In this document: positions 1 through 64,000 of the stretch, piece by piece
How the letters are laid out: every line of letters starts with the position of its first letter
Numbering within the stretch: position 1 is the stretch's first letter
Assembly (NCBI GenBank): GCA_021324435.1
Contig: JAJPIZ010000049.1
Location: 1-64,000, forward strand
Length of the DNA stretch: 64,000 nt
Origin: Anaerolineae bacterium
GTDB taxonomy: Bacteria > Chloroflexota > Anaerolineae > Anaerolineales > Villigracilaceae
Reading direction: 5' to 3'
Position numbers and translations under genes: made by a program
The notes under the pieces: generated by a model
Database searches by the model: none
Told to the model about the DNA's origin: nothing
The model's input: only the letters and a program-made list of their open reading frames with translations

Positions 1-1176
1 AATCACGGTTTCGCCGTACTTCTCGCGCAGTTCATCCACGGCTTCCTGCAATTTGCGCGACTTCTCTGCATCCGTATCCCACAATCCCAATTGTCGGATG
101 GGCGGCCCGAGTCCGCTCACGCCGACGCCAATCAACCGCACCGCCTGCCCGGACCTGCGAACGGCTCTCATTAAATGGAACGCGGTCTCGGCGATTTCCT
201 TTTCCTGATCGGTTGAATGTGGAAGAGTTGTCTGCCGTGTCACGGTCGTGAAATCCGGCCAGCGGATTTTCAATTTGATAGTCGCTCCTGCTAGATTATT
301 TTTTCGCAGTTGCCGCGCCACTTCCGCGGCTTGTTCGCGCAGAGTCTTTTCAAGCGACTGGTCATCGCGCACATCGCGCGAAAAAGTGACTTCCTGGCTG
401 ATGGACTTGGTCTCGCGTTCGGTGACAATCGGTCGGTCATCCTGACCCTTGGCGTGCCGCGACAGATCGCGGCCATTCTCGCCGAACAAGCGGATCAATT
501 CGCTCTCCGGCCAACGGGCGATGTCGCCAATCGTTTTGATTCCCAACTCGGTCAGCCGCGCAGACGTTTTGGGACCGACGCCCCAGAGCATATCCGCGGG
601 GAGGGGTGCGAGGAATGCGGCTTCTTCGCCCGGCGGGACGATGGTCAAGCCAAAAGGCGGGCCGATTAGTTCGCCCTGAGCGGAGGGTGCTTTTTCCCGC
701 AATCGAAGAGTCTTTCCGACCTCGGTGGCAATCTTCGCCACGAGTTTGTTCGACGCGATCCCAATGGAGCTGGGCAAATGCAATTCGTCGCGGATGCCCG
801 CCTGAAGTCCACGCGCGAGGCGCTCGGGAGGCTCGCGTACATCGGAGATGTCGAGAAAGGCCTCGTCAATCGAAATCTGCTCGACCAGCGGAGTTAGATT
901 GCGCAATTTTGCCATCATCTGTTTTGAAACTTCGCTATAGATCCGATGCCGGCCCGGAACGATGATCAGATTCGGGCACAGACGCAGGGCGCGGCTCATC
1001 GGCATTGCCGAACGGACGCCAAACTGCCGCGCCGCATAGGAACAGGAGGCTACCACGCCGCGCTCATCCGGTTTGCCGCCGACCGCAAAAGGCTTGTCGC
1101 GCAGGTCAGGGTTGCGCGTCTCTTCGACGGAGCAGAAGAAAGCATCCAGGTCCAGATGAAGAATTGTGCGGGTCAC
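1..1176 (-). CDS. dinB: DNA polymerase IV (Y-family), 3' end cut by window edge
   Basis: Translesion DNA polymerase that copies damaged templates with low fidelity. Reading the minus strand from a GTG at 1176 gives an open frame of 392 codons reaching the window edge. The start shows the Y-family palm motif HLDLDAFFCSVE (usual form HxDMDAFYASVE), followed by SCSYAARQFGVRSAMP. Near residue 105 is SIDEAFLD, which holds the second pair of metal-binding acidic residues. The thumb helix-hairpin-helix (GVGPKTSARLTELGI) and a little-finger domain follow. The family is usually 350-420 residues, so only a short tail should be missing. The GTG start is chosen because the conserved motif begins a few residues later; no strong ribosome site precedes it. 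No LexA-like box was seen upstream. The gene diverges from the ATP synthase operon. Confidence 0.93.
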   Translation of the reverse strand, partial: MTRTILHLDLDAFFCSVEETRNPDLRDKPFAVGGKPDERGVVASCSYAARQFGVRSAMPMSRALRLCPNLIIVPGRHRIYSEVSKQMMAKLRNLTPLVEQISIDEAFLDISDVREPPERLARGLQAGIRDELHLPSSIGIASNKLVAKIATEVGKTLRLREKAPSAQGELIGPPFGLTIVPPGEEAAFLAPLPADMLWGVGPKTSARLTELGIKTIGDIARWPESELIRLFGENGRDLSRHAKGQDDRPIVTERETKSISQEVTFSRDVRDDQSLEKTLREQAAEVARQLRKNNLAGATIKLKIRWPDFTTVTRQTTLPHSTDQEKEIAETAFHLMRAVRRSGQAVRLIGVGVSGLGPPIRQLGLWDTDAEKSRKLQEAVDELREKYGETVI

Positions 1177-1228
1177 GCTGAAATTATATAGTATTTACAT
1201 TCGTCTGAGGCCTTATGATGGATGTAAC

Positions 1229-1257
1229 TGGACAAGAAAGATGCTTTCAGGTATCAT
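1229..1257 (+). promoter_or_regulatory. Putative sigma-70 promoter of the ATP synthase operon
   Basis: TGGACA (1229-1234) and TATCAT (1252-1257) are separated by exactly 17 bases, and each differs from consensus at one position. It lies in the intergenic region between dinB and atpA, so transcription would start near 1264 and give a leader of about 130 bases. This is a motif reading only, not a mapped start. Confidence 0.5.
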
Positions 1258-1286
1258 TGCGGCGCTTGTAGAAAATTACACATACG

Positions 1287-1309
1287 CCCGGATAAGACCC
1301 TTATCCGGG
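1287..1309 (+). promoter_or_regulatory. Leader hairpin upstream of atpA
   Basis: A perfect inverted repeat, CCCGGATAAG / CTTATCCGGG with a 3-base loop, is followed by a T-rich stretch (TTTGTTGT). It lies between the predicted atp promoter and the atpA start, so it would form in the operon's 5' leader. It resembles a weak intrinsic terminator or attenuator; its role is unknown. Confidence 0.5.
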
Positions 1310-1393
1310 TTTGTTGTGCGTAGTGTGCAATCATGAGCGATTGAGGGCCACATCTCTTTGGCCTGTATCCCGAACCTTGGCTGTGGAGGCGAC

Positions 1394-3058
1394 ATGACGG
1401 ATTTGATCCAGCAAATCACCAGTGATTTGCAAAAACAGATTGAGGGCTTTGAACCGCAGATCAGTATCAGCGATATTGGTACAGTGTTAGAGGCAGGTGA
1501 TGGAATTGCGCGCGTTCAGGGGCTGGCGAACGTGCAAGCGCAGGAACTGGTGCAATTTTCGAATGGCGTAATGGGAATCGCCTTCAACCTTGAAAAAGAC
1601 AGCGTGGGCGTGATCGTGATGGGCGATTACGCCGGCATCACCGAGGGCATGACCGTGCGCGGCACGGGCCGCATCGCATCTGTCCCGGTGGGGGACGCGA
1701 TGATCGGACGCGTGGTCAACGCTTTGGGCGAGCCGATTGACGGTAAAGGCCCGATTGCAACGACCGGCTTCCGCCCGATTGAACGCATTGCGCCGGGAGT
1801 GGTGCAACGCCAGGATGTAGATACGCCGGTTCAGACCGGCATCAAGTCAATTGACGCGATGATTCCCGTTGGCCGCGGCCAGCGGGAACTTATCATCGGC
1901 GACCGCCAGACCGGCAAGACGGCCATCGCGATTGATACGATCATCAATCAAAAAGGCAAAGACCTGGTCTGTATTTATGTGGCGATCGGTCAAAAGAAAG
2001 CCGCGGTTGCGCGTACGGTTGGCATTCTCGAGCGTTACGGCGCGATGGAACACACCATCATCGTCGTGGCCTCGGCGGACGAATCCGCGGCCCTGCAATA
2101 CATCGCTCCTTATTCCGGTTGCGCCATCGGCGAAGAATTCATGGAGACCGGACGCGACGCGCTTGTGATCTACGATGATCTTTCCAAACATGCCTGGGCG
2201 TATCGTCAGGTTTCTCTGCTCCTCCGCCGCCCGCCCGGACGTGAAGCGTATCCCGGTGATGTGTTTTATCTCCACTCGCGCCTGCTCGAGCGGGCCGCTC
2301 GTCTTGCCAACAAATACGTCATCGTCAAAAAAGATTTCAAAGACGCGTTGGCTTCTGAAGAAGATGGCGTGGACAAGAAAGTCTATGCAGGCCCGACATC
2401 CAAAGATGATGCCGAGCATGCGCGCAGGCAAATGAATAATGCCGATGATTATAAGTTGGTTAAGATCAAAGGCACAGGCGGCTCACTGACCGCGTTGCCG
2501 ATTATCGAGACTTTGCTCGGCGACGTTTCGGCTTACGTTCCTACGAACGTGATTTCAATTACCGATGGGCAGATTTATCTTGAGTCCAATTTGTTCAACG
2601 CCGGTATCCGCCCCGCAGTTAATGTAGGCATCTCGGTCTCGCGCGTAGGCGGTGATGCGCAGACCAAAGCCATGAAGCAAGTCGCGGGTCGTTTGCGCCT
2701 CGACATGGCCGCGTACCGTGAATTGGCGGCCTTTGCTCTAATGGCCTCCGATCTCGACAAAGCCACACAACAGCAATTGGGGCGCGGTCAACGAATGCAG
2801 GAAATCCTCAAACAGCCGCAATACGCGCCGATGTCACTGGCAGATCAGGTCATCGTGATCTTCGCGGGCACGAACGGGTATGCCGACCTCGTTCCTGTCG
2901 AAAAGATGGGGCAATGGCAGAACGAAATGCTCCGCTTTATGGAGTCTTCCTATCCCGAACTCGTCAAAGAAATCGCCGAGAAGAAAATCATCACAGACGA
3001 TACGCGCGATAAACTGACGATGGCGTTGAATACATTCCGCAACACGTGGAAGGTTTAA
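1394..3058 (+). CDS. atpA: F1-ATPase subunit alpha
   Basis: Non-catalytic nucleotide-binding subunit of the F1 head of ATP synthase, on the cytoplasmic side of the membrane. The start at 1394 has a GGAGG four bases upstream; an in-frame upstream start at 1358 would add 12 atypical residues and lacks such a site. Visible features are the N-terminal beta-barrel, the P-loop GDRQTGKT near residue 174, the segment [31 protein letters not shown], which is characteristic of alpha (quoted here as two parts: [17 protein letters not shown] and [14 protein letters not shown]), and [10 protein letters not shown]. At 554 residues it is longer than the usual 500-515. The excess is an extra segment of about 40 residues between RAARLANKY and [14 protein letters not shown] (roughly residues 307-350), rich in Lys, Asp and Ala. 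First gene of the run alpha-gamma-beta-epsilon; gamma starts 3 bases after its stop. Confidence 0.97.
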
Positions 3059-3061
3059 CCC

Positions 3062-5375
<2,314 letters not shown>

Positions 5376-5376
<1 letters not shown>

Positions 5377-5819
5377 TGACCATTCGTTGTGAAATCGTTT
5401 CTCAGGATCGCACGGTCTTTCAAGGCGACGTGGATGTTGTCGTCCTGCCCGGCGCGGATGGAGAAATGGGCATCCTGCCTCATCACGCGCCGGTTTTGAC
5501 AACGCTGAAATACGGTGTGATCAAAGTCCGCCGCGGCGGCAAGGAAGAGTTATTCGCGGTCTCCGGCGGCGTGGCTGAGGTCCAGCCTCAGATCGTGACC
5601 GTCCTTGCAGACGCGGCTGAGAACGTGGAAGAAATTGATGTGGCGCGCGCAGAGGCCGCTCGCAAGCATGCGCAGGAGATTTTAGCGAAAGGTCTTCCTG
5701 TAGATAGCGATGCTTACCTTGCTATGGAAGCCGCCTTGCGCCGCTCTAATTTGCGCATTGAAGTTGCACGTCGTTATCGTAAGAGCACAACTCCTTTTAC
5801 AGAGCATCCTGAACAGTAG
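5376..5819 (+). CDS. atpC: F1-ATPase subunit epsilon
   Basis: Epsilon forms the foot of the central stalk together with gamma and can inhibit ATP hydrolysis through its C-terminal helices. The N-terminal beta-sandwich contains GADGEMGILPHHAPVLTTLK, the family hallmark, and AVSGGVAEVQPQIVTVLAD. The C-terminal helical part includes EIDVARAEAARKHAQE and LRRSNLRIEVARRYRK. The 147 residues include a C-terminal extension of about 10-15 residues beyond the common 130-140. Last F1 gene; mreB follows after 5 bases, so the two are probably on one transcript. Confidence 0.95.
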
Positions 5820-5824
5820 GCAAA

Positions 5825-6832
5825 GTGGCAGTATTCTCCAAAGACCTCGGCGTTGACCTCGGCACCATGTTCACACGTCTTGCAGACAGCACGCAGGTGC
5901 TGATGCAAGAACCGACCATCGTAGCCATCGAAGTGGATGAACAGAAGATGGTGGCAGTCGGCCAAGAGGCGCGTGACATGTATGGCCGCGTCCCCGAGAA
6001 CATTGAAGTGGCGCGGCCCCTCCGGAGCGGCGTAATCGCTGACTACGAAATCACCGAAACCTTGCTTTCGTATCTCCTTCAACGCGTAAGCGGATCGTTA
6101 CGCGTCTTCCGTCCCCGCGTGATGATCTCGGTCCCGTACGGTGTCACCAGCGTGGAACGCCGCGCGGTCTACGAGGCCGTGATGGAAGCCGGATCGCGCG
6201 AAGCAAGTCTGATTCAGCAGTCGCTGGCGGCCGCGCTCGGCATTGACCTGCCCATTGGTTCTCCATCCGGCAATATGGTCATTTGCCTCGGCGGCGGTTG
6301 CACGGAAGCCGCGGTGATGGCGATGTACGGAATCGTGTCCGCAGACACGCTTCGCAAAGGCGGGCTTGACCTCGATGAGGCCATCGTCAGTTATGTGCGC
6401 CGAAAGTATGGAATTATCATCGGCCAGATAACGGCGGAACAGCTCAAGGTCAAGATTGGAGCCGCAGTTCCACAAGATACGGAGAACAGCATGGAAGTGC
6501 AGGGACAGGATCAAGTTACGGGCCTGCCGCGTCCGATCACCTTGACGACGGGGGAGATCGTTGAAGCCTTGCAAGAGCCGTTGAAGGAAGTCACCGAGAC
6601 CTGTCGCAAAGTACTGGAGAAAACTCCGCCGGAACTGGTCGCAGATATCATTGATCGCGGTGTGGCCCTGTGCGGCGGCGGCGCACTACTGCGCGGCATT
6701 GATAAATTGCTGACCAAGTCTTTGGGCATCCCGGCTTATCTTGTGGATAACCCAATGACCTGTGTGGTTGAAGGCTCCATCCGCGGCCTGGGTATGATGA
6801 ACATATTGCGGCGTAATTTGCCGCAGGTATAA
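5825..6832 (+). CDS. mreB: Rod shape-determining protein, MreB/Mbl family
   Basis: Bacterial actin homologue that forms membrane-associated filaments guiding side-wall growth. The start is GTG at 5825, only 5 bases after atpC. The actin-fold phosphate 1 loop is seen as DLGVDLGTMFTRL; this family normally has DLGTANTL, so the loop is divergent. Other motifs are PTIVAIEVDEQKMVAVGQEA, RPLRSGVIADYEITETLL, the phosphate 2-like VICLGGGCTEAAV and the adenosine motif GVALCGGGALLRGIDKLL. The 335 residues fit MreB. Its position as the last gene of the ATP synthase transcript, away from mreCD, is unusual. A strong terminator follows 6 bases after the stop. Confidence 0.9.
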   Translation: MAVFSKDLGVDLGTMFTRLADSTQVLMQEPTIVAIEVDEQKMVAVGQEARDMYGRVPENIEVARPLRSGVIADYEITETLLSYLLQRVSGSLRVFRPRVMISVPYGVTSVERRAVYEAVMEAGSREASLIQQSLAAALGIDLPIGSPSGNMVICLGGGCTEAAVMAMYGIVSADTLRKGGLDLDEAIVSYVRRKYGIIIGQITAEQLKVKIGAAVPQDTENSMEVQGQDQVTGLPRPITLTTGEIVEALQEPLKEVTETCRKVLEKTPPELVADIIDRGVALCGGGALLRGIDKLLTKSLGIPAYLVDNPMTCVVEGSIRGLGMMNILRRNLPQV

Positions 6833-6837
6833 AAGCA

Positions 6838-6870
6838 AAACGGCTCCCTGATAAAGGAAGCCGTTTTTTG
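6838..6870. terminator. Bidirectional terminator between mreB and rex
   Basis: AACGGCTCCCT pairs, with one mismatch, with AGGAAGCCGTT around a short loop. TTTTTTG follows on the plus strand and TTTTGCTTTT on the minus strand. It lies between two convergent genes and can end both transcripts. Confidence 0.9.
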
Positions 6871-6881
6871 TTTTGGATGCG

Positions 6882-7505
6882 CTAATCCAAATAGTATGTC
6901 ATTCTTTGGAGATGAGTTGCCGGGTCAATATATTGAACGTGAACTCCAGCGGGAACATTGATGCTGGTGGGAGCATAATTGAGGATAGCCTTTACTCCCG
7001 CCTGAACCAGTTTATCAGCCACAGCCTGTGCAACAGAAGCCGGCACTGTGACCATTGCCATTTTGACTTTTGCCGAGCGTATACGTTCGACCATTTTGGA
7101 TGTATCTTCAATGGTGAACTCTCCGATCTTATGTCCGATCTTCGATGGATCATTATCAAACACCATGACCACTCGAAAACCGCGATTGGTGAATCCCTGA
7201 TAGCGCGCGAGTGCGTGCCCCAATTCTCCGGCGCCGACGATGGCTACATCCCACATGCGATTGACCTTCAAGATTTCGCGCAGTTTGTCCATCAGGAATG
7301 GGATGGAATATCCCGTCCCTTGTTTACCGAACTCTCCGAATTGTGAAATGTCCTTCCGAATCTGCGCGGCGGAAATGCCGACATGCTCTCCCAATTCCTG
7401 TGAAGAGGTGGTCTTCATACCCTTCTCTGACATGCGTTGGAGTGCACGCAGGTAGACGGGCAGACGGCCGATGATGATATCCGGTATTTTATCTGCATTC
7501 ATCAA
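6882..7505 (-). CDS. rex: Redox-sensing transcriptional repressor Rex
   Basis: Rex binds DNA when the NADH/NAD+ ratio is low and releases it when NADH accumulates, controlling fermentative and respiratory genes. The N-terminal winged helix (about residues 1-80) contains IIGRLPVYLRALQRM, the helix SSQELGEHVGISAAQIRKD and the wing sequence FGEFGKQGTGY, all diagnostic. The Rossmann domain carries VAIVGAGELGHALA and VFDNDPSKIG. A domain-swapped C-terminal helix follows. At 207 residues the length is normal. It is transcribed alone. A possible Rex operator overlaps its predicted -35 box, so self-repression is plausible. Confidence 0.95.
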   Translation of the reverse strand: MMNADKIPDIIIGRLPVYLRALQRMSEKGMKTTSSQELGEHVGISAAQIRKDISQFGEFGKQGTGYSIPFLMDKLREILKVNRMWDVAIVGAGELGHALARYQGFTNRGFRVVMVFDNDPSKIGHKIGEFTIEDTSKMVERIRSAKVKMAMVTVPASVAQAVADKLVQAGVKAILNYAPTSINVPAGVHVQYIDPATHLQRMTYYLD

Positions 7506-7556
7506 GATGCCCTCGCCTTACTGGATTTGTATATAAATCTACCATAAAAATTGTTT

Positions 7557-7574
7557 TTGTACAAATCTCCACAA
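7557..7574. promoter_or_regulatory. Possible Rex operator upstream of rex
   Basis: On the minus strand the sequence is TTGTGG-N6-TTGTACAA-like: TTGT and ACAA are spaced by exactly 10 bases, as in the known Rex consensus TTGTGA-N6-TCACAA. The outer halves match and the inner GA/TC is only partly kept. It overlaps a candidate -35 box (TTGTAC) that is followed 17 bases later by TAGATT. The distance to the rex start is about 50 bases. Confidence 0.4.
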
Positions 7575-7624
7575 ATAAAGATAACGAGTAACATGCGCGG
7601 ACAGAAAACAATTATGACCCTCTA

Positions 7625-7659
7625 AAATACAAAATCCCCTTCCTCAACTGAGGAAGGGG
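7625..7659 (-). terminator. Terminator of the SH3-FecR-cyclase operon
   Basis: CCCCTTCCTC / GAGGAAGGGG is a perfect 10-base stem with a 4-base loop at 7636-7659. On the minus strand it is followed by ATTTTGTATTTT. It lies 9 bases after the cyclase stop. Confidence 0.88.
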
Positions 7660-7667
7660 ATAGGAAA

Positions 7668-9572
7668 TTATTCTTGCGGTGCGATCTGGCTGATCGTTTG
7701 CGCGTCCCAAGGCTGGATGCGCTCTGATTTGGGCGCATTTTTGCGCCCCATTAATTTATAGACGTTGATCGCCTCGGTCTTGCCCTTGACGTTGACCTTA
7801 TCCGCCAATTCGACGTCGAATTCATCCCTGACCTGGTTGTAGGTGCTCTCGCTGATCAGGATCGGCCATTGATAGGTCTTGGTCAGGTCCTGGAGGCGAG
7901 ACGCCAGGTTGGCTGTATCGCCAATGACCGTGTAATTGATGCGTTGCGCGGAGCCGAGCAATCCGACGAAAACATCGCCGGTGTTGATGCCAATTCCGAT
8001 TTCCACATGATAGGGGCGGCCTTCTTTTTCCCAGCGTTGATGCAATGTTGCCAGGGCTTTGCGCATTTCCACCGCCGTGCGGACCGCACGCAAGGCATGA
8101 TCTTCATGAACCACCGGCTCACCAAAGAAGGCGATGATGGCATCGCCCTCATATTTGTCAACCGTGCCGCCGTATTTGTCAATGACGCGGGTCATGGCTT
8201 CGAGATACGGATTGAGCAGAGCCACTACTTCGTCAGGTGGAAGTTTCTCGGAGAGGGTAGTGAAGCCGCGGATGTCAGAGAAGAGGATGCTGAGATTGGC
8301 GCGTTTGTTGAGGGAGGTGATGTCTTGAGTGGCAATTAATTGATCAACCATCTCCGGCGAGATGAAGCGGGTGAACAGGTTGCGGACGCGTCGCTTCTCG
8401 AGTTCCTGCGAAACGGCCTGCTCTAGAGTGGGCAGGATGACCCCAAGAAAGAGCATCAGTTGCGGCCCGACGTTGGGGAGGTAGAGACGCTGGGCACTGA
8501 ATGTGAGGTAGGAAAGCACAGCATAGGCAACCATGCAGATGGCCATCACGGCCAGCGTAAGAGACGGACGTTGAATGCGCGAGACGAACGCCGCGAGAAA
8601 TGCCATGGCAATGATGATCAGCAAAGAAGCCCATGGGGGCGTGTCGCGCAGGTATTCTCCATTGATAATCGTATTGATTGCACTAGCAACAACTTCCACG
8701 CCGGGAGTCGAAACCTGTGCGGAAAACGGCGTAGGGTATACATCGTGGAGCGTTACAGTGGTCGCGCCGATCAGGACGATCTTGTCCTTGAAAGCATTCG
8801 AGTCCTGTTCAAGAATATCTCCCAATGCCACCTGACTGGCAGAGTAAGTAGGAAAGGTTTTTGCAGGGCCGGCGAAGTTAACAAGTAGTTTCCCGGCATG
8901 CAAGGGAATTTGGTGGCCATTAAAGTTCAGGGTCGCGTCAGAAGGATTCGAAGGTTCGGGAACACCGAGGTAGAGCCGCGCGGCTTCGAAGGCCCAGTTG
9001 TAATAATATTTCTGATCGTAGTCGCTGTATTGAAATGCCTGAATACTGCGCGTAATGGCATCTTTATCTTGAAAAATCGATGCGATGCCAAGTCCTACGT
9101 CGGCTTTGCGATAGACAGGTTGAGGCAGGCTGAGGCCAGCAGTCTTGCTAACCGAGGAAGATTGTTGCAACACTTCCATGTCTAATACAACAGCATTTGA
9201 TTCGCTCAAAGCCTTGGCGAGTGCTACATCGCCCGCGGGGTCTTTGTCCGGCTCGGACAGAAATATATCCAGCGCGACCACGCGTGCTCCACCTTTGTTC
9301 ACCGTATCCACGATCTGCGCAAGGTATGTGCGCGGCCAGGGCCATTGATAACCTGTCCAACTGAAGGATGCGTCATCAATCGCGACGATGACGATATTAT
9401 CAGCTGGCTTACGAACGCCGCGAATGCGCATCATGGTATCGCGCGCGCCGAGTTCCAATCGTTCGATTGGAGTACTGACGTTGGGAAAGTTGGACGCAAA
9501 TTCCAATGCCATTAGTAAAATGGCAATGCTGACAATCAAAATGATGCGAAGGGAACGTTGGCTGGTAAACAT
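7668..9572 (-). CDS. CHASE2-domain class III adenylate cyclase
   Basis: Membrane-bound cyclase predicted to make cAMP from ATP in response to an extracytoplasmic signal. An N-terminal membrane segment (about residues 8-28) is followed by a CHASE2 sensor domain (about 35-315, with NIVIVAIDDASF and VVALDIFLSEPDKD). Three membrane helices lie at about 325-400. The catalytic domain (about 425-610) shows SILFSDIRGFTTLSE and KYEGDAIIAFFGEP, which hold the two metal-binding Asp residues, and GIGINTGDVFVGLLG. The Lys of VDKYEGD and the Asp of VIGDTAN match the adenine-selecting pair, so adenylate rather than guanylate cyclase is favoured. It starts 9 bases after the FecR lipoprotein gene and ends that operon. 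Confidence 0.92.
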   Translation of the reverse strand: MFTSQRSLRIILIVSIAILLMALEFASNFPNVSTPIERLELGARDTMMRIRGVRKPADNIVIVAIDDASFSWTGYQWPWPRTYLAQIVDTVNKGGARVVALDIFLSEPDKDPAGDVALAKALSESNAVVLDMEVLQQSSSVSKTAGLSLPQPVYRKADVGLGIASIFQDKDAITRSIQAFQYSDYDQKYYYNWAFEAARLYLGVPEPSNPSDATLNFNGHQIPLHAGKLLVNFAGPAKTFPTYSASQVALGDILEQDSNAFKDKIVLIGATTVTLHDVYPTPFSAQVSTPGVEVVASAINTIINGEYLRDTPPWASLLIIIAMAFLAAFVSRIQRPSLTLAVMAICMVAYAVLSYLTFSAQRLYLPNVGPQLMLFLGVILPTLEQAVSQELEKRRVRNLFTRFISPEMVDQLIATQDITSLNKRANLSILFSDIRGFTTLSEKLPPDEVVALLNPYLEAMTRVIDKYGGTVDKYEGDAIIAFFGEPVVHEDHALRAVRTAVEMRKALATLHQRWEKEGRPYHVEIGIGINTGDVFVGLLGSAQRINYTVIGDTANLASRLQDLTKTYQWPILISESTYNQVRDEFDVELADKVNVKGKTEAINVYKLMGRKNAPKSERIQPWDAQTISQIAPQE

Positions 9573-9581
9573 CTTGTTGAA

Positions 9582-10763
9582 TTATTGCGCGCACCATGGT
9601 GCGTAATAATTTTGTTCCAGTCCGCACCAGCAAGGCGAGCTCTCGTTCATACCTAGCTCCGGTGTGCATACTAGTTCTTCTTCTTTGGTCGGTACTCCGG
9701 GATCCGAACTGGGCTTTGAGAACGAGACACTGTGCGTCTGACAGACCTTGGCCCCATCTTTTCCGATCACGGTCACATCCCAGGAATATGTTCCTGCGTT
9801 GTACATGGTTTCCGTATAGCGGGTGAGGTGTGTGTTATCAGTTTCAATCGGAACATTCAAGCCGTTTGGATAATGGAAGGTAACAATATATTTCTGTGCG
9901 TCTGGCTGACCTTCCCATGAGTAGGTCACAGGCCCTTGCCATGGCAATTCGGAGCCATCTAATGGACCAATGATATTTACGCATCCATTATTTGTGCCCC
10001 CTGTGGGAGTTTCAGTTGCCGGTGGGGTTTCGGTCGCAGGAGGTTCGGTTGGTGCTTCTGTAGCGGGGGGCTCAGTGGATGAAGCCAGGGCCGTCATCGT
10101 TGCGTAGGCTTGATTCATAATGTCCCGGCATTCCGGGCAAACGTTGTACCACTGCTCAAAATCATCGGCGGTCATCAATCCAACGTCAGGCGCAGTACAT
10201 TGACCTGTTTGACAATGAAGGAGAATGGTCTTTTGCCCTCCGCCGAATTTCGAATCGCCCGCCTCGTTCGATGCGCCACAGTCACCTTCGAGGCAAGTGA
10301 CGGTGACGTCAAGCGTATCCGGGTTCACATGGACACTCAGGTATGAACCGCGCACGGAGGCTACGCCTGAGGGAGTCTCTATGTTGACTGAACCGCCTTT
10401 GAGAACGATAAAGATTTGGCCCAGGTCCAGTTTAAGTTTGGTGTCGAGGCCATTGCTCGCGGGCTGATTGGAAACGAGAGTGAAGAGGGAGGATGGCGAA
10501 AGCCGAATAATGGTGCCCGTTGACAGGTCCAGGCGGACGCGGCCATCGTCACCGGTTTGGACGCTTCCGTTTTCATTTAGCGTCTCGTTTCCAGTCACTT
10601 TGACAAATCCGTTTTGACCGGCCTGCTTGATGTTGACCGTGCCGGACACCTCTTTGATCGTCGCCGACAGCGGCGAGGCGGGAGTTTCCGTTTGGCAGGC
10701 CGACAGCACGAGGACAAAGACCAGCAAGGGAGTTAAAAGCTTTTGTAAATGGGTGATGCTCAT
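9582..10763 (-). CDS. FecR-domain lipoprotein
   Basis: Surface lipoprotein with a FecR domain, a family often found with signalling proteins. The start is set at 10763 because GGAGGAG lies just upstream and a lipoprotein signal follows at once (MSITHLQKLLTPLLVFVLVL, then SAC with the lipidated Cys). A longer frame to 10844 has no such site. The FecR domain (about residues 30-175) contains VSGTVNIK, GDDGRVRLDLSTGTIIRLSP and TPSGVASVRGSYLSV. A Cys pair region and a Pro/Glu/Thr-rich linker (PATEAPTEPPATETP type) follow, then a C-terminal Ig/FnIII-like domain of about 100 residues. Function is not known; the position before the CHASE2 cyclase suggests an extracytoplasmic partner or signal relay. 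Confidence 0.85.
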   Translation of the reverse strand: MSITHLQKLLTPLLVFVLVLSACQTETPASPLSATIKEVSGTVNIKQAGQNGFVKVTGNETLNENGSVQTGDDGRVRLDLSTGTIIRLSPSSLFTLVSNQPASNGLDTKLKLDLGQIFIVLKGGSVNIETPSGVASVRGSYLSVHVNPDTLDVTVTCLEGDCGASNEAGDSKFGGGQKTILLHCQTGQCTAPDVGLMTADDFEQWYNVCPECRDIMNQAYATMTALASSTEPPATEAPTEPPATETPPATETPTGGTNNGCVNIIGPLDGSELPWQGPVTYSWEGQPDAQKYIVTFHYPNGLNVPIETDNTHLTRYTETMYNAGTYSWDVTVIGKDGAKVCQTHSVSFSKPSSDPGVPTKEEELVCTPELGMNESSPCWCGLEQNYYAPWCAQ

Positions 10764-10848
10764 ATCTCCTCCGAAAAAGAACTCTAAATGCTTTTTGACC
10801 GACTCAGCATCATTGTAACGCATGATGACATATTTTTGACGCACAAAA

Positions 10849-11934
10849 TTAAGGCGTTGTTTCGATACTCACCGTGTAATGAAGATACTCCAGTCCGCCG
10901 CTGGCTGAGAACGCGGAGAGCCTTAATAAATAAGCCTGCCCGGGCAGAACAGTGATTGCTTTCCTTTCGCCGCAGGTTGGTCCATCCCACATCTGCGCAA
11001 CATTTTTTTGTAAGAGTTCCAGTTTCAATTGACCATTGCCAGAACACGACAGGCTCACGATGACATTTGCCGTGTACGGCGTGAATTGAATCCAATCTTC
11101 AGCGTCGCCTTGCGGTGCAGATACATCGCTCGAATAGATCAGTGAACGCGTGCCTGTGGGCGAGAAAACAACGTTCGCCGCTGGCGATCCTGCCGAGTCG
11201 TTGTCTTGCCATGCTGCGACCAGCGTCGGTGTGATCGTGGCCGGAATCGTCGTGGGTGTGCCGGTTCCAACTACATCGCCCGCCTGCCCGATGATGGGCA
11301 AAACCCCCAGGCCGCTGGCTTGTACATACGCGGCGGTCACCCAGCCTTTTCCATCCGGCCCATTCGCGAATTGGATTTGCAACCAGACGCCGGTTGGGTC
11401 CTTGCCGGTCAACGTCACCACATCATTTGGATTCAACGTGCCGAGCGCGTTGTATGAAGTGCCGGGGCCACTGCGGACATTGACCTGTTGAATCACAACT
11501 CCGCTCGCGCCGGACCCTGAACCGGGCGCGCCCCCAGCAACCGGGATCGCATCCTTGTCTTTGACGTCCACGTATTGTGCGGTGATCCAGCCTTTTCCAT
11601 CCGGCGCTTGCGCGTACAGAATCTGATACCATTTTGCATTTGGGTCTTTGCCAACGATCTGCACTTTGCTGAACGCGGGAATCATGCCTAACGGCGCGCT
11701 GGCCGTGGACGGCTCGCCGCGCACATTGACTTGTGTGGAGGTTGTGCCCTCAATCGGTGTGAGTGTTGGTGTAGCTGTCGGCGGCTGAGCCGTTTCAGCC
11801 GGAGAAAGAGGCGGGCCTGGCGGCAACGTGGAGGTGATGATGAACGGCGTCGCGGCGGTCGGTGTGGAAAGATTCATCCCACATCCGGAAACCAGCAGGC
11901 CTAACGCGGCGATGATGAAAATATATTTATGCAC
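10849..11934 (-). CDS. Lipoprotein with two bacterial SH3 domains
   Basis: First gene of the minus-strand operon with the FecR lipoprotein and the CHASE2 cyclase. The N-terminus (MHKYIFIIAALGLLVSGCG) is a lipoprotein signal with Cys at about residue 18, followed by a Thr/Pro-rich linker. Two SH3b repeats are visible: one from VNVRGEPSTASAPLGMI to GKGWITAQYV, and one from VNVRSGPGTSYNALGTL to GKGWVTAAYV. SH3b domains commonly bind peptidoglycan or peptides outside the cell. The C-terminal 110 residues look like a beta-rich domain resembling bacterial pre-peptidase domains (DSAGSPAANVVFSPTG, YLLRLSAFSASGGLEYLHYT); that resemblance is by eye only. Confidence 0.85.
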   Translation of the reverse strand: MHKYIFIIAALGLLVSGCGMNLSTPTAATPFIITSTLPPGPPLSPAETAQPPTATPTLTPIEGTTSTQVNVRGEPSTASAPLGMIPAFSKVQIVGKDPNAKWYQILYAQAPDGKGWITAQYVDVKDKDAIPVAGGAPGSGSGASGVVIQQVNVRSGPGTSYNALGTLNPNDVVTLTGKDPTGVWLQIQFANGPDGKGWVTAAYVQASGLGVLPIIGQAGDVVGTGTPTTIPATITPTLVAAWQDNDSAGSPAANVVFSPTGTRSLIYSSDVSAPQGDAEDWIQFTPYTANVIVSLSCSGNGQLKLELLQKNVAQMWDGPTCGERKAITVLPGQAYLLRLSAFSASGGLEYLHYTVSIETTP

Positions 11935-11992
11935 GCGGCAATTGTAATCTATCCATCTTTGTCGTTCGTGAGGGCAATTTCGGTCTGCGCGA

Positions 11993-12016
11993 TATAAAAA
12001 ACCGCCATGCGGCGGT
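11993..12016 (-). terminator. Terminator of tRNA-Arg
   Basis: On the minus strand ACCGCC-GCAT-GGCGGT is followed by TTTTTTA. It begins about 10 bases after the 3' end of the tRNA gene. Confidence 0.85.
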
Positions 12017-12025
12017 CTGGTCAGG

Positions 12026-12097
12026 CGCCCCTGCGCGGGCTCGAACCGCGGTCTTCGGCTCCGGAGGCCGACGCTCTGTCCACTGAGCTACAGGGGC
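12026..12097 (-). tRNA. tRNA-Arg (anticodon CCG)
   Basis: A complete cloverleaf can be folded on the minus strand: acceptor GCCCCTG/CAGGGGC, TA at positions 8-9, D stem GCTC/GAGC, anticodon stem TCGGC/GCCGA with loop CTCCGGA, T stem CGCGG/CCGCG with loop TTCGAGC, and discriminator G. The anticodon CCG reads the Arg codon CGG. The variable loop is short (4 bases). No CCA is encoded; the next bases are CCT. Confidence 0.96.
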
Positions 12098-12130
12098 GGG
12101 CGCAAAGATTTTATCATAAGACGCTGTGAA

Positions 12131-12170
12131 GAAAAAAAATCCAACAGACTCTGGAAGAGTCTGTTGGATT
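12131..12170 (-). terminator. Terminator of the PrsW-family gene
   Basis: A perfect 15-base stem (AATCCAACAGACTCT and its complement) with a 3-base loop is followed on the minus strand by a run of eight T. It starts 18 bases after the stop codon of the PrsW-family gene. Confidence 0.93.
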
Positions 12171-12187
12171 TGGGATCTTGAGTTAGT

Positions 12188-13171
12188 TCATCGAACTTGA
12201 GGGGCGAGTGCTTTGAGTTCCCCGCGTAGTTTTTCAATGATGGCGAGATTGCCGCTCTCGTCTCCCATCTTCTGATATTCTTCCTTTTTGAAAGCCAACT
12301 CACCGAGGGCTTTGTAAAATCGTGAAGTGGAGAAGCCGCTGAAAACCGCCGTGGACATCGTAAAAGGCGAAAGCGCTTTTTGATATTGCCCCTGTGTGAT
12401 CAACCCCGCGCTGACCTCTTCGCGCAACTGCCTCTGCATGACGCCGCGCTCGCGGCTGATCATGAAGATGATGAAGATCGCCATGATGAACCAGCCCGAC
12501 CAGTCCAGCAGACTTCCCAGCGCGAAGCCGGAGAGTGAATCCAGCCCTGCCACGTCAGTGACCACGCCAAAGCTGTTGTGGAAACTATGCAGAAAGACAG
12601 CGGTGAAGTAACCCGCTGGGATCGCGATCAGCTTCACGAACATGTTTCGATTCAGGCGCGCCACGGCCAGACCAATGCCAGTGAAAGCGGTGTAAAACGG
12701 ATGTTGCCATGCCACGACGAACACGCGGATGAACACCAAGGTCCATAGCCCGTCCCAGCCTCCCTCCTGGTAGCCGTGCCCGTAAATATAAAGAATATTC
12801 TCCGTGGCCGCAAAGCCAAGCGCCGCAATGCCCGCGTAGATGATTCCATCCAGAACGGAGTCAAATTCCCTGCGGAAAAACAGGAAGACGATCAAAACAG
12901 CCAGGCCTTTCAGCCCCTCTTCCACGAAAGGCGCTACGAGTGATGCGGTTGCTTGGTCCGCAACGTCTCCTGAACCGGTGAGTGCATAAAAGCCGATGCC
13001 AAAGATTGTGTTGATTACATACGCGCCTCCGGCCGCCACCACCGCGCCCCAAAAGAACGCCGCGCCCAGCAAAGCCAACGGCTCCTTTTCGTACCGATCG
13101 AGCCAATAGATGAACATGGCCATCAGGAAAGCCGGCACGAAAGCAAAGAACAATGAAACGATAAGTGCCAT
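12188..13171 (-). CDS. PrsW-family intramembrane protease
   Basis: Multi-pass membrane protein of the PrsW family, glutamic-type intramembrane proteases; in Bacillus subtilis PrsW cleaves an anti-sigma factor. About eight hydrophobic helices are visible. The family motifs are present: YWLDRYEKEP after the first helix, APFVEEGLKG (the EExxK motif), AALGFAATEN and WQHPFYTAFTGIGLA with a conserved His. A cytoplasmic C-terminal tail of about 60 residues follows the last helix. The start is one of two adjacent ATGs; 13171 is chosen because GGAGG lies 6 bases upstream, while 13174 would be too close. It is transcribed alone, so the substrate cannot be read from context. The ECF sigma/anti-sigma pair in this window is one possibility, untested. 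Confidence 0.85.
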   Translation of the reverse strand: MALIVSLFFAFVPAFLMAMFIYWLDRYEKEPLALLGAAFFWGAVVAAGGAYVINTIFGIGFYALTGSGDVADQATASLVAPFVEEGLKGLAVLIVFLFFRREFDSVLDGIIYAGIAALGFAATENILYIYGHGYQEGGWDGLWTLVFIRVFVVAWQHPFYTAFTGIGLAVARLNRNMFVKLIAIPAGYFTAVFLHSFHNSFGVVTDVAGLDSLSGFALGSLLDWSGWFIMAIFIIFMISRERGVMQRQLREEVSAGLITQGQYQKALSPFTMSTAVFSGFSTSRFYKALGELAFKKEEYQKMGDESGNLAIIEKLRGELKALAPQVR

Positions 13172-13225
13172 CATTCTCCTCCGAAAATTAAGTTGGGTCA
13201 AACTTAATGAATATTGTAACGGGAA

Positions 13226-13840
13226 TTATCGAAAAATCAAGCGGGTTCTTTCAACGCGGGTTTGCTCGAGCGGGACGCCAAGCGCGTCCAGCACTTCGTC
13301 GGGACGGCCTGTCGCGCCCTCGCGCGCTGATAATCTCATATGGATTTTGTCTTTGGAAATTGCATCCAGATTTTCGATCAGCGGACGCAGATCATATGTT
13401 TTGCCGCGACGCTCGCGCGGCAGGGATTCATTCGCCAGCAGTTCATCTATTTTCCGCTTCAACACGGACCTATCAACGGCTTCCGTCAAAGTGACTTCGT
13501 ACTCCGCTGAAACGATTTGTGTTTGCAAGGCCGGCAGGCTTTCATCCACGTTTTCCACTTTCAAGATTCCGATGCCGGATGGCATTGCCGTTTGCAAACG
13601 CTGTGGCAAAGCGTCAAGATCAACATCTTCCTTCAGGCGAAGGTCAACCATCTCACACCGTGATGAAAACCCGAGGGGCAGGGCGGAGGCGATATTAATT
13701 TTCGGCTGAGGATGGAATCCCTGCGAGTATGCCAGCGGCAGGTCCGCGCGACGAGCGCTGCGTTCCCAAATCGTTTGCAAATCCAGATGACCGATGTAGC
13801 ACAACGCACCGGTCTTGGAGAATGTAATTCTGATTCTCAT
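13226..13840 (-). CDS. TIGR03936/DUF2344 family, radical SAM-linked protein
   Basis: Belongs to the family named for its genetic link to the TIGR03960 radical SAM protein, with which it is often fused. Recognised from IRITFSKTGALCYIGHLDL, WERSARRADLPLAYSQGFHP and PKINIASALPLGFSS. The biochemical role is unknown; links to tRNA or ribosome modification have been suggested for the family. The start at ATG 13840 begins the conserved strand directly, and an upstream in-frame start at 13852 adds four residues. The gene lies 8 bases after the C-terminal half of the radical SAM gene, as the third gene of that operon. Confidence 0.85.
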   Translation of the reverse strand: MRIRITFSKTGALCYIGHLDLQTIWERSARRADLPLAYSQGFHPQPKINIASALPLGFSSRCEMVDLRLKEDVDLDALPQRLQTAMPSGIGILKVENVDESLPALQTQIVSAEYEVTLTEAVDRSVLKRKIDELLANESLPRERRGKTYDLRPLIENLDAISKDKIHMRLSAREGATGRPDEVLDALGVPLEQTRVERTRLIFR

Positions 13841-13845
13841 CGCGA

Positions 13846-13900
13846 TTGTCAATCGCCGACCACCGGCAACTGGTTACTGATCACTGACGCCTGATTATTG
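13846..13900. repeat. Word-type repeat at the 3' end of the radical SAM C-terminal gene
   Basis: The minus strand reads CAGTGATCAGTAACCAGTTG and continues with GGTCGGCGATTGACAATCG. It is built of reiterated CAGT/CACTGATC words. It encodes the last 14 or so residues (ASVISNQLPVVGD) of the upstream gene and runs into the gap. A related word string lies in priA at 38890-38918. Confidence 0.5.
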
Positions 13901-14457
13901 CGCGCCGGACTTTTCACCTCCGGACATTTCCAAACCTCGCCGGGATTCTCTCGCCGCAAATTGGAAAAGGTGGGGAGAATTCCGCAGGCGAAGCAATTCA
14001 AGCGGCAGTCCACGCGGATTTTTCCTTCGAGCGATTGCCGAAAATCCTGGAACAGGAAATTCTTTCGCACCGCCGCGCTGATATGATCCCACGGAAATAT
14101 TTCATCCGTGCGGCGCTGGCGATGAGTGTAAAAGGACGGGTCGAGGCCGTGTTCTTCGAAGGCGGCCATCCATACGTCATACTTCATTTGATCGCCCCAT
14201 GCATCGAACTTCGCGCCGCTCTTCCAGGCGGTATAAATTACTTCAGCGAGACGGCGGTCGCCGCGCGAGAGCCAGGCTTCGAGCAACGTGTCGTTCGGCT
14301 CGGTCCACGACAACTTGATATTGCGGTCTTTCAATTCGCGCTTGAGCAAATCCTGTTTGGCGATAATACTCTCGCGCGTATCCACGGAAACCCACTGGAA
14401 GGGCGTTTGCGGTTTGGGAACGAAGGTGCTGACGCCCGCGTGAAGTTTGACTTTCAT
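13849..14457 (-). CDS. C-terminal part of TIGR03960-type radical SAM protein (separate ORF)
   Basis: Continues the radical SAM protein encoded just upstream. In most bacteria this is one polypeptide of about 600 residues; here the frame breaks between HEAAKWRA and MKVKLHAGVSTFVPKPQTPF. The stop TGA and the ATG at 14457 overlap as ATGA, so the second part may be translated by coupling. The fragment contains STFVPKPQTPFQW, a substrate-side motif conserved after the radical SAM barrel, a helical middle region, and a Cys-rich end (DCRLNCFACGI, then a later Cys). The last 14 residues are encoded by a repeat-like sequence. It is either a genuine gene fission or a one-base indel. Confidence 0.8.
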   Translation of the reverse strand: MKVKLHAGVSTFVPKPQTPFQWVSVDTRESIIAKQDLLKRELKDRNIKLSWTEPNDTLLEAWLSRGDRRLAEVIYTAWKSGAKFDAWGDQMKYDVWMAAFEEHGLDPSFYTHRQRRTDEIFPWDHISAAVRKNFLFQDFRQSLEGKIRVDCRLNCFACGILPTFSNLRRENPGEVWKCPEVKSPARNNQASVISNQLPVVGD

Positions 14458-15782
14458 GCCCGCCACTTTGCGGCCTCATGGATGACGCGCTTGCACAAAT
14501 CCGCGATGGCTTGCACATCTTCGAGCGTTTCAGATGGATGGCCGATCATGAAGTACAACTTGATCGTCGTCCAGCCGCGGCGATAAATCTCGCGCGTCGT
14601 ATTGATGATGTCCTCGTCGGGAATGAATTTGTTGATGATACGCCGCATTCGTTCGGTGGCGGCTTCGGGTGCAAGTGTGAATCCGCCGGAATAATGCTCG
14701 CGCAGCTTATCCATCAGGTCAACTGAAACGGATTCGATACGAAGTGAGGGGAGCGAGATGGTTAGTTTGCGTCCTTTGAATCGTTTGCTGACTTTGTTGA
14801 CCAGCTCAACCACGTACGTGAAGTCAGATGACGACAGCGAAAGCAGGGCCAACTCCTCGAAGCCGGTCGCGTTGATTGCGGCTTCGGCGGCATCTACGAT
14901 TTCGTCCACGCTTCGTTCGCGGACCGGGCGCGTGATCATGCCCGCCTGGCAGAATCTACACCCGCGTGTGCATCCGCGCATAATCTCCACCGAGACGCGG
15001 TTGTGCACAACCTCGATATTCGGTACGATGAATTTGATTGGTGGTAGAGGTAGTTGCGCGACGATGCGCTTGATCACCGGATTGGCAACTTCCTCCCTCA
15101 GGGTTGTCACGTTCGCGACTGTTCCATCGTCCATGTATTCAACGTGGTAATACTTTGGCACATACACGCCGCGGATTTTTGCGAGTGCGAGCAGAGTCTC
15201 TTCGCGGCTGGTGTTTTGTGTTTTGCGCCTTTGAACGACATCCAAAATCTCGTGAATAACCTCCTCGCCTTCGCCGATTACAAACGCATCAATGAAAGCG
15301 TGCATCGGTTCAGGATTTGTGGCGGCATGTCCACCGGCGATGATGATCGGATGCGATTCGCCGCGGTCCGCGGAACGAACGGGAATGCCGGAAAGGTCGA
15401 GGATGTTGAGCGTATTCGTGTAGAGCGTTTCGTAGGGGAGCGAAAAGCCAATCAGGTCAAAGCCGCTCAAGGGGCGTTTCGATTCGAGCGAATAAAGCGG
15501 AATTCCGTGTTCGCGCATGAGAGCGTCCATGTCAGTCCACGGCGCATAGGCGCGTTCAGCCAGCGCATCCTCGCGTTGATTGATTTCATCGTAGAGTATC
15601 TTCAGTCCAACGTTTGAGACGCCAATGTCATAGATATCGGGAAAGACCAAAGCCACTTTGGTTTGGACTTGATCCCAATCTTTGACAACAATGTTTAGTT
15701 CGCCTCCCACGTATCTGCCCGGTTTTTGTACCTGTAAGAGAATTTTATCGAGCTGAGACTCGATATGCTCAGATGTAAACAT
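14454..15782 (-). CDS. B12-binding-type radical SAM protein (TIGR03960), N-terminal part
   Basis: Radical S-adenosylmethionine protein. Residues about 20-180 form a Rossmann-like, B12-binding-type domain (VALVFPDIYDIGVSNVGLKI, SHPIIIAGGHAATNPEPM, FVIGEGEEVIHEIL). The radical SAM barrel starts near residue 260 with VEIMRGCTRGCRFCQAGMI; Cys-X3-Cys-X2-Cys would bind the 4Fe-4S cluster. TISLPSLRIESVS and GGFTLAPEAATERMR are also typical. The protein stops at residue 442, where relatives continue; the rest is in the next ORF. The start is ATG 15782. A TATAAT at 15789-15794 lies only 6 bases before the ATG and no ribosome site is visible, which suggests a leaderless mRNA. The reaction is unknown. 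Confidence 0.85.
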   Translation of the reverse strand: MFTSEHIESQLDKILLQVQKPGRYVGGELNIVVKDWDQVQTKVALVFPDIYDIGVSNVGLKILYDEINQREDALAERAYAPWTDMDALMREHGIPLYSLESKRPLSGFDLIGFSLPYETLYTNTLNILDLSGIPVRSADRGESHPIIIAGGHAATNPEPMHAFIDAFVIGEGEEVIHEILDVVQRRKTQNTSREETLLALAKIRGVYVPKYYHVEYMDDGTVANVTTLREEVANPVIKRIVAQLPLPPIKFIVPNIEVVHNRVSVEIMRGCTRGCRFCQAGMITRPVRERSVDEIVDAAEAAINATGFEELALLSLSSSDFTYVVELVNKVSKRFKGRKLTISLPSLRIESVSVDLMDKLREHYSGGFTLAPEAATERMRRIINKFIPDEDIINTTREIYRRGWTTIKLYFMIGHPSETLEDVQAIADLCKRVIHEAAKWRA

Positions 15783-15842
15783 GATTTCATTATACCTGAT
15801 GCCCAATCAAACCTATCAGAATTGAAAGGTGTTCTGGTCTGC

Positions 15843-15871
15843 TTGACATGCCAATCTATAATCGCCATACT
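15843..15871 (+). promoter_or_regulatory. Sigma-70-like promoter of the lipoprotein gene
   Basis: A perfect -35 box TTGACA (15843-15848) is followed after 17 bases by CATACT (15866-15871). The lipoprotein start lies 37 bases downstream with AGGAGG in between. Confidence 0.55.
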
Positions 15872-15908
15872 ATATTATCTCCAAATTCTTGTGCAAAGGA
15901 GGCACGTT

Positions 15909-16568
15909 ATGAAAAAATTTTTGACACTCGCACTGGCGTTCTTCCTCGCCGGATGTGGTGCCATTTCTCCCGCCCAGCCAACTGCCGTGCCGGCCTCTCA
16001 GACCCCGGTTGTGATCGTAGCAACTGTTTTGGTCCCTGTTACCGTGGAAGCGCCGACGCAAGCCCCACCTCCGCCGACCAACCCGCCGCCTCAAGTCATC
16101 GTGGTCACGGCAACTCAGGAACAGGCCCAAGTTCCGCCAGCGGGCGGAGGTGCGCCCTCTGGCGGCACGGCGACCGCCACTCTGCCAGCTGATGCGGGCG
16201 GCAACCTGTTCTCGAGCTTGACTCGCTCGGGCAGTTTCATGTCCTTCCGTTGCTTGCCGCAACAGATCACGTTCACTGCTTCGACCTCCAATCAGTATGT
16301 GGTCGAGGTGGATTTCTACTATCGCTTTGAAGACCTGACCACTCAGCCGACCACCATGACCGAGTGGAAAAACTACGGTAAGATGACCAGCGATAAGAAC
16401 GGCAACTTCAGCATAACCTTCGATGTCAATCTAATTCACCCCGATCTGCGCGCCATTGACAAAGCATGGATTGACTATCAGTTCGTCGGACTGAGCAAAA
16501 CACTGGAGGCCGTTGGGCGCAGTGGTAAGATTTCGCAACAGATCCAATATGTGAAAAATTGCCCGTAA
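15909..16568 (+). CDS. Lipoprotein with Thr/Pro-rich linker
   Basis: The start at 15909 is preceded by AGGAGG. The signal MKKFLTLALAFFLAGCG has a lipobox with Cys at residue 16. A Pro/Thr/Val-rich, probably disordered linker follows (about residues 20-95). The C-terminal domain of about 120 residues is rich in beta strands and aromatics (SNQYVVEVDFYYRFEDL, NYGKMTSDKNGNFSITFDV). I do not recognise the family. Only two Cys outside the lipobox are present (FRCLPQQ and VKNCP), which could form a disulfide. It has its own promoter and shares a terminator with the convergent downstream gene. Confidence 0.8.
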   Translation: MKKFLTLALAFFLAGCGAISPAQPTAVPASQTPVVIVATVLVPVTVEAPTQAPPPPTNPPPQVIVVTATQEQAQVPPAGGGAPSGGTATATLPADAGGNLFSSLTRSGSFMSFRCLPQQITFTASTSNQYVVEVDFYYRFEDLTTQPTTMTEWKNYGKMTSDKNGNFSITFDVNLIHPDLRAIDKAWIDYQFVGLSKTLEAVGRSGKISQQIQYVKNCP

Positions 16569-16580
16569 AAGTAAACCAAT

Positions 16581-16614
16581 AAAAACAGCCGAGGAAATTT
16601 CCTCGGCTGTTTTT
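16581..16614. terminator. Bidirectional terminator
   Basis: AAAACAGCCGAGGAAA pairs perfectly with TTTCCTCGGCTGTTTT with almost no loop. T-rich tails lie on both strands, between two convergent genes. Confidence 0.92.
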
Positions 16615-16626
16615 ATTACGAGGAAT

Positions 16627-17976
16627 TTATGAGGCGATTGGTTTCTTTGCGAACTGTTCGCGTCCCCACAGCCACAGAGCGCCGAGGCCAATGAAGACGA
16701 TTGCCAGATTCGTCAGCCCGCCGAGGAAACCGGGAATCAGCGGAAACGACAGCAAAGCAATCACTGCCACAATAACGCACACTCCGATCACCATCGGCCA
16801 ATATTTGTGTTCAGCCAGCGGCGACTTGGCGCTCGTCAGAATCCATTTGCCAATGGCTTGACCGAAGACGATCTTCGCTACAAAAGATGTGACTAATATG
16901 AAGCCGAGGATCAGAGCAAACAGCGTCAGAATGCCAAGCCAGATCACAGTTCCGCTTAGACCGCGTAGAGTCAAGTAGCCAAACAAGATCGCGGTCAGTA
17001 TCATCACAAAGGTGACCAGCAAAAGCGCGAAGAAGAACGCGGCATATGCGACCACGCCCCATCCGAGGCTGTGCCAGGGTTTGGCTTGAAGTTTATCGCT
17101 CAGGGTCTTGGTAAATATTGGAAACAGCCACAGCATGAGCAGACCAATCAAAACGAGAGTGACCATTGAGCGCACAAGATCTAATGCCCAGTTGATTACC
17201 TTCTTGCCGGCCGTTTCTTCCACGTTGGGACGAGACCGGTTTTCATCAGCCGGTGGCTCAGTGCGTATGATCTTGCCGACCACGACACCCGCGGGGAAGT
17301 GTAAGTCGCGGGTTTGAGTATATTCGAGGCTACCGCCAATTCTAGCCGCGGGGTCAATCGTCAAGCCAGGCTTGACCAGCGGCACCGGGATCGTAGATTG
17401 TGGCATGACCATGCTGGGCGGCGGGCCGGCTTGAGTTTGATCGGCTTCGCCAACTTTGGCTTTGACGTTGCCTCCGATGGTTCCGTCAATTTCAAAGGAA
17501 CTCGTCGCGACGATGGCATTGCGAGTCACGTCGCCAGCCAAAAGGATTTGACCTCCCGCAAAAACGAGGTCACGGCCAATTCCGCTTCCTTTGCGGACCT
17601 CGAGGCTGTAGCCCGCGCCGACAATGTCTCCGCCGACCTTGGCTTTTTCACCAAGGAACAGGACTGAGCCGGCCATGCGAATATTTCCAGTGACCGTCCC
17701 ATTGACTACCACGGTTTGCGCGCCGCTCATCAAATCGCCATTGACGGTCCCGTTGATGGTGACCATTTGCGCGAAAGCGATCACATCGCCATTGACCGTG
17801 CCGTCGAGCGTGAAGCTATTGGCGCCGACATATAAGTCATCGTTGATGACCTCTCCTGAACCGATGACCACTTGATCGCCACTGCGCCCGTCAAAAGCGA
17901 ACGCCGGAGTGGTGAAAGTCAGGGTTAACAAAGTGAAGAGGATTAGAACACTGATGAATTTTCGTAAGTTTGACAT
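16627..17976 (-). CDS. Secreted bactofilin-like repeat protein with C-terminal membrane helices
   Basis: Start at 17976, directly after AAGGAGAATCTC; a signal peptide follows (MSNLRKFISVLILFTLLTLT, cleaved after TPAFA). Residues about 30-190 consist of short beta-strand repeats of the type TVNGDVIAFAQMVTINGTVN, the pattern of polymer-forming bactofilin-like beta-helices. A Pro-rich linker follows, then a second short repeat block (ARIGGSLEYT). From about residue 275 to the end there are four to five membrane helices, and the protein ends in a positive tail. The architecture suggests a membrane-anchored extracytoplasmic beta-helix. True bactofilins are cytoplasmic and lack a signal peptide, so the resemblance is structural only. 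Function unknown. Confidence 0.75.
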   Translation of the reverse strand: MSNLRKFISVLILFTLLTLTFTTPAFAFDGRSGDQVVIGSGEVINDDLYVGANSFTLDGTVNGDVIAFAQMVTINGTVNGDLMSGAQTVVVNGTVTGNIRMAGSVLFLGEKAKVGGDIVGAGYSLEVRKGSGIGRDLVFAGGQILLAGDVTRNAIVATSSFEIDGTIGGNVKAKVGEADQTQAGPPPSMVMPQSTIPVPLVKPGLTIDPAARIGGSLEYTQTRDLHFPAGVVVGKIIRTEPPADENRSRPNVEETAGKKVINWALDLVRSMVTLVLIGLLMLWLFPIFTKTLSDKLQAKPWHSLGWGVVAYAAFFFALLLVTFVMILTAILFGYLTLRGLSGTVIWLGILTLFALILGFILVTSFVAKIVFGQAIGKWILTSAKSPLAEHKYWPMVIGVCVIVAVIALLSFPLIPGFLGGLTNLAIVFIGLGALWLWGREQFAKKPIAS

Positions 17977-18057
17977 GAGATTCTCCTTGCATGCGTGTTG
18001 AGGAATGAGGAACATCCCTCTGCAAGTGCTTACGCAAAGAAAGCAGAGCAGTTGCAA

Positions 18058-18092
18058 ATAAAAAGGGCGGCGCATTCTGCGCCGCCCTTTTT
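18058..18092 (-). terminator. Terminator of the ankyrin/M29 operon
   Basis: AAAGGGCGGCGCA pairs perfectly with TGCGCCGCCCTTT around a 3-base loop. It lies 3 bases after the ankyrin stop codon. On the minus strand an A/T tail (TTTTTATTTGC) follows. Confidence 0.9.
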
Positions 18093-18094
18093 AT

Positions 18095-18772
18095 TCATTT
18101 TCTGATCCTAAATCTCTTCGTAATATCTTCCTTCAAAACTTCCACAGCGTCTTTCTTTCCGGCCTCCAGGGCGTAATCCATAGCCGTCTTGCCTTCAGCT
18201 GTTTTGGCTTGCGCATCCGCACCATTGAACAGTAATGCGCGGATGGATTCGATGTCACCGTTTTGAGCCGCGGCGTGAAGCGGGGTGAAGTCGCCGTCTT
18301 CGCGCGCGTTGGGATCGGCTTCATGTTTGAGAAGCAGTTTGACGATAGCGCTATGTTTGCCTGCCGCCGCGGAATGAAGCGGCGTGACTTTCATCTTATT
18401 TTTGGATGGGGAGTTCACGCGGGCTCCAGCCTTGATCAAGTACTCAGCAGTCTCCAGATGGCCAAAGAAACAAGCCAGGCCGAGGGGATGGAATCCATCT
18501 TCAGAATAAGCGTTGACCAGTTCCGGGTCACGCGCCAGGATGCGGGCGATCTGTGCGCGCTTTCCGGTGGCGGAGGCTTCAAAGATGTTCAAGGTCACCG
18601 TTTTCTCCGCCAGGAATTCCGCGATCTCAGGATGCCCATAATACATGGCGATCAGCACAGGCGTGACGCCATTCTGTTTTTCATGAATCAGGTTTGGGGT
18701 CCCGCGCACGAGGCGTTGCACTTCATCCTGATGGCCTTGTTTGATTGCGTTGAAGAATTCTTCGGTGTCCAT
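18095..18772 (-). CDS. Ankyrin-repeat protein
   Basis: About 225 residues built almost wholly of ankyrin repeats. Typical units are NGVTPVLIAMYYGHPEIAEF, EDGFHPLGLACFFGHLETAE, VTPLHSAAAGKHSAIVKLLL and DFTPLHAAAQNGDIESIRAL. Such proteins bind other proteins; the partner is not known. No signal peptide is present, so it is probably cytoplasmic. The start at 18772 (MDTEEFF) has GGGG six bases upstream. An alternative ATG at 18793 overlaps the stop of the M29 gene as ATGA and would add seven residues. Last gene of the operon 21841-18095. Confidence 0.88.
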   Translation of the reverse strand: MDTEEFFNAIKQGHQDEVQRLVRGTPNLIHEKQNGVTPVLIAMYYGHPEIAEFLAEKTVTLNIFEASATGKRAQIARILARDPELVNAYSEDGFHPLGLACFFGHLETAEYLIKAGARVNSPSKNKMKVTPLHSAAAGKHSAIVKLLLKHEADPNAREDGDFTPLHAAAQNGDIESIRALLFNGADAQAKTAEGKTAMDYALEAGKKDAVEVLKEDITKRFRIRK

Positions 18773-18789
18773 GGTTTGCCCCTTTGTCG

Positions 18790-19893
18790 TCATTTGATGA
18801 TAGGTTTGCCGTTTTTGTAGAATACGTCGCCGTCCACTTTGATCTCGGCATCAGACATGTCACACAGCATGTCCCAATGCAGGCCTGAATCATTTTTTGA
18901 CCCGCTTTCGGGGTAGCCCGCGCCAACTGCAAAGTGAATCGTGCCGCCAATTTTTTCATCGAAGAGCATGTTCTTGGTGAAACGCGTGATCCCGTAGTTC
19001 GTGCCGATGCCCCACTCGCCGAGATAGCGCGCGCCGCTGTCTGTGTTGAGCAAAGTGGTCAGTAATTCTTGATTCTTACTGGCTTTCTCTTTGACCACTC
19101 TGCCATCTTTGAACCACAACTCGACATCGTTGATTTCCTGTCCGTCATAGATGGCGGGATATTTGAATCGAATCCAACCGTTGACCGAGCGCTCGACCGG
19201 CCCTGTGAAAATTTCCCCATCGGGAAAGTTTTCCTTGCCTGCGCATTCGATAAAAGCACGGCCCTTGATCGAAAGTGAAATGTCTACGTTCGAACCTTTG
19301 AGCGCGACTTTGTTCCTACCTTTTAGCCACTTGATGAGCTTCTGTTGCTTCGCGGCTTCTTTGCGCCAAAAGGTCAGCGGGTCGGGCAGGTTGAGCATAC
19401 CGGCCGCTAAGACGAAATCTTCGTAATCGCGAAGCGACATATCGGCTTCCTGCGCCATGGCGTTGTTGGGATACGCGGTCAGCGTCCATTTGAGTTCGCC
19501 TTTGGCGGCGCGCTTCAAAAAGGTTTTTGTGAGAGGCGCGCCCGCTTTGCGATTGCGCGCAATACGTTTTGGGTTTACGCCGCTGAGGTTACGCGTATTG
19601 AATTCGGTCCAGATGGTGATAACGGCATCATAGGTTTGATTGATGAGTTTTCGGATGGGCGAGACATAATCCAACTGAGCGTTGGATGCATATTTGAAAA
19701 ACGTTTCTTCGGCACCGGGCACTTCGTTAATGATGAAAGGATACGCGCCCGCCTTGAGCGCCTCTTCATAGACGGCGAGAGTCAATTCATCGGCCAGAGG
19801 GCTGGTGCGGATGACCACCTGATCGCCGCGCTTGAGCGCGACGGAATAGTGGACCAGGACCTTGGCGAGTTTTGAAATACGAGAATCAGTCAC
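18790..19893 (-). CDS. Aminopeptidase, M29 family
   Basis: Metallo-aminopeptidase of the thermophilic M29 family (like AmpS and Thermus aminopeptidase T), removing N-terminal residues from peptides in the cytoplasm using two metal ions. Family motifs include LAKVLVHYSVALKRGDQVVI at the start, NFPDGEIFTGPVERSVNGWI (metal-binding Glu), LGEWGIGTNYGITRFTKNML and IHFAVGAGYPESG ending in LHWDMLCDM (metal-binding His and Asp). The length of 367 residues fits. The start is GTG 19893 with AAAGGAA upstream. Confidence 0.92.
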   Translation of the reverse strand: MTDSRISKLAKVLVHYSVALKRGDQVVIRTSPLADELTLAVYEEALKAGAYPFIINEVPGAEETFFKYASNAQLDYVSPIRKLINQTYDAVITIWTEFNTRNLSGVNPKRIARNRKAGAPLTKTFLKRAAKGELKWTLTAYPNNAMAQEADMSLRDYEDFVLAAGMLNLPDPLTFWRKEAAKQQKLIKWLKGRNKVALKGSNVDISLSIKGRAFIECAGKENFPDGEIFTGPVERSVNGWIRFKYPAIYDGQEINDVELWFKDGRVVKEKASKNQELLTTLLNTDSGARYLGEWGIGTNYGITRFTKNMLFDEKIGGTIHFAVGAGYPESGSKNDSGLHWDMLCDMSDAEIKVDGDVFYKNGKPIIK

Positions 19894-19976
19894 GGCATTC
19901 CTTTCCCTTGCATAAAGATGGTTGGATTATACATTTGCGGCATCCAAAAGGGAATTCGGAGACCAAGTTGCAACTT

Positions 19977-20396
19977 TCATTCCCCGATAATTTTGACCAA
20001 TACCCGCTTCTTTCTTCGACCGTCGAATTCCCCGTAAAAAATCTGTTCCCACGGCCCAAAGTCCAGGCGGCCATCCGTCACTGCGACGACGACTTCGCGT
20101 CCCATCACCTGACGTTTGAGATGAGCGTCGGCGTTGTCTTCGCCGGTGTCGTTGTGACGATATTGGTTGGTGGGTTCATGCGGAGCCAGTCCCTCCAGCC
20201 ATTTTTCATAATCCTGATGCAGGCCGTGTTCATCATCGTTGATGAAGACCGAGGCCGTGATGTGCATGGCGTTGACCAGAACCAGCCCTTCGCGGATTCC
20301 GCTTTCGCGCAAGGCTTCTTCGACCTGCGGCGTAATGTTGACAAAGCCGCGACGGGAAGGGATGTTGAACCACAATTCTTTGCGATAGGATTTCAT
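19977..20396 (-). CDS. YjbQ/UPF0047 family protein
   Basis: Small conserved protein of the YjbQ family. Members show weak thiamine-phosphate synthase activity in vitro, but the true role is unsettled. Visible motifs are [41 protein letters not shown] (clusters of His, Asp and Asn around the presumed active site) and [20 protein letters not shown], the family signature near the C-terminus. The 139 residues match the family. It begins 3 bases after the DUF4342 gene. Confidence 0.92.
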
Positions 20397-20399
20397 GAT

Positions 20400-20651
20400 C
20401 TATTCAGATTTTTCAACCACCACCGTCGCTTCGGTGAGCAAGGCGGCGATGGCGCCGATGGCGGCCAATTGTGGCGCGATCAACGCGCCGACCACTCCCA
20501 GAGTCATCGGGACTTCCATGATGATTTTGCCATCTTTATCTTTAATGATGATACGGCGGATGTTGCCTTCGTGAATCAACTTCTTGATTCTGGCGAGCAA
20601 TTCCTCGCCGTTGACCTTGAATTCTTCGGTGCGAAATTTTTCGCTGGGCAT
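20400..20651 (-). CDS. DUF4342 protein
   Basis: Protein of 83 residues matching the DUF4342 pattern: ELLARIKKLIHEGNIRRIII and KDKDGKIIMEVPMTLGVVGA, followed by a hydrophobic C-terminal half (ALIAPQLAAIGAIAALLTEA) that may insert in the membrane. Function unknown. Close spacing on both sides (3 and 9 bases) shows that it belongs to the operon. Confidence 0.85.
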   Translation of the reverse strand: MPSEKFRTEEFKVNGEELLARIKKLIHEGNIRRIIIKDKDGKIIMEVPMTLGVVGALIAPQLAAIGAIAALLTEATVVVEKSE

Positions 20652-20660
20652 TTATGCTCC

Positions 20661-21239
20661 TTACTTAAACCATTTCTCATCCAGGGCAGACCATTCATCC
20701 GATTGGTCGGCGCGGTCTTTCCAGTTTTCCTTGCCGCTCCATGATTCGATTTTGATTTCATACACGGAGGTACGTTTGAGTTCCTTGTCTGTGGCCGGAC
20801 GATAATCCTTGCCGAGTTCCATTTCGCCAAAATACTTGGCGATTAATTTGTGAAGCACCTGCCGCTTCTCGTTTTCATCTTCGATCAGGTACGCTTTGCC
20901 GAACACAACTACGCTCCGAAATTGAAGTGAAAATTCCAATGCGACGTTGGAAGGCAGGACTTTCCCCATCTCGCTGACTTCCACGCAGACTTCAGGATGG
21001 CGTTCAATGTTTTCGCGGATGCGCCCGGAAATGTTCGAGTGAAAGATTAAACGGTGTCCGGCTTCATCGTAGAAAAAGGTCGAAGGTGTGATGAACGGCT
21101 GATTGTCCCAGCGCGAGGCGATGTGGGCGATTTGAGCGCGGCGCAGAAAGGCGCGAATCCAATCATTATCGCGTTGATATTCGGGCAGTCGTTGATGCGC
21201 GGTGGGCAGGATTTTCTCAAGGTTGTAGTCGCGAGGCAT
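20661..21239 (-). CDS. Pyridoxamine 5'-phosphate oxidase-like FMN-binding protein
   Basis: Split-barrel flavin-binding family. The start at 21239 (MPRDYNLEKI) has GGAG upstream; the longer frame to 21488 runs antisense-like into the neighbouring gene and is not used. The core contains FLRRAQIAHIASRWDNQPFI, the first strand pair of the family, then HRLIFHSNISGRIRENIERH and PEVCVEVSEMGKVLPS, which form the flavin-binding groove. The length of 192 residues is like other general members. The substrate is unknown; the ligand could be FMN, F420 or haem. Confidence 0.88.
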   Translation of the reverse strand: MPRDYNLEKILPTAHQRLPEYQRDNDWIRAFLRRAQIAHIASRWDNQPFITPSTFFYDEAGHRLIFHSNISGRIRENIERHPEVCVEVSEMGKVLPSNVALEFSLQFRSVVVFGKAYLIEDENEKRQVLHKLIAKYFGEMELGKDYRPATDKELKRTSVYEIKIESWSGKENWKDRADQSDEWSALDEKWFK

Positions 21240-21256
21240 GAAGTGGCTCCGAGTGT

Positions 21257-21841
21257 TTAGCGGTCGTCCACTAAAAGATGTTTGTACCAAATCCACAAAA
21301 TGAGGTAGCCCAAAATGAAGGCAAGCAGAATCGCCGCCCAGCCCCATAAAACGATTTTGCCGAAGATGAACAGGAAGAAATAGGCGGCGGCCGCGGTGGT
21401 CAGGGCGCCGAGTAAAGCCACTTCGACCGCGATGAGATTGGCGATGCTGTACGGTTTGTCGGTGGGCGGAATGGTCTTGCCGCGCCATTTGAAAGCCGGA
21501 GCGATCTCGGGATGATTCTCGATGTAGAAATTCTTGACTTGATTCATCGCTTCCACGGATTCGTGCCAGGCGGCGCGCAGTCGTGCCAACTGTGCGATGG
21601 TCAACGCGCCGAGCACGGTGAGAATGACGAACAACATTGCAAACGCCAGCGATACACTTCTTAGATTATCATGCGCGAATTGTGTGCCGAGGATGGCGGC
21701 GACGATGGAGCCGACCGATACAAAATAAAAGGATGCCACGCGTGAGCGATCTTCGTTGGCCTGGAAGACCGTGTTGGCAATATATTCGTACTCGGCTTTC
21801 AGGATTTCATCGGGTTGAAGTTTTGAGACCGGCTTTGGCAT
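21257..21841 (-). CDS. Membrane protein of unknown function (four helices)
   Basis: First gene of the minus operon. Two pairs of membrane helices are seen at about residues 40-85 (YFVSVGSIVAAILGTQFA, LAFAMLFVILTVLGALTIAQ) and 135-185. Between them lies a cytoplasmic helical segment with LARLRAAWHESVEAMNQVKN. The N-terminal 35 residues are hydrophilic (EILKAEYEYIANTVFQANED). I do not recognise the family. A TATAAT on the minus strand at 21865-21870 lies 23 bases before the ATG and is a candidate -10 box. Confidence 0.75.
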   Translation of the reverse strand: MPKPVSKLQPDEILKAEYEYIANTVFQANEDRSRVASFYFVSVGSIVAAILGTQFAHDNLRSVSLAFAMLFVILTVLGALTIAQLARLRAAWHESVEAMNQVKNFYIENHPEIAPAFKWRGKTIPPTDKPYSIANLIAVEVALLGALTTAAAAYFFLFIFGKIVLWGWAAILLAFILGYLILWIWYKHLLVDDR

Positions 21842-21971
21842 AAGCCCTCCGCTGTGATGACGTGATTATATCTTGAAAGCAAAGGCGTTTCGCGCAGGAT
21901 GAATGACACTAGCCTCGGTCTCGCATCTCGTTATATACTTGAGTAAATTTATCCCATTCCTGGAGGTCTTC

Positions 21972-23102
21972 ATGCTCGCCATACAGCTCGTTGACACGAA
22001 CAATAAATCCCAGGTCAGGCAATTTGTCGAATATCCTTTTCATCTCTACAAAGATTGTCCGCAATGGGTGCCGCCGATTTTTGCAGATTCATATCTCCAG
22101 TTGAACCGCAAAAAGCATCCGTTCTTCGAGCATTCAGACGCGGATTTTTATCTTGCATTGCGCGATGGAAAAGTAGTAGGGCGCATCGCCGCGCTGGAGA
22201 ATAAACCCTTCAACCAGTATCACAAGACCAGAGACGCAGAGTTTTATTTCTTCGATAGCATCAATGATCAGGAAGTAGCCAACGCCCTTTTCAACGCAGT
22301 CTTTGATTGGGCGAAAAAGCGCGGACTAAATCGCATTGTAGGGCCAAAAGGAATGTCTGCCTTCGATGGTTATGGGATTCAAATCGAAGGCTTTCAACAC
22401 CGCCAGATGATGACGATGATGAACTACAACTATGATTACTACCCCAAACTGGTCGAGGCGCTCGGTTTTGAAAAAGAAGTGGACTTTGTTTCCTGCTATC
22501 TTCCATCCGACGCGTTCAAAATCCCGGAACGCATCGAGCGGATTGCCCAACGCACAATGGAACGCGGGAAACTCAAAGTCAAGGAATTCAAGAATAAGCG
22601 CGAGTTAATCTCATGGGCGCAACGCATCGGCGATGCTTATAACAAGACCTTTGTCAACAACTGGGAATATTATCCGTTCACACCGAATGAAATCAAGTTC
22701 GTGGTGGACAACATCATGCTGGTGGCCGATCATCGCCTGATCAAGATCATCACGCACAACGACGAAGTGGTCGGCTTTCTGTTTGCCTTCCCGGATGTCT
22801 CTGCGGCGCTTCAGCGCGCCAAGGGACACCTCAATCCAATCAGCCTGATTGATCTTCTGCTGGAGATGAAGCGCACCAAGACGGTCTCCGGCAATGGCAT
22901 GGGAATTTTGCCCGAGCACCAGGGGCACGGCGGAAATGCGTTGCTTTATTATGAGTTGGGGAAAACACTGCTCAACTTCAAACAATTCGAGCATGTAGAA
23001 ATGACTCAAGTAGCGGAGACGACGCGCCAGATGCGCGCCGATTTAAAAAATCTTAATGGCGTTGAATACAAGAATCACCGCGTGTACAAGAAAAACATCT
23101 AG
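21972..23102 (+). CDS. GNAT-fold protein (YghO-like)
   Basis: Start at 21972, six bases after GGAGG; an upstream start at 21903 lacks one. The protein of 376 residues resembles the YghO-type family with an acyl-CoA N-acyltransferase fold. Features are FVEYPFHLYKDCPQWVPPIF, FFEHSDADFYLALRDGKVVG (first strands of the fold), FDWAKKRGLNRIVGPKGMSA and a C-terminal acetyltransferase-like part with MGILPEHQGHGGNALLYYEL. The substrate is unknown. The next gene starts immediately after its stop. Confidence 0.85.
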   Translation: MLAIQLVDTNNKSQVRQFVEYPFHLYKDCPQWVPPIFADSYLQLNRKKHPFFEHSDADFYLALRDGKVVGRIAALENKPFNQYHKTRDAEFYFFDSINDQEVANALFNAVFDWAKKRGLNRIVGPKGMSAFDGYGIQIEGFQHRQMMTMMNYNYDYYPKLVEALGFEKEVDFVSCYLPSDAFKIPERIERIAQRTMERGKLKVKEFKNKRELISWAQRIGDAYNKTFVNNWEYYPFTPNEIKFVVDNIMLVADHRLIKIITHNDEVVGFLFAFPDVSAALQRAKGHLNPISLIDLLLEMKRTKTVSGNGMGILPEHQGHGGNALLYYELGKTLLNFKQFEHVEMTQVAETTRQMRADLKNLNGVEYKNHRVYKKNI

Positions 23103-23706
23103 ATGAAACATCCGTTGCACTTTCTCCCTGATCGCGTTCGCAAGCCGCTCTTCCTTACGCTTCTCATCTGGACCCTTCGGCCTGTTCGCGGTGATGCAGG
23201 TATTGAATCGCCCGCTGATCACAGACGCCGCGCCGATGGGAATTGTCTCGTTTGAACTGGCACGGACGCCTGAGAAAGCATTTCAGATCATGGTTTCGTG
23301 GATTAATCCTGTCGCAGTTCGACCTTCGAATGAGCCACTGATTTATACGATAAGGCCCTTGCTTTACGCGGCCTTTGGACTCGGTTTTGATTATCTCTTC
23401 ATGCCCTCCTATGCTTTGACCCTCGCGTTGGGTGTCATGCTTGCCGCGGCCGCATTTAGAGGCCCCTTTGCAAGTCTTGGCGCGTGGATCGGATGGGGAA
23501 GTCTCGCCGCCGCGCTGTTCGATGCAACGGAGAACGTGGCCTTGCTCAATGTGCTTCTCTTTTGGCGGCCAGATTCATCCTGGCCCGCGATCGCGTTCTG
23601 GTGCGCATCGGTGAAGTTTGGGCTGATCGGCTTGGGGATTGGATACGCTTTGGTAGGCGCGTTATGGCCCAAGCGCCGCCCTGAGCCGGTCGAAGGGTCC
23701 AAGTAA
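23103..23706 (+). CDS. Small membrane protein, apparently frameshifted near 23170
   Basis: An ATG follows directly on the stop of the upstream gene and opens MKHPLHFLPDRVRKPLFLTL with LIWT; this frame then meets a stop. A second frame, from about 23170 to 23706, gives FGLFAVMQVLNRPLITDAAP and then 130 residues with three to four membrane helices. Reading ACCC at 23172-23175 as ACC joins the two frames into one natural helix (LLIWTFGLFAVMQVL). So one extra C breaks the gene: either a sequencing error or a real mutation. If only the second frame is used, translation would begin at 23191. The last residues (RPEPVEGSK) are encoded by a short interspersed repeat. Function unknown. Confidence 0.65.
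23679..23702. repeat. Short interspersed repeat (CCCTGAGCCGGTCGAAGGGTCC)-type, copy 1
   Basis: The core CTGAGCCGGTCGAAGGGTCC encodes the last residues PEPVEGS of the frameshifted membrane protein. A matching copy on the other strand lies at 41231-41252 (GGACCCTTCGACTGGCTCCG). Both lie at ends of genes. Confidence 0.6.
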
Positions 23707-23716
23707 AGAGGCGGTG

Positions 23717-23790
23717 CTTGGTCTCGATACGGCGGCGGTGATCGAGTAGGCCGAGGGCCGTATCGAAATCCCGCCGCCTACTCGACCAGC
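23717..23790. repeat. REP-like palindromic element, copy 1
   Basis: An imperfect palindrome of about 74 bases: CTTGGTCTCGATACGGCGGC at one end and GCCGCCTACTCGACCAG at the other, with inner GATCGAGTAGG. The reverse complement aligns almost end to end with 53899-53974. It follows the stop of the frameshifted membrane gene. Confidence 0.8.
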
Positions 23791-23807
23791 GCTTGCAATG
23801 ACATCCG

Positions 23808-23842
23808 AAACAAAAAATCCCGCCCAATAATGGACGGGATTT
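23808..23842 (-). terminator. Terminator of the cold-shock gene
   Basis: AAATCCCGTCCA and TGGGCGGGATTT pair with one mismatch around a 4-base loop. TTTTTTG follows on the minus strand. It lies 24 bases after the cspA-like stop codon. Confidence 0.88.
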
Positions 23843-23865
23843 CCTTGGTCTGTGGGAATGATGTC

Positions 23866-24075
23866 TTACAGAGGCATCACGTTTGCGGCCTGAGGGCCTT
23901 TCGGTCCCTGCTCGACCGTGAACTCCACCTTCTGGCCTTCCACGAGCTTGCGGAAACCGTCGCTCTGGATGGCCGAATAGTGGACGAACACGTCTGGGCC
24001 GCCGTCGCGGGAGATGAAGCCGTAGCCCTTCTCCGCATTGAACCACTTGACCGTTCCGACGATACGTTCGGACAT
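23866..24075 (-). CDS. Cold-shock domain protein
   Basis: Small single-stranded nucleic-acid-binding protein that acts as an RNA chaperone. The protein of 69 residues has the full cold-shock domain: [20 protein letters not shown] with RNP1 (KGYGFI) and [15 protein letters not shown] with RNP2 (VFVHY), then [20 protein letters not shown]. The start at 24075 is used because AAGGAGG lies 8 bases upstream; a longer frame to 24096 is not preceded by one. A leader of at least 100 bases contains a hairpin. Confidence 0.96.
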
Positions 24076-24146
24076 TGCTTTGCCTCCTTCTGGCAAAAAA
24101 GAAAAAATAGTGATGATGTCGCACGTCCTCGGACGGTCATAAACAA

Positions 24147-24176
24147 AATGACCCGCCGAAGTGCCCTCGGGTCATT
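24147..24176 (-). promoter_or_regulatory. Hairpin in the cold-shock gene leader
   Basis: AATGACCCG and CGGGTCATT pair perfectly around a 12-base loop, with TTTTG next on the minus strand. It lies about 70 bases before the cold-shock gene start. It could be a leader structure or the terminator of a short upstream transcript. The remaining bases between 24177 and 24320 hold only a short palindrome (AAGCAATTGCTT near 24230). Confidence 0.45.
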
Positions 24177-24320
24177 CCGTCCATATTCCTACGATAACGT
24201 ACTGGCATCTTGCAACACTGATGATACAAGCAATTGCTTAAACAGTCAAGGATTTAATCTGGCGCTAAGATTCGGAAATGAGATATTATTGGCTCGACTC
24301 CTTCACCTGGGACCTTTCAT

Positions 24321-27146
24321 ATGCTCATCTCACGCACTGCCCGCGATAAATACAAGTTTTCAACCGACTTTTTCCATCCAAACGGACGCGTGACCTTCGA
24401 GAATTTTGCCTCCGCTCGCGCCTTCGCGGCCCAAATGTCAGCGCATCGCGCGGACCCGGTGCCGGCTTCCGATATCTATGCCTTGTACTTAATTGACAAG
24501 GCCCTGCGCGTCGTGGTGCATCATTATATCGAGCAGAATCACGGGATCATGACCACTGCCGCCCTGCATCTGCTCTCGACCCTCGGCAGGGAGTCTGATC
24601 TCGTCTTCGTCCGTTTTGTGGATCAGTTTCCGCCTACAACCGTCTACCGCGGTGAAATCACCGCCGCGGAATACATTGCCATCGAAAACGAAAAACAGCG
24701 GGAGAATACCATCGAAGAACTTTTGCTGGTCAACAACGCCAATCAAAATCCTGCCCTTCATGCTTATCTCGAATTGTTCGATGAAACGCCGTTGCGTCAG
24801 ATAGATGATTATGTTCAGTTTGTCAGCAGTCTCGAAAGTTTTTTGTTTCAAGTTGCTTCGTTGAGCGCGGGAGGGAAATCCGGCGAGAGCCTCATTGATA
24901 TTCTGCGCGCGCCGGCGCTGGCTTCGCCGTATTCGCTGGAAGGACAATTGCAGTTCATCATTGATCGGTGGGGAAGCGTCCTCGGAAAGGATTTGGTCAC
25001 CCGCCTCCTGCGCGGCATGGACTTCATTCGCGAGGAAGTCATCCGTCATGCCGGGCCGGCGCATTTCGAACACGGCGCGCCGATTCCCAACTTCAGCGGC
25101 GCGGAGTATGCTGAATACGAACGTTTCAGCCCCGACCGTGAATGGATGCCGCGGCTGGTTTTGATTGCGAAGAATTCTTATGTGTGGCTGGAGCAACTTT
25201 CGAGGAAGTACAAGTACTGGATCAAAACGCTGGATCAAATCCCCGATGAGGAACTTGATCTTCTTGCTCGGCGCGGCTTCACAGGTCTATGGCTGATCGG
25301 TCTATGGGAACGAAGCCGCGCTAGTCAAAAAATAAAACAACGCATGGGTGATGAGGAGGCGGTCGCTTCGGCGTACTCTTTGCATTCCTATGACATCGCC
25401 AACGATTTAGGCGGCTGGGACGCGTTGCAGAATTTGCGCGCAAGAGCCTGGGCGCGCGGCATTCGCCTTTCTGCGGACATGGTCCCGAATCACATGGGTA
25501 TTGACTCGACCTGGGTCGTTGAACATCCGGATTGGTTCCTGTCGCTCGATCATCCTCCGTACCCTTCATATACGTTCAACAGCGAGAATCTCTCCGAGGA
25601 TCCGCGCGTCGCCATCGTTTTGGAAGATCACTATTACAACCACTCCGACGCGGCGGTGGTCTTCAAACTGCATAACAATCAAACGAACCAAACCAAATAC
25701 ATCTATCATGGCAATGACGGCACGTCGTTTCCATGGAACGACACCGCGCAACTCGATTACACCAAAGCCGAAGTACGCGAGGCCGTCATTCAAACCATTT
25801 TGCATGTAGCGCGGAACTTTCCGGTCATCCGCTTCGATGCGGCCATGACCCTCGCCAAGAAACACATTCAACGGCTGTGGTTTCCCGAACCCGGCTTCGG
25901 CGGCGCGGTGCCGTCCCGGGCCGAGTACGGCATGACTCGGTCCGAGTTCGACGCGAAGATTCCGAACGAGTTCTGGCGCGAGGTCGTGGATCGCGTCGCG
26001 GCGGAAGTGCCCGACACACTTCTGCTGGCCGAAGCCTTTTGGTTGATGGAGGGCTATTTCGTCCGCACGCTGGGAATGCATCGCGTGTACAACTCGGCCT
26101 TCATGCACATGTTGCGCGATGAAGATAATGCCAAGTTTCGGCAGTTGATCAAAAACACGCTCGAGTTCGATCCGCAGATTCTCAAACGTTACGTCAATTT
26201 CATGAACAACCCCGATGAAAAGACGGCGGTCGAACAATTCGGCAATGGCGATAAATATTTTGGTGTTGCGACTCTGCTTTCGACTTTGCCCGGCCTGCCG
26301 ATGTTCGGTCACGGACAGATCGAGGGCTTCCGCGAAAAATATGGGATGGAATTCCGCAAGCCGAAGTGGGATGAACAACCCGACGAAGGACTCATCCGTG
26401 GCCATGAGTGGAAAATCTTCCCGCTCCTTCACCGCCGACATTTGTTCGCCGATGTGGAGAATTTTCTACTCTATGATTTTTATACCGTCAATGGCCGTGT
26501 AGATGAAAATGTGTTTGCTTATTCCAATGTTTTCAACGATGAACGCGGACTGGTGATCTACCACAATAAGTTTGCCGATACACGGGGTTGGATCAAAACC
26601 TCCGCCGCGTATCTCGATAAAAACTCAGGCGGGTTGAGGCAGAAGTCATTGGCTGAAGGTCTCGGTTTACCCCTCGAAGGTTTTGTTATCTTCAAGGATT
26701 ATGTCACGCATTTGGAATACATTCGTTCATGTGAAGAATTATGGCAAAAGGGAATGTATTTTGAACTGGGCGCGTATCAGCATCACGTATTCATGGATTG
26801 GCGATTTGTGGAAGGCGAGGGTTGGGATGTGGTGAACGGGGTGTTGAACGGCGCTGGCGTGGAGTCTGTGCAGGAAAAGTGGGAGGAGATGTTTGGAGGG
26901 GAGAAAGGGGAAGAAAAAAGAATAGAGAGTAGAGAGAAGAAAAAAGAAGTGAGGCGGGCTGTGAAGGCTAAAACTGCTGTGACCAAGAAATCCGCGATAA
27001 AGAAGGGCGGAAATAAAAATACAATGACGAAGAAACCAGCCGCAAAGAAGAGGGTGAGAAAGAAGCGCGCCGACTCTAAAAAATCCTCGCCCAAAAAAAC
27101 TGCGGGGAAATCGAAATCTGGATCAAAGAGCGTCAAAGGCAAGTGA
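24321..27146 (+). CDS. GH13-family alpha-glucan-active enzyme with lysine-rich C-terminal tail
   Basis: Large glycoside hydrolase of the alpha-amylase clan. About 300 N-terminal residues precede the barrel and match nothing I know. The barrel shows GLWLIGLWERS, the region I motif DMVPNHMGID, the region II motif VIRFDAAMTLAKKH with the nucleophile Asp506, region III LLLAEAFW with the acid/base Glu571, and region IV FMNNPDEKTA with Asp632. All three catalytic acids are kept. Domains to about residue 855 follow. The last 80 residues are highly basic and made of Lys/Ala/Ser words (KKPAAKKRVRKKRADSKKSS), like histone H1 tails, and the DNA there is A-rich. No signal peptide, so cytoplasmic action on storage glucan is likely. 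The exact reaction is not known. Confidence 0.85.
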   Translation: MLISRTARDKYKFSTDFFHPNGRVTFENFASARAFAAQMSAHRADPVPASDIYALYLIDKALRVVVHHYIEQNHGIMTTAALHLLSTLGRESDLVFVRFVDQFPPTTVYRGEITAAEYIAIENEKQRENTIEELLLVNNANQNPALHAYLELFDETPLRQIDDYVQFVSSLESFLFQVASLSAGGKSGESLIDILRAPALASPYSLEGQLQFIIDRWGSVLGKDLVTRLLRGMDFIREEVIRHAGPAHFEHGAPIPNFSGAEYAEYERFSPDREWMPRLVLIAKNSYVWLEQLSRKYKYWIKTLDQIPDEELDLLARRGFTGLWLIGLWERSRASQKIKQRMGDEEAVASAYSLHSYDIANDLGGWDALQNLRARAWARGIRLSADMVPNHMGIDSTWVVEHPDWFLSLDHPPYPSYTFNSENLSEDPRVAIVLEDHYYNHSDAAVVFKLHNNQTNQTKYIYHGNDGTSFPWNDTAQLDYTKAEVREAVIQTILHVARNFPVIRFDAAMTLAKKHIQRLWFPEPGFGGAVPSRAEYGMTRSEFDAKIPNEFWREVVDRVAAEVPDTLLLAEAFWLMEGYFVRTLGMHRVYNSAFMHMLRDEDNAKFRQLIKNTLEFDPQILKRYVNFMNNPDEKTAVEQFGNGDKYFGVATLLSTLPGLPMFGHGQIEGFREKYGMEFRKPKWDEQPDEGLIRGHEWKIFPLLHRRHLFADVENFLLYDFYTVNGRVDENVFAYSNVFNDERGLVIYHNKFADTRGWIKTSAAYLDKNSGGLRQKSLAEGLGLPLEGFVIFKDYVTHLEYIRSCEELWQKGMYFELGAYQHHVFMDWRFVEGEGWDVVNGVLNGAGVESVQEKWEEMFGGEKGEEKRIESREKKKEVRRAVKAKTAVTKKSAIKKGGNKNTMTKKPAAKKRVRKKRADSKKSSPKKTAGKSKSGSKSVKGK
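26921..26958. repeat. AGAGAGTAGAGAG-type word repeat inside the GH13 gene
   Basis: The stretch contains AATAGAGAGTAGAGAGAAG at the start of the basic tail (residues EEKRIESREKKKE). Similar words occur in priA at 37383-37412 and upstream of sbcC at 48578-48631. Confidence 0.5.
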
Positions 27147-27147
27147 T

Positions 27148-27182
27148 AAAGAAATCTCCAGCCCTATGCTGGAGATTTCTTT
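27148..27182. terminator. Bidirectional terminator, GH13 gene / glycosyltransferase
   Basis: AAAGAAATCTCCAGC and its exact complement form a 15-base stem with a 5-base loop. It lies 2 bases after the GH13 stop and includes the last codons of the convergent glycosyltransferase gene. Confidence 0.9.
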
Positions 27183-28648
27183 AGTGTCCATCTGCTTGAT
27201 TTTGGCGCGTGCTCGATCAGATTCAAACCAGCAATGTAAAAATAGCCGAGCGCATAGATCGTCATCCATGGAACGATGCCCCAGCCCACGTATGGTTCAA
27301 GCAGGATCATGGTCAACAGGGCGTAAATTCCAAGTCCAATCTCGGCCCACACCAATGGACTAATCGGCGGCTTGTAAGCGCCATCTATTATCTTTGGAGT
27401 TTTGCTTTCATCGTTCAGGTTTAGTTTCGGGGTGCGGGTAAAGACACCGCCTTTGCTGATCAATCCTTGCAGAACGGCGATGGAGGTGCTGAGCGAGATG
27501 CCAAAGCCAAGGATGGTCAACAGTGGGAGCAATTTGAATCGCTCGCCCAGTGACGGGCCGTGAGGAACGGTCGCAGCCAGATACAGCAATGGAGGCCCAA
27601 AGCCGGCCAGAACGGAGAGCGGGAAGATCTTGAATGTGGCGGGGATCAATGTGCCAACCGGCAGAGTAAGAAGTAACAGGGAAAGCATCAGCGGATGGAC
27701 GATATAACCTGTTAGATGTAGTGTGGCCAACAGACGCACGTGCCATGGCAGATCAGAACGTTCAAGTATTTGTGGCAGAATCTTCCGCACAACCTGAAAA
27801 CTGCCCTTGGCCCAGCGGAATTGTTGTTTCTTGAATGCTTCCACTTGCGACGGCAATTCAGCGGGCACGACCACGTCGGGAAGATAGTCAATTTTCCAGC
27901 CGCGCATTTGGGCGCGATAACTCAGGTCCAGGTCTTCTGTCAATGTGTCGTATTGCCAGCCGCCCGCGTCTTCGATGCAGGCGCGCCGCCAGAGTCCAGC
28001 GGTGCCATTGAAGTTCAGGAAGAAATCACTGCGCGAGCGCACGGTTTGTTCGACGATGAAGTGTCCGTCAATGGCCATGGCTTCAGCGCGGGTCAATGAG
28101 TTGTAGTGCCGATTCGTGTGACCCCAGCGCGTTTGGAGGCAACCCAGTTTCGGGTCCTGAAAGAGCGGAACGGTGCGTTTCAACCAATCCGACTCTGGCA
28201 CGAAGTCCGCGTCGAAGATAGCGATGTATTGTCCGCTTGCAGAACGCAGACCGGTATCCAGCGCGCCGGCCTTGTATCCCTGCCGACTATCGCGATGGAT
28301 GTATTCGATGTTGACGCCGCGCGCTTTATATTGATCCGCCAGCCTGCATACGAGTTGAGCAGTGTCGTCCGTCGAATCATCCAGGACCTGAATCTGGAGC
28401 AGGCCGTCGGGATAATCCAATCCTGTGACGGCGCGTAGTAATCGCTCCACTGTATATTTTTCGTTGAAGATTGGAAGTTGAATGGTCACTGGCGGCCATT
28501 CATCAACCGGCTCTATCTTCCTGTTTCTCGGATATGCCTTGATATGCAAATAGAGAATTGTAGTGAACAGGTTGTGAAGTCCATAAAGGGCCAGACCGGA
28601 GATAATAAGAAGATAGAGGAAACCAATAATATCAACAAATATGCCCAT
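27164..28648 (-). CDS. Processive family 2 glycosyltransferase (cellulose synthase-like)
   Basis: Membrane glycosyltransferase that likely builds a beta-linked polysaccharide from nucleotide sugars on the cytoplasmic face. The start at 28648 has AAGGAG upstream; longer frames extend into the promoter region. One helix near residues 3-28 precedes the GT-A domain with VTIQLPIFNEKYTVERLLRA, QVLDDSTDDT, YIAIFDADFVPESDWL (DxD metal site), the TED motif in YDTLTEDLDLSYRAQ and QQFRWAKGSFQ (QxxRW), the full set for processive enzymes. Four to five C-terminal helices form the channel. At 494 residues it lies closer to the mannan or glucomannan synthase-like branch than to BcsA, as there is no PilZ domain. 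The product is not known. Confidence 0.9.
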   Translation of the reverse strand: MGIFVDIIGFLYLLIISGLALYGLHNLFTTILYLHIKAYPRNRKIEPVDEWPPVTIQLPIFNEKYTVERLLRAVTGLDYPDGLLQIQVLDDSTDDTAQLVCRLADQYKARGVNIEYIHRDSRQGYKAGALDTGLRSASGQYIAIFDADFVPESDWLKRTVPLFQDPKLGCLQTRWGHTNRHYNSLTRAEAMAIDGHFIVEQTVRSRSDFFLNFNGTAGLWRRACIEDAGGWQYDTLTEDLDLSYRAQMRGWKIDYLPDVVVPAELPSQVEAFKKQQFRWAKGSFQVVRKILPQILERSDLPWHVRLLATLHLTGYIVHPLMLSLLLLTLPVGTLIPATFKIFPLSVLAGFGPPLLYLAATVPHGPSLGERFKLLPLLTILGFGISLSTSIAVLQGLISKGGVFTRTPKLNLNDESKTPKIIDGAYKPPISPLVWAEIGLGIYALLTMILLEPYVGWGIVPWMTIYALGYFYIAGLNLIEHAPKSSRWTLKKSPA

Positions 28649-28715
28649 GGTTTTCTCCTTTATGGGATGGAATATAAAAAACGCCTTTGGCATTCTCCTT
28701 TTGGAATACTCAAAG

Positions 28716-28751
28716 AAAACATACAGTCGTATATTCATGACTGTATGTTTT
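28716..28751. promoter_or_regulatory. Inverted repeat upstream of the glycosyltransferase gene
   Basis: AAAACATACAGTC and GACTGTATGTTTT form a perfect 13-base inverted repeat with a 10-base spacer. It lies about 70 bases before the glycosyltransferase start and about 100 bases after the stop of the next gene on the same strand. It may be a terminator for the latter or an operator for the former. Confidence 0.55.
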
Positions 28752-28848
28752 TGGACGAATCACGAAGGTGGAGTGTAACTGTATTTTCTAAAAAGAGAAT
28801 TAGCGCCTGATTAGAGTTTGCTAACGCAGATTGCTGTATTTCTCCCGC

Positions 28849-29301
28849 TTAATCCTGCCGCACCGGCGATTTCACTTTATGATCATTCTCCCAGAGATAT
28901 AGCGCGATGTAAAAGATGATCAACATACCGATCCAGAACACGACCGAACCAATCACCCCGGCCCGCGAAACGGAATGGATCATGGGGTTGTTCCCCAGCC
29001 AGGGAAGGCTGGCTGGGATGGGCTTTCTATCGAGGATGTAATAGAGCAGGTCTTCCAGCCCGCTGAACGCGCCGACGAAGAGAGAGGCAAGGAAGTAGAT
29101 ACAGTCTCTCCACGCGCCCCACATCAAGAGAACGCCGACGGTGGCATACCCGGCCAAAGACATGAACCAGCCTGTGTGATATGAATTGGCGTAGTCTATT
29201 AATTTGTTGGTCTCAAAAATTCGTTGCCACACAAGAATGTCTGTGCTTGTGTAGAACAACAGGGCGATCATTGATGCAAAGATGGGGCGATACTTATTCA
29301 T
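28849..29301 (-). CDS. Membrane protein of unknown function (four helices)
   Basis: A 150-residue protein with four predicted helices (PIFASMIALLFYTSTDILVW; SLAGYATVGVLLMWGAW; a helix near residue 75; VIGSVVFWIGMLIIFYIALY). The loop between helices 2 and 3 contains acidic residues (SGLEDLLYYILDRK), and a further loop has PASLPWLGNNPMIH. I do not recognise the family. The gap of 215 bases to the next gene (29302-29516) shows no clear feature. Confidence 0.7.
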   Translation of the reverse strand: MNKYRPIFASMIALLFYTSTDILVWQRIFETNKLIDYANSYHTGWFMSLAGYATVGVLLMWGAWRDCIYFLASLFVGAFSGLEDLLYYILDRKPIPASLPWLGNNPMIHSVSRAGVIGSVVFWIGMLIIFYIALYLWENDHKVKSPVRQD

Positions 29302-29516
29302 AGACTCTTGTACTCCTTCGAACGCGGCGAGTATATACGCGGAAAATTAAAGGACGAGGAGATCAAACGATTGCAGATTCGTGATGATTCCGATTTTGGT
29401 TAATCAACTTGATTGTAAGGCTACGATTCGCATACGCTCGTCCTGCTTTTTGTCTGCGATTCGTCCTTACCTTTTTGTCAACAGGGTAATTATGAATCTA
29501 TGGTTAAATTGCGACC

Positions 29517-30320
29517 ATGCGATACATCTACCTTTCTCCTCACCTTGACGATGCAGTCCTCTCCGCCGGTGGGTTGATCTACGAACAGAGTCGCGCGGGG
29601 ATTCCGGTTGAAATCTGGTCGTTCATGTGCGGCTTCCCGCCGGACGAGGAACTTTCCCCTCTTGCGCAAGCCCTTCATTATCAGTGGGGCACAACCGGCG
29701 CAGAAGAGACGATTCGAATCCGCCGCGCGGAAGATAAACGCGCGGGGGAAATCGTCGGCGCGAAAACCGTCCATTTTGATTTTCTGGATTGCATCTACCG
29801 ACGCGGAAAAGATGGCGGATGGCTATACAGCGATGTGTTTGCGCCTCTGCACGAGGCCGAAGCGGATTTGCCTGCTCAGATCGCCCAGGTGATGGTGGCC
29901 TGGCTCAAGCCTGACGATGTGGTGGTCTGTCAGTTGGCGGTCGGCTCGCACGTGGACCATGTGCTGGTCCGCAAAGCGGCAGAGATGCTGGGCCGCCCGC
30001 TGATGTTCGACGCGGATATTCCATACCTGCTGAACCATCCCGATGAGCTGGAGCCGAAAACGGCGCGGATGAAAGAGTCGCTCCTGACGGTTTCGGAGGC
30101 CGGTTTCGGGTCCTGGCTGGAGGCGGCGGAGGCGTACGCGTCCCAGATCGGCACACTGTTCGAAAGTCAAGACGTGATGCGGGATAGAATGCGCGGCTAC
30201 TGGTCGGAGCGGGAGGGCATCCGCCTGTGGAGATTCGGGCAAGCAGCGGCTTCGGCGACCCATGTCGCCGAGGTAGGCGATGGCAACACGACATTGCTAT
30301 CGCCTGAGGGCGGGTCTTGA
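29517..30320 (+). CDS. PIG-L family deacetylase
   Basis: Zinc-dependent N-deacetylase of the PIG-L/LmbE family, which removes acetyl groups from N-acetylglucosamine-type substrates in lipid, mycothiol/bacillithiol or antibiotic pathways. The N-terminal metal motif is LSPHLDDAVLSAGG (His, Asp, Asp). The second motif is GSHVDHVLVRKA, supplying another His. VGAKTVHFDFLDCIYR is also typical. The length of 267 residues fits. No biosynthetic partners lie nearby, so the substrate is open. No strong ribosome site precedes the ATG at 29517. Confidence 0.9.
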   Translation: MRYIYLSPHLDDAVLSAGGLIYEQSRAGIPVEIWSFMCGFPPDEELSPLAQALHYQWGTTGAEETIRIRRAEDKRAGEIVGAKTVHFDFLDCIYRRGKDGGWLYSDVFAPLHEAEADLPAQIAQVMVAWLKPDDVVVCQLAVGSHVDHVLVRKAAEMLGRPLMFDADIPYLLNHPDELEPKTARMKESLLTVSEAGFGSWLEAAEAYASQIGTLFESQDVMRDRMRGYWSEREGIRLWRFGQAAASATHVAEVGDGNTTLLSPEGGS

Positions 30321-30345
30321 TTCGAGTTTGAATCCATGATATATT
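30317..30345 (+). promoter_or_regulatory. Sigma-70-like promoter of greA
   Basis: TTGATT (30317-30322) and TATATT (30340-30345) are spaced by 17 bases. The -35 box overlaps the stop of the deacetylase gene. The expected leader is about 70 bases. Confidence 0.55.
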
Positions 30346-30378
30346 AAGCGCGCCTTTGGAATCGCCAGAGGGATACCA

Positions 30379-30400
30379 TTGCATCCTGTATAGGATGCAA
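30379..30400 (+). promoter_or_regulatory. Hairpin in the greA leader
   Basis: TTGCATCC and GGATGCAA form a perfect 8-base stem with a 6-base loop, about 25 bases before the greA start. No poly-T follows, so it is not a plain terminator. Confidence 0.4.
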
Positions 30401-30423
30401 ATTCTTTCGTAAGGAAAGTTACT

Positions 30424-30894
30424 ATGCCAACCAAATTCCTGACCAAGGAAGGTTTCCAGAAACTTCAGGAAGAGCTTGACCACTTACGAACCGTCAAACG
30501 CCAGGAAGTGGCCGAGCGCTTGCATGAGGCGATGGAGGGTGGGGAATTAATTGAAAATGCTGAGTATGAGGCCGCCAAGAATGAGCAGGCCTTTGTCGAA
30601 GGCCGCATTCAGGAATTGGAAATGTTGCTTGCGACCGCGCGCGTCATCGAAGAGGACGAGAAGAACCACAAGAATGGGACGATCGTGGTTGGCTCAACAG
30701 TTACAATTCAAGAACAGGGCTACGACGCTGAAACATATACCATCGTCGGTGCGGCAGAGGCCAACCCGCGCGAAGGCAAGATCTCGAACGAGTCCCCAAT
30801 CGGCAAAGCGATCCTGAATCATCAGGTAGGTGACACTGTGCACGTCGAGACTCCCAGCGGCACGTACAAAGTCAAGATCATCAAGGTCAAGTAA
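30424..30894 (+). CDS. greA: Transcription elongation factor GreA
   Basis: Rescues backtracked RNA polymerase by stimulating cleavage of the nascent RNA through the secondary channel. An N-terminal coiled coil (about residues 8-78) carries the acidic tip GGELIENAEYEAAKNEQAF. The common form is GDLSENAEY, so the tip Asp is replaced by Glu and the Ser by Ile; the second acid is kept. The C-terminal FKBP-like domain has YTIVGAAEANPREGKISNES and PIGKAILNHQVGDTVHVETP. The length of 156 residues is standard. It is followed by a strong terminator and then lysS, a neighbour in many genomes. Confidence 0.96.
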   Translation: MPTKFLTKEGFQKLQEELDHLRTVKRQEVAERLHEAMEGGELIENAEYEAAKNEQAFVEGRIQELEMLLATARVIEEDEKNHKNGTIVVGSTVTIQEQGYDAETYTIVGAAEANPREGKISNESPIGKAILNHQVGDTVHVETPSGTYKVKIIKVK

Positions 30895-30911
30895 AGGGAT
30901 CGTCCTTTCGC

Positions 30912-30953
30912 GGCCCCGCGCAGTGGTTTCGGCCGCGCGGGGCTTTTTATTTT
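30912..30953 (+). terminator. Terminator of greA
   Basis: GCCCCGCGC pairs perfectly with GCGCGGGGC, followed by TTTTTATTTT. It lies about 20 bases after the greA stop. Confidence 0.93.
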
Positions 30954-30964
30954 GCCCTCATCAA

Positions 30965-31040
30965 CCCTCACCCGTCCTGCGGACACCCTCTCCCTCCTTC
31001 TCCCAAAATTGGGAAAAGGAGGGAGAGGGCAGGGTGAGGG
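30965..31040. repeat. G/C-rich palindromic repeat upstream of lysS
   Basis: The outer arms CCCTCACCC and GGGTGAGGG and the inner arms CCCTCTCCCTCC and GGAGGGAGAGGG form a long palindrome around AAAATTGGGAAAA. Similar elements lie at 55264-55312, 55405-55462 and 58107-58170. Confidence 0.75.
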
Positions 31041-31058
31041 TGGTAGAGGGAGGTGATT

Positions 31059-32594
31059 ATGCCAGAATACAACTCGCTCGAAAAAATCCGTTTGCAGAAA
31101 ATCGAAGAGCTGAAGGCCGAAGGGGTGGAGCCGTATCCTACGCGCGCCGAACGAACTCATACCAGCGCGCAAGTCATCACGGAGTTTAACGCCGCGGAAA
31201 AGCAAGGGCGCGAAGTCAAAGCGACTCTTGCGGGACGCATTCGCGCTACACGCGCCATGGGCAAGATTTCATTCGCGCATATCGAAGACGGCGCGGGCAA
31301 AGTGCAATTATTCTTTCGCATGAATGAGCTGGGACAGGATCGCGTTGACTTCTTCAACAAGATGTTCGACATCGGCGACTTCATTCAAGCCTCGGGTGTG
31401 ATGTTCCGCACCAAGACCGGAGAGATCACGCTTCATGTCCACGACTTCAAACTGCTTGCCAAAGCCGTCAGCCCTCTCCCTGCTGACAAGGATGTGACCC
31501 AGGACGACGGCACGGTGGTCCGCTATGCCGCGCTCGAAGACCCCGAACTGCGCGCCCGACAGCGTTACGCGGACTTGGCGGTCAACCCCGAGGTGCGCGA
31601 AACCTTCCGCAAACGGGCCGCGACGGTCAAGGCTTTGCGCGAATTCCTGGATGACAGGGATTTCCTCGAAGTCGAGACGCCGATACTTCAGCCGCTTTAC
31701 GGCGGCGCGGCGGCGCGTCCGTTCGTGACCCATCACAACGAACTTAATCAGGATATGTATCTGCGCATCTCGTTCGAGTTGTATCTCAAGCGTTTACTGG
31801 TCGGCAATCTTGAAAAAGTCTATGAGATCGGACGCGACTTCCGCAATGAAGGAGTCTCGTTCAAGCACAACCCGGAATTCACGCAACTTGAATTCTATTG
31901 GGCTTACGCGGACTATCTAAAGGTCATGGAATTGACCGAACAGATGCTGGCCTACGTTGCGGAAAAGGTCAATGGAAGCGCCAAGGTCAAATATGGCGAA
32001 CATGAGCTTGATTTCAAACCGCCCTGGCGCAGACTCGAGATGCGTCAGGGACTCCTCGACACATCCGGCATTGACATTGCTGAATTCAAAACCGCCGACG
32101 CGTTGTTCAAGGCGATTGTCAAGAAACATCCGAACAAAACGCCCGATCCGAAATCCACGCGCGGCAAGTTGATTGATTTTCTGCTCAGCGAGTTCCTCGA
32201 GCCGACTCTCATTCAGCCGACCTTCCTCTACGATTATCCACGCGATATTTCTCCGCTGGCCAAGTCCAAGCCCGGCGATCCGCTGACCGTGGAACGTTTC
32301 GAGGTCTATGTGGCTGGGTTTGAATTGTGCAACGCCTTCACTGAGTTGAACGATCCGCTCGACCAGGAACAGCGTTTCATCGAAATGGGACGCGACTACG
32401 CCGCGGACGATGAAGAAAAGCACCCCATGGACGAGGACTATCTGCGCGCCATGCGTTACGGAATGCCGCCCAATGGCGGCTTTGGCATGGGCGTGGATCG
32501 CCTCGTCATGTTATTGACCGACAAGCATTCGATTCGCGAGGTGTTGTTGTTCCCCGCATTGCGGAAGGAAGAATTTGACGAGAAAAAAAATTAA
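31059..32594 (+). CDS. lysS: Lysyl-tRNA synthetase, class II
   Basis: Charges tRNA-Lys with lysine. The OB-fold anticodon-binding domain (about residues 50-150) contains [20 protein letters not shown] and [10 protein letters not shown]. Class II motif 2 is seen as [20 protein letters not shown] with [12 protein letters not shown] next, and motif 3 as [16 protein letters not shown]. The lysine pocket region contains [13 protein letters not shown]. At 511 residues it is normal. The ATG at 31059 is used, with GGGAGG upstream, rather than the in-frame GTG at 31053. The end of the gene is followed at once by a CACAAAG-type repeat. Confidence 0.97.
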
Positions 32595-32666
32595 ACACAA
32601 AGGACATGAAAGGCACAAAGTTTAGAAGAGAACTTCCTTAGTGTATTTTGTGCCCTTCGTGTTTAA
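32591..32666. repeat. CACAAAGG-type imperfect inverted repeat
   Basis: TTAAACACAAAGGACATGAA with AGGCACAAAG at one end, and TTTTGTGCCCTTCGTGTTTA at the other, form an imperfect palindrome around an AT-rich centre. It starts at the lysS stop codon and ends just before the DUF3054 start. Confidence 0.65.
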
Positions 32667-32671
32667 AAAAA

Positions 32672-33049
32672 ATGAAATCGAAATCCATCCTCATTCTCGG
32701 TGACCTGGTTGCCATAGCCATCGTCACCATCATTGGCTTCGCGACTCACGGCGAATCGAATGTGTCCTTCTTGCCGCGCATGGCCGCCGCGTTCTTTCCA
32801 CTTTGTCTATCGTGGTTTCTGCTTGCCCCATGGTTTGGACTATTCGATGACGAAATCATCCAAAGTCCGCGGCAACTCTGGCGTCCTGCCTTGGCCATGT
32901 CCTTTGCCGGGCCGTTGGCTGTCGTCTTGCGCGGACTGATTCTCAATGCCTCAATCCTTTCGATTTTTGCAGTGGTGCTCAGCGCAACCTCCGCGTTGGG
33001 AATGATGATTTGGCGCGGCGTCTGTGTCTTGTTCGCACGGAAAAAGTGA
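32672..33049 (+). CDS. DUF3054 membrane protein
   Basis: A 125-residue protein with four hydrophobic helices. The family pattern is visible as ILGDLVAIAIVTIIGFATHG near the start, followed by FLPRMAAAFFPLCLSWFLLA, WFGLFDDE, PALAMSFAGPLAVVLRGLIL and a final helix. Function unknown. The ATG at 32672 begins right after the repeat element; no clear ribosome site can be seen, and an earlier start at 32648 would encode repeat-derived residues. Confidence 0.85.
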   Translation: MKSKSILILGDLVAIAIVTIIGFATHGESNVSFLPRMAAAFFPLCLSWFLLAPWFGLFDDEIIQSPRQLWRPALAMSFAGPLAVVLRGLILNASILSIFAVVLSATSALGMMIWRGVCVLFARKK

Positions 33050-33106
33050 CAGCCAGGCGCATAGATAAAAAGGAAATCTGTATGCATCTGTGGTTTAATT
33101 GACCCC

Positions 33107-33715
33107 ATGGACGAACTCGCCCTCATTGCCTCCGCCCAGCGCGGCGACCTCGACGCTTTCAACACCCTCGTGCTTGCTTACCAGGACACGCTCTTCAACA
33201 CAGCCCTGCGCATCCTCGGCGATGAAGATCAAGCCGCGGATGCCACACAGGATGCGTTCCTCTCCGCCTTTCGCGGCATCAACTCGTTTCGCGGTGGTTC
33301 GTTCAAAGCCTGGTTGTTGCGCACAGTGACCAATGCCTGCTACGATGAACTTCGCCGCCGGAAGCGCCGTCCCACCACGCCGCTCGAGCCCAATACTGGC
33401 GACGGCGATGAAATGGATTCGCCGCGCTGGCTGGCCGATCCGTCGCTCACGCCCGAACAACAAAACGAAGCCGATGAACTCGAACACGCCATTCAACACT
33501 GCCTCGAAAATCTGCCGGTTGAATTTCGCACTGTGGTGGTGATGGCGGATATTCAAGGCCTCGATTATGTCGAAGTCGCCGGCGCCATGCGCGTCCCGCT
33601 GGGCACCATCAAGTCGCGATTGGCGCGCGCACGTCTGCGTTTGCGCGAATGTTTGCAGGGCTTCTGGGAACTTCTGCCTGCCTCGTTTCGTCTGCGAGAG
33701 GAGACGAACGCATGA
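33107..33715 (+). CDS. ECF-type RNA polymerase sigma factor
   Basis: Alternative sigma factor of the extracytoplasmic function group. Region 2 spans about residues 20-90 (DTLFNTALRILGDEDQAADA, TQDAFLSAFRGINSFRGGSF, KAWLLRTVTNACYDELRRRK). Region 4 spans about 135-190 (LENLPVEFRTVVVMADIQGL, DYVEVAGAMRVPLGTIKSRL, ARARLRLRECL). The 202 residues are normal. It overlaps the anti-sigma gene by four bases (ATGA), the usual arrangement for a regulated pair. Confidence 0.95.
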   Translation: MDELALIASAQRGDLDAFNTLVLAYQDTLFNTALRILGDEDQAADATQDAFLSAFRGINSFRGGSFKAWLLRTVTNACYDELRRRKRRPTTPLEPNTGDGDEMDSPRWLADPSLTPEQQNEADELEHAIQHCLENLPVEFRTVVVMADIQGLDYVEVAGAMRVPLGTIKSRLARARLRLRECLQGFWELLPASFRLREETNA

Positions 33716-34431
33716 ACTTCCGCGATGTTGAACTCCTCTCTGCTTATTTAGATGGACAATTGAGTCCATCTGATTCTGCGCGACTCGAATCCCGCCTCGC
33801 TTCGGACCCGCAACTGCGCGCCGTCATGGACGATTTGCGCTCCGCCCGCGGCCTGCTCCGCAAACTGCCACAGCGACGCGCTCCGCGTAACTTCACGTTG
33901 ACTCCCAAAATGGCCGGACTCAAAGCGCCGGAGCCGCGCGCTTATCCCACACTGCGCTTTGCGACCGCGCTGGCAACGTTGTTGTTGGTTGTCACTTTCG
34001 CAGTGAATGGACTGACTCCTCTTGCAACTCGAAGTTTAGCCGCGGCTCCTGCGCCCGCGTATGGCATGGGTGGAGGCGGCGGTTGTGATAACTGTGGAGG
34101 TGGCGCTCCTGAAACCGCGCCGCAGGAATCTCCCGCGGCCACCCTCGCGCCGTTTGCCGCGATGGCGCCAACTGAAACACCGGGGCCGGTCACTTCTCTG
34201 GCTGTTCCGACTCAAGCCGCCGATCTGACTCAACCCACGGCCGAGGCAAACGCTAAAAGCCTGCCGCCAGAATCGGGAAACGGTCAGCCGCCTCAAGTCC
34301 GAAATGAAGCGCCGATTCCCTTCACCTGGCAGATTGCGCTCATTGTCATCATTTTAGTTTGTGGCGCGACCGCCTGGTTCGTCCGTTTCAACAATGAACG
34401 AAAAATACGCAAGCAATGGGACAAGAAATAA
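33712..34431 (+). CDS. Anti-sigma factor with two membrane helices and a Gly/Cys extracytoplasmic loop
   Basis: Translationally coupled to the ECF sigma gene and therefore its likely membrane-bound inhibitor. The N-terminal domain (about residues 1-75) begins FRDVELLSAYLDGQLSPSDS, the anti-sigma domain pattern, but lacks the HxxxCxxC zinc motif. A helix at about 80-101 (FATALATLLLVVTFAVNGLT) is followed by a loop of about 100 residues with GMGGGGGCDNCGGGAPE, holding Cys125 and Cys128, and a Thr/Pro/Ala-rich stretch. A second helix lies at about 205-226. The Cys pair could sense redox state or bind metal; that is inference. The end overlaps the Nudix gene by 16 bases. Confidence 0.85.
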   Translation: MNFRDVELLSAYLDGQLSPSDSARLESRLASDPQLRAVMDDLRSARGLLRKLPQRRAPRNFTLTPKMAGLKAPEPRAYPTLRFATALATLLLVVTFAVNGLTPLATRSLAAAPAPAYGMGGGGGCDNCGGGAPETAPQESPAATLAPFAAMAPTETPGPVTSLAVPTQAADLTQPTAEANAKSLPPESGNGQPPQVRNEAPIPFTWQIALIVIILVCGATAWFVRFNNERKIRKQWDKK

Positions 34432-34901
34432 ATTTCTGTCCGCGTTGCGGTACAAAAGCTGAACCGCAGGAAAAGTTTGGCAAATTGCGAGCGGTCTGTC
34501 TGAATTGTGGATGGATTCATTTCGCTGACCCGAAAGTTGCCGCGGCCGCCCTGGTCGAACAGGGTGGCCGCGTGTTGTTGGTACGACGCGTCAATGAACC
34601 GTTTCGCGGTTTGTGGACATTGCCCGCCGGTTTCGTGGACGCGGGGGAAGACCCGGCGCGAGCCGCGGAACGCGAATGTTTGGAGGAGACCGGCCTGACG
34701 GTGCGCGTGACGCGGGTGCTGGACGTGGTCGCGGGCCGCGAACATCCGCGCGGCGCGGACTTTGTCATCGTTTATCACGCTGAGGTTGTGGGCGGAGAGT
34801 TGCAGGCCGGGGACGATGCAGATCGGGCAGATTGGTTCGAGCGGTCAAATCTGCCGCCGCTCGCGTTCCGCGCTACGCAGAGTGTCTTCGACCGTTTTTA
34901 A
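34416..34901 (+). CDS. Nudix hydrolase with N-terminal zinc ribbon
   Basis: Hydrolase of nucleoside diphosphates linked to another group X. The N-terminus has a zinc ribbon (FCPRCGTK and AVCLNCGWIHF, four Cys), as in NudC-like and ADP-ribose pyrophosphatase-like proteins. The Nudix box is complete: GFVDAGEDPARAAERECLEE followed by TGL, matching GX5EX7REUXEEXGU. The length of 161 residues suits a small hydrolase. The substrate cannot be told. It overlaps the anti-sigma gene, so it belongs to the same transcript. Confidence 0.93.
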   Translation: MGQEINFCPRCGTKAEPQEKFGKLRAVCLNCGWIHFADPKVAAAALVEQGGRVLLVRRVNEPFRGLWTLPAGFVDAGEDPARAAERECLEETGLTVRVTRVLDVVAGREHPRGADFVIVYHAEVVGGELQAGDDADRADWFERSNLPPLAFRATQSVFDRF

Positions 34902-34941
34902 TGCGGCGCGAAACATCCACCAAAAGTGTCATGGATTTTCA

Positions 34942-34970
34942 TTGCGTTGATTGCCTTCTTTCTTTATAAT
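34942..34970 (+). promoter_or_regulatory. Sigma-70-like promoter of the lipoprotein gene
   Basis: TTGCGT (34942-34947) and a perfect TATAAT (34965-34970) are spaced by 17 bases. The start codon follows about 30 bases later with GAGAGGAGAG in between. Confidence 0.65.
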
Positions 34971-35000
34971 ACGCTTACCTAATTCGAGAGGAGAGTGATC

Positions 35001-35618
35001 ATGAAACACCGAAGTTATATTTATCTTTTTGCCTTTGCGGCCATGCTGTTGATTGTCGGTCTCGCCTGCAGTGTAGGCGGCAACACTCCATCACAGCCGC
35101 AACAGCCGGTGCAGACGGCGGCTCCCGTCAGCAGTGAAAGCTCAAGCACGGGCAACAGCAGTGATCTGGTGACGTTCACCGACGAGAACAACTACTATAA
35201 GATCGAAGTGCCGGGCAACTGGAAGCACACTCAAACCAGGGACAACGATAAAAATTACTACTACATTGATACCTTCACGTCACCGGATGGCAATGCGGTA
35301 ATCGAAAACATTGCCTACAATGACGGCACTCCTTTTCAGGGTAGTGATGAAGCTAAATTCGGCCTCTATCTGCTGAACACGTTTTACAGCAAGACAGGCA
35401 AGGAAGGCGACATCCGCGTGACCGAGGAAAAGCAACAGAGTGATGGCAGTGACCGCCTGACCTGGTATTCGAAAGCCGGTGGTTATTCGGGCATCTCGTT
35501 CCTCGAAGTCCGTGACCATTACAACTTCCTGATGTTCACCGTGGACTGGGGCAATGATTATAAAGACCAGTATATAGATATACTGGATAATGTAATCTCC
35601 AGTTATCGAGTTCCATAA
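35001..35618 (+). CDS. Lipoprotein, PsbP/DcrB-like domain
   Basis: The signal MKHRSYIYLFAFAAMLLIVG is followed by LACS with the lipidated Cys near residue 23, and a Ser/Pro/Gln-rich linker. The main domain (about residues 55-205) contains FTDENNYYKIEVPGNWKHTQ, TFTSPDGNAVIENIAYNDG and FTVDWGNDYKDQYIDILDNV. This strand order resembles PsbP/DcrB-like proteins, but no family is certain. Start at ATG 35001 with AGGAG upstream. Monocistronic: its own promoter and terminator are visible. Confidence 0.82.
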   Translation: MKHRSYIYLFAFAAMLLIVGLACSVGGNTPSQPQQPVQTAAPVSSESSSTGNSSDLVTFTDENNYYKIEVPGNWKHTQTRDNDKNYYYIDTFTSPDGNAVIENIAYNDGTPFQGSDEAKFGLYLLNTFYSKTGKEGDIRVTEEKQQSDGSDRLTWYSKAGGYSGISFLEVRDHYNFLMFTVDWGNDYKDQYIDILDNVISSYRVP

Positions 35619-35626
35619 TCAGTGAG

Positions 35627-35661
35627 AACTGGGATGCCGAAACCGGCATCCCAGTTTTTAT
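35627..35661 (+). terminator. Terminator of the lipoprotein gene
   Basis: AACTGGGATGCCG pairs perfectly with CGGCATCCCAGTT around a 4-base loop, then TTTATT. Confidence 0.92.
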
Positions 35662-35689
35662 TCGGCCTCACTTGTGCTACAATCATTTC

Positions 35690-36535
35690 ATGGATGTGAA
35701 CCTTCGCCCGTCGCCGATTGCCGGGCTGTGGTACGAAGGCGATCCGAAAGCCCTGGCCCGCGCGGTGGACTCCTATCTCGATAAAGCTCAACTGCCCGAA
35801 ATCAAAGGGGAGGTGATCGGCGTTGTTGCCCCGCACGCGGGACATCGTTACTCAGGCCCGGTGGCGGGCTATGCTTTTTCAGCGCTTCGCGGCCGGACCG
35901 TTGACCTGGTCGCCGTTTTATCGCCATTCCACAACTTCCATAACGCGCCCCTGCTCACGTCCGCGCATGACGCGTACGCCACTCCCTTCGGCCCTGTGAC
36001 GATTGATCGTTCGACTGTCAATGCCCTGAACGCGGAACTGAAATCCGAGTTGGGTATTGAATTAACAGCCGTGTCCAACGACCCCGAACATTCGCTTGAA
36101 ATCGAATTGCCGTTCCTGCAACGCGTCCTTGCCCCCCAATGGAAATTATTGCCGGTCATGGTGCGCGCGCAAGACCCCCGCGTCTCGCGCGGAGTGGGCC
36201 TGGCTCTTGCCAGGGTTTTGCAGGGCAGGAGAGCGGTCCTCATCGCAAGCACGGACTTGTCCCATTATTACGATCAGCCCACCGCGTTGTCTCTCGATAA
36301 GAATATGCTCTCCAAAGTGGAGGCGTTCGACCCCGAGGCGGTTTTCGATGCCGAACGAAGCGGCAAAGGTTACGCCTGCGGCCTCGGCGCGTTGACCGCC
36401 GTGATGTGGGCCGCCCGCGAACTTGGCGCGGATAAAATTCAGGTCCTGCGTCATGCCACCTCCGGCGATGTGACCGGTGATTATTCAGCCGTGGTTGGTT
36501 ACGGCGCGGCGGCGATTCTAAAGAGTAATGCGTGA
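35690..36535 (+). CDS. MEMO1-family protein (AmmeMemoRadiSam system protein B)
   Basis: Member of the MEMO1 family, related in fold to class III extradiol dioxygenases. In bacteria it is usually found with AMMECR1-type and radical SAM proteins, which are not seen nearby. Motifs include RPSPIAGLWYEGDPKALARA at the N-terminus, GVVAPHAGHRYSGPVAGYAF with the conserved His residues, LSPFHNFHNAPLLTSAHDAY, DPEHSLEIELPFLQ, STDLSHYY and GYACGLGALTAVM. The 281 residues match. Its reaction is unknown. A short repeat of CGTAATTACG words overlaps its end and the gap to priA. Confidence 0.93.
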   Translation: MDVNLRPSPIAGLWYEGDPKALARAVDSYLDKAQLPEIKGEVIGVVAPHAGHRYSGPVAGYAFSALRGRTVDLVAVLSPFHNFHNAPLLTSAHDAYATPFGPVTIDRSTVNALNAELKSELGIELTAVSNDPEHSLEIELPFLQRVLAPQWKLLPVMVRAQDPRVSRGVGLALARVLQGRRAVLIASTDLSHYYDQPTALSLDKNMLSKVEAFDPEAVFDAERSGKGYACGLGALTAVMWAARELGADKIQVLRHATSGDVTGDYSAVVGYGAAAILKSNA

Positions 36536-36561
36536 TTCGTAATTACGCATACGAATTACGT
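36527..36561. repeat. CGTAATTACG-type word repeat
   Basis: GCGTGATTCGTAATTACGC is followed by ATACGAATTACG. It overlaps the stop codon of the MEMO gene and fills the gap before priA. Confidence 0.5.
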
Positions 36562-36571
36562 TTCACCCACC

Positions 36572-39079
36572 ATGCCCATTTTTATTCAACTCGCTGTAAA
36601 CGTCCCGTCCATCGCGGGCGTTTTTGATTATTCCGTCCCCGAATCCCTGGCGGGCCGCGTCGGTGTTGGGCAGTTGGTCACCGCGCCGTTTGGAAAACAA
36701 ATTGTTCAGGGCGTTATCCTTCGCTTCATTGATCAACCCTCCGTTCCCCAAACAAAAGAAATCCTCGAGCTGGTTGACTCACAGCCGGTTCTCACTTCCG
36801 CGCAAATTGCGTTGGCCGAATCGCTGGCCGAGTCCACGCTTTCTCCGCTGGCTCCCGTCGTTGAATTATTTTTGCCGCCGGGCTTGAATCAACAAGTGGA
36901 TACGTTATTCGAAATTCGAGAGTCGAATATCGAATTATCGAATATCGAATTGTCCAGCATCGCTTCTCGAATCCTCAAACTCCTTCACGAACGCGGCCCT
37001 CTGCGCGGCAGGCAAATTGACCATCACATTGCCAAAGTGGATTGGCGCAAGTCCGCGCAATATCTGGTGAAGCGCGGCATTCTGTCATCGAGGTCTGTTT
37101 TGCCGCCGGCGCGCGTGCGACCGAAATTCGTCCGCACCGCGCAATTGGCCGTTGCGCCGGAAATTGCCGAAGCCGCGTTGTCTGACCTGGGAAACACGCC
37201 TGCCACGCGCGAGCGTCGAGGCAAAGCCCTGCGATTTTTGATTCAGCGACCCGACGCGATCAATGTGTCGTGGGTGTATGCCGAAAGCGGATGCAACCTC
37301 GCTGACCTTCAAGAACTGGCCGAACGCGAACTGATCGTTTTGAGTGAAGCCGAGATCTGGCGCGATCCGCTGGAAAAAATCGGAGAGCAGAAAGTAGAGA
37401 ACAGAGAAGTAGTTTTAACGACCGAACAAAAAGCGGCCTGGCAAAATATCGAAGATGGATTTCGGCGGCTCGCCGAGGGCAAGACGATCAAGCCTTTTCT
37501 TCTTCAGGGTGTAACCGGCTCTGGCAAGACTGAGATTTATCTCCGCGCAACGCAGGAAGCGATTCGTCGCGGCAAACAGGCCATCATCCTCGTTCCCGAA
37601 ATTTCGATCACGCCGCAAACGGTCCGCCGTTTTCTGGCGCGCTTCCCCGGGCAGGTTGGATTGATCCATTCAAAATTATCCGAGGGGGAGCGATACGATA
37701 CCTGGCGGCGGGCGCGTGCGGGTCTGCTTAAAGTCATCATCGGGCCGCGCAGCGCGCTGTTCGCGCCTTTGCCAAATATCGGGCTGATCGTTGCCGATGA
37801 ATGCCACGACTCTTCGTATTATCAATCCGAGCCGCCGTTCTACAACGCGGCAATCGCTGCGCCGATCTACGCGCGGTTGTGCGGCGCGGTCTGCGTTTTG
37901 GGATCGGCGACGCCGAGCATCCTTCAACGGTATCAAAGCGAAGTCGGGGAAAGTGTTCGCCTGGAATTGACTCAACGCATCTCTTCGGACCTCGAAACGG
38001 AGAACGCCGAAGGTGCAGGCGTTCTTCCTGCCAAGGGGTTGGACCTGCCTCCGATCCACATCGTGGACATGCGTGACGAATTGAAAGCAGGCAGTCGCGG
38101 CATCTTCAGCCGTGAATTGACTGACGCGCTCGGCAATGTGTTGAAGCGCGGCGAACAGGCGATTCTGTTTTTGAATCGCCGCGGCACCGCGACCTATGTC
38201 TTTTGCCGCGATTGCGGCTACGTGGTGAAATGTCCGCGTTGTGACGCGCCGCTGACCTATCACGTTTCGTCTGGCGAGAAATTGTTGTGTCATCGTTGCG
38301 GGTACGAGCGGCAGATGCCGAAGAAATGCCCGGAATGTGGCGGCGCGAATATCCGCGCCTATGGATTGGGCAGTGAAAAAGTGGAGAACGAAGTGCAGGG
38401 GTTGTTTCCAAAGGCGCGCACCCTGCGCTGGGACTGGGAGACAACTCGCGAAAAAGACGCGCATGAAATCATCTTGACTCATTTTGCCGCAGGCCGCGCC
38501 GATGTTTTGGTGGGTACGCAGATGCTGGCGAAAGGACTCGACCTGCCGCGCGTCACGCTGGTTGGAATCGTATTGGCAGATGTGGGTTTGCATTTACCCG
38601 ATCCGTTCGCGGCGGAAAGAGTCTTTCAGGTATTGACTCAAGTGGCAGGCCGCGCCGGGCGTTCATCGCGCGGCGGACAAGTCATCTTGCAAACCTTTTC
38701 GCCCGAGCATTACGCGGTGCAGGCCGCCGCGAAGCATGATGTCAATGGCTTTTATCAGCAGGAATTGAGTCAGCGCAAACGATTGGGCTATCCGCCGTTC
38801 GCGCGGCTGGCGCGGCTTGAATTTCGTCACCATGACCCACTCAAAGCCGAGCAGGAAGCAAAGAAACTCGCCGCGAAACTCCAAAAGCAACTGTCCACTG
38901 AACACTGGTCACTGACCGCCGTGATCGGCCCTGCTCCGTGTTTCTTCTCCAAACTCGGCGGCGAGTATCGCTGGCAGATTGTTCTGCGCGCCGCCGACCC
39001 CGCCGTGCTGTTGCGCGGTCAGGCTACGAACTGGCTGAAAGGCTGGCGGGTTGAAGTGGAGCCGATAAGTTTGCTATAA
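36572..39079 (+). CDS. priA: Primosomal protein N' (replication restart helicase PriA)
   Basis: 3'-5' DNA helicase that restarts stalled replication forks. The N-terminal DNA-binding domain begins QLAVNVPSIAGVFDYSVPES. The helicase domain has Walker A GVTGSGKTEIYLRA (about residue 315), a DECH box (IVADECHDSSYYQSEPP; the usual form is DEEH), GSATPSILQ, and the zinc region CRDCGYVVKCPRCDAPLTYH with CHRCGYE and CPECGG (eight Cys). GTQMLAKGLDLPRVTLVG and QVAGRAGRSSRGGQVILQTF follow. The length of 835 residues is normal to slightly long. Three places carry word-type repeats in frame: residues 113-127 (ESNIELSNIELSS), 271-281 (EQKVENRE) and 773-783 (STEHWSLTA). Confidence 0.97.
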   Translation: MPIFIQLAVNVPSIAGVFDYSVPESLAGRVGVGQLVTAPFGKQIVQGVILRFIDQPSVPQTKEILELVDSQPVLTSAQIALAESLAESTLSPLAPVVELFLPPGLNQQVDTLFEIRESNIELSNIELSSIASRILKLLHERGPLRGRQIDHHIAKVDWRKSAQYLVKRGILSSRSVLPPARVRPKFVRTAQLAVAPEIAEAALSDLGNTPATRERRGKALRFLIQRPDAINVSWVYAESGCNLADLQELAERELIVLSEAEIWRDPLEKIGEQKVENREVVLTTEQKAAWQNIEDGFRRLAEGKTIKPFLLQGVTGSGKTEIYLRATQEAIRRGKQAIILVPEISITPQTVRRFLARFPGQVGLIHSKLSEGERYDTWRRARAGLLKVIIGPRSALFAPLPNIGLIVADECHDSSYYQSEPPFYNAAIAAPIYARLCGAVCVLGSATPSILQRYQSEVGESVRLELTQRISSDLETENAEGAGVLPAKGLDLPPIHIVDMRDELKAGSRGIFSRELTDALGNVLKRGEQAILFLNRRGTATYVFCRDCGYVVKCPRCDAPLTYHVSSGEKLLCHRCGYERQMPKKCPECGGANIRAYGLGSEKVENEVQGLFPKARTLRWDWETTREKDAHEIILTHFAAGRADVLVGTQMLAKGLDLPRVTLVGIVLADVGLHLPDPFAAERVFQVLTQVAGRAGRSSRGGQVILQTFSPEHYAVQAAAKHDVNGFYQQELSQRKRLGYPPFARLARLEFRHHDPLKAEQEAKKLAAKLQKQLSTEHWSLTAVIGPAPCFFSKLGGEYRWQIVLRAADPAVLLRGQATNWLKGWRVEVEPISLL
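36908..36951. repeat. TCGAATATCGAATT-type word repeat inside priA
   Basis: GTCGAATATCGAATTATCG and ATATCGAATT reiterate an 8-15 base word. It is read in frame as SNIELSNIELSS. The same words make up the noncoding gap at 58882-58932. Confidence 0.7.
37383..37412. repeat. AGAGCAGAAAGTAGAGAACAG-type word repeat inside priA
   Basis: GAGAGCAGAAAGTAGAGAAC is followed by AGAGAAGTAG, read in frame. It resembles the stretch upstream of sbcC (48578-48631). Confidence 0.55.
38890..38918. repeat. CACTGAACACTGGTCACTGA-type word repeat inside priA
   Basis: TCCACTGAACACTGGTCACT reiterates the word CACTG and is read in frame near residue 775. It resembles the string at 13846-13900. Confidence 0.5.
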
Positions 39080-39080
39080 T
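39051..39080 (+). promoter_or_regulatory. Promoter of the mntA-hepT pair, overlapping the priA stop
   Basis: TTGAAG (39051-39056) and a perfect TATAAT (39075-39080) are spaced by 18 bases. The -10 box contains the TAA stop of priA. The GTG of mntA follows 18 bases later. Confidence 0.55.
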
Positions 39081-39098
39081 CATGTCGTTGGTGATGCC

Positions 39099-39401
39099 GT
39101 GAGTGATTTGAAAATCCTTGTCCCTGAGCAAAAGATTGCTGAATTTTGCCGGAAGCACCATATCCGAAAACTTTCCTTTTTCGGCTCTGTTCTGCGCGAG
39201 GATTTTGGGTCGGATAGCGACATTGACGTTTTGGTTGAATTTGAATCCGGTCATACTCCGGGTTTTGCTTTTATCACTATTCAAGACGAACTCTCGGCGC
39301 TTCTGGGGCGCAACGTGGATTTAGTTACTCCAAAGTTTCTGAATCATCGAATTCGCGAGCGGGTGCAGAAAGAGGCCGCAATTGCATATGTCCAAGGATG
39401 A
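39099..39401 (+). CDS. mntA: MntA-type minimal nucleotidyltransferase antitoxin
   Basis: Antitoxin of the type VII HepT/MntA family; known members block HepT by attaching AMP to a tyrosine near its active site. The nucleotidyltransferase signature GSX10DXD is exact: GSVLREDFGSDSDIDVLVEF. The C-terminal part has FLNHRIRERVQKEAAIAYVQ. The 100 residues fit. The start is GTG 39099. Its end overlaps the hepT start by 14 bases, as in other such pairs. It has its own promoter that overlaps the priA stop. Confidence 0.93.
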   Translation: MSDLKILVPEQKIAEFCRKHHIRKLSFFGSVLREDFGSDSDIDVLVEFESGHTPGFAFITIQDELSALLGRNVDLVTPKFLNHRIRERVQKEAAIAYVQG

Positions 39402-39729
39402 TTGGATTTATGTAGGGCATATGCTCGAGATGAGTCGCAAGGCAGTTCAGGCAGTGCAGGACAGAACTCGTGAAGAATACGACCGGGACGATGTTCTGAT
39501 TATGGCGCTTGCACACTTTGTTCAAGTAGTTGGAGAGGCGGCTAGAAAAGTATCGAACGAGTTTCAAGAGAGAAATAGCCAAATCCCATGGCATCAAATT
39601 ATTGGAATGCGTCACCGCATTGTCCATGATTATATGAATGTTGATGAGGATGTTTTATGGGAAGTGGTCAAGCATGATCTTCCTGCTCTGATTCAAGATT
39701 TAGATAAAATCGTTCCCACTGAATCTTAA
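39388..39729 (+). CDS. hepT: HepT-type RNase toxin
   Basis: Toxin of the HepT family (HEPN fold), an RNase held in check by the adjacent MntA. The catalytic RX4HXY motif is intact: GMRHRIVHDYMNVD, with the Arg, His and the Tyr that is the usual AMPylation site. The helices before it (VGHMLEMSRKAVQAVQDRTR, IMALAHFVQVVGEAARKVS) are typical HEPN helices. The start at ATG 39388 is used; an in-frame TTG at 39382 would add two residues. The 113 residues match the family. Both motifs are complete, so the system looks functional. Confidence 0.93.
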   Translation: MSKDDWIYVGHMLEMSRKAVQAVQDRTREEYDRDDVLIMALAHFVQVVGEAARKVSNEFQERNSQIPWHQIIGMRHRIVHDYMNVDEDVLWEVVKHDLPALIQDLDKIVPTES

Positions 39730-39749
39730 TTTTTTACTCGGAGGTATCT

Positions 39750-40655
39750 ATGCAAGCACTTTCGCGTGGCTGGTCGTTCCTGCAGCAGGCATGGCAGATG
39801 GCATTCAAAGATAAAGATTTGATCAAGCCCTCCATCTATGCGCTGGTTGCGGGTTTTTTTGTTTCGATCATCGGGCTGATTCCAATTGTGGGCGCCGCCT
39901 TTGTGTTCGGCGAATCGCAGATCGGAAATATCATCATGTTCGCGCTGGGGGCGATCATGATCTTTGTTCACTACATTGTTTCCTATATCTTCTCAGCGAT
40001 GACCGTCTATCTCATTTATGGCTATCTTTCGGAAGGCGATGGCCGCATGGACAAAGCCTGGGCGGTCGTGCGGCGTGATGTGTGGGATATTGCCTCGCTG
40101 GCCGCGGCCTCGACGGTGGTCAACATCATTGTCGGTCAATTGCGCGGCGCGCGCAATCGACGCGGCGGCGCGGGACTAATCGGAGGCGCTTTAGCGGGAC
40201 TCATTGACACGGTCTGGACGGAAGCGGCGTTCCTGCTTCTGCCGGCGATGGTCATCGAAGACATCAATTTATCGAACGCGTTGAAACGCGTCGGCCAGAT
40301 CACCAAAAATAATCTACTCCTGATCGGCGTCAGCACAGTAGGTGTGCGATGGATCACCGGCTTGATCGGAACCGTGCTGGGATTGATCGGTCTGGTCATT
40401 GCCCTCGCGGTCGGCGGCGGATTGATCGCGGTGGCTGGAGGATCAACGGTCTCGTATGTGATCGGCATCGCGCTTGGCTTCTTCATTTTCTTTACGTTTG
40501 TAATGGTCGCCAGCATCATCGGTTCCTACACGGGAACGGCGTATCATACCTGCCTGTATCTCTGGGCGCGTGAAGCTGAAAAGGCGCAGGCCGCGGGCAA
40601 ACCGATTAGTGTGGCTGTGGCTCCCGCGCCTTTGGCCGCGGTGCTTGGCTCATGA
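39750..40655 (+). CDS. DUF6159-like multi-pass membrane protein
   Basis: A 301-residue protein with about six helices, preceded by a strong GGAGG site. An N-terminal part GWSFLQQAWQMAFKDKDLIK precedes the first helix pair (YALVAGFFVSIIGLIPIVG; MFALGAIMIFVHYIVSYIFS). The central part ARNRRGGAGLIGGALAGLID and FLLLPAMVIEDINLSNALKR resemble the DUF6159 group. The C-terminus includes TGTAYHTCLYLWAREAEKAQ. Function unknown; such proteins look like permease-like or stress-envelope proteins, but that is a guess. Confidence 0.75.
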   Translation: MQALSRGWSFLQQAWQMAFKDKDLIKPSIYALVAGFFVSIIGLIPIVGAAFVFGESQIGNIIMFALGAIMIFVHYIVSYIFSAMTVYLIYGYLSEGDGRMDKAWAVVRRDVWDIASLAAASTVVNIIVGQLRGARNRRGGAGLIGGALAGLIDTVWTEAAFLLLPAMVIEDINLSNALKRVGQITKNNLLLIGVSTVGVRWITGLIGTVLGLIGLVIALAVGGGLIAVAGGSTVSYVIGIALGFFIFFTFVMVASIIGSYTGTAYHTCLYLWAREAEKAQAAGKPISVAVAPAPLAAVLGS

Positions 40656-40679
40656 CCTTTTTCCCTCGAAAGAATTTGG

Positions 40680-41192
40680 ATGCAACCCGAACAGCGCCGT
40701 GAAATGGTCAGTTGGGAGGAGGTGGATCGTTTGGTGGATCATCTCCTCCCGCAGTTTCGCCGCGAGTTCACCGCCATGGTGGTGATCACGCGCGGCGGCA
40801 TCGTGCCCGGCGGTTTGCTGGCGCAGGCGATGAATATCACGCACATCCTCACTGCGGCGGTGGATTTTCCGGCGCAGTTGGAAAGCCGCAAGTCCACGCT
40901 GGCGTGGCCGGAGTTCATTCAATTTCCGGCAGACGACAAATTACGCGGCCGCCCCACCTTGATCGTGGATGATGTTTGGGGATCAGGCCGCACGATTACT
41001 TCTGTGAAGAATCGCGTCTCTGCCGCGGGCGGCTTTCCTGAAACCTGTGTCCTGCATTTCAATCCATATCGCAACCTATTCGGAACCGTCCGCCCGGATT
41101 ACTATGCGGCGATCACAGACGCCTTTATTATTTATCCGTGGGAGATTGACCGCGGGATGGACAAAATGATTCTTGGCGAAGAGCCAATTTAA
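40680..41192 (+). CDS. Phosphoribosyltransferase-family protein
   Basis: PRTase-fold protein of 170 residues. The PRPP-binding motif is LIVDDVWGSGRTITSV, with the two adjacent Asp. An N-terminal strand with VVITRGGIVPGGLLAQAMNI is the PPi-loop region, as in xanthine and hypoxanthine-guanine PRTases. The C-terminal IIYPWEIDRGMDKMI resembles the hood end of the xanthine PRTase group (usual PWE motif). It probably salvages a purine base, but the base is not known. Ends with a strong terminator. Confidence 0.88.
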   Translation: MQPEQRREMVSWEEVDRLVDHLLPQFRREFTAMVVITRGGIVPGGLLAQAMNITHILTAAVDFPAQLESRKSTLAWPEFIQFPADDKLRGRPTLIVDDVWGSGRTITSVKNRVSAAGGFPETCVLHFNPYRNLFGTVRPDYYAAITDAFIIYPWEIDRGMDKMILGEEPI

Positions 41193-41199
41193 ATAAAGA

Positions 41200-41231
41200 C
41201 GACGCGCTGAAAGGCGCGTCGCTTCTTTTTC
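41200..41231 (+). terminator. Terminator of the phosphoribosyltransferase gene
   Basis: CGACGCGC and GCGCGTCG pair perfectly with a 6-base loop, followed by CTTCTTTTT. Confidence 0.9.
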
Positions 41232-41252
41232 GGACCCTTCGACTGGCTCCGT
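41231..41252. repeat. Short interspersed repeat, copy 2
   Basis: GGACCCTTCGACTGGCTCCG is the reverse complement, with few changes, of the copy at 23679-23702. It lies between two convergent genes, just after a terminator. Confidence 0.55.
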
Positions 41253-41699
41253 TTAATTCAGCGGCTCAAAACCCTGAACGTTCAGCGATAACTCGTCATC
41301 CACCGCGTTCTTGATGAAATCTATCTGCACACTGGATGGAAAGCCATAGGTCGAATCATATTGGATATGGATTTCGTCCGCGTCCCTCATCGCGCCTTTT
41401 GTGTAATCGAACAAGGCGTTGATTGTTTCATATTGCGCGAAGAACTCGCGCTCGTTGTCCGGCACCGCCGAACCGTCGTTGTAGATCATCGAAACAACCT
41501 GTCCGTCTTTGACTTCGATGCTTAGCGGCATTTTTTGCATGAACGCACAAAAGCAGCTCACCGCGAGGCTGAAGCGATAGTGGTTCACGTTTGCCATCTG
41601 CCACTTTTCGAGATTTCGATTGAATTCTGAATTGGTGAGCGGCGCACAGGCAGACAACACAAGCGTAAATAAAGCAGCGTAGACTAAAATCCTTTTCAT
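41253..41699 (-). CDS. DUF6174-like lipoprotein
   Basis: The signal MKRILVYAALFTLVLSACAP has a lipobox with Cys at residue 18. The domain contains LEKWQMANVNHYRFSLAVSC, FCAFMQKMPLSIEVKDGQVV and FPSSVQIDFIKNAVDDELSL, the pattern of DUF6174 proteins. Two Cys (SCFC) lie close together. The 148 residues fit. AAGGAG is seen before the ATG. Function unknown. Confidence 0.82.
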   Translation of the reverse strand: MKRILVYAALFTLVLSACAPLTNSEFNRNLEKWQMANVNHYRFSLAVSCFCAFMQKMPLSIEVKDGQVVSMIYNDGSAVPDNEREFFAQYETINALFDYTKGAMRDADEIHIQYDSTYGFPSSVQIDFIKNAVDDELSLNVQGFEPLN

Positions 41700-41758
41700 G
41701 GCATTCTCCTTGCGATAAGGACGATGCAGTGCGATGGAAGTTCCCCAAAAGTAAAACT

Positions 41759-41838
41759 TGCCACGAATTTTACAGGATGTAACAGACGCTAAACTCCCAA
41801 CTTAACTTCAAGTTGGGAGTTTTCGTGGAATTCGTGGC
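41759..41838. terminator. Nested palindrome with terminator, downstream of nrfA
   Basis: The inner hairpin AAACTCCCAACTT / AAGTTGGGAGTTT (41791-41822) is perfect. An outer inverted repeat GCCACGAATT / AATTCGTGGC (41760-41769 and 41829-41838) surrounds it. It lies 20 bases after the nrfA stop on the minus strand. The outer arms are like CCACGAATT-type interspersed repeats. Confidence 0.7.
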
Positions 41839-41859
41839 TTGTTCTTTTTGCCACGCTAC

Positions 41860-43215
41860 CTATGGAGCCGGTGTGGGTTTGGGATCCATCTTGTCGTAGA
41901 TGCCCGTTTCCAACAGCGCCGGGTCATTGACGGATTGCGCTGCCAGCATCTGCGCCTGGCGGGCGTAATTGGTGGAATCAGCCAATATCTTCAAAATATA
42001 TTCGGGGTTGTGGAAGCCCATGCTGTTTTCGGCAGAGACAAAATCCCACATGAACTGCGCTTTGCGATGCAGTTGCCGCGCCTGGTCGAGGAGGGATGCG
42101 TCCGCGTTGGGGTCCGCCGCGGCGGCCTGGATGGCGGTGATCGCATCAATCAACGCGTCTTCGGTGGATTGCTTGGTCGTGAAGACTTGATTCTGAATCT
42201 CATTCACGCGTCCGACGACGTAATCCACGTCCGTGTGGCATTGTCCGCACGCCTGCTGTGGATTGAGTAACGGACTATGCACATCATGCGACGAGAATTT
42301 GGCCGCGCCGTCGCGTACGTAGGGCATGTGGCAGTCCGCGCAGGCCACGCCTGCTTTGAAGTGAGTGCTATCAGCCGTGTACATTTCGTACTCAGGATGT
42401 TGTGCCTTGAGCATTGGCGTGCCCGTGCCGGGATAATCCCAGTCCTTGAAGTTGATGTTGTCGTAGTAATCAATGATCTGGTCAATCCGCGTGCCATTGG
42501 CCCACGGGAAGGTCAGGATTTTCTTGTCACCGACGAAATAATATTCCACGTGGCAATTGGCACACACCACCGTCCGCATTTCCTGACGCGTAAACGTTTT
42601 CCAATCTTTGCCCTGCGCTTTGAGCGCGTTCTCCAGCGATGGGTTGGTGACGATCAATCGCATGGTCCCGGCTTCATGGCAATTGGCGCATCCGATGGGG
42701 TTGGTGATGTCCGGCGTCATCTCCGGGAACATCATGGAATCGAAACCTTCCAGCCCAAGCTTTTGCCACAATGCCGGGTTGTCGGACGATTTACAGGAAT
42801 AGCATGTAGCGTGTGTTTCCTTCGGATCGCCCGGGGTCAAGTTAAGCCGCTTGGTGGCACGGACGTCAATCAGGCTGTTCATATGTCCGCGTTCCTCGTT
42901 GTAATCCTTACTGAAAGGATAGCCCGCGAACAAAATGATTTGGCGCGGGTCTTCCGCCAGATGAGAAAATTTCTCCGAGCCGCCGTAGGTAGTTTTGATG
43001 TTGTTGTCTTTTGTCTGCTGAAAAGTTGACCATTGATTTGGAAAGTTCTGTCCCCAGATGGATGAATCTGGTTCCATCGGTTTCACTTCAACGATTTGGG
43101 GCAGGATGGCGCGTTCCTGCGCGGGTTGATTCTTCATAAAAACAAGCACGCCGGTCAAAACAGCGGCCAGCAGGATAATAATGCCGACCAGAATAAAAGT
43201 CGTGTATCGTTTCAT
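41860..43215 (-). CDS. nrfA: Cytochrome c nitrite reductase, catalytic subunit
   Basis: Pentahaem enzyme that reduces nitrite to ammonium with six electrons outside the cytoplasmic membrane. An N-terminal membrane segment (about residues 5-27) is uncleaved or a signal. Five haem motifs are seen in order: CYSCK (the special Lys-ligated catalytic haem), CANCH, CANCH, CADCH and CGQCH. The stretch AGVACADCHMPYVRDGAAKF and the His of FSSHDVHSPLLNPQQACGQC are family hallmarks. At 451 residues it is typical. It lies downstream of nrfH with a 15-base gap, so both are on one transcript. Confidence 0.96.
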   Translation of the reverse strand: MKRYTTFILVGIIILLAAVLTGVLVFMKNQPAQERAILPQIVEVKPMEPDSSIWGQNFPNQWSTFQQTKDNNIKTTYGGSEKFSHLAEDPRQIILFAGYPFSKDYNEERGHMNSLIDVRATKRLNLTPGDPKETHATCYSCKSSDNPALWQKLGLEGFDSMMFPEMTPDITNPIGCANCHEAGTMRLIVTNPSLENALKAQGKDWKTFTRQEMRTVVCANCHVEYYFVGDKKILTFPWANGTRIDQIIDYYDNINFKDWDYPGTGTPMLKAQHPEYEMYTADSTHFKAGVACADCHMPYVRDGAAKFSSHDVHSPLLNPQQACGQCHTDVDYVVGRVNEIQNQVFTTKQSTEDALIDAITAIQAAAADPNADASLLDQARQLHRKAQFMWDFVSAENSMGFHNPEYILKILADSTNYARQAQMLAAQSVNDPALLETGIYDKMDPKPTPAP

Positions 43216-43230
43216 GGATTTGCATTCTCC

Positions 43231-43719
43231 TTACTTGGTGGGATAGAGACTCGAATCTTGATAAGGGACAATCGAAATACCGCGCTGTCCGTGGGCCGCG
43301 GCGCGGTGACATTCCCAGCAATAGCGGTCGAAGGGTTGCGGTCCCAGCATGATGTTTTCGACCGTGCTTTGATGACAGCGGACGCAATTGCCTTGGATGA
43401 TCTGCTTGGTGTCTTCTTTGGCGCGGATCAGTTCGGGCGTTTTCCCCATGCTGAACATGTAGACATCATGCATCCCGGTCCGGCCTTTCGCGATGTAATA
43501 ACTGACTATGTTGTCATGCGGCAGATGACAATCCACGCATTCGGTGACGTTCCTGTGCCCGCCGTGATACCAGTTTTCATATTGTGCGTCCATGACGTGG
43601 CAATTGTTGCAGGTTGCAGAGTCCGTGCCTGCGTAGGCCGGCGCGTCCGTTACATAGGCGAACATGCCCAATGCGATGAGAGTTGCCGCGATAGCGATGA
43701 AGATTGGGAGTCTGGTCAT
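43231..43719 (-). CDS. nrfH: NrfH-type tetrahaem cytochrome c (electron donor)
   Basis: Membrane-anchored quinol dehydrogenase of the NapC/NirT family that passes electrons to NrfA. The start MTRLPIFIAIAATLIALGMF is chosen because AAGGAAG lies just upstream; a longer frame to 43752 exists. After the anchor helix come four haem motifs: CNNCH, CVDCH, CVRCH and CWECH. The Met in NCHVMDAQYENW is close to haem 1, as in known NrfH. Its 162 residues fit. It is the first gene of the nrfHA transcript; no FNR-like site was seen in the 170 bases upstream. Confidence 0.95.
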   Translation of the reverse strand: MTRLPIFIAIAATLIALGMFAYVTDAPAYAGTDSATCNNCHVMDAQYENWYHGGHRNVTECVDCHLPHDNIVSYYIAKGRTGMHDVYMFSMGKTPELIRAKEDTKQIIQGNCVRCHQSTVENIMLGPQPFDRYCWECHRAAAHGQRGISIVPYQDSSLYPTK

Positions 43720-43888
43720 GCCGCTTCCTTTTGATATGTTGTGCATAAGCACAGGTCAGTTTATAGAGATAAATGCGGGGTGCAACTTTAGATGCGAAAT
43801 GCAAATAAGTTCCCCTAAATCTTACGGTTTTCATCCAGATTTGAGAAATGACATTTGTAACGATTTCCCCCGACGAACATAATTTTGA

Positions 43889-45052
43889 TTAGGGGTTATA
43901 TCTTCGCCCGCGCCACGTCACACCCCGGCCGGATAAAACTTTCCATGCCGAGGTCAGCATCATGGCCGCAAAGACTCCCGCGCCCAATGGCGTCGTCAAT
44001 GCGTACCAGCGCGGGATATTCATCTTGCGTGCAACGGCGGCGCGTGTATACAGCAAAACTGCCCACAAGATTAAAGCTTTCAGGATAACCGTGATTGCCA
44101 TCCATCCTCCATCGTGCAAATACCATGCTAAGCCAAGCAAAGGCCAGACGGGGAGAAAGAGCGCGGCAATGACCGACAAAAGACCGCCGAAGGCTCCAAG
44201 TGCCAACAAGCCAGGCTGATCACGCAAGCCGAGATAAATATTTTTCGTCCAGCCTTCCCACATCTGCGGCAGAGACGTATACATGCGCGTGCGCGCCAGG
44301 CGCATCCCGTCCGCGACGACCAGGTGGTAGCCATTCCATTTGACTTGTTCGGCGATGGCCTTATCTTCCACAATTTGGTCTTTGATCTGTTCATGTCCGC
44401 CGATGGCATCATAGACCGTTCGTTTGATCAGGATAAATTGGCCGTTGGCGACCGCATCCCTTCGCTTCGGGTCGTTGACTTTGCGCGGGGAGAAGCCAAC
44501 AGATAGCGCGGTCAACACGAGGGGCATTACCGCGCGTTCCCAAAACGTGACTGTAACTTGAAATGTCATGATGGTGAATAAGTCCGCGCCCGTTTCCAAT
44601 GCTTTGACATAACACGACGAAAGTGTTTCAGGCTCGAGAAGAGTATCGGCGTCCACGAAACACAACCAGTCGCCGCGCGCGTGGGCGGCCGCCTGATGCA
44701 AAGCCCAGGGTTTGCCTGCCCAGCCGGAGGGGAGGTCCGAACCGATGATCACATTGAGTTTGTGATTCTGAACGGCCAGGCTGTGAAGAATCTCCAGCGT
44801 CGAATCCGTCGAGCGATCATCCAAAACAACGACTTCAAAATTCGGATACGTTTGTGAAAGGATGGCTTCTGCACAGGCGCGAATATTTTTCTCTTCGTTG
44901 CGCGCTGGCACGCAGATGGACATCAACGGCGCGTTGTGTGGGGGCGAAACCGGCTGGACGACGATGTCGAGATGATATTGATTATGGAGCCAATAGATGA
45001 TTAGAAGACCTGATAGGAATAAAATTGTGGAAGTGATTAGAAAAATACTCAT
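43889..45052 (-). CDS. Family 2 glycosyltransferase, membrane-anchored
   Basis: GT-A enzyme with an N-terminal helix and three to four C-terminal helices, like the CrtQ/HpnB-type transferases that act on lipid acceptors. Motifs are SICVPARNEEKNIRACAEAI, VVVLDDRSTDSTLEIL, WLCFVDADTLLEPETL (DxD) and KDQIVEDKAIAEQVKWNGYH (ED motif). No QxxRW motif is seen, so it is probably non-processive. The acceptor is unknown. Its start overlaps the stop of the upstream gene as ATGA. Confidence 0.9.
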   Translation of the reverse strand: MSIFLITSTILFLSGLLIIYWLHNQYHLDIVVQPVSPPHNAPLMSICVPARNEEKNIRACAEAILSQTYPNFEVVVLDDRSTDSTLEILHSLAVQNHKLNVIIGSDLPSGWAGKPWALHQAAAHARGDWLCFVDADTLLEPETLSSCYVKALETGADLFTIMTFQVTVTFWERAVMPLVLTALSVGFSPRKVNDPKRRDAVANGQFILIKRTVYDAIGGHEQIKDQIVEDKAIAEQVKWNGYHLVVADGMRLARTRMYTSLPQMWEGWTKNIYLGLRDQPGLLALGAFGGLLSVIAALFLPVWPLLGLAWYLHDGGWMAITVILKALILWAVLLYTRAAVARKMNIPRWYALTTPLGAGVFAAMMLTSAWKVLSGRGVTWRGRRYNP

Positions 45053-46479
45053 ATGTGAAAAAGCGGAAAATGGGTAAGCATCGTTGGCACATCATGTAGC
45101 ATGATAATTCCAAAAACAATTAAAAATGGTATCCAGATTTTCGGATATTTCTTTCTCAATTTTTCGATTACTGTGCCTGCACCTAGCGCGAGACATGGAA
45201 AAATTTGCATCATGTAGGTGGCCTTGATGGCGCTCCCCTGATAGTCAGGATATCGGATAAGGAACCACATGTAACCGCCAAGTGTACATGCCACGATCAA
45301 GCTTAATAGAATCAACATTGAATCTAAGTATCCTAATGTTGTTTGCCTTAAGCCGCGCCATATGTTAAAGATCCCAAGTAACCAGCCTGATAGCAGAAAA
45401 GCAGACGGGATAAGATCAAGCAGATTCACTCGGCCAAGGTAGCTGGCTATTGAAAAGCGATTGGTTTCGATCGAGCTTTCTGTTATTGCTTGGTTGGTAA
45501 GATTAAGCAGTTTCTCGCCGAAAATATATTCATGTGTTTGAAGATTTCTTCCGTACACCAAGAAATAACCTAGATAATCTCCCCATGTGTCTGAATAAAA
45601 TGTCGGAAACAGTTGATTTGCAAACGATGGCCTGATCGGGTCGCTAAATAACTTTCCTGATCCTGTTCCAAAGTAAAATTCTGGGGGCTGTGTGGACAGA
45701 GAGAACTGAACAGGCTTTGTGCTGAAAGCTAAGGCGGAACCGTTCTGTATTTTTAGGAACAGATAAAACCATCCGCTAAGAATCAATGCGATGGCATAAC
45801 TGATTGTGATCACTTTGAGCCTTCTCCTCCAATCCATTCCGTCCTTTACTGTCAAGAATGTGACAAAAAGTAGGATTGCAGGAAATATCAGGAGGCCCCA
45901 TTGGCGGGAAAGCGGCATCAAACTTAATTCCAAACCCAAGGTGATAATCTGATGGAAATCATAATGTTCCCTTAGAAAGATATGAAGGGTTTGATAGATA
46001 ACAAGTACCGCAAAGAAAGTGAGGTAATTTTCGCCTCGGATGAAGGCAAAAGTGCGATAGTAGACCGCCATCATTCCAAGAAATATCAGCGATGCTATTT
46101 TGAGATAGCGGCTTTCTTCAAGAACTAAATCAGAGATTTTTAGAAGAAGATATGTGACCCCGATAGAGAGAAACAAGTTCACAAGTTGGCCAAATTTTGC
46201 GGCTCTTAGTAGATTTGTGCCTAGTAGATCCTTGAACAAGGCCGGTAGTAAATAGGGTATGGGAGGAGAGTAGAACTCCCTGCTTTGTTCCGCAGTTGGC
46301 CAGTGATGTTCTTCGGAAAGTACCCGAATCATATTCAAGTGATCTCGAATATCATAACCGACATATGGATCGTGCAACACTGCATTAACAGCAACCAATC
46401 CATTTATAAACAGAAAGACTGTCACTAGCAAATGATCCCATTTGCCCCGATATTTGAATGGGTGAAGGATTTTTGTCAT
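45049..46479 (-). CDS. Polyprenyl-phosphate-sugar-dependent membrane glycosyltransferase (GT39-like)
   Basis: Multi-pass protein with about ten helices. The first outer loop contains YVGYDIRDHLNMIRVLSEEH with HWPTAEQSREFYSPPIPYLL, the pattern of ArnT/PMT-like transferases that use a lipid-linked sugar outside the membrane; the acidic residues after the first helix are kept. Overlaps at both ends (TAATG with sbcC, ATGA with the family 2 transferase) put it in one operon with them. Its codons are clearly richer in A/T than those of its neighbours, which hints at horizontal origin. The substrate is unknown. Confidence 0.75.
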   Translation of the reverse strand: MTKILHPFKYRGKWDHLLVTVFLFINGLVAVNAVLHDPYVGYDIRDHLNMIRVLSEEHHWPTAEQSREFYSPPIPYLLPALFKDLLGTNLLRAAKFGQLVNLFLSIGVTYLLLKISDLVLEESRYLKIASLIFLGMMAVYYRTFAFIRGENYLTFFAVLVIYQTLHIFLREHYDFHQIITLGLELSLMPLSRQWGLLIFPAILLFVTFLTVKDGMDWRRRLKVITISYAIALILSGWFYLFLKIQNGSALAFSTKPVQFSLSTQPPEFYFGTGSGKLFSDPIRPSFANQLFPTFYSDTWGDYLGYFLVYGRNLQTHEYIFGEKLLNLTNQAITESSIETNRFSIASYLGRVNLLDLIPSAFLLSGWLLGIFNIWRGLRQTTLGYLDSMLILLSLIVACTLGGYMWFLIRYPDYQGSAIKATYMMQIFPCLALGAGTVIEKLRKKYPKIWIPFLIVFGIIMLHDVPTMLTHFPLFHI

Positions 46480-48560
46480 TATTGTATTACCTGGACTCTT
46501 GTGCCGTGATCCGTCTTCTCCACTTCAATGCGCGTCGGAAAGGCGTCCTTGAGTTCGTCAAGGTGCGTGATAACCAATATTTTGGCAAAATCATTTTTCA
46601 CCAAATTGATGGCCTCGATCAATCTCTGCCTGCCCTGCACATCCTGCGAGCCGAAGCCTTCATCAATCACCAGCGTTTGCAAACGCGCTCCCTTGCGTTG
46701 CGCCAACACTTCCGACAAAGCCAGGCGAATGGCAAAGTTTACGCGGAAAGCCTCGCCGCCCGAATACATTTCATAATCACGCACACCGGCCGCGTCGCTG
46801 ATCTGAATGCCGAGCGTTTCTTTCAAATCTTCGCGCTTCTTGTCTTTGTATTCCGCTTGTGTGACAAATCGAATGGACATCTGTCCATCGCTCAGACGAT
46901 CCAGCAATTCATTGGCCTTGGATTCGATGTGTGGCAGGGCCTGTTCGATCAACAAAGCCGGGACCCCATCTTTGCCAAAGGCTCGTTCGAGCGTCTTGTG
47001 ACGCGCCACTTGCAAAGCGGCCGCCTCGCGCGCGGACCCCAGCTCGGCTTTGCGCGTCCGCAGGCCATCCAACACGGACACTTTTTGCCGCGCCGCGCCG
47101 ACCTCCTGATTCAGTCTGTTTTCCTGCTCCTGCAAATCAAACAAGGCGCGTTCCGCTTCAACAAGATTGACCGAAGATTCCTGTGTTTCGGCGGCATATT
47201 TCTTACTTGCCAAAATCGTTTCCACTTCCTTTAGCCGTTTGACGCCAACGGCCTCCCAATTTCTGACTGAAGCCTTGATCGTTTCAATTCGTTCGGTCAA
47301 TTGAGTAACGGTGTTGGAAAGCGACAACCGTTCTCTTTCCGCACTTTCAATTTTTGCAATCTGGGTTTCGTGATCCGCAATGCGCTTCACAAGGTCATCC
47401 ATGTTTGATTTATTGACCCGGAAGCGGTCGCCTTTTTCCTTGCCTTCATCCTGCAACTGCTTTAGCGTGGACCTCCGATGCTCCTCGCTTAAAGGCTGGC
47501 CGCACAACGGACAGGTGGCCCCTTCCGCCGCGCTGAGCCGGTCAATGCGCTCTTTGAGTTCGTCCATCTGCGCTTTGAGCAATTCGTTTTCCGCTTTCGA
47601 TTGGCCGTATTGCTCGCGCGCCATGCTTCGCTTCTCTTCCAGTTCACTTCGCGTTTTGGCTTTTTCCTCGGCTTCTGCCAGCAACTTCTTTGCGTTTTCA
47701 ACTTGTTTGTTCATTTCGTTGATCGTTGACCGTTGGCTTATGACTGCTTGTTCTTGCTCTTTCAGCCCGCGTCGCTCTTCTTCCAGCTTCGCTTTTTCCG
47801 CGGCAACCTGTTGATCCAGCGAGGCGGCGGCCTTCCGCAAATTTTCCAGAGCATTTTCCTGCGTTTTGCGCGCCGCGGACAAACGCTTCAATTCGGATTC
47901 GAGGTCCTTCAATCGCTGTTTACGTGGTTCTTCCTCTGCCAGTTCCGCGTTGATCTCGGCAATGCGTCCATCCATTGAATTGATTTCGTCTTCGAGCGCT
48001 TTGCGTCTATCGGCAGTGCGGATTTTATACATTTCCCACATCTCGAGGCCGAGGATACTGCTCAGCACATCCTTGCGCTTGCTGGCATTTTGCTGTGTGA
48101 ATTGATCGGCCTTTCCCTGCAGAAAGAACGCCGCGTTGATGAAGGTCTCATAATCGAGACGTAAAGTCTGCTCGATGCGCGCTTGCGTATCGCGCGTCGT
48201 GCGCTCGGTCAGCGGCCTCCACGTTTTTTCATGGTCTGTGGTCTGTCGTCCATCGTCCAGAATCTGGAACTCCAGCGTCGTTGTCTTGCCGCGCGGCAGA
48301 GCGCGTATCACACGATAAATGTTTTCCTCATAACTGAATGTAAAGGCAACCTCCGCAGTCTTCGATTGCAAATTGACCAGCGAGTCTTTGTCTTTGGCGC
48401 GCGCCTCGCCGAATAACGACCATGTGATCGCATCCAGCAGAGACGATTTGCCCGCGCCGTTTTGCCCGGAGATGCACGCCAGATCGAATGTGGTAAAGTC
48501 CACTTCGGCCGGATCGCGATAGGAAAGGAAACCGGAAATGCGCAGATGGATCGGAATCAT
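46479..48560 (-). CDS. sbcC: SbcC/Rad50-type SMC ATPase
   Basis: DNA double-strand-break repair ATPase that works with the nuclease SbcD. Walker A is ACISGQNGAGKSSLLDAITW; a Q-loop lies at INAAFFLQGKADQFT. Two long coiled-coil arms (about residues 175-360 and 385-530) flank the zinc hook CPLCGQP. The C-terminal lobe carries YSGGEAFRVNFAIRLALSEV (signature), LQTLVIDEGFGSQD (Walker B) and VITHLDELKDAF. At 693 residues it is shorter than most SbcC, with short arms. The start is ATG 48560 (MIPIHLRISGFLSYRDPAEV). A TATAAT lies 7 bases before it with no ribosome site, suggesting a leaderless mRNA. No sbcD gene is nearby. A word repeat is read in frame near residue 105. Confidence 0.93.
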   Translation of the reverse strand: MIPIHLRISGFLSYRDPAEVDFTTFDLACISGQNGAGKSSLLDAITWSLFGEARAKDKDSLVNLQSKTAEVAFTFSYEENIYRVIRALPRGKTTTLEFQILDDGRQTTDHEKTWRPLTERTTRDTQARIEQTLRLDYETFINAAFFLQGKADQFTQQNASKRKDVLSSILGLEMWEMYKIRTADRRKALEDEINSMDGRIAEINAELAEEEPRKQRLKDLESELKRLSAARKTQENALENLRKAAASLDQQVAAEKAKLEEERRGLKEQEQAVISQRSTINEMNKQVENAKKLLAEAEEKAKTRSELEEKRSMAREQYGQSKAENELLKAQMDELKERIDRLSAAEGATCPLCGQPLSEEHRRSTLKQLQDEGKEKGDRFRVNKSNMDDLVKRIADHETQIAKIESAERERLSLSNTVTQLTERIETIKASVRNWEAVGVKRLKEVETILASKKYAAETQESSVNLVEAERALFDLQEQENRLNQEVGAARQKVSVLDGLRTRKAELGSAREAAALQVARHKTLERAFGKDGVPALLIEQALPHIESKANELLDRLSDGQMSIRFVTQAEYKDKKREDLKETLGIQISDAAGVRDYEMYSGGEAFRVNFAIRLALSEVLAQRKGARLQTLVIDEGFGSQDVQGRQRLIEAINLVKNDFAKILVITHLDELKDAFPTRIEVEKTDHGTRVQVIQ
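48230..48262. repeat. GTCTGTGGTCTGTCGTCCATCGTCC-type word repeat inside sbcC
   Basis: The plus strand reads TGGTCTGTGGTCTGTCGTCC then ATCGTCCAG, built of the words GTCTGT and CGTCCAT. It is read on the minus strand as DDGRQTTDHEK. Confidence 0.5.
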
Positions 48561-48577
48561 TGACGAAATTATACCTT

Positions 48578-48631
48578 TCTCTTCGCTCTTCACTATTTTC
48601 TACTCACTACTCACTACTCTCTGCTCTCTCT
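48578..48631. repeat. TACTCACTACTCACTACTC-type word repeat upstream of sbcC
   Basis: TTTTCTACTCACTACTCACT and ACTCTCTGCTCTCTC reiterate 7-8 base words. It fills the gap between the divergent sbcC and Thr/Pro-rich genes and occupies the -35 side of the sbcC promoter. Confidence 0.65.
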
Positions 48632-48650
48632 TTATGTTATCATCGTGCCG

Positions 48651-49121
48651 ATGCGTGACCCAGACGACCCCCGCGCGCGGCGCCATCTCATTTTGATTGC
48701 AATTATTCTTGCGACTCTTCCATGCTATTGCCTCGGCGGTGTCGCTCTTATCTTTGCGCCCGGCCCGGTCACTGCCACACCAACGGTCACGCTCACGCTG
48801 ACCCCCAGCGGTTCATCCACGCCAACCTTGAGTCCAACTCCTTCGTTCCTCACAGGCACGGTGACCGATACACCGACTCTTACTCTCACACCAACGTTGA
48901 CTCCGACCAACTCCTCGACGCCATTCCTTCCTCCTACATTTACCTTCACGCCCACGTTCACTCCTTCTGTCACGCCAACTTTTACGCCCTCGCATACGCC
49001 CACGTTCACGCCGAGTCTCACATTCACACCGTTCCCGCCGCCGACCAATACATTCACGCCAACGCCAACCGCCTCCGATACTCCCACGCCAAGCATCACC
49101 CCGTTCCCGCCAACGCCATGA
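48651..49121 (+). CDS. Thr/Pro-rich low-complexity protein with one membrane helix
   Basis: A 156-residue protein: a short charged start (MRDPDDPRARRHLILIAIIL), one membrane helix, then over 110 residues made almost wholly of Thr, Pro, Ser and Phe words (TPTLTPTLTPTNSS, TFTPTFTPSVTPTFTP). It resembles the linkers of the lipoproteins in this window, but there is no folded domain after it. It may be a surface stalk, or a linker whose domain was lost. The ATGA overlap with the M42 gene downstream suggests real translation. Function unknown. Confidence 0.65.
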   Translation: MRDPDDPRARRHLILIAIILATLPCYCLGGVALIFAPGPVTATPTVTLTLTPSGSSTPTLSPTPSFLTGTVTDTPTLTLTPTLTPTNSSTPFLPPTFTFTPTFTPSVTPTFTPSHTPTFTPSLTFTPFPPPTNTFTPTPTASDTPTPSITPFPPTP

Positions 49122-50191
49122 CCGACATTGTCCCTTTTCTCAAGTTGCTAATCTCTGCATCGGGCCTCTCGGCTTACGAAGGTCCGGTTGCAAAACTCAT
49201 CACCGAAAAATGGAAACCGCTTGTAGATGAAATTTCCGCGAGCCGCCTCGGTTCTCTGCACGCGCTCAAAAAAGGGCGGGGCAAAGGCAACCATCCGTCT
49301 GTCATGATCGCCACGCACATGGACGCCATCGGCTTGATTGCGACTCGAGTCGTGGATGGTTTGATTCATGTGGATGAAATCGGCGGGATTGATTCTCGCA
49401 TCCTTCCGGGGACACCGGTCATCGTTCATGGTAAACAGGATTTGCCCGGCGTCGTCATTCTCCCACCGATGAAGACCTTGCCTGAGGATGCGCGCGATAA
49501 CGCCATTGGCCTCCCGCATCTTCTCGTAGACGTGGGACTGCCTCCGTCAAAGATGGCGAGTCTCGTCCGCGTCGGTGATCTCGTTTCATTCAACACACCG
49601 CCGCTTGAGTTGACCAGTGAATTCCTCAGCGGACATTCGCTCGATAACCGCGCCTCGGTCGCCGCGCTGACGGTTTGTTTGGAAGAACTTCAGGCCAAGT
49701 CGCATGTTTGGGATGTGTGGGCCGTTGCAACGGTCCAGGAAGAAGAGACGCTGGGTGGCGCGGCCACATCCGCGTATCATTTGAATCCCGATCTGGCTGT
49801 CGCCATTGATGTGACCTTTGCAAAAGGTCCGGGCGCGAACGGTTGGGAGACCTTCCCGCTTGGCAAAGGCCCAACGCTGGGGTGGGGCGCGAATTTGCAT
49901 CCCTTTCTTTACAAAAAATTGAAAGACCTGGCAGACAAATTGGAAATCCCGGTCGCGATGGATATTACACCCGCGCACTCCGGCACGGACGCGTACGCGA
50001 TGCAGGTAGCGCGCGAAGGGATACCCAGCGCAGTGATTGGAATTCCACTGCGTTATATGCACACGCCGGTCGAGATGGTTGCAATTAAAGATATTCAACG
50101 CGCGGGCCGGCTGTTGGCGGAATTCATCAGCGGCCTTGAAGCGGATTTTGTCTCGAAAATTTCGTGGGAGGATAAAGAAGATGGCAAATAA
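49118..50191 (+). CDS. M42-family metallo-aminopeptidase 1
   Basis: Di-metal aminopeptidase of the M42 family (TET-like), which trims peptides in the cytoplasm. The ATG at 49118 overlaps the stop of the previous gene as ATGA; longer frames run antisense to the low-complexity gene. Motifs: MIATHMDAIGLIATRVVDG (metal His), SGHSLDNRASVAALTV (Asp), VATVQEEETLGGAAT (Glu pair, catalytic), VAIDVTFAKG (Asp) and LRYMHTPVEMVAI (His). All expected ligands are present. The 357 residues are typical. The next M42 gene overlaps its end by 11 bases. Confidence 0.93.
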   Translation: MTDIVPFLKLLISASGLSAYEGPVAKLITEKWKPLVDEISASRLGSLHALKKGRGKGNHPSVMIATHMDAIGLIATRVVDGLIHVDEIGGIDSRILPGTPVIVHGKQDLPGVVILPPMKTLPEDARDNAIGLPHLLVDVGLPPSKMASLVRVGDLVSFNTPPLELTSEFLSGHSLDNRASVAALTVCLEELQAKSHVWDVWAVATVQEEETLGGAATSAYHLNPDLAVAIDVTFAKGPGANGWETFPLGKGPTLGWGANLHPFLYKKLKDLADKLEIPVAMDITPAHSGTDAYAMQVAREGIPSAVIGIPLRYMHTPVEMVAIKDIQRAGRLLAEFISGLEADFVSKISWEDKEDGK

Positions 50192-51239
50192 AACTCCCGC
50201 GATCGGCGCGGCTCAATTCAAATTGCTTGAGAGACTTTGCAGAGCTGTTGCTGTGTCCGGTGATGAAAGTGAAGTACGCAAGATCGTGCTTGATGAAGTC
50301 AAGCCGCATGTAGATGAGGTCAAAGTTGATGCGCTCGGAAATGTTTTGGCTGCAAAGCATGGCCGCGGCGCGAAACGCCTTCGTGTCATGCTCGACGCGC
50401 ACATGGACGAAGTCGGTTTCATGTTGGTGGCCGAGGACGGCGAGGGGTTGTATCAGTTCAAAACGATTGGCGGCATTGATGAACGCAGTCTGCCCGGCAA
50501 ACAGGTCGTAATTGGAAAAGATCACACGCTGGGCGTGATCGGCGCGAAGCCGATTCATTTGACCACGCGCGACGAACGCAAGAAGAGTCTCTCCGCCGAC
50601 TCTCTGCGAATTGATCTCGGCCCAAGCGGCAAAGCCAAACCCGGTGATCGCGGGACCTTTGCGCCGAACTTTCAGCGCAACGCGGCTTCCATCATGTCCA
50701 AGTCCATTGATGATCGCATCGGCGTTGCGACCTTGATCGAGTTGGTCAAGTCCGCGCCGTCGAACATTGACCTGCTCGCCGCGTTTACCGTGCAGGAAGA
50801 GATTGGTTTACGCGGGGCAAAGGTCGCCGCGCAATATTTCAAACCTGACCTGGCCATTGCCATTGATTCCACGCCTGCCAATGATCTGCCAATGCAAACC
50901 GATGGCGAGAATACTTTTTACAACACCCAGCTCGGGCTTGGTCCGGCGATCTATGTTGCCAATTCATCTACAATTGACGACCCGCGGCTTGTTCGCTATA
51001 TGCGGGCGGTGGCGGAGAAGAATGACATCCCATATCAATTGCGTCAGCCGGGCGGCGGCGGGACGGACGCGGGTGCAATACAGCGCGCGGTGGCGGGTGT
51101 GCCGGTGGTGTCTGTATCTGTGCCGCATCGTTACACTCACACCGCGATGAGCATCGCGCGCATCGAGGATTGGAAAAACACGCTGGCTTTGTTGCACGCC
51201 GCGCTGAAGGGAATGTCGCCGGAGATATTGAAACGTTAG
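50181..51239 (+). CDS. M42-family metallo-aminopeptidase 2
   Basis: A second M42 enzyme in the same operon. Motifs: LDAHMDEVGFMLV, KSIDDRIGVATLIELV, AFTVQEEIGLRGAKVAAQYF, AIDSTPANDLP and PHRYTHTAMSIARIED. All five metal or catalytic positions are seen. The ATG at 50181 begins within the last codons of the previous gene, preceded by AAAGAAG. The 352 residues are typical. It differs clearly from the first and third copies, so this is old duplication or assembly of paralogues rather than a recent tandem copy. Confidence 0.93.
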   Translation: MANKTPAIGAAQFKLLERLCRAVAVSGDESEVRKIVLDEVKPHVDEVKVDALGNVLAAKHGRGAKRLRVMLDAHMDEVGFMLVAEDGEGLYQFKTIGGIDERSLPGKQVVIGKDHTLGVIGAKPIHLTTRDERKKSLSADSLRIDLGPSGKAKPGDRGTFAPNFQRNAASIMSKSIDDRIGVATLIELVKSAPSNIDLLAAFTVQEEIGLRGAKVAAQYFKPDLAIAIDSTPANDLPMQTDGENTFYNTQLGLGPAIYVANSSTIDDPRLVRYMRAVAEKNDIPYQLRQPGGGGTDAGAIQRAVAGVPVVSVSVPHRYTHTAMSIARIEDWKNTLALLHAALKGMSPEILKR

Positions 51240-51251
51240 GTTAGAGGTACC

Positions 51252-51968
51252 ATGAACGGATTGATCGCTTTAGTTGGCGCCGGAGAATATCTACCCGTGA
51301 TGGATGATGTGGATCGCCATCTGCTTGACTCGGTACGAGTGAACGGACGCGCGCCGCGCGTCGTTTGTTTGCCCACGGCCGCAGGTCAAGAGGGACCCGA
51401 GAGCGTGGGGCGCTGGTCACGCATGGGCGAAGAACATTTCCGCGCGCTGGGCGCGGAAGTCAACGCGCTTCCCATCATTGGTCGCGAGTCGGCAGACGAT
51501 CCGCAATATGAGCCGATTCTTGAATCTGCCGATCTGATTTATTTCTCTGGCGGCGACCCAACTTATCTTTTCGCCACGATGAACGGAAGCCGCGCGTGGG
51601 AAGCCGCGCAAAAGGCGTGGTCGCGCGGCGCAGTTTATGCGGGTTGTTCAGCGGGCGCGATGATTCTGGCGAAGCGTTTGCCGAACTTTCGACGGATGGG
51701 GCTGGGCACGATTGAAGGTTTTGGAAAAGTGCCCGCCGAATATGTAATGCCGCATTTCGATAACGCGGGGCCGTTCCGATTTTTGGTTGATCTTCTGCGG
51801 CGCGGCATGAAAGATGGCGAACGCATGTTGGGCATTGATGAGAACACTGCGCTGGTCGGAAGACTCGGCGATGAATGGAAAGTGATGGGTAAAAGCAAGG
51901 TTCATCTTTTGACGCGCAAAGAAGCGCAAATTTTCGCGGCGGGCGAAAACGTGCCCCTGCCGCACTAA
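51252..51968 (+). CDS. Peptidase S51-like (type 1 glutamine amidotransferase-like) protein
   Basis: Serine peptidase-like protein of the S51 group, which holds dipeptidase E and cyanophycinase. The nucleophile elbow is AVYAGCSAGAMILAKRL with the Ser in GCSAG. An earlier motif FSGGDPTYLFATM fits the family (GGxxxxL). GIDENTALV is another family motif, which may hold a catalytic acid. The length of 238 residues suits the family. It lies between two M42 genes with 10-12 base gaps, and probably acts on small or Asp-rich peptides; the specificity is inferred only. Confidence 0.88.
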   Translation: MNGLIALVGAGEYLPVMDDVDRHLLDSVRVNGRAPRVVCLPTAAGQEGPESVGRWSRMGEEHFRALGAEVNALPIIGRESADDPQYEPILESADLIYFSGGDPTYLFATMNGSRAWEAAQKAWSRGAVYAGCSAGAMILAKRLPNFRRMGLGTIEGFGKVPAEYVMPHFDNAGPFRFLVDLLRRGMKDGERMLGIDENTALVGRLGDEWKVMGKSKVHLLTRKEAQIFAAGENVPLPH

Positions 51969-51977
51969 CGAGGCCGA

Positions 51978-52979
51978 ATGAAACAACTTCTTCAAAGACT
52001 CACAGATACTTTCAGCCCTTCGGGTTATGAGGATGCCATTCGCGATTTGATTCGCAAAGAAGTCAGGGAACTTGCCGATGAAATCCGTGTGGATACGCTC
52101 GGAAACTTGATCGTCCGCAAAGGACGTGCAAGCAAGGGCGGTACGCGAATCATGATCGCCGCGCACATGGATGAGATCGGTCTGATGGCGACTCACGTGG
52201 ATGAAAAAGGATTCGTCCGATTCACCGGCATTGGCGGAGTCTATCCGCGCAATCTGCCCGGCGGGCGCGTCCGCTTCGTCAACGGGACCCTGGGCGTGAT
52301 CGGCCTCGAGCCAACCGACCATGCGTCTGACGTTCCGGCGCTGGACAAAATGTTCATTGACGTTGGCGTCTCGAACAAAAAAGATTGTTCTGTCAGGACC
52401 GGTGATGTGGCCGCGTTCGTGCGGCCGTTTCTCGATCTGGGTGACCGCGTCGTTGCCAAATCCATGGATGACCGCATTGGGTGTTTGGTCGCCATCGAGG
52501 CCTTGCGCGGACTCAAATCCACGCCGCATGAAGTCTATTTTGTCTTCACGACTCAGGAAGAAGTGGGCACGCGCGGCGCGCAGACTTCTGCCTACGGCAT
52601 TGACCCCGACCTCGGCTTTTCGATTGACGTGACAGGCTGGGGTGATACGCCGGGCCAAAAAGATTTCGACGTGGCTTTGGGTAAAGGCCCGGCCATCAAA
52701 ATCCGTGATGGGGGGATGCTCTCTGATCCGCGCATCGTGGATTGGATGATCAAAACCGCCGAGAAGAATAAAATCCCATATCAGCGCGAAGTTTTGCTCG
52801 GCGGCACGACGGATGCGCGCGCCATGCAGTTGGTCCGCTCGGGTATTCCGGTGGGATGTGTCTCGGTTCCATGCCGCTATGTTCATACGCCATCCGAGAT
52901 GGTGGACCTCACCGATGTGAAGAACGCGGTCAAACTCGTGACTGCATTGCTCAGCTCACAGATTGATTTGGGGGAATAA
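51978..52979 (+). CDS. M42-family metallo-aminopeptidase 3
   Basis: Third M42 enzyme. Motifs: MIAAHMDEIGLMATHVDEKG, KSMDDRIGCLVAIEAL, VFTTQEEVGTRGAQTSAYGI, FSIDVTGWGDTPG and CRYVHTPSEMVDLTDV. GGTTDARAMQLVRSGIPVG is also typical. The 333 residues are on the short side of normal. It ends the peptidase operon, with a strong terminator 6 bases after the stop. Confidence 0.95.
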   Translation: MKQLLQRLTDTFSPSGYEDAIRDLIRKEVRELADEIRVDTLGNLIVRKGRASKGGTRIMIAAHMDEIGLMATHVDEKGFVRFTGIGGVYPRNLPGGRVRFVNGTLGVIGLEPTDHASDVPALDKMFIDVGVSNKKDCSVRTGDVAAFVRPFLDLGDRVVAKSMDDRIGCLVAIEALRGLKSTPHEVYFVFTTQEEVGTRGAQTSAYGIDPDLGFSIDVTGWGDTPGQKDFDVALGKGPAIKIRDGGMLSDPRIVDWMIKTAEKNKIPYQREVLLGGTTDARAMQLVRSGIPVGCVSVPCRYVHTPSEMVDLTDVKNAVKLVTALLSSQIDLGE

Positions 52980-52984
52980 AAATT

Positions 52985-53018
52985 CAGGCTCCCGTTTGGG
53001 GGAGCCTGTTTTGTTGTG
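52985..53018. terminator. Bidirectional terminator, M42 gene / small membrane gene
   Basis: CAGGCTCCC and GGGAGCCTG form a perfect stem. TTTTGTTGTG follows on the plus strand and AATTTTTATT on the minus strand. It lies between convergent genes. Confidence 0.9.
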
Positions 53019-53019
53019 A

Positions 53020-53304
53020 TCACTTCTTCTTTGTGTCGTCTGTGGCCTTCGTGGGCAACATGGACATGAAATACGCGGCGCCCGCGCCAAGCGCGAATGC
53101 GCCTGCCGAACCGGCCGTAGAGAAGTTCGTCAACGCGATCAGCAGGCCGAAGAAGCCGAGCGCCAGTGCGATTTGCACCTGCCATGCACTGGCCTTGAAA
53201 TTATCGAGGACGAAACGGCCCGCTCCGAGGCCAAAGACCAGGAAGCCAAGGGCGCGTAGCAGGAAGCCGAGAAAGTGGGTAACTTCACCGATGACGGGGG
53301 GCAT
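53020..53304 (-). CDS. Small membrane protein of unknown function
   Basis: A 94-residue protein with three hydrophobic stretches (FLGFLLRALGFLVFGLGAGR; VQIALALGFFGLLIAL; AGAFALGAGAAYFMSM) and a Lys/Asp-rich tail (KATDDTKKK). It is preceded by AAGGAG. I do not recognise the family. Confidence 0.75.
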   Translation of the reverse strand: MPPVIGEVTHFLGFLLRALGFLVFGLGAGRFVLDNFKASAWQVQIALALGFFGLLIALTNFSTAGSAGAFALGAGAAYFMSMLPTKATDDTKKK

Positions 53305-53368
53305 ACTTTTCTCCTTTCAAATTTTTGAATTTGACTACAAATTAGAACACCAGGTTTTTGCCCGGGTT

Positions 53369-53890
53369 CTACAACCACGCCCACAACAACCATAGAATGA
53401 GCATCAGCACACCGACTCCAAACACCGCCAGAAACGACCAGCCCCAGGCGATCATGTATGTTCTGGCAGAGTCGAAGGCTTTGCGGCGATTCCGAAAGCG
53501 GAGGTATTCGGCTCCGAACAAAGTCAATGGGGAGGCGAGTAGCCCCACCAGCGGCGTGAGAAACAGACTGGCAATGATGCCCGCCAGATAACTCAGGCCA
53601 ATCGAACGCCACGGAATCGAATGTCCGCGCATTCGCTTGGCGATGATGATGTTGTCAACGATGCTTCCGAACAACATCAGGAGCGTGATCAGCGCGAAGA
53701 GCGTCCAGTCAATCCATGCCATGCGGCCTGCGGCATTTTCGATCAGCGCGTAGAACAGAGTTGCAAGCCACATGATGATTAACCCTGGAAAGACTGGAAC
53801 AAGCAAACCAAACAGACCGATGATGAGCGCGAACAGCGTCAGCGTTTGGATGAAAACTTCTGCCCAGAAACGAGGGTCGGTGGGAGGCAT
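53369..53890 (-). CDS. DUF456 membrane protein
   Basis: A 173-residue protein with about four helices. The family pattern is seen as IIGLFGLLVPVFPGLIIMWL, MLFGSIVDNIIIAKRMRGHS and GLSYLAGIIASLFLTPLVGL, with a Gly/Pro-rich glycine-zipper-like middle. Function unknown. The ATG at 53890 is used; a TTG two codons earlier lies against the REP-like element. Confidence 0.85.
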   Translation of the reverse strand: MPPTDPRFWAEVFIQTLTLFALIIGLFGLLVPVFPGLIIMWLATLFYALIENAAGRMAWIDWTLFALITLLMLFGSIVDNIIIAKRMRGHSIPWRSIGLSYLAGIIASLFLTPLVGLLASPLTLFGAEYLRFRNRRKAFDSARTYMIAWGWSFLAVFGVGVLMLILWLLWAWL

Positions 53891-53898
53891 AAGCAAAT

Positions 53899-53974
53899 GC
53901 TGGTCGAGTAGGCGGCGGGTCTCGATACGTTCCTGCGGAACTACTCGACCACCGCCGCCATATCGAGACCAAGT
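53899..53974. repeat. REP-like palindromic element, copy 2
   Basis: Begins CTGGTCGAGTAGGCGGCGGG and ends CACCGCCGCCATATCGAGAC then CAAG. The inner arms GTCGAGTAG and CTACTCGAC are inverted. It aligns with the reverse complement of 23717-23790. It starts right after the serS stop codon. Confidence 0.8.
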
Positions 53975-55243
53975 CTATGGTCTAATGACATCCACTCCGC
54001 CCATCCACGGACGGAGCGCGTCGGGAACGACGATGGAACCGTCAGCCTGCTGGTAGTTTTCCATAACGGCGATCAGGGTCCGAGGGAGGCCCAGACCCGA
54101 TCCGTTGAGTGTGTGGACGAGTCGCGTTTTCTTGTCTGCGGCCCGATATTTGATGTTGGCGCGCCGCGCCTGAAAGTCGCGCACATTGGAGACCGAGGAA
54201 ACTTCCAGCCATTCGTTGCATCCCGGCGCCCAGACCTCGACATCGTATGTTGTGGTCGAGTTGAAGCCGATGTCGCCGGTGCAGAGTTGTTTGATGCGAT
54301 ACGTCAGGCCAAGTTGCCTGCAGGTCTCTTCGGCATGTTCGCGCATCTTCTCCAGCCATGCGTCTGAATCTTCCGGCTTGCAGTAAATGTACATCTCGAC
54401 CTTGTCGAACTGATGGCCGCGCTTGATGCCGCGCACATCGCGGCCCGCGCTCATTTTTTCTCGGCGGAAGCAGGGCGTATACGCGGTATAGAGGAGGGGC
54501 AGGCTGGCCTCGTCGAGGATTTCATCCATGTGCAGGCCGGTGAGCGGGACCTCCGCGGTGGGCACAAAGTAGTAATCTTCCTCGTGATCTTTGTAAAGAT
54601 TATCAGCGAACTTTGGAAGTTGACCCGCGCCATACACGGTTGCGGTCTTGACCATGAACGGCAGATACTTTTCGGTGTAACCCTGGCGAATGTGAAGATC
54701 GAGCATGAAGGCGATCAGAGCGCGTTGCAACCGCGCGCCCGCTCCGCTCAACACATAAAAACGCGAGCCGGTGAGTTTTGTGCCGCGCTCGAAGTCAATG
54801 ATGCCAAGCGCGGGGCCGAGATCCCAGTGCGCCTTTGGTTGAAAATCGAATTTCTTTGGCTCGCCCACCGTCTTCACGATAACATTATCATTTTCGTCTT
54901 TGCCAATCGGCGTGCCGGCATCCGGGACGTTGGGGATGCCCGATAAGACCGCGTTCAATTGCGCGTCCACTTCAGCGACTTCCTTATCCAGCGCGCTGAT
55001 CTTATCGCCGACGACGCGCATCGCTTCGATCTTTGCTGCTCGGGCGGCCGCGTCTTTCATTTGGCTGATCTCTTTCGAGACGGCGTTCCGCTCCGCTTTG
55101 AGTTTTTCGGCTTCCGTCAAGAGCGCGCGGCGCTTCTCGTCCAATTCCAAAACGGAATCCACCGGCGAGGAATCCATCTGCCGGTTCTTCAGCGCCGTGC
55201 GGACAACGTCCGGGGTCTGGCGGATGAGATTGATGTCAATCAT
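53975..55243 (-). CDS. serS: Seryl-tRNA synthetase
   Basis: Charges tRNA-Ser with serine. The N-terminal coiled-coil arm (about residues 30-105) contains [20 protein letters not shown] and VSKEISQMK. The class II core has motif 1 in the region of [60 protein letters not shown], motif 2 [20 protein letters not shown] with [12 protein letters not shown], and motif 3 [20 protein letters not shown]. The length of 422 residues is standard. GGAGGTG precedes the ATG. Expression is predicted to be controlled by the T-box leader just upstream. Confidence 0.98.
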
Positions 55244-55263
55244 GGTTGCACCTCCATTTGTCA

Positions 55264-55312
55264 GCCCTCACCCCTTGCCCCTCTCCCATCGGGAGAGGGG
55301 TTGGGGTGAGGG
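55264..55312. repeat. G/C-rich palindromic repeat between T-box and serS
   Basis: CCCTCACCCC and GGGGTGAGGG are the outer arms and CCCCTCTCCC / GGGAGAGGGG the inner arms around a 3-base centre. It separates the T-box terminator from the serS ribosome site. Confidence 0.8.
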
Positions 55313-55663
55313 AATAGAATACGCCCCCGGTCCATTTGCAGGACGAGCGTCGGAAGTTCATCCGACACCTTCGGGGGGCGTCTCGTGGTGCCACCTGCTT
55401 TTGCGACCCCCTCCCGGCTTCGCCACCCTCCCCCTTCAAGGGGGAGGGATGGGGTGGGGGTCACCTCAGACTTGCGCTGTAACGGGCGCTCGCGTCCCTC
55501 TTACAATCTTGTCGTAGTAGCGACTTCAACCGCTTTGTCACTACGTTTTAGATTCCTGCGAAGGAAACTTGGCGAAGTGGATTTCATCATTGGGCTGACC
55601 GCCTCGCACGACCGGCGGCTCTCTGAACAGTTACCTGATTACTTGTCTTCGCGCTGTCTGTTG
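55310..55663 (-). promoter_or_regulatory. T-box riboswitch (serine) upstream of serS
   Basis: tRNA-sensing leader that lets serS be transcribed when uncharged tRNA-Ser accumulates. On the minus strand the stem I base GCGAAG / CTTCGC is seen, with AGTA of the S-turn in GACAAGTAATCAGG. The conserved upper part runs AGAGAGCCGCCGGTCGTGCG then AGGCGG. The specifier is probably TCC (Ser), at 55579-55581 inside GAAATCCAC, followed by a purine as usual. The T-box core GGTGGCACC lies at 55387-55395; its TGGC would pair with the GCCA end of tRNA-Ser (discriminator G). The terminator stem ACGCCCCCCG / CGGGGGCGT (55381-55372 and 55329-55321) is followed by ATTCTATT. A palindromic repeat is inserted between stem I and the T-box core. 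Confidence 0.88.
55405..55462. repeat. G/C-rich palindromic repeat inside the T-box leader
   Basis: GACCCCC and GGGGGTC are the outer arms; CCCTCCCCCTT / AAGGGGGAGGG lie near the centre. It lies between stem I and the T-box core of the serS leader, where stems II/III would usually be. Confidence 0.75.
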
Positions 55664-55669
55664 CGGGTG

Positions 55670-55697
55670 ATTATATGCGGGTCACAAATTGTGTCAA
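55670..55697 (-). promoter_or_regulatory. Strong sigma-70 promoter of serS, inside the end of the upstream gene
   Basis: On the minus strand a perfect TTGACA (55697-55692) and a perfect TATAAT (55675-55670) are spaced by 16 bases. The -10 box includes the TAA stop codon of the Cys-rich protein gene. Transcription would start near 55663, just before T-box stem I. Confidence 0.8.
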
Positions 55698-56361
55698 GCA
55701 TGAAATATCGCTATCCTTTACCTGCCACCACGGGCCGGGATTATAGGTAAGAAAAAAGTCTTGGATTGACGGCGAAGTTACATCTGGCCTTATCGGGCAA
55801 CCTCCGCCGCACCCCGTTGAGCAGGTGTATCCGGGCGGACGGCCCTGACAGGAGAGATTTCTGCACCAATATTTTGGGAGACCGTTTTTATCGTAGCCGC
55901 ACTGGCCGCCCTCTAAATTTCCGTCGCAGTGTTTTTTTTTCACTATGCGGTTTCTGGCATTCCCAGACATAAGGCCCGTTGGGGCATGACAGCCCGCCGC
56001 CCTGGCGAATACACTCTCCTCCTCCGCAGGATTGGACTTCAAGATCGTATGGGTGGCCATTATTCGTGCATGTTCGTGTCTGGCAAAAATTAACGCAAGG
56101 GCCCCAATCCCCCCAGTCTTCTTTTTTGCACGTATTACCGACGGTCCATTTGCAGGTGCCACACTGCCGGATATTGGGTTTGTAACCATCACATGAAGCG
56201 GTGCAGCTTGGGTTTCCCTTGCAATAAGTTTTCTGACAATCATCGGTACTGGTACACTCTTTGTCGCCGTTACAACCCGGAAAATCTGCATGGGCTAGGT
56301 GATTGAAAGAAAGAACAAGGATTACACCGATGCCAATTCCAAAAAGAATCTTTGTTACCAT
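55671..56361 (-). CDS. Cys-rich secreted protein, frame broken at a run of nine A
   Basis: The first frame starts at 56361 with a signal peptide (MVTKILFGIGIGVILVLSFN, cleaved after AHA) and about 115 residues with many Cys (CNGDKECTSTDDCQKTYC, CGTCKWTVGNTC). At the A9 run (55932-55940) the frame changes: with eight A, PHSEKK would continue directly to HCDGNLEGGQCGYDKNGLPK, CRNLSCQGRPPGYTCSTGCG and onwards to the stop at 55671. The second frame is also Cys-rich and does not look like chance. So one protein of about 230 residues is expected, with the frame set by slippage, by mutation or by a sequencing error. I know no family. The last codons hold the serS promoter. Confidence 0.7.
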
Positions 56362-56434
56362 TCTTGTGTACTAAATTCATATTAAACCAAAGCCAACACG
56401 TTATGCAAGAGAATCAAAACCGATATTTTACAAT

Positions 56435-57481
56435 CTATGAGTGATCGTAGCGGGAGTATCCCAGAATGAAGTCTTCCAACTCTTCCGGCGGGATTTGGGT
56501 TTTTCCCCACTGCCTCACGTAATCTTCTGGTGAATGTTGTGCGTATACATCTTCCAGGTGCACCTCTTCGGGAAGATAACTACGATATTTGATTGCCCAA
56601 TCAGCGGTCGCCAGTATTGAAGGAAATGCCTCACGTGCACTTACCCTTGTTGGAGGATATGATATTTTATGTGTGTCCTTTTTGAATTCGTAAAACCAGA
56701 GATTAAAGAACCTGACGTTGCCCTTCTCTACAGAAATTGCATAAGTATAAATGCGGGCGTCTTTGCCTTCATTGAAAGGATTTTTAATTAGTCCAACGAA
56801 TGGAATATAAGGCGTCTGATCTTCTGACAAGTTGGGGATAGAGGTAGGTTTAAAGGGGTCTATTATTATCGCCCCGTCTGCCTCTTGGATTACTGGCACA
56901 AGCGGGGTGTCTTCGGGGAAATTATGGAGTACGCCATTGGCGTAGGCCAGGTGCAGGCTCAGAGAAAGTCTGCCGTTATAGACATCATCAAAAGTTATCG
57001 GAACCGGGTTTTCGTCATCGCCGCGAATTTCTAAGGGCGTTACCCACTCTCCGGTTTTGGGAAGGAAGAGATAATCGGTTTGAGAAGGGTTATCCGGGCT
57101 GGCAGCGGTCAGGATAAAGGACGAAAGGCCTTTGGGGTCAACGGTTCTAACCAGAGTTGGGTCAACTTCCTTTGCGCCGTATGCGGTTTGGATGACAATT
57201 TTTTCTCCGGCGGTGGTGAAAGCGGTCTCCTGCGCCCGGGTTTTGGGGTCGGCGTAGGTTAGTGTCCCTTTATCAAAAGTGTAGTCGGCGGAAAGGCCCG
57301 CGAGTTGGGCTGGCGTGATGATGACTTCGGGGGCGGGTGTGACGGTTTCGGTGGGGGTTGGAGTTTCAGTGGGGGTGGCGGTTGAAGGCTGGGTGACGGT
57401 CGGTCCATTTGGCTTGCCGTTGGGGGTTCCACACGCGCCCGCCACAATGGCGATCAAGAGTAATGCGATGATTCTTCTCAT
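56435..57481 (-). CDS. Lipoprotein with Thr/Pro linker, unknown domain
   Basis: The signal MRRIIALLLIAIVAGACGTP has a lipobox with Cys at residue 17, followed by a Thr/Pro/Glu linker (TATPTETPTPTETVTP). The main domain of about 290 residues is rich in beta strands and aromatics (LAGLSADYTFDKGTLTYADP; KGNVRFFNLWFYEFKKD) and is not recognised. It starts 3 bases after the sugar transferase gene, so they share a transcript; it could be part of an exopolysaccharide pathway. Its A/T content is above that of the neighbours. Confidence 0.8.
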   Translation of the reverse strand: MRRIIALLLIAIVAGACGTPNGKPNGPTVTQPSTATPTETPTPTETVTPAPEVIITPAQLAGLSADYTFDKGTLTYADPKTRAQETAFTTAGEKIVIQTAYGAKEVDPTLVRTVDPKGLSSFILTAASPDNPSQTDYLFLPKTGEWVTPLEIRGDDENPVPITFDDVYNGRLSLSLHLAYANGVLHNFPEDTPLVPVIQEADGAIIIDPFKPTSIPNLSEDQTPYIPFVGLIKNPFNEGKDARIYTYAISVEKGNVRFFNLWFYEFKKDTHKISYPPTRVSAREAFPSILATADWAIKYRSYLPEEVHLEDVYAQHSPEDYVRQWGKTQIPPEELEDFILGYSRYDHS

Positions 57482-57484
57482 GGC

Positions 57485-58093
57485 TCACTTCCTTTCTTCA
57501 TTTCCCATGAAGTATTTCGTCGTGGCCTGCCCCGGCTGGTTGATGCCTTCGCGGGTGATGACCTTCCAAAGACTCAGGAATAATATTTTTATATCCAGCC
57601 AGAACGACCAGTGATCCACATACCAAACGTCGAGCGCAAAACGAGTCGGCCAGTCAATCGCGTTGCGGCCATTGACCTGCGCCCAGCCTGTGAGACCGGG
57701 ATGCACGTCATGGCGGCGCATTTGTTCGGGAGAATAGCGCGGCAGATATTCCATCAATAAAGGCCGCGGGCCGACCAGGCTCATGTCGCCGCGCAGGATG
57801 TTGAACAATTCCGGGAGTTCATCGAGACTCAAAGAGCGCAGAAATTTCCCGAAGCGGGTGAGGCGCGCCGAGTCGGGGAGCAGATCCCCGTCCGCGTCGC
57901 GGGCATCGGTCATTGTGCGGAATTTGTAAACGGTGAAAGGCTGACCCTTGTAACCCGGTCTCGTTTGACGGAATAAGATCGGCGTCCCGAAAAAGATGCG
58001 GACGAGAATCGCGATCAGAAACATGAACGGGGATAAGATCAGGAGTCCGAGTGACGCGGCAATGATGTCGAAGATGCGCTTGCTGAGGGGCAT
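57485..58093 (-). CDS. Polyprenyl-phosphate sugar-1-phosphate transferase (WcaJ/exopolysaccharide type)
   Basis: Initiating transferase that loads a sugar phosphate onto undecaprenyl phosphate for exopolysaccharide or glycan synthesis. An N-terminal re-entrant hydrophobic segment [20 protein letters not shown] is followed by [40 protein letters not shown] with PRP next, and [13 protein letters not shown] with the later [17 protein letters not shown]. The 202 residues are the catalytic-only form. The sugar is unknown. Confidence 0.93.
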
Positions 58094-58106
58094 GAGGACA
58101 TTCTAC

Positions 58107-58170
58107 CACCCCCACCTAGCCTCCCCCATTTTCCAAAGGAAAATGGGGGAGGCCGAAGGCGGAGGGGGCC
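58107..58170. repeat. G/C-rich palindromic repeat between sugar transferase and response regulator genes
   Basis: GCCTCCCCCATTTTCC and its perfect complement form a 16-base stem with a 3-base loop (58119-58153), with flanking CCCCCACC and GGAGGGGG. It lies between divergent genes. Confidence 0.75.
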
Positions 58171-58201
58171 TTTTATGGTATTATTTTGCACGGAGCGACC
58201 T

Positions 58202-58879
58202 ATGAACGAGCGGATATTGATCATCGAAGACGACCAGGCCATTTTGAAGTTGCTTCAACGCGGCCTGGCGTATGAGGGTTATACCGTTGACACTGCGACC
58301 GACGGTCGCACCGGTTTGATTTTGGCGCGCGACCATACCCCCGACCTCGTGATTTTGGATTGGATGCTTCCGGGTATGGACGGACTCGAAGTGTGTCATC
58401 GCCTGCGAACCGGCGGTTCGATCCCAATTCTGATGTTGACCGCGAAAGACACGGTGCAAGACCGCATCCAGGGGCTGGACGCCGGGGCGGATGATTACAT
58501 GATCAAGCCGTTCAATCTCGACGAACTGCTGGCGCGTGTGCGCGCCCTTTTGCGCCGCACCCAACCCGAACGTGTGCCGGTCTTGAAGTTTGCCGATCTC
58601 ACGCTTGACACCGGTTCGCGTCAAGCCTCCCGAAATAATCGCCTGGTCCCGCTGACCGCCAAAGAATATGAACTGCTCGAACTTTTCCTGCGCCATCCCA
58701 AACAAGTGCTGACCCGCGAAGTGATCTTCGACCGCGTCTGGGGCTATGACTTTGGCGGCGAGAGTAACGTGCTCGAAGTTTATATCCGCTATCTGCGGCA
58801 GAAACTCGAAGCCGAAGGGGAGGCGCGCCTGATCCACACGGTGCGCGGCGTGGGTTATGTGCTGCGGGAAAATCCATAG
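58202..58879 (+). CDS. OmpR/PhoB-family response regulator
   Basis: DNA-binding regulator of a two-component system. The receiver domain (about residues 1-118) has [20 protein letters not shown], the phosphorylated Asp in [16 protein letters not shown], and LMLTAKD and [20 protein letters not shown]. The winged-helix domain (about 130-225) has [20 protein letters not shown] and [20 protein letters not shown] with VRGVGYVL. The ATG at 58202 begins the conserved strand; longer frames are not used. A partner kinase follows. Confidence 0.96.
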
Positions 58880-58881
58880 AA

Positions 58882-58932
58882 CGATATTCGATATTCGTTA
58901 ATCGAAAGTCGAATATCGAGCATCGAATATCG
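58882..58932. repeat. TCGAATATCGA-type word repeat between regulator and kinase genes
   Basis: ACGATATTCGATATTCGTTA, AGTCGAATATCGAG and CATCGAATATCGG repeat the same words as the in-frame stretch in priA (36908-36951). Confidence 0.7.
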
Positions 58933-58944
58933 GCGTAAACCCTT

Positions 58945-60342
58945 GTGTCCCTCCGCCTTCGTTTAACTCTTCTTTATTCCACGCTGGTCGGGGGCATTTT
59001 GCTGGTGTTCGGCGCGGCGGTTTACAGCCTCATCAGCATCATCCTTTTGAATCAAGTGGATGATATGCTGGCAGGGACGGTGCAGGACATCATCAAGGTC
59101 ACGCAGGTCAATTCAACCGGTCAAGTCAACAGCATCAACCTGCCCGCCCTCGAAATGACCGCCAACACCTATGTTCAGGTGTGGGGAAGCGATGGCAAAC
59201 TGAAATCCAGTTCCCCCGGCATTTCGAGCATGATGCAACCGCTCGATCCGCTGGGCCTGTCAACCAAAGCGCCCATCTACCGCGAAAATACTGTCAATGA
59301 TGTCCATCTGCGCGTTCTGACTGTTCCACTTCAGGTCGGCGCTCATCGCGTGGCGATGTTGCAAGTCGCCACCAGCCTGACGGTGGTTGATTCAGCCAGA
59401 ACCAATCTGATCAACATATTGTTTTCTTCTGCTGTCATTGCCGTCGCGCTTGCGGCGTTTGGCTCGTGGCTGGTGTTGGGACGCACGCTGGCCCCGCTGG
59501 AAACAGTCGCGGAGACGGCGCAGGCCATCAACCGCGCCGACGATTTGTCGCGTCGCATCCCATACAACGGCCCCGAGGAGGACGAGATTGGCAGGCTGAT
59601 CGAATCGTTCAATCAAACACTGGAGCGGCTTGAAAATCTTTTTACTTCGCAGCAGCGTTTTCTCGCGGATGTGAGCCATGAACTGCGCACGCCACTTACG
59701 GTCATCAAAGGCAATGTGGATCTCATGCGTCGCATGAAAAAACTCGATGAAGAATCGCTGGCAAGTATTGATCAGGAGGCAGGCCGGCTCACGCGTTTGG
59801 TCGGCGGTCTGCTTTTGCTGGCCCAGGCTGAGTCCGGAAAACTGAGTCTCAATATGAAGCCGGTCGAGTTGGATACGCTTTTACTCGAAGTCTTTCAGGA
59901 AATGCGAATTTTAGCAGGCGGCAAAGTGAACATGAAGATGGTGGACATTGATCAATTGCAGGTCAATGGAGACCGCGATCGCTTGAAACAAGTCTTGCTT
60001 AATTTGATGGGGAACGCAATTCAATACACCCCTCAAGGCGGTGATGTATTCCTCGGTTTGACGAAGATCGGAGAACAGGCACGCATCATTGTCCGGGACA
60101 CCGGGCCGGGCATCCCGGCCGAGGACTTGCCCTTCATCTTTGAGCGTTTCTATCGCGCCGAGAAATCACGGACGCGTTCCAAGACGAGCGGCTTTGGCCT
60201 CGGTCTGTCCATCGCGCAATGGATCGTGGAAAATCACGGCGGGACGATCAAAGTCGAATCAAAAGAAGGGCAGGGGACGACGTTTGCCATCTGGCTTCCG
60301 CTTTTCAACTCAGACCACAAATCACAGGCGACAGTCAATTGA
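58945..60342 (+). CDS. Sensor histidine kinase
   Basis: Membrane kinase that pairs with the response regulator upstream. A first helix (about residues 10-35), an outer domain of about 110 residues and a second helix (about 155-178) are followed by HAMP (TLAPLETVAETAQAINRADD). The dimerisation helix has FLADVSHELRTPLTVIKGNV with the phosphorylated His. The ATP domain shows the N box LKQVLLNLMGNAIQYTPQGG, the G1 box VRDTGPGIP, and GFGLGLSIAQWIVENHGGTI. The GTG at 58945 is used. The signal is not known. The last codons overlap the convergent lytic transglycosylase gene by 8 bases. Confidence 0.95.
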   Translation: MSLRLRLTLLYSTLVGGILLVFGAAVYSLISIILLNQVDDMLAGTVQDIIKVTQVNSTGQVNSINLPALEMTANTYVQVWGSDGKLKSSSPGISSMMQPLDPLGLSTKAPIYRENTVNDVHLRVLTVPLQVGAHRVAMLQVATSLTVVDSARTNLINILFSSAVIAVALAAFGSWLVLGRTLAPLETVAETAQAINRADDLSRRIPYNGPEEDEIGRLIESFNQTLERLENLFTSQQRFLADVSHELRTPLTVIKGNVDLMRRMKKLDEESLASIDQEAGRLTRLVGGLLLLAQAESGKLSLNMKPVELDTLLLEVFQEMRILAGGKVNMKMVDIDQLQVNGDRDRLKQVLLNLMGNAIQYTPQGGDVFLGLTKIGEQARIIVRDTGPGIPAEDLPFIFERFYRAEKSRTRSKTSGFGLGLSIAQWIVENHGGTIKVESKEGQGTTFAIWLPLFNSDHKSQATVN

Positions 60343-61021
60343 TTCCAAGTTTTTCTCTGGCCTGCGTGCACAAACTTGCGCCACCTGCGGCCAGCCATTC
60401 ATCGAGCCTGGATGATTCTGTTGCGCCGCTGATGGCGTCGCTGTACATTCCGCTTCCCCAATACGCATAACGAATTGTCTCTGCAGGCCATTCCCATTCG
60501 CCGCGCGAAATGACGCTGATGCCGCCATTGTAGCCTGCGAGGGCGAGGCGTACATCATTGTTGGACGCGGTGAGCGAGCGTTGCAGATAATTTAGTCCGC
60601 GTGCGGCATTTGTGTCTGGGGCATAAGGATCATCGGTGATGAAGAAATGATATGGCATCACCTGAAAGAGTCCCATCGCGCCGGCGCGGGATGTGGCGAA
60701 CGGATTCCCGCAGGATTCGATCTGCATAATAACGGCGACCAGATTTGGGTCCAGGTTGGAGGCGGCCGCCCAACGCGTGATCGAGGCTGACCAAAACTGA
60801 ACTTCCGGTGTGAAAATCGGAGAAAGTCGAACTGTCTCGGGGGCGGCAGTCTGCATGTTGATGGGTGAGTCGGGCGTTCTGAACGCAAAGAGGGCAAGCA
60901 GTGCGCCGATCAAGAGCACTGAAAATGGCGGGAGAATAAATGCAAAACAGCCACTGCCATTTGTTTCTTCGTTGGCCGAGGCTGTTTGCCAGGTATTTTG
61001 ATAAGAACGAGCGCGGGACAT
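60335..61021 (-). CDS. Membrane-anchored lytic transglycosylase
   Basis: Cleaves peptidoglycan glycan strands. After a cytoplasmic start, one membrane helix lies at about residues 28-48, so it is anchored. The SLT domain shows VAVIMQIESCGNPFATSRAG with catalytic Glu in the ESxxNP-like motif, then AMGLFQVMPYHF, NAARGLNYLQRSL and LALAGYNGGISVI. At 228 residues it is a compact member. The start at 61021 has GAAAGGA upstream. The neighbouring membrane-protein gene lies upstream on the same strand. Confidence 0.93.
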   Translation of the reverse strand: MSRARSYQNTWQTASANEETNGSGCFAFILPPFSVLLIGALLALFAFRTPDSPINMQTAAPETVRLSPIFTPEVQFWSASITRWAAASNLDPNLVAVIMQIESCGNPFATSRAGAMGLFQVMPYHFFITDDPYAPDTNAARGLNYLQRSLTASNNDVRLALAGYNGGISVISRGEWEWPAETIRYAYWGSGMYSDAISGATESSRLDEWLAAGGASLCTQAREKLGIN

Positions 61022-61090
61022 ACGATCCTTTCATGTTGTGCGCGAAACCGGGCTCGACCAGTCTCTTTTGGAACGATTTGAACCGATGGT

Positions 61091-61867
61091 TTACTGCATG
61101 CGTTGCTCACCTGCATCGTAAGGCGAGGGCGCGGAGTCGAATGACATGTTGTGATAGGTCGGTTCGGGCCGGTTGTAAGTTGTCTGAGATGCCGCAGGCT
61201 TTGGCGCAGGACGATACGTTTGTGATGCCGGGCGTGGCAGGGATGAGGCCGGGCGCAAAACCGAAGTCTGGCTGACAGGGCGCGAGGCCTGTTGCTGATA
61301 CGGTCGCTGACTTTGATAATTTTGCATATCGGCGGTGGAGAAGAGATTATCGCCTGAGACCGAGAAGGTTCCGATAATCAACACGCGAATCAACCAGACC
61401 ATGACGGCGACAAAGATCGGCACGACCTTGATCATGGCGCTGTTGCTGAGGATTGCGCCGCTGGCGGCACTGCTGTGATTGACGATTGCCACCGAGACGC
61501 CCCACCACGTTAGCGTGGCATTGAAGCCGGCGGCCAATAGCCAGGCTCCAAACAGGTACCAGACCTCAGCGGGTTCATCGCGCCCTTGTTGTGGAGTGAA
61601 GATGCGGGCAATGCCGGCAAAGTCAATCCCGCAGAACGCAATGGCAAGAATGGTCGCCCAGCGGAACCCGGCGAAGGTCAGATCGCCAAGTACATCGCGC
61701 AGAGCAAATTGTGTGGTGCTGTAATTGAAGATTTCGAAAGCCAGCAACGCGCCGACAATCATCATGCCCCACGTGGCGCCGCGGCTGAGACGTTGCCCGC
61801 GGGTGAGGTCACGCCAGAGTCCACGCAGGCCATCGCCTACATTTCGATTGGAACGGTAGGTGTTCAT
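61091..61867 (-). CDS. Membrane protein with Pro/Gln-rich tail, under a LexA-box-like palindrome
   Basis: A 258-residue protein: a positive start (RSNRNVGDGLRGLWRDLTRG), four helices (ATWGMMIVGALLAFEIFNYS; FRWATILAIAFCGIDFAGI; YLFGAWLLAAGFNATLTWWG; MIKVVPIFVAVMVWLIRVLI) and a disordered tail rich in Pro, Gln and Ser (SQRPYQQQASRPVSQ). AGGAGG precedes the ATG. I do not recognise the family. A perfect palindrome lies in its promoter. The lytic transglycosylase gene follows 70 bases downstream. Confidence 0.75.
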   Translation of the reverse strand: MNTYRSNRNVGDGLRGLWRDLTRGQRLSRGATWGMMIVGALLAFEIFNYSTTQFALRDVLGDLTFAGFRWATILAIAFCGIDFAGIARIFTPQQGRDEPAEVWYLFGAWLLAAGFNATLTWWGVSVAIVNHSSAASGAILSNSAMIKVVPIFVAVMVWLIRVLIIGTFSVSGDNLFSTADMQNYQSQRPYQQQASRPVSQTSVLRPASSLPRPASQTYRPAPKPAASQTTYNRPEPTYHNMSFDSAPSPYDAGEQRMQ

Positions 61868-61897
61868 TTTCTGCCTCCTTTAGGATCAGGTAGGCAG

Positions 61898-61926
61898 AGT
61901 ATAGAACAATTGTTCTATTTGGTCAA
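61898..61926 (-). promoter_or_regulatory. Promoter with embedded GAAC-N4-GTTC palindrome
   Basis: On the minus strand TTGACC (61926-61921) and TATACT (61903-61898) are spaced by 17 bases. The spacer and the first bases of the -10 box hold the perfect 18-base palindrome ATAGAACAATTGTTCTAT (61901-61918). GAAC-N4-GTTC is the core of the LexA box known from Gram-positive bacteria. Confidence 0.65.
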
Positions 61927-61937
61927 GAGGCAAATTC

Positions 61938-61972
61938 TTAAAAAAAAAACGAGCATCCCCAAGATGCTCGTT
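61938..61972 (-). terminator. Terminator of the recX-rny transcript
   Basis: ACGAGCATC and GATGCTCGT form a perfect stem around a short loop. A run of nine or more T follows on the minus strand. Confidence 0.93.
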
Positions 61973-61982
61973 CTAAGTGATG

Positions 61983-63509
61983 CTACTTTGCGAATTCGGT
62001 AGCCCGCGTCTCACGAATGACGGTCACTTTGATTTGGCCCGGATATTGCATGGTCTCTTCGATCTTTTTGGCAATATCGCGGGCGAGACGGGCGGAGGCC
62101 AGATCGTCAATGTTTTCCGGCTTGACGATGACGCGCACTTCGCGTCCTGCCTGAATGGCAAAGGCTTGTGAAACGCCCTCGAACGAGAGTGAAAGTTCCT
62201 CTAGAGTGCGGATGCGCTTGATGTAGGCCTCGAGGTCCTCGCGACGCGCTCCGGGTCGCGCGCCGGAGATGGCGTCCGCAGCTTCGGCGATGACCGCCTC
62301 GATGCTGAGTTGATCCACTTCATGGTGATGCGATTCGATGGCGTTGACCACAATCGAATTCACACCATAGCGGCGGCAATATTCTGCGCCGAGCTTGGCG
62401 TGCGTGCCCTCCTGATTGTGATCCATGGCCTTGCCGATGTCATGCAGGAATCCGCCCTGCTTGGAGAGTTCCACGTTTGCGCCGATCTCGGCGGCCAGGA
62501 TGCCGGCCAGTTTGGAAACTTCCACCGCGTGCGCCAATTGATTTTGGCCGTATGACGTGCGGAATTTCAAACGCCCCATCATGCGCAAGATTTCAGGATG
62601 CAGACCTGCGATGCCTGCGTCGAAGGCGGCTTGTTCACCCGCCTCGTTGATGATCTTGTCAACGGCTTTGCCTTCTTCTTCCAGAATCTTTTCGATGTGA
62701 GCGGGATGAATGCGCCCATCCACAGTCAGGCGGGCGAGGGCGCGGCGGGCAATCTCGCGGCGCACGGAATCGAAGCACGAGATGGTCACGGCTTCCGGCG
62801 TGTCGTCCACAATCACGTCCACGCCGGCGGCCTGCTCGAAAGCCTTGATGTTGCGTCCGTTGCGGCCCACGATGCGGCCCTTCATCTCTTCGTTGGGAAG
62901 CGGCACAACGGACGATGTCACTTCGGCCACGTGCTCAGAGGCCACGCGCTGGATCGCATCCGCGATCAATTTGCGAGCGCGCTTTTCGCCTTCTTCGCGC
63001 GCTTCTGCCTCGATCTGACGATAAATGCGGGCCATGTCGGCGCGCGCTTCTTTTTCTACGGCCGCGAATAATTCTTTCCTGGCTTCATCCTGCGAGAGTT
63101 GTGCAATCTCCTGAAGCTTGGCCATTTCCTGCTCGAAGAGTTTATCTACTTCGTTGGCGCGTTTGTCAATTTGACTCTGGCGCTTGTTGATAATCTGTTC
63201 GCGCTGTTCGAGTTTGTCGGCGCGGCTGTCGAGTTCGGAGCGGCGCTTATCCAGGCGATCCGCTTCCTTGCTAAGCTCGATGCGGCGTTCCTTGATTTCG
63301 CTCTCGGCGGCCTGAACGATCTTGGTCGCGCTTTCGCGCGCCTGGGTTTCGATCAGCCGCGCCTGTTCATTTGCAATTTTTAGAATGCTATCGGCTTTAT
63401 CCTGCTGGTTCTTGAGGGCGCGCTCGCGTTGATAGCGATCGAAAAAATAACCCGCGGCGACGCCCACGACCAGCACAAGAACATCAACAATGATGCTAAT
63501 CGGGTTCAT
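61983..63509 (-). CDS. rny: Ribonuclease Y
   Basis: Membrane-anchored endoribonuclease that starts mRNA decay. An N-terminal helix (about residues 5-24) is followed by a long coiled coil (about 30-175, LSKEADRLDKRRSELDSRAD, LEQREQIINKRQSQIDK). A KH domain lies near 200-260 with EMKGRIVGRNGRNIKAFEQA. The HD domain (about 325-420) has GFLHDIGKAMDHNQEGTHAK and VVNAIESHHHEVD. The 508 residues are standard. It overlaps recX as ATGA. Confidence 0.97.
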   Translation of the reverse strand: MNPISIIVDVLVLVVGVAAGYFFDRYQRERALKNQQDKADSILKIANEQARLIETQARESATKIVQAAESEIKERRIELSKEADRLDKRRSELDSRADKLEQREQIINKRQSQIDKRANEVDKLFEQEMAKLQEIAQLSQDEARKELFAAVEKEARADMARIYRQIEAEAREEGEKRARKLIADAIQRVASEHVAEVTSSVVPLPNEEMKGRIVGRNGRNIKAFEQAAGVDVIVDDTPEAVTISCFDSVRREIARRALARLTVDGRIHPAHIEKILEEEGKAVDKIINEAGEQAAFDAGIAGLHPEILRMMGRLKFRTSYGQNQLAHAVEVSKLAGILAAEIGANVELSKQGGFLHDIGKAMDHNQEGTHAKLGAEYCRRYGVNSIVVNAIESHHHEVDQLSIEAVIAEAADAISGARPGARREDLEAYIKRIRTLEELSLSFEGVSQAFAIQAGREVRVIVKPENIDDLASARLARDIAKKIEETMQYPGQIKVTVIRETRATEFAK

Positions 63510-64000
63510 GCAATTTCCTCGTCGTCAAAAGTATGTTGATCCGTGTGCGTCTCGTTCCAGATTCTGGAAACGACGGGCGCGATGACGGAGTAGGGAAACC
63601 CGCGGCGTGCAAGGAACTCAGACAGTTTCTTGCGAAACTCGTTCCATTCCAGGACCTCGAGGCGGCGCGCCCTCTTCAGACCTGCGGAATAGGCCAGGGC
63701 CTCTTCGTTCACATCTGCGAGCGCAGATTGTGCGGCATCTTCTGTGACGCCTTTCTGGCGGAGTTCCATTGTGAGGGCACGCCGACTGCGCGGACGGAAG
63801 GTGTTTCTGTTTTCCACCCACGCGCGGGCAAATTGATTATCGTCTGCAAGCCGATTCTCGCGAAGGCGTTCGAGCGTTTGCTCGATGATGTCATCGGGAA
63901 TCTCGTGCTTGCGCAGGTTTTGCCGAATTTCAGATTCGGAGCGAGCGCGGTAACTCAAAAACAACATGGCCTGTTGAAGCGCTCGCTCGCGGGCATCTTC
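63506..64000 (-). CDS. recX: RecX-family regulator of RecA, 5' end cut by window edge
   Basis: Binds RecA filaments and limits their activity. The open frame runs to the window edge (EDARERALQQAMLFLSYRAR at the edge), so the ATG at 63967 is internal. Motifs: LSYRARSESEIRQNLRKHEI with PDDIIEQTLERLRENRLADD, QFARAWVENRNTFRPRSRRA and LTMELRQKGVTEDAAQSAL. The visible 164 residues cover three helix repeats. The C-terminus overlaps the rny start as ATGA. Confidence 0.93.
   Translation of the reverse strand, partial: EDARERALQQAMLFLSYRARSESEIRQNLRKHEIPDDIIEQTLERLRENRLADDNQFARAWVENRNTFRPRSRRALTMELRQKGVTEDAAQSALADVNEEALAYSAGLKRARRLEVLEWNEFRKKLSEFLARRGFPYSVIAPVVSRIWNETHTDQHTFDDEEIA

Follow-up and report, generated by a model that had tools for sequence, protein, structure and literature searches.

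The minus-strand locus at 55671–56361 of the window, the 64,000-nucleotide stretch of an Anaerolineae genome analyzed here, is probably a decaying, 3′-truncated copy of a secreted cysteine-rich gene with a frameshift in a run of nine A. In the assembly, what is left of the frame is thrown out of register by one surplus base in the A run. The copy has also lost its 3′ part: the WxQ domain and the DUF7305-like part of its relatives are gone, and the frame ends inside the promoter of serS. The gene belongs to a secreted cysteine-rich family that has no full-length Pfam or NCBIfam match.

Two cysteine-rich frames on either side of an A9 run

The run reads T9 on the plus strand and A9 on the coding strand (55932–55940). 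Two minus-strand frames, 55888–56361 (157 aa) and 55671–56291 (206 aa), overlap across it, and the frame changes there by +1, the run being one base too long for a continuous frame. The split thus falls precisely where the original prediction had placed it. The 5′ frame (55941–56361, minus strand) opens with an ATG and a start that by eye resembles a signal peptide, followed by a cysteine-rich segment, and contains 16 Cys in the 140 codons up to the run. The 3′ frame (55671–55931, minus strand) is also cysteine-rich, with 8 Cys in 87 codons, in keeping with the predicted likeness of the two sides; it contains an EGGxCGYxxxGxPKYWC-like motif and then approximately the first ten residues of the WxQ domain (WWQVKDSDIS). 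With one A fewer, the eight A of the prediction, or with two A more, the coordinates give one continuous protein of 229 aa.

Each side of the run has a single stop-free frame, and that frame differs between the sides. Upstream, the ATG frame has no stops, as against 3 and 8 stops (with 1 and 4 Cys) in the other two frames; downstream, the shifted frame has its final stop alone, as against 3 and 6 stops (2 and 0 Cys). Among 20,000 first-order Markov sequences generated for each part, a fraction of 0.0002 had at least 16 Cys (5′ part) and a fraction of 0.0029 at least 8 Cys (3′ part). Codon-usage log-odds were negative in every frame, as for an atypical gene, and least so in the proposed frames (−6.9 versus −10.3 and −32.4 on the 5′ side; −8.8 versus −11.6 and −19.6 on the 3′ side); codon usage therefore supports the frames weakly. 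Because neither half contains a stop beyond the frame break itself, the decay would be recent, or something would have kept the frames open.

Judged by its homologues, the frame after the run is genuine coding sequence. In a search of 150 relatives its translation matched G060 (E = 2.2e-8), contig C16 of its own genome (1.3e-5) and G482 (3.1e-5), and it matched a contig of Pelolinea, a member of the Anaerolineaceae, over 13 residues. When 19 family sequences were compared with one another, it matched seven others, with E-values flattered by the small database. At E 0.1 there were matches in 40 of the 150 genomes; eight regions were retrieved, and those from C16, G060 and G482 were kept. Four weakly matching regions (L065–L068) were dropped because their open reading frames (ORFs) were unrelated, a match in G056 (L081) was dismissed as chance on sight of its ORFs, and one in G283 (L131; E = 3.5e-4) was set aside because its ORFs were of another kind. 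No match was found in viral contigs.

The frame before the run rests on its signal-peptide-like start, its cysteine content and its absence of stops. Its translation matched nothing else in its own genome, nor anything in 60 relatives, plasmid records, solved structures or viral contigs; none of 19 pattern matches in genome contigs was confirmed, and three matches among 396 genomes of the class (E = 0.004–0.009) were taken for chance without inspection. The 19-sequence family comparison gave no convincing homologue. That no homologue backs this frame counts against reading the locus as a relic, and the frames of the homologues are open, yet none of them aligns on both sides of the run. Scans of the window pieces against Pfam and NCBIfam returned nothing above chance, and the pieces did not match the DUF7305 model (PF23981). 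The earlier statement that no family is recognized thus holds for these databases and fails more generally, as relatives do exist.

Since both frames are otherwise free of stops, a consensus error was weighed, in which the run would really be A8 and the truncated stub one uninterrupted open frame of 229 aa. Homopolymers are the commonest site of indel errors. Against this, contig ends C13, C43 and C14 carry an identical 107-base repeat and C24 carries 106 bases of it (the repeat itself contains an A9 run); contigs broken at a repeat some 100 bases long suggest short reads, in which indels in nine-base homopolymers would be rare. The other window homopolymers of at least eight bases do not visibly break their host ORFs, although few lie in genes. 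An assembly error therefore seems to us quite unlikely.

A 3′ end inside the serS promoter and the origin of the gene pair

Homology of the window copy stops at WWQVKDSDI, after roughly the first ten residues of the WxQ domain, the copy aligning to positions 1–20 of the 265-position model at E = 0.038. The Pelolinea protein continues beyond this point, where the window DNA turns into the serS promoter. The promoter-like site (55670–55697, minus strand) consists of TTGACA (55692–55697), a 16-base spacer and TATAAT (55670–55675) and overlaps the 3′ frame over its final eight codons and stop (TTG ACA ... ATA TAA). TATAAT is present in all seven relatives aligned at the serS site; TTGACA at the 16-base spacing is present in four of the seven and TTGACT in one, and no such element is evident in two (G006 and G008). 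Because the promoter elements are conserved in relatives, this terminal stretch of eight codons and a stop most likely belongs to the serS promoter. We accordingly rejected the idea of a full-length protein with a short C-terminus, as its C-terminal codons are the conserved promoter. The proposal that the A9 run switches a working surface protein meets its first difficulty here, since the read-through product would be a stub ending in the serS promoter.

Downstream of the promoter, a T-box-like leader of serS (55369–55658, minus strand) matches RF00230 with 48.7 bits and E = 2.4e-9; the gathering score is 93, and the Rfam scan at the gathering threshold missed it. By eye, the serS leaders of relatives have its motifs too, and the window leader has an extra inverted repeat at approximately 55403–55461. 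Elsewhere in the window, positions 23812–24185 (minus strand) match the cspA thermoregulator (RF01766) with 90.1 bits, above its gathering score of 78. A cspA thermoregulator is unexpected outside enterobacteria.

The native neighbors are serS itself, encoding seryl-tRNA synthetase (53975–55243, minus strand), downstream, and a bacterial sugar transferase (Bac_transf; 57485–58093, minus strand) upstream. Between them, 73 bases upstream of the cysteine-rich gene, lies a Pro/Thr-rich lipoprotein-like gene of 348 aa (56435–57481, minus strand; lipobox by eye), and the sugar transferase stop lies 3 bases ahead of its ATG. In four of eight relatives (G002, G004, G006 and G008) the sugar transferase sits next to serS, with neither the lipoprotein nor the cysteine-rich gene at this site, G002 and G004 being of the same genus; in the remaining four it was not found beside serS. 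No relative searched carries the window copy itself, and GC content dips to 0.42–0.46 over 56000–57000 against about 0.55–0.59 around it. We infer that the gene pair was gained in the lineage of the window, loss elsewhere being possible. In the history that we propose, a secreted cysteine-rich gene with its lipoprotein partner would have come to lie between the sugar transferase and serS, and the frameshift would probably have arisen by replication slippage in the A run, with no selection to reverse it.

Truncation across a secreted cysteine-rich family

The family, defined in the present analysis as the WxQ/DUF7305-like secreted cysteine-rich family, comprises secreted cysteine-rich proteins usually encoded downstream of a Pro/Thr-rich lipoprotein gene and having a WxQ domain and a C-terminus that weakly resembles DUF7305. 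The window copy has the signal peptide (by eye) followed by a cysteine-rich segment, homology around PGPWWQVKDSDI (the Pelolinea member reading ...PGPWWQVKDSDIFSQGNITSLIP...) and a lipoprotein-like gene directly upstream; it lacks a complete WxQ domain and the C-terminal domain. The full architecture is seen in L079, a 500-aa protein from the same-genus genome G004, with a signal peptide, a cysteine-rich part, a linker, the WxQ domain and repeats of the type IVILVNGNLTI...GGFIAFIVHGNITV, its C-terminal end being FTYDPELLFTMPQ. Pfam and NCBIfam gave no name for the longer members scanned, the hits being weak ones to fn3, Big_7 and the like. Four of the seven sequences scanned from the C-terminal alignment matched DUF7305 (best E = 2.4e-6) in a segment that the window copy is altogether without, and full-length L079 had no DUF7305 match at E 1. 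A literature search on the family found nothing, and DUF7305 went unmentioned in it.

A search of 301 genomes of the order with the WxQ alignment returned 18 places, spread over 14 genomes; together with L061, L062 (the contig C16 copy) and the window these make 21 loci; L101 and L102 carry an identical protein, leaving 20 distinct loci. Within the window's own genome, neither the WxQ domain (E 0.001) nor the C-terminal domain (E 0.01) was found. Sixteen of the 21 loci have a lipoprotein-like ORF upstream; of the five others, L078, L108 and L111 are cut by contig ends, and L080 and L110 have none by a simple pattern. In the 19-sequence comparison the lipoproteins are alike mainly in their signal and Pro/Thr-rich part, so that the case for kinship is weak. 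Some loci are organized differently. At L103 (1171–5719) a lipoprotein gene, a cysteine-rich WxQ gene and, 12 bases past the WxQ stop, a second near-identical lipoprotein gene stand in tandem; at L062 (3462–4013) and L064 (4755–5378) the lipoprotein and cysteine-rich genes are separated by a third ORF of about 180–210 aa whose start resembles a membrane anchor, and gaps of 560–720 bases at L103, L104 and L107 suggest a third ORF there too.

The C-terminal end of the family is reached in L079 and L110 alone, the latter without its 5′ part, and is absent in 19 of the 21 loci. For L080 and L103, truncation was judged by eye, both being part of the model and aligning with unrelated tails; several further loci are likewise part of the model. 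The truncation points vary between copies. In 11 of the 19 truncated loci the stop lies at most 30 bases from, or overlaps, the next ORF (at least 130 aa), a count based on ORFs and not on genes; full-length L079 also ends against its neighbor, so abutment on a following gene does not on its own indicate truncation. We rejected the possibility that the remainder of the domain had merely shifted to another frame downstream, as no further piece was found in the 21 loci; the exceptions are weak hits on the L103 lipoproteins (E = 0.0003 and 0.0016), in a region of the model that derives from the non-family tail of L103 itself.

Upstream of these losses, the N-terminal frame is unbroken in 15 of the 18 loci that have a 5′ part, and this is why a truncated product may be functional. 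The lipoprotein and the cysteine-rich N-terminal domain would then form a working unit with a dispensable C-terminal domain, the A9 run being a harmless or recent lesion, and the open frames in a family with 19 of 21 C-termini missing, as well as the lipoprotein-like ORF preceding 16 of 21, fit that picture. Three of the 18 frames are nevertheless broken (the window, C16 and, by an in-frame stop, L106), and the truncation points are not the same in every copy; we regard this explanation as improbable. A further, speculative possibility is that the family consists of dispersed surface-protein modules, each a lipoprotein with a variable cysteine-rich N-terminus, whose copies are mostly cut inside the shared C-terminal domain as reserve orphan tips, mirroring the orphan C-terminal tips of polymorphic toxins. 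Recombination within the stub of the shared domain could then join a tip to a full-length gene, and stored copies would be silenced by simple-sequence tracts close to the linker. We hold this to be improbable as well. A silent-cassette system within the window's own genome was rejected, as the WxQ and C-terminal searches found no full-length partner there.

The contig C16 copy, the sole other copy found in the window's own genome, is frame-split too. A 115-aa signal-peptide frame (L062, 3118–3465) and a 277-aa frame (2406–3239) meet in (GGGGGC)n and G7 tracts with, counted by hand, one base too many. The EGGxCGYxxxGxPKYWC-like motif follows a few residues after the break, and the frame closes with NPGPWWQVYS in a six-base overlap with the end of a convergent gene. 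Its N-terminal part resembles that of L080, whose linker is poly-Gly.

Possible slippage at the A9 run

Exact A9 runs number 15 on both strands of the 3.11-Mb assembly. Within coding regions, one lies in a short transposase-like ORF (L120, contig C22 near 80238) with an HTH_23 match, which we take to be IS1-like, and another lies near the end of an ORF in L117. A chlD-like gene (L129, 415–2477, contig C47) is split at GAAAAAAAAAC, an A9 run, between an AAA/Mg-chelatase frame and a VWA frame; recoding of chlD in Anaerolineaceae is described in PMC9227772, and the frame change here is in the minus-one direction.

These observations bear on the possibility, raised at the outset, that the window run is kept to switch or meter a secreted protein by phase variation or programmed transcript slippage, the stub being a real product. 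Such runs are uncommon in the genome, those in coding sequence include the split chlD-like gene and the transposase-like ORF, and both genome copies of the family have one base too many near the junction before EGGxCGY. Nine A is, moreover, a length at which slippage in bacteria is commonly considered, as had been supposed: PMC1088944 gives it as the length at which many bacteria show selection against slippage, and describes genes changed from 8 A to 9 A that still yield product. The run sits at the frame junction, as expected of a pseudogene rescued by transcript slippage.

Other features argue against a switch. The tract is not conserved in homologues, as that of a phase-variable gene would be; no A run of seven or more was found among the 16 other family gene regions listed, most N-terminal frames of the family (15 of 18) are intact, and the second genome copy loses its frame in another kind of tract, G-rich and with G7. 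The direction is also unfavorable. According to PMC5574713, single insertions are the main event of transcript slippage in A/T runs, homopolymer deletions are rare in E. coli and G/C runs gave no insertions; joining the frames of the window gene takes the loss of one A or the gain of two, the less common products, and slippage would probably be inefficient. In the chlD-like gene the shift runs the other way, by minus one. RNA polymerase slippage on the A9 run might still join the frames in a minority of transcripts, but what it restored could at most be a secreted stub of 229 residues. On balance we consider a maintained switch unlikely and prefer a decaying, truncated copy.

Described systems offer partial parallels. 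The 'pseudo-pseudogenes' with a nine-A run (Baranov et al. 2005, PMC1088944) resemble the window gene in that slippage at A9 could restore part of the product; in that study intact orthologues prove the lesion, whereas the window gene is without an orthologue and also 3′-truncated. The homopolymer frameshifts of Blochmannia (PMC3017870) are likewise single poly-A indels in otherwise in-frame genes with possible rescue by slippage, but they occur in an AT-rich endosymbiont with 153 coding tracts of at least nine bases in B. vafer, as against the higher GC and 15 exact A9 runs here. The fs-chlD genes (PMC9227772) share the motif GAAAAAAAAAC with the split chlD-like gene of the window's own genome and are conserved, shifted by minus one and of a known family; the window gene would need a frame change of plus one and is unconserved.

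A split at A9 in a gene resembling that of a surface protein therefore need not mean a switch, as the window copy is also without its 3′ end. The analysis brings out a secreted family of Anaerolineae-type genomes that has no clear Pfam name, is usually paired with a lipoprotein and has mostly lost its C-terminal domain. The frequent 3′ loss beside open N-terminal frames poses a testable question for this family.
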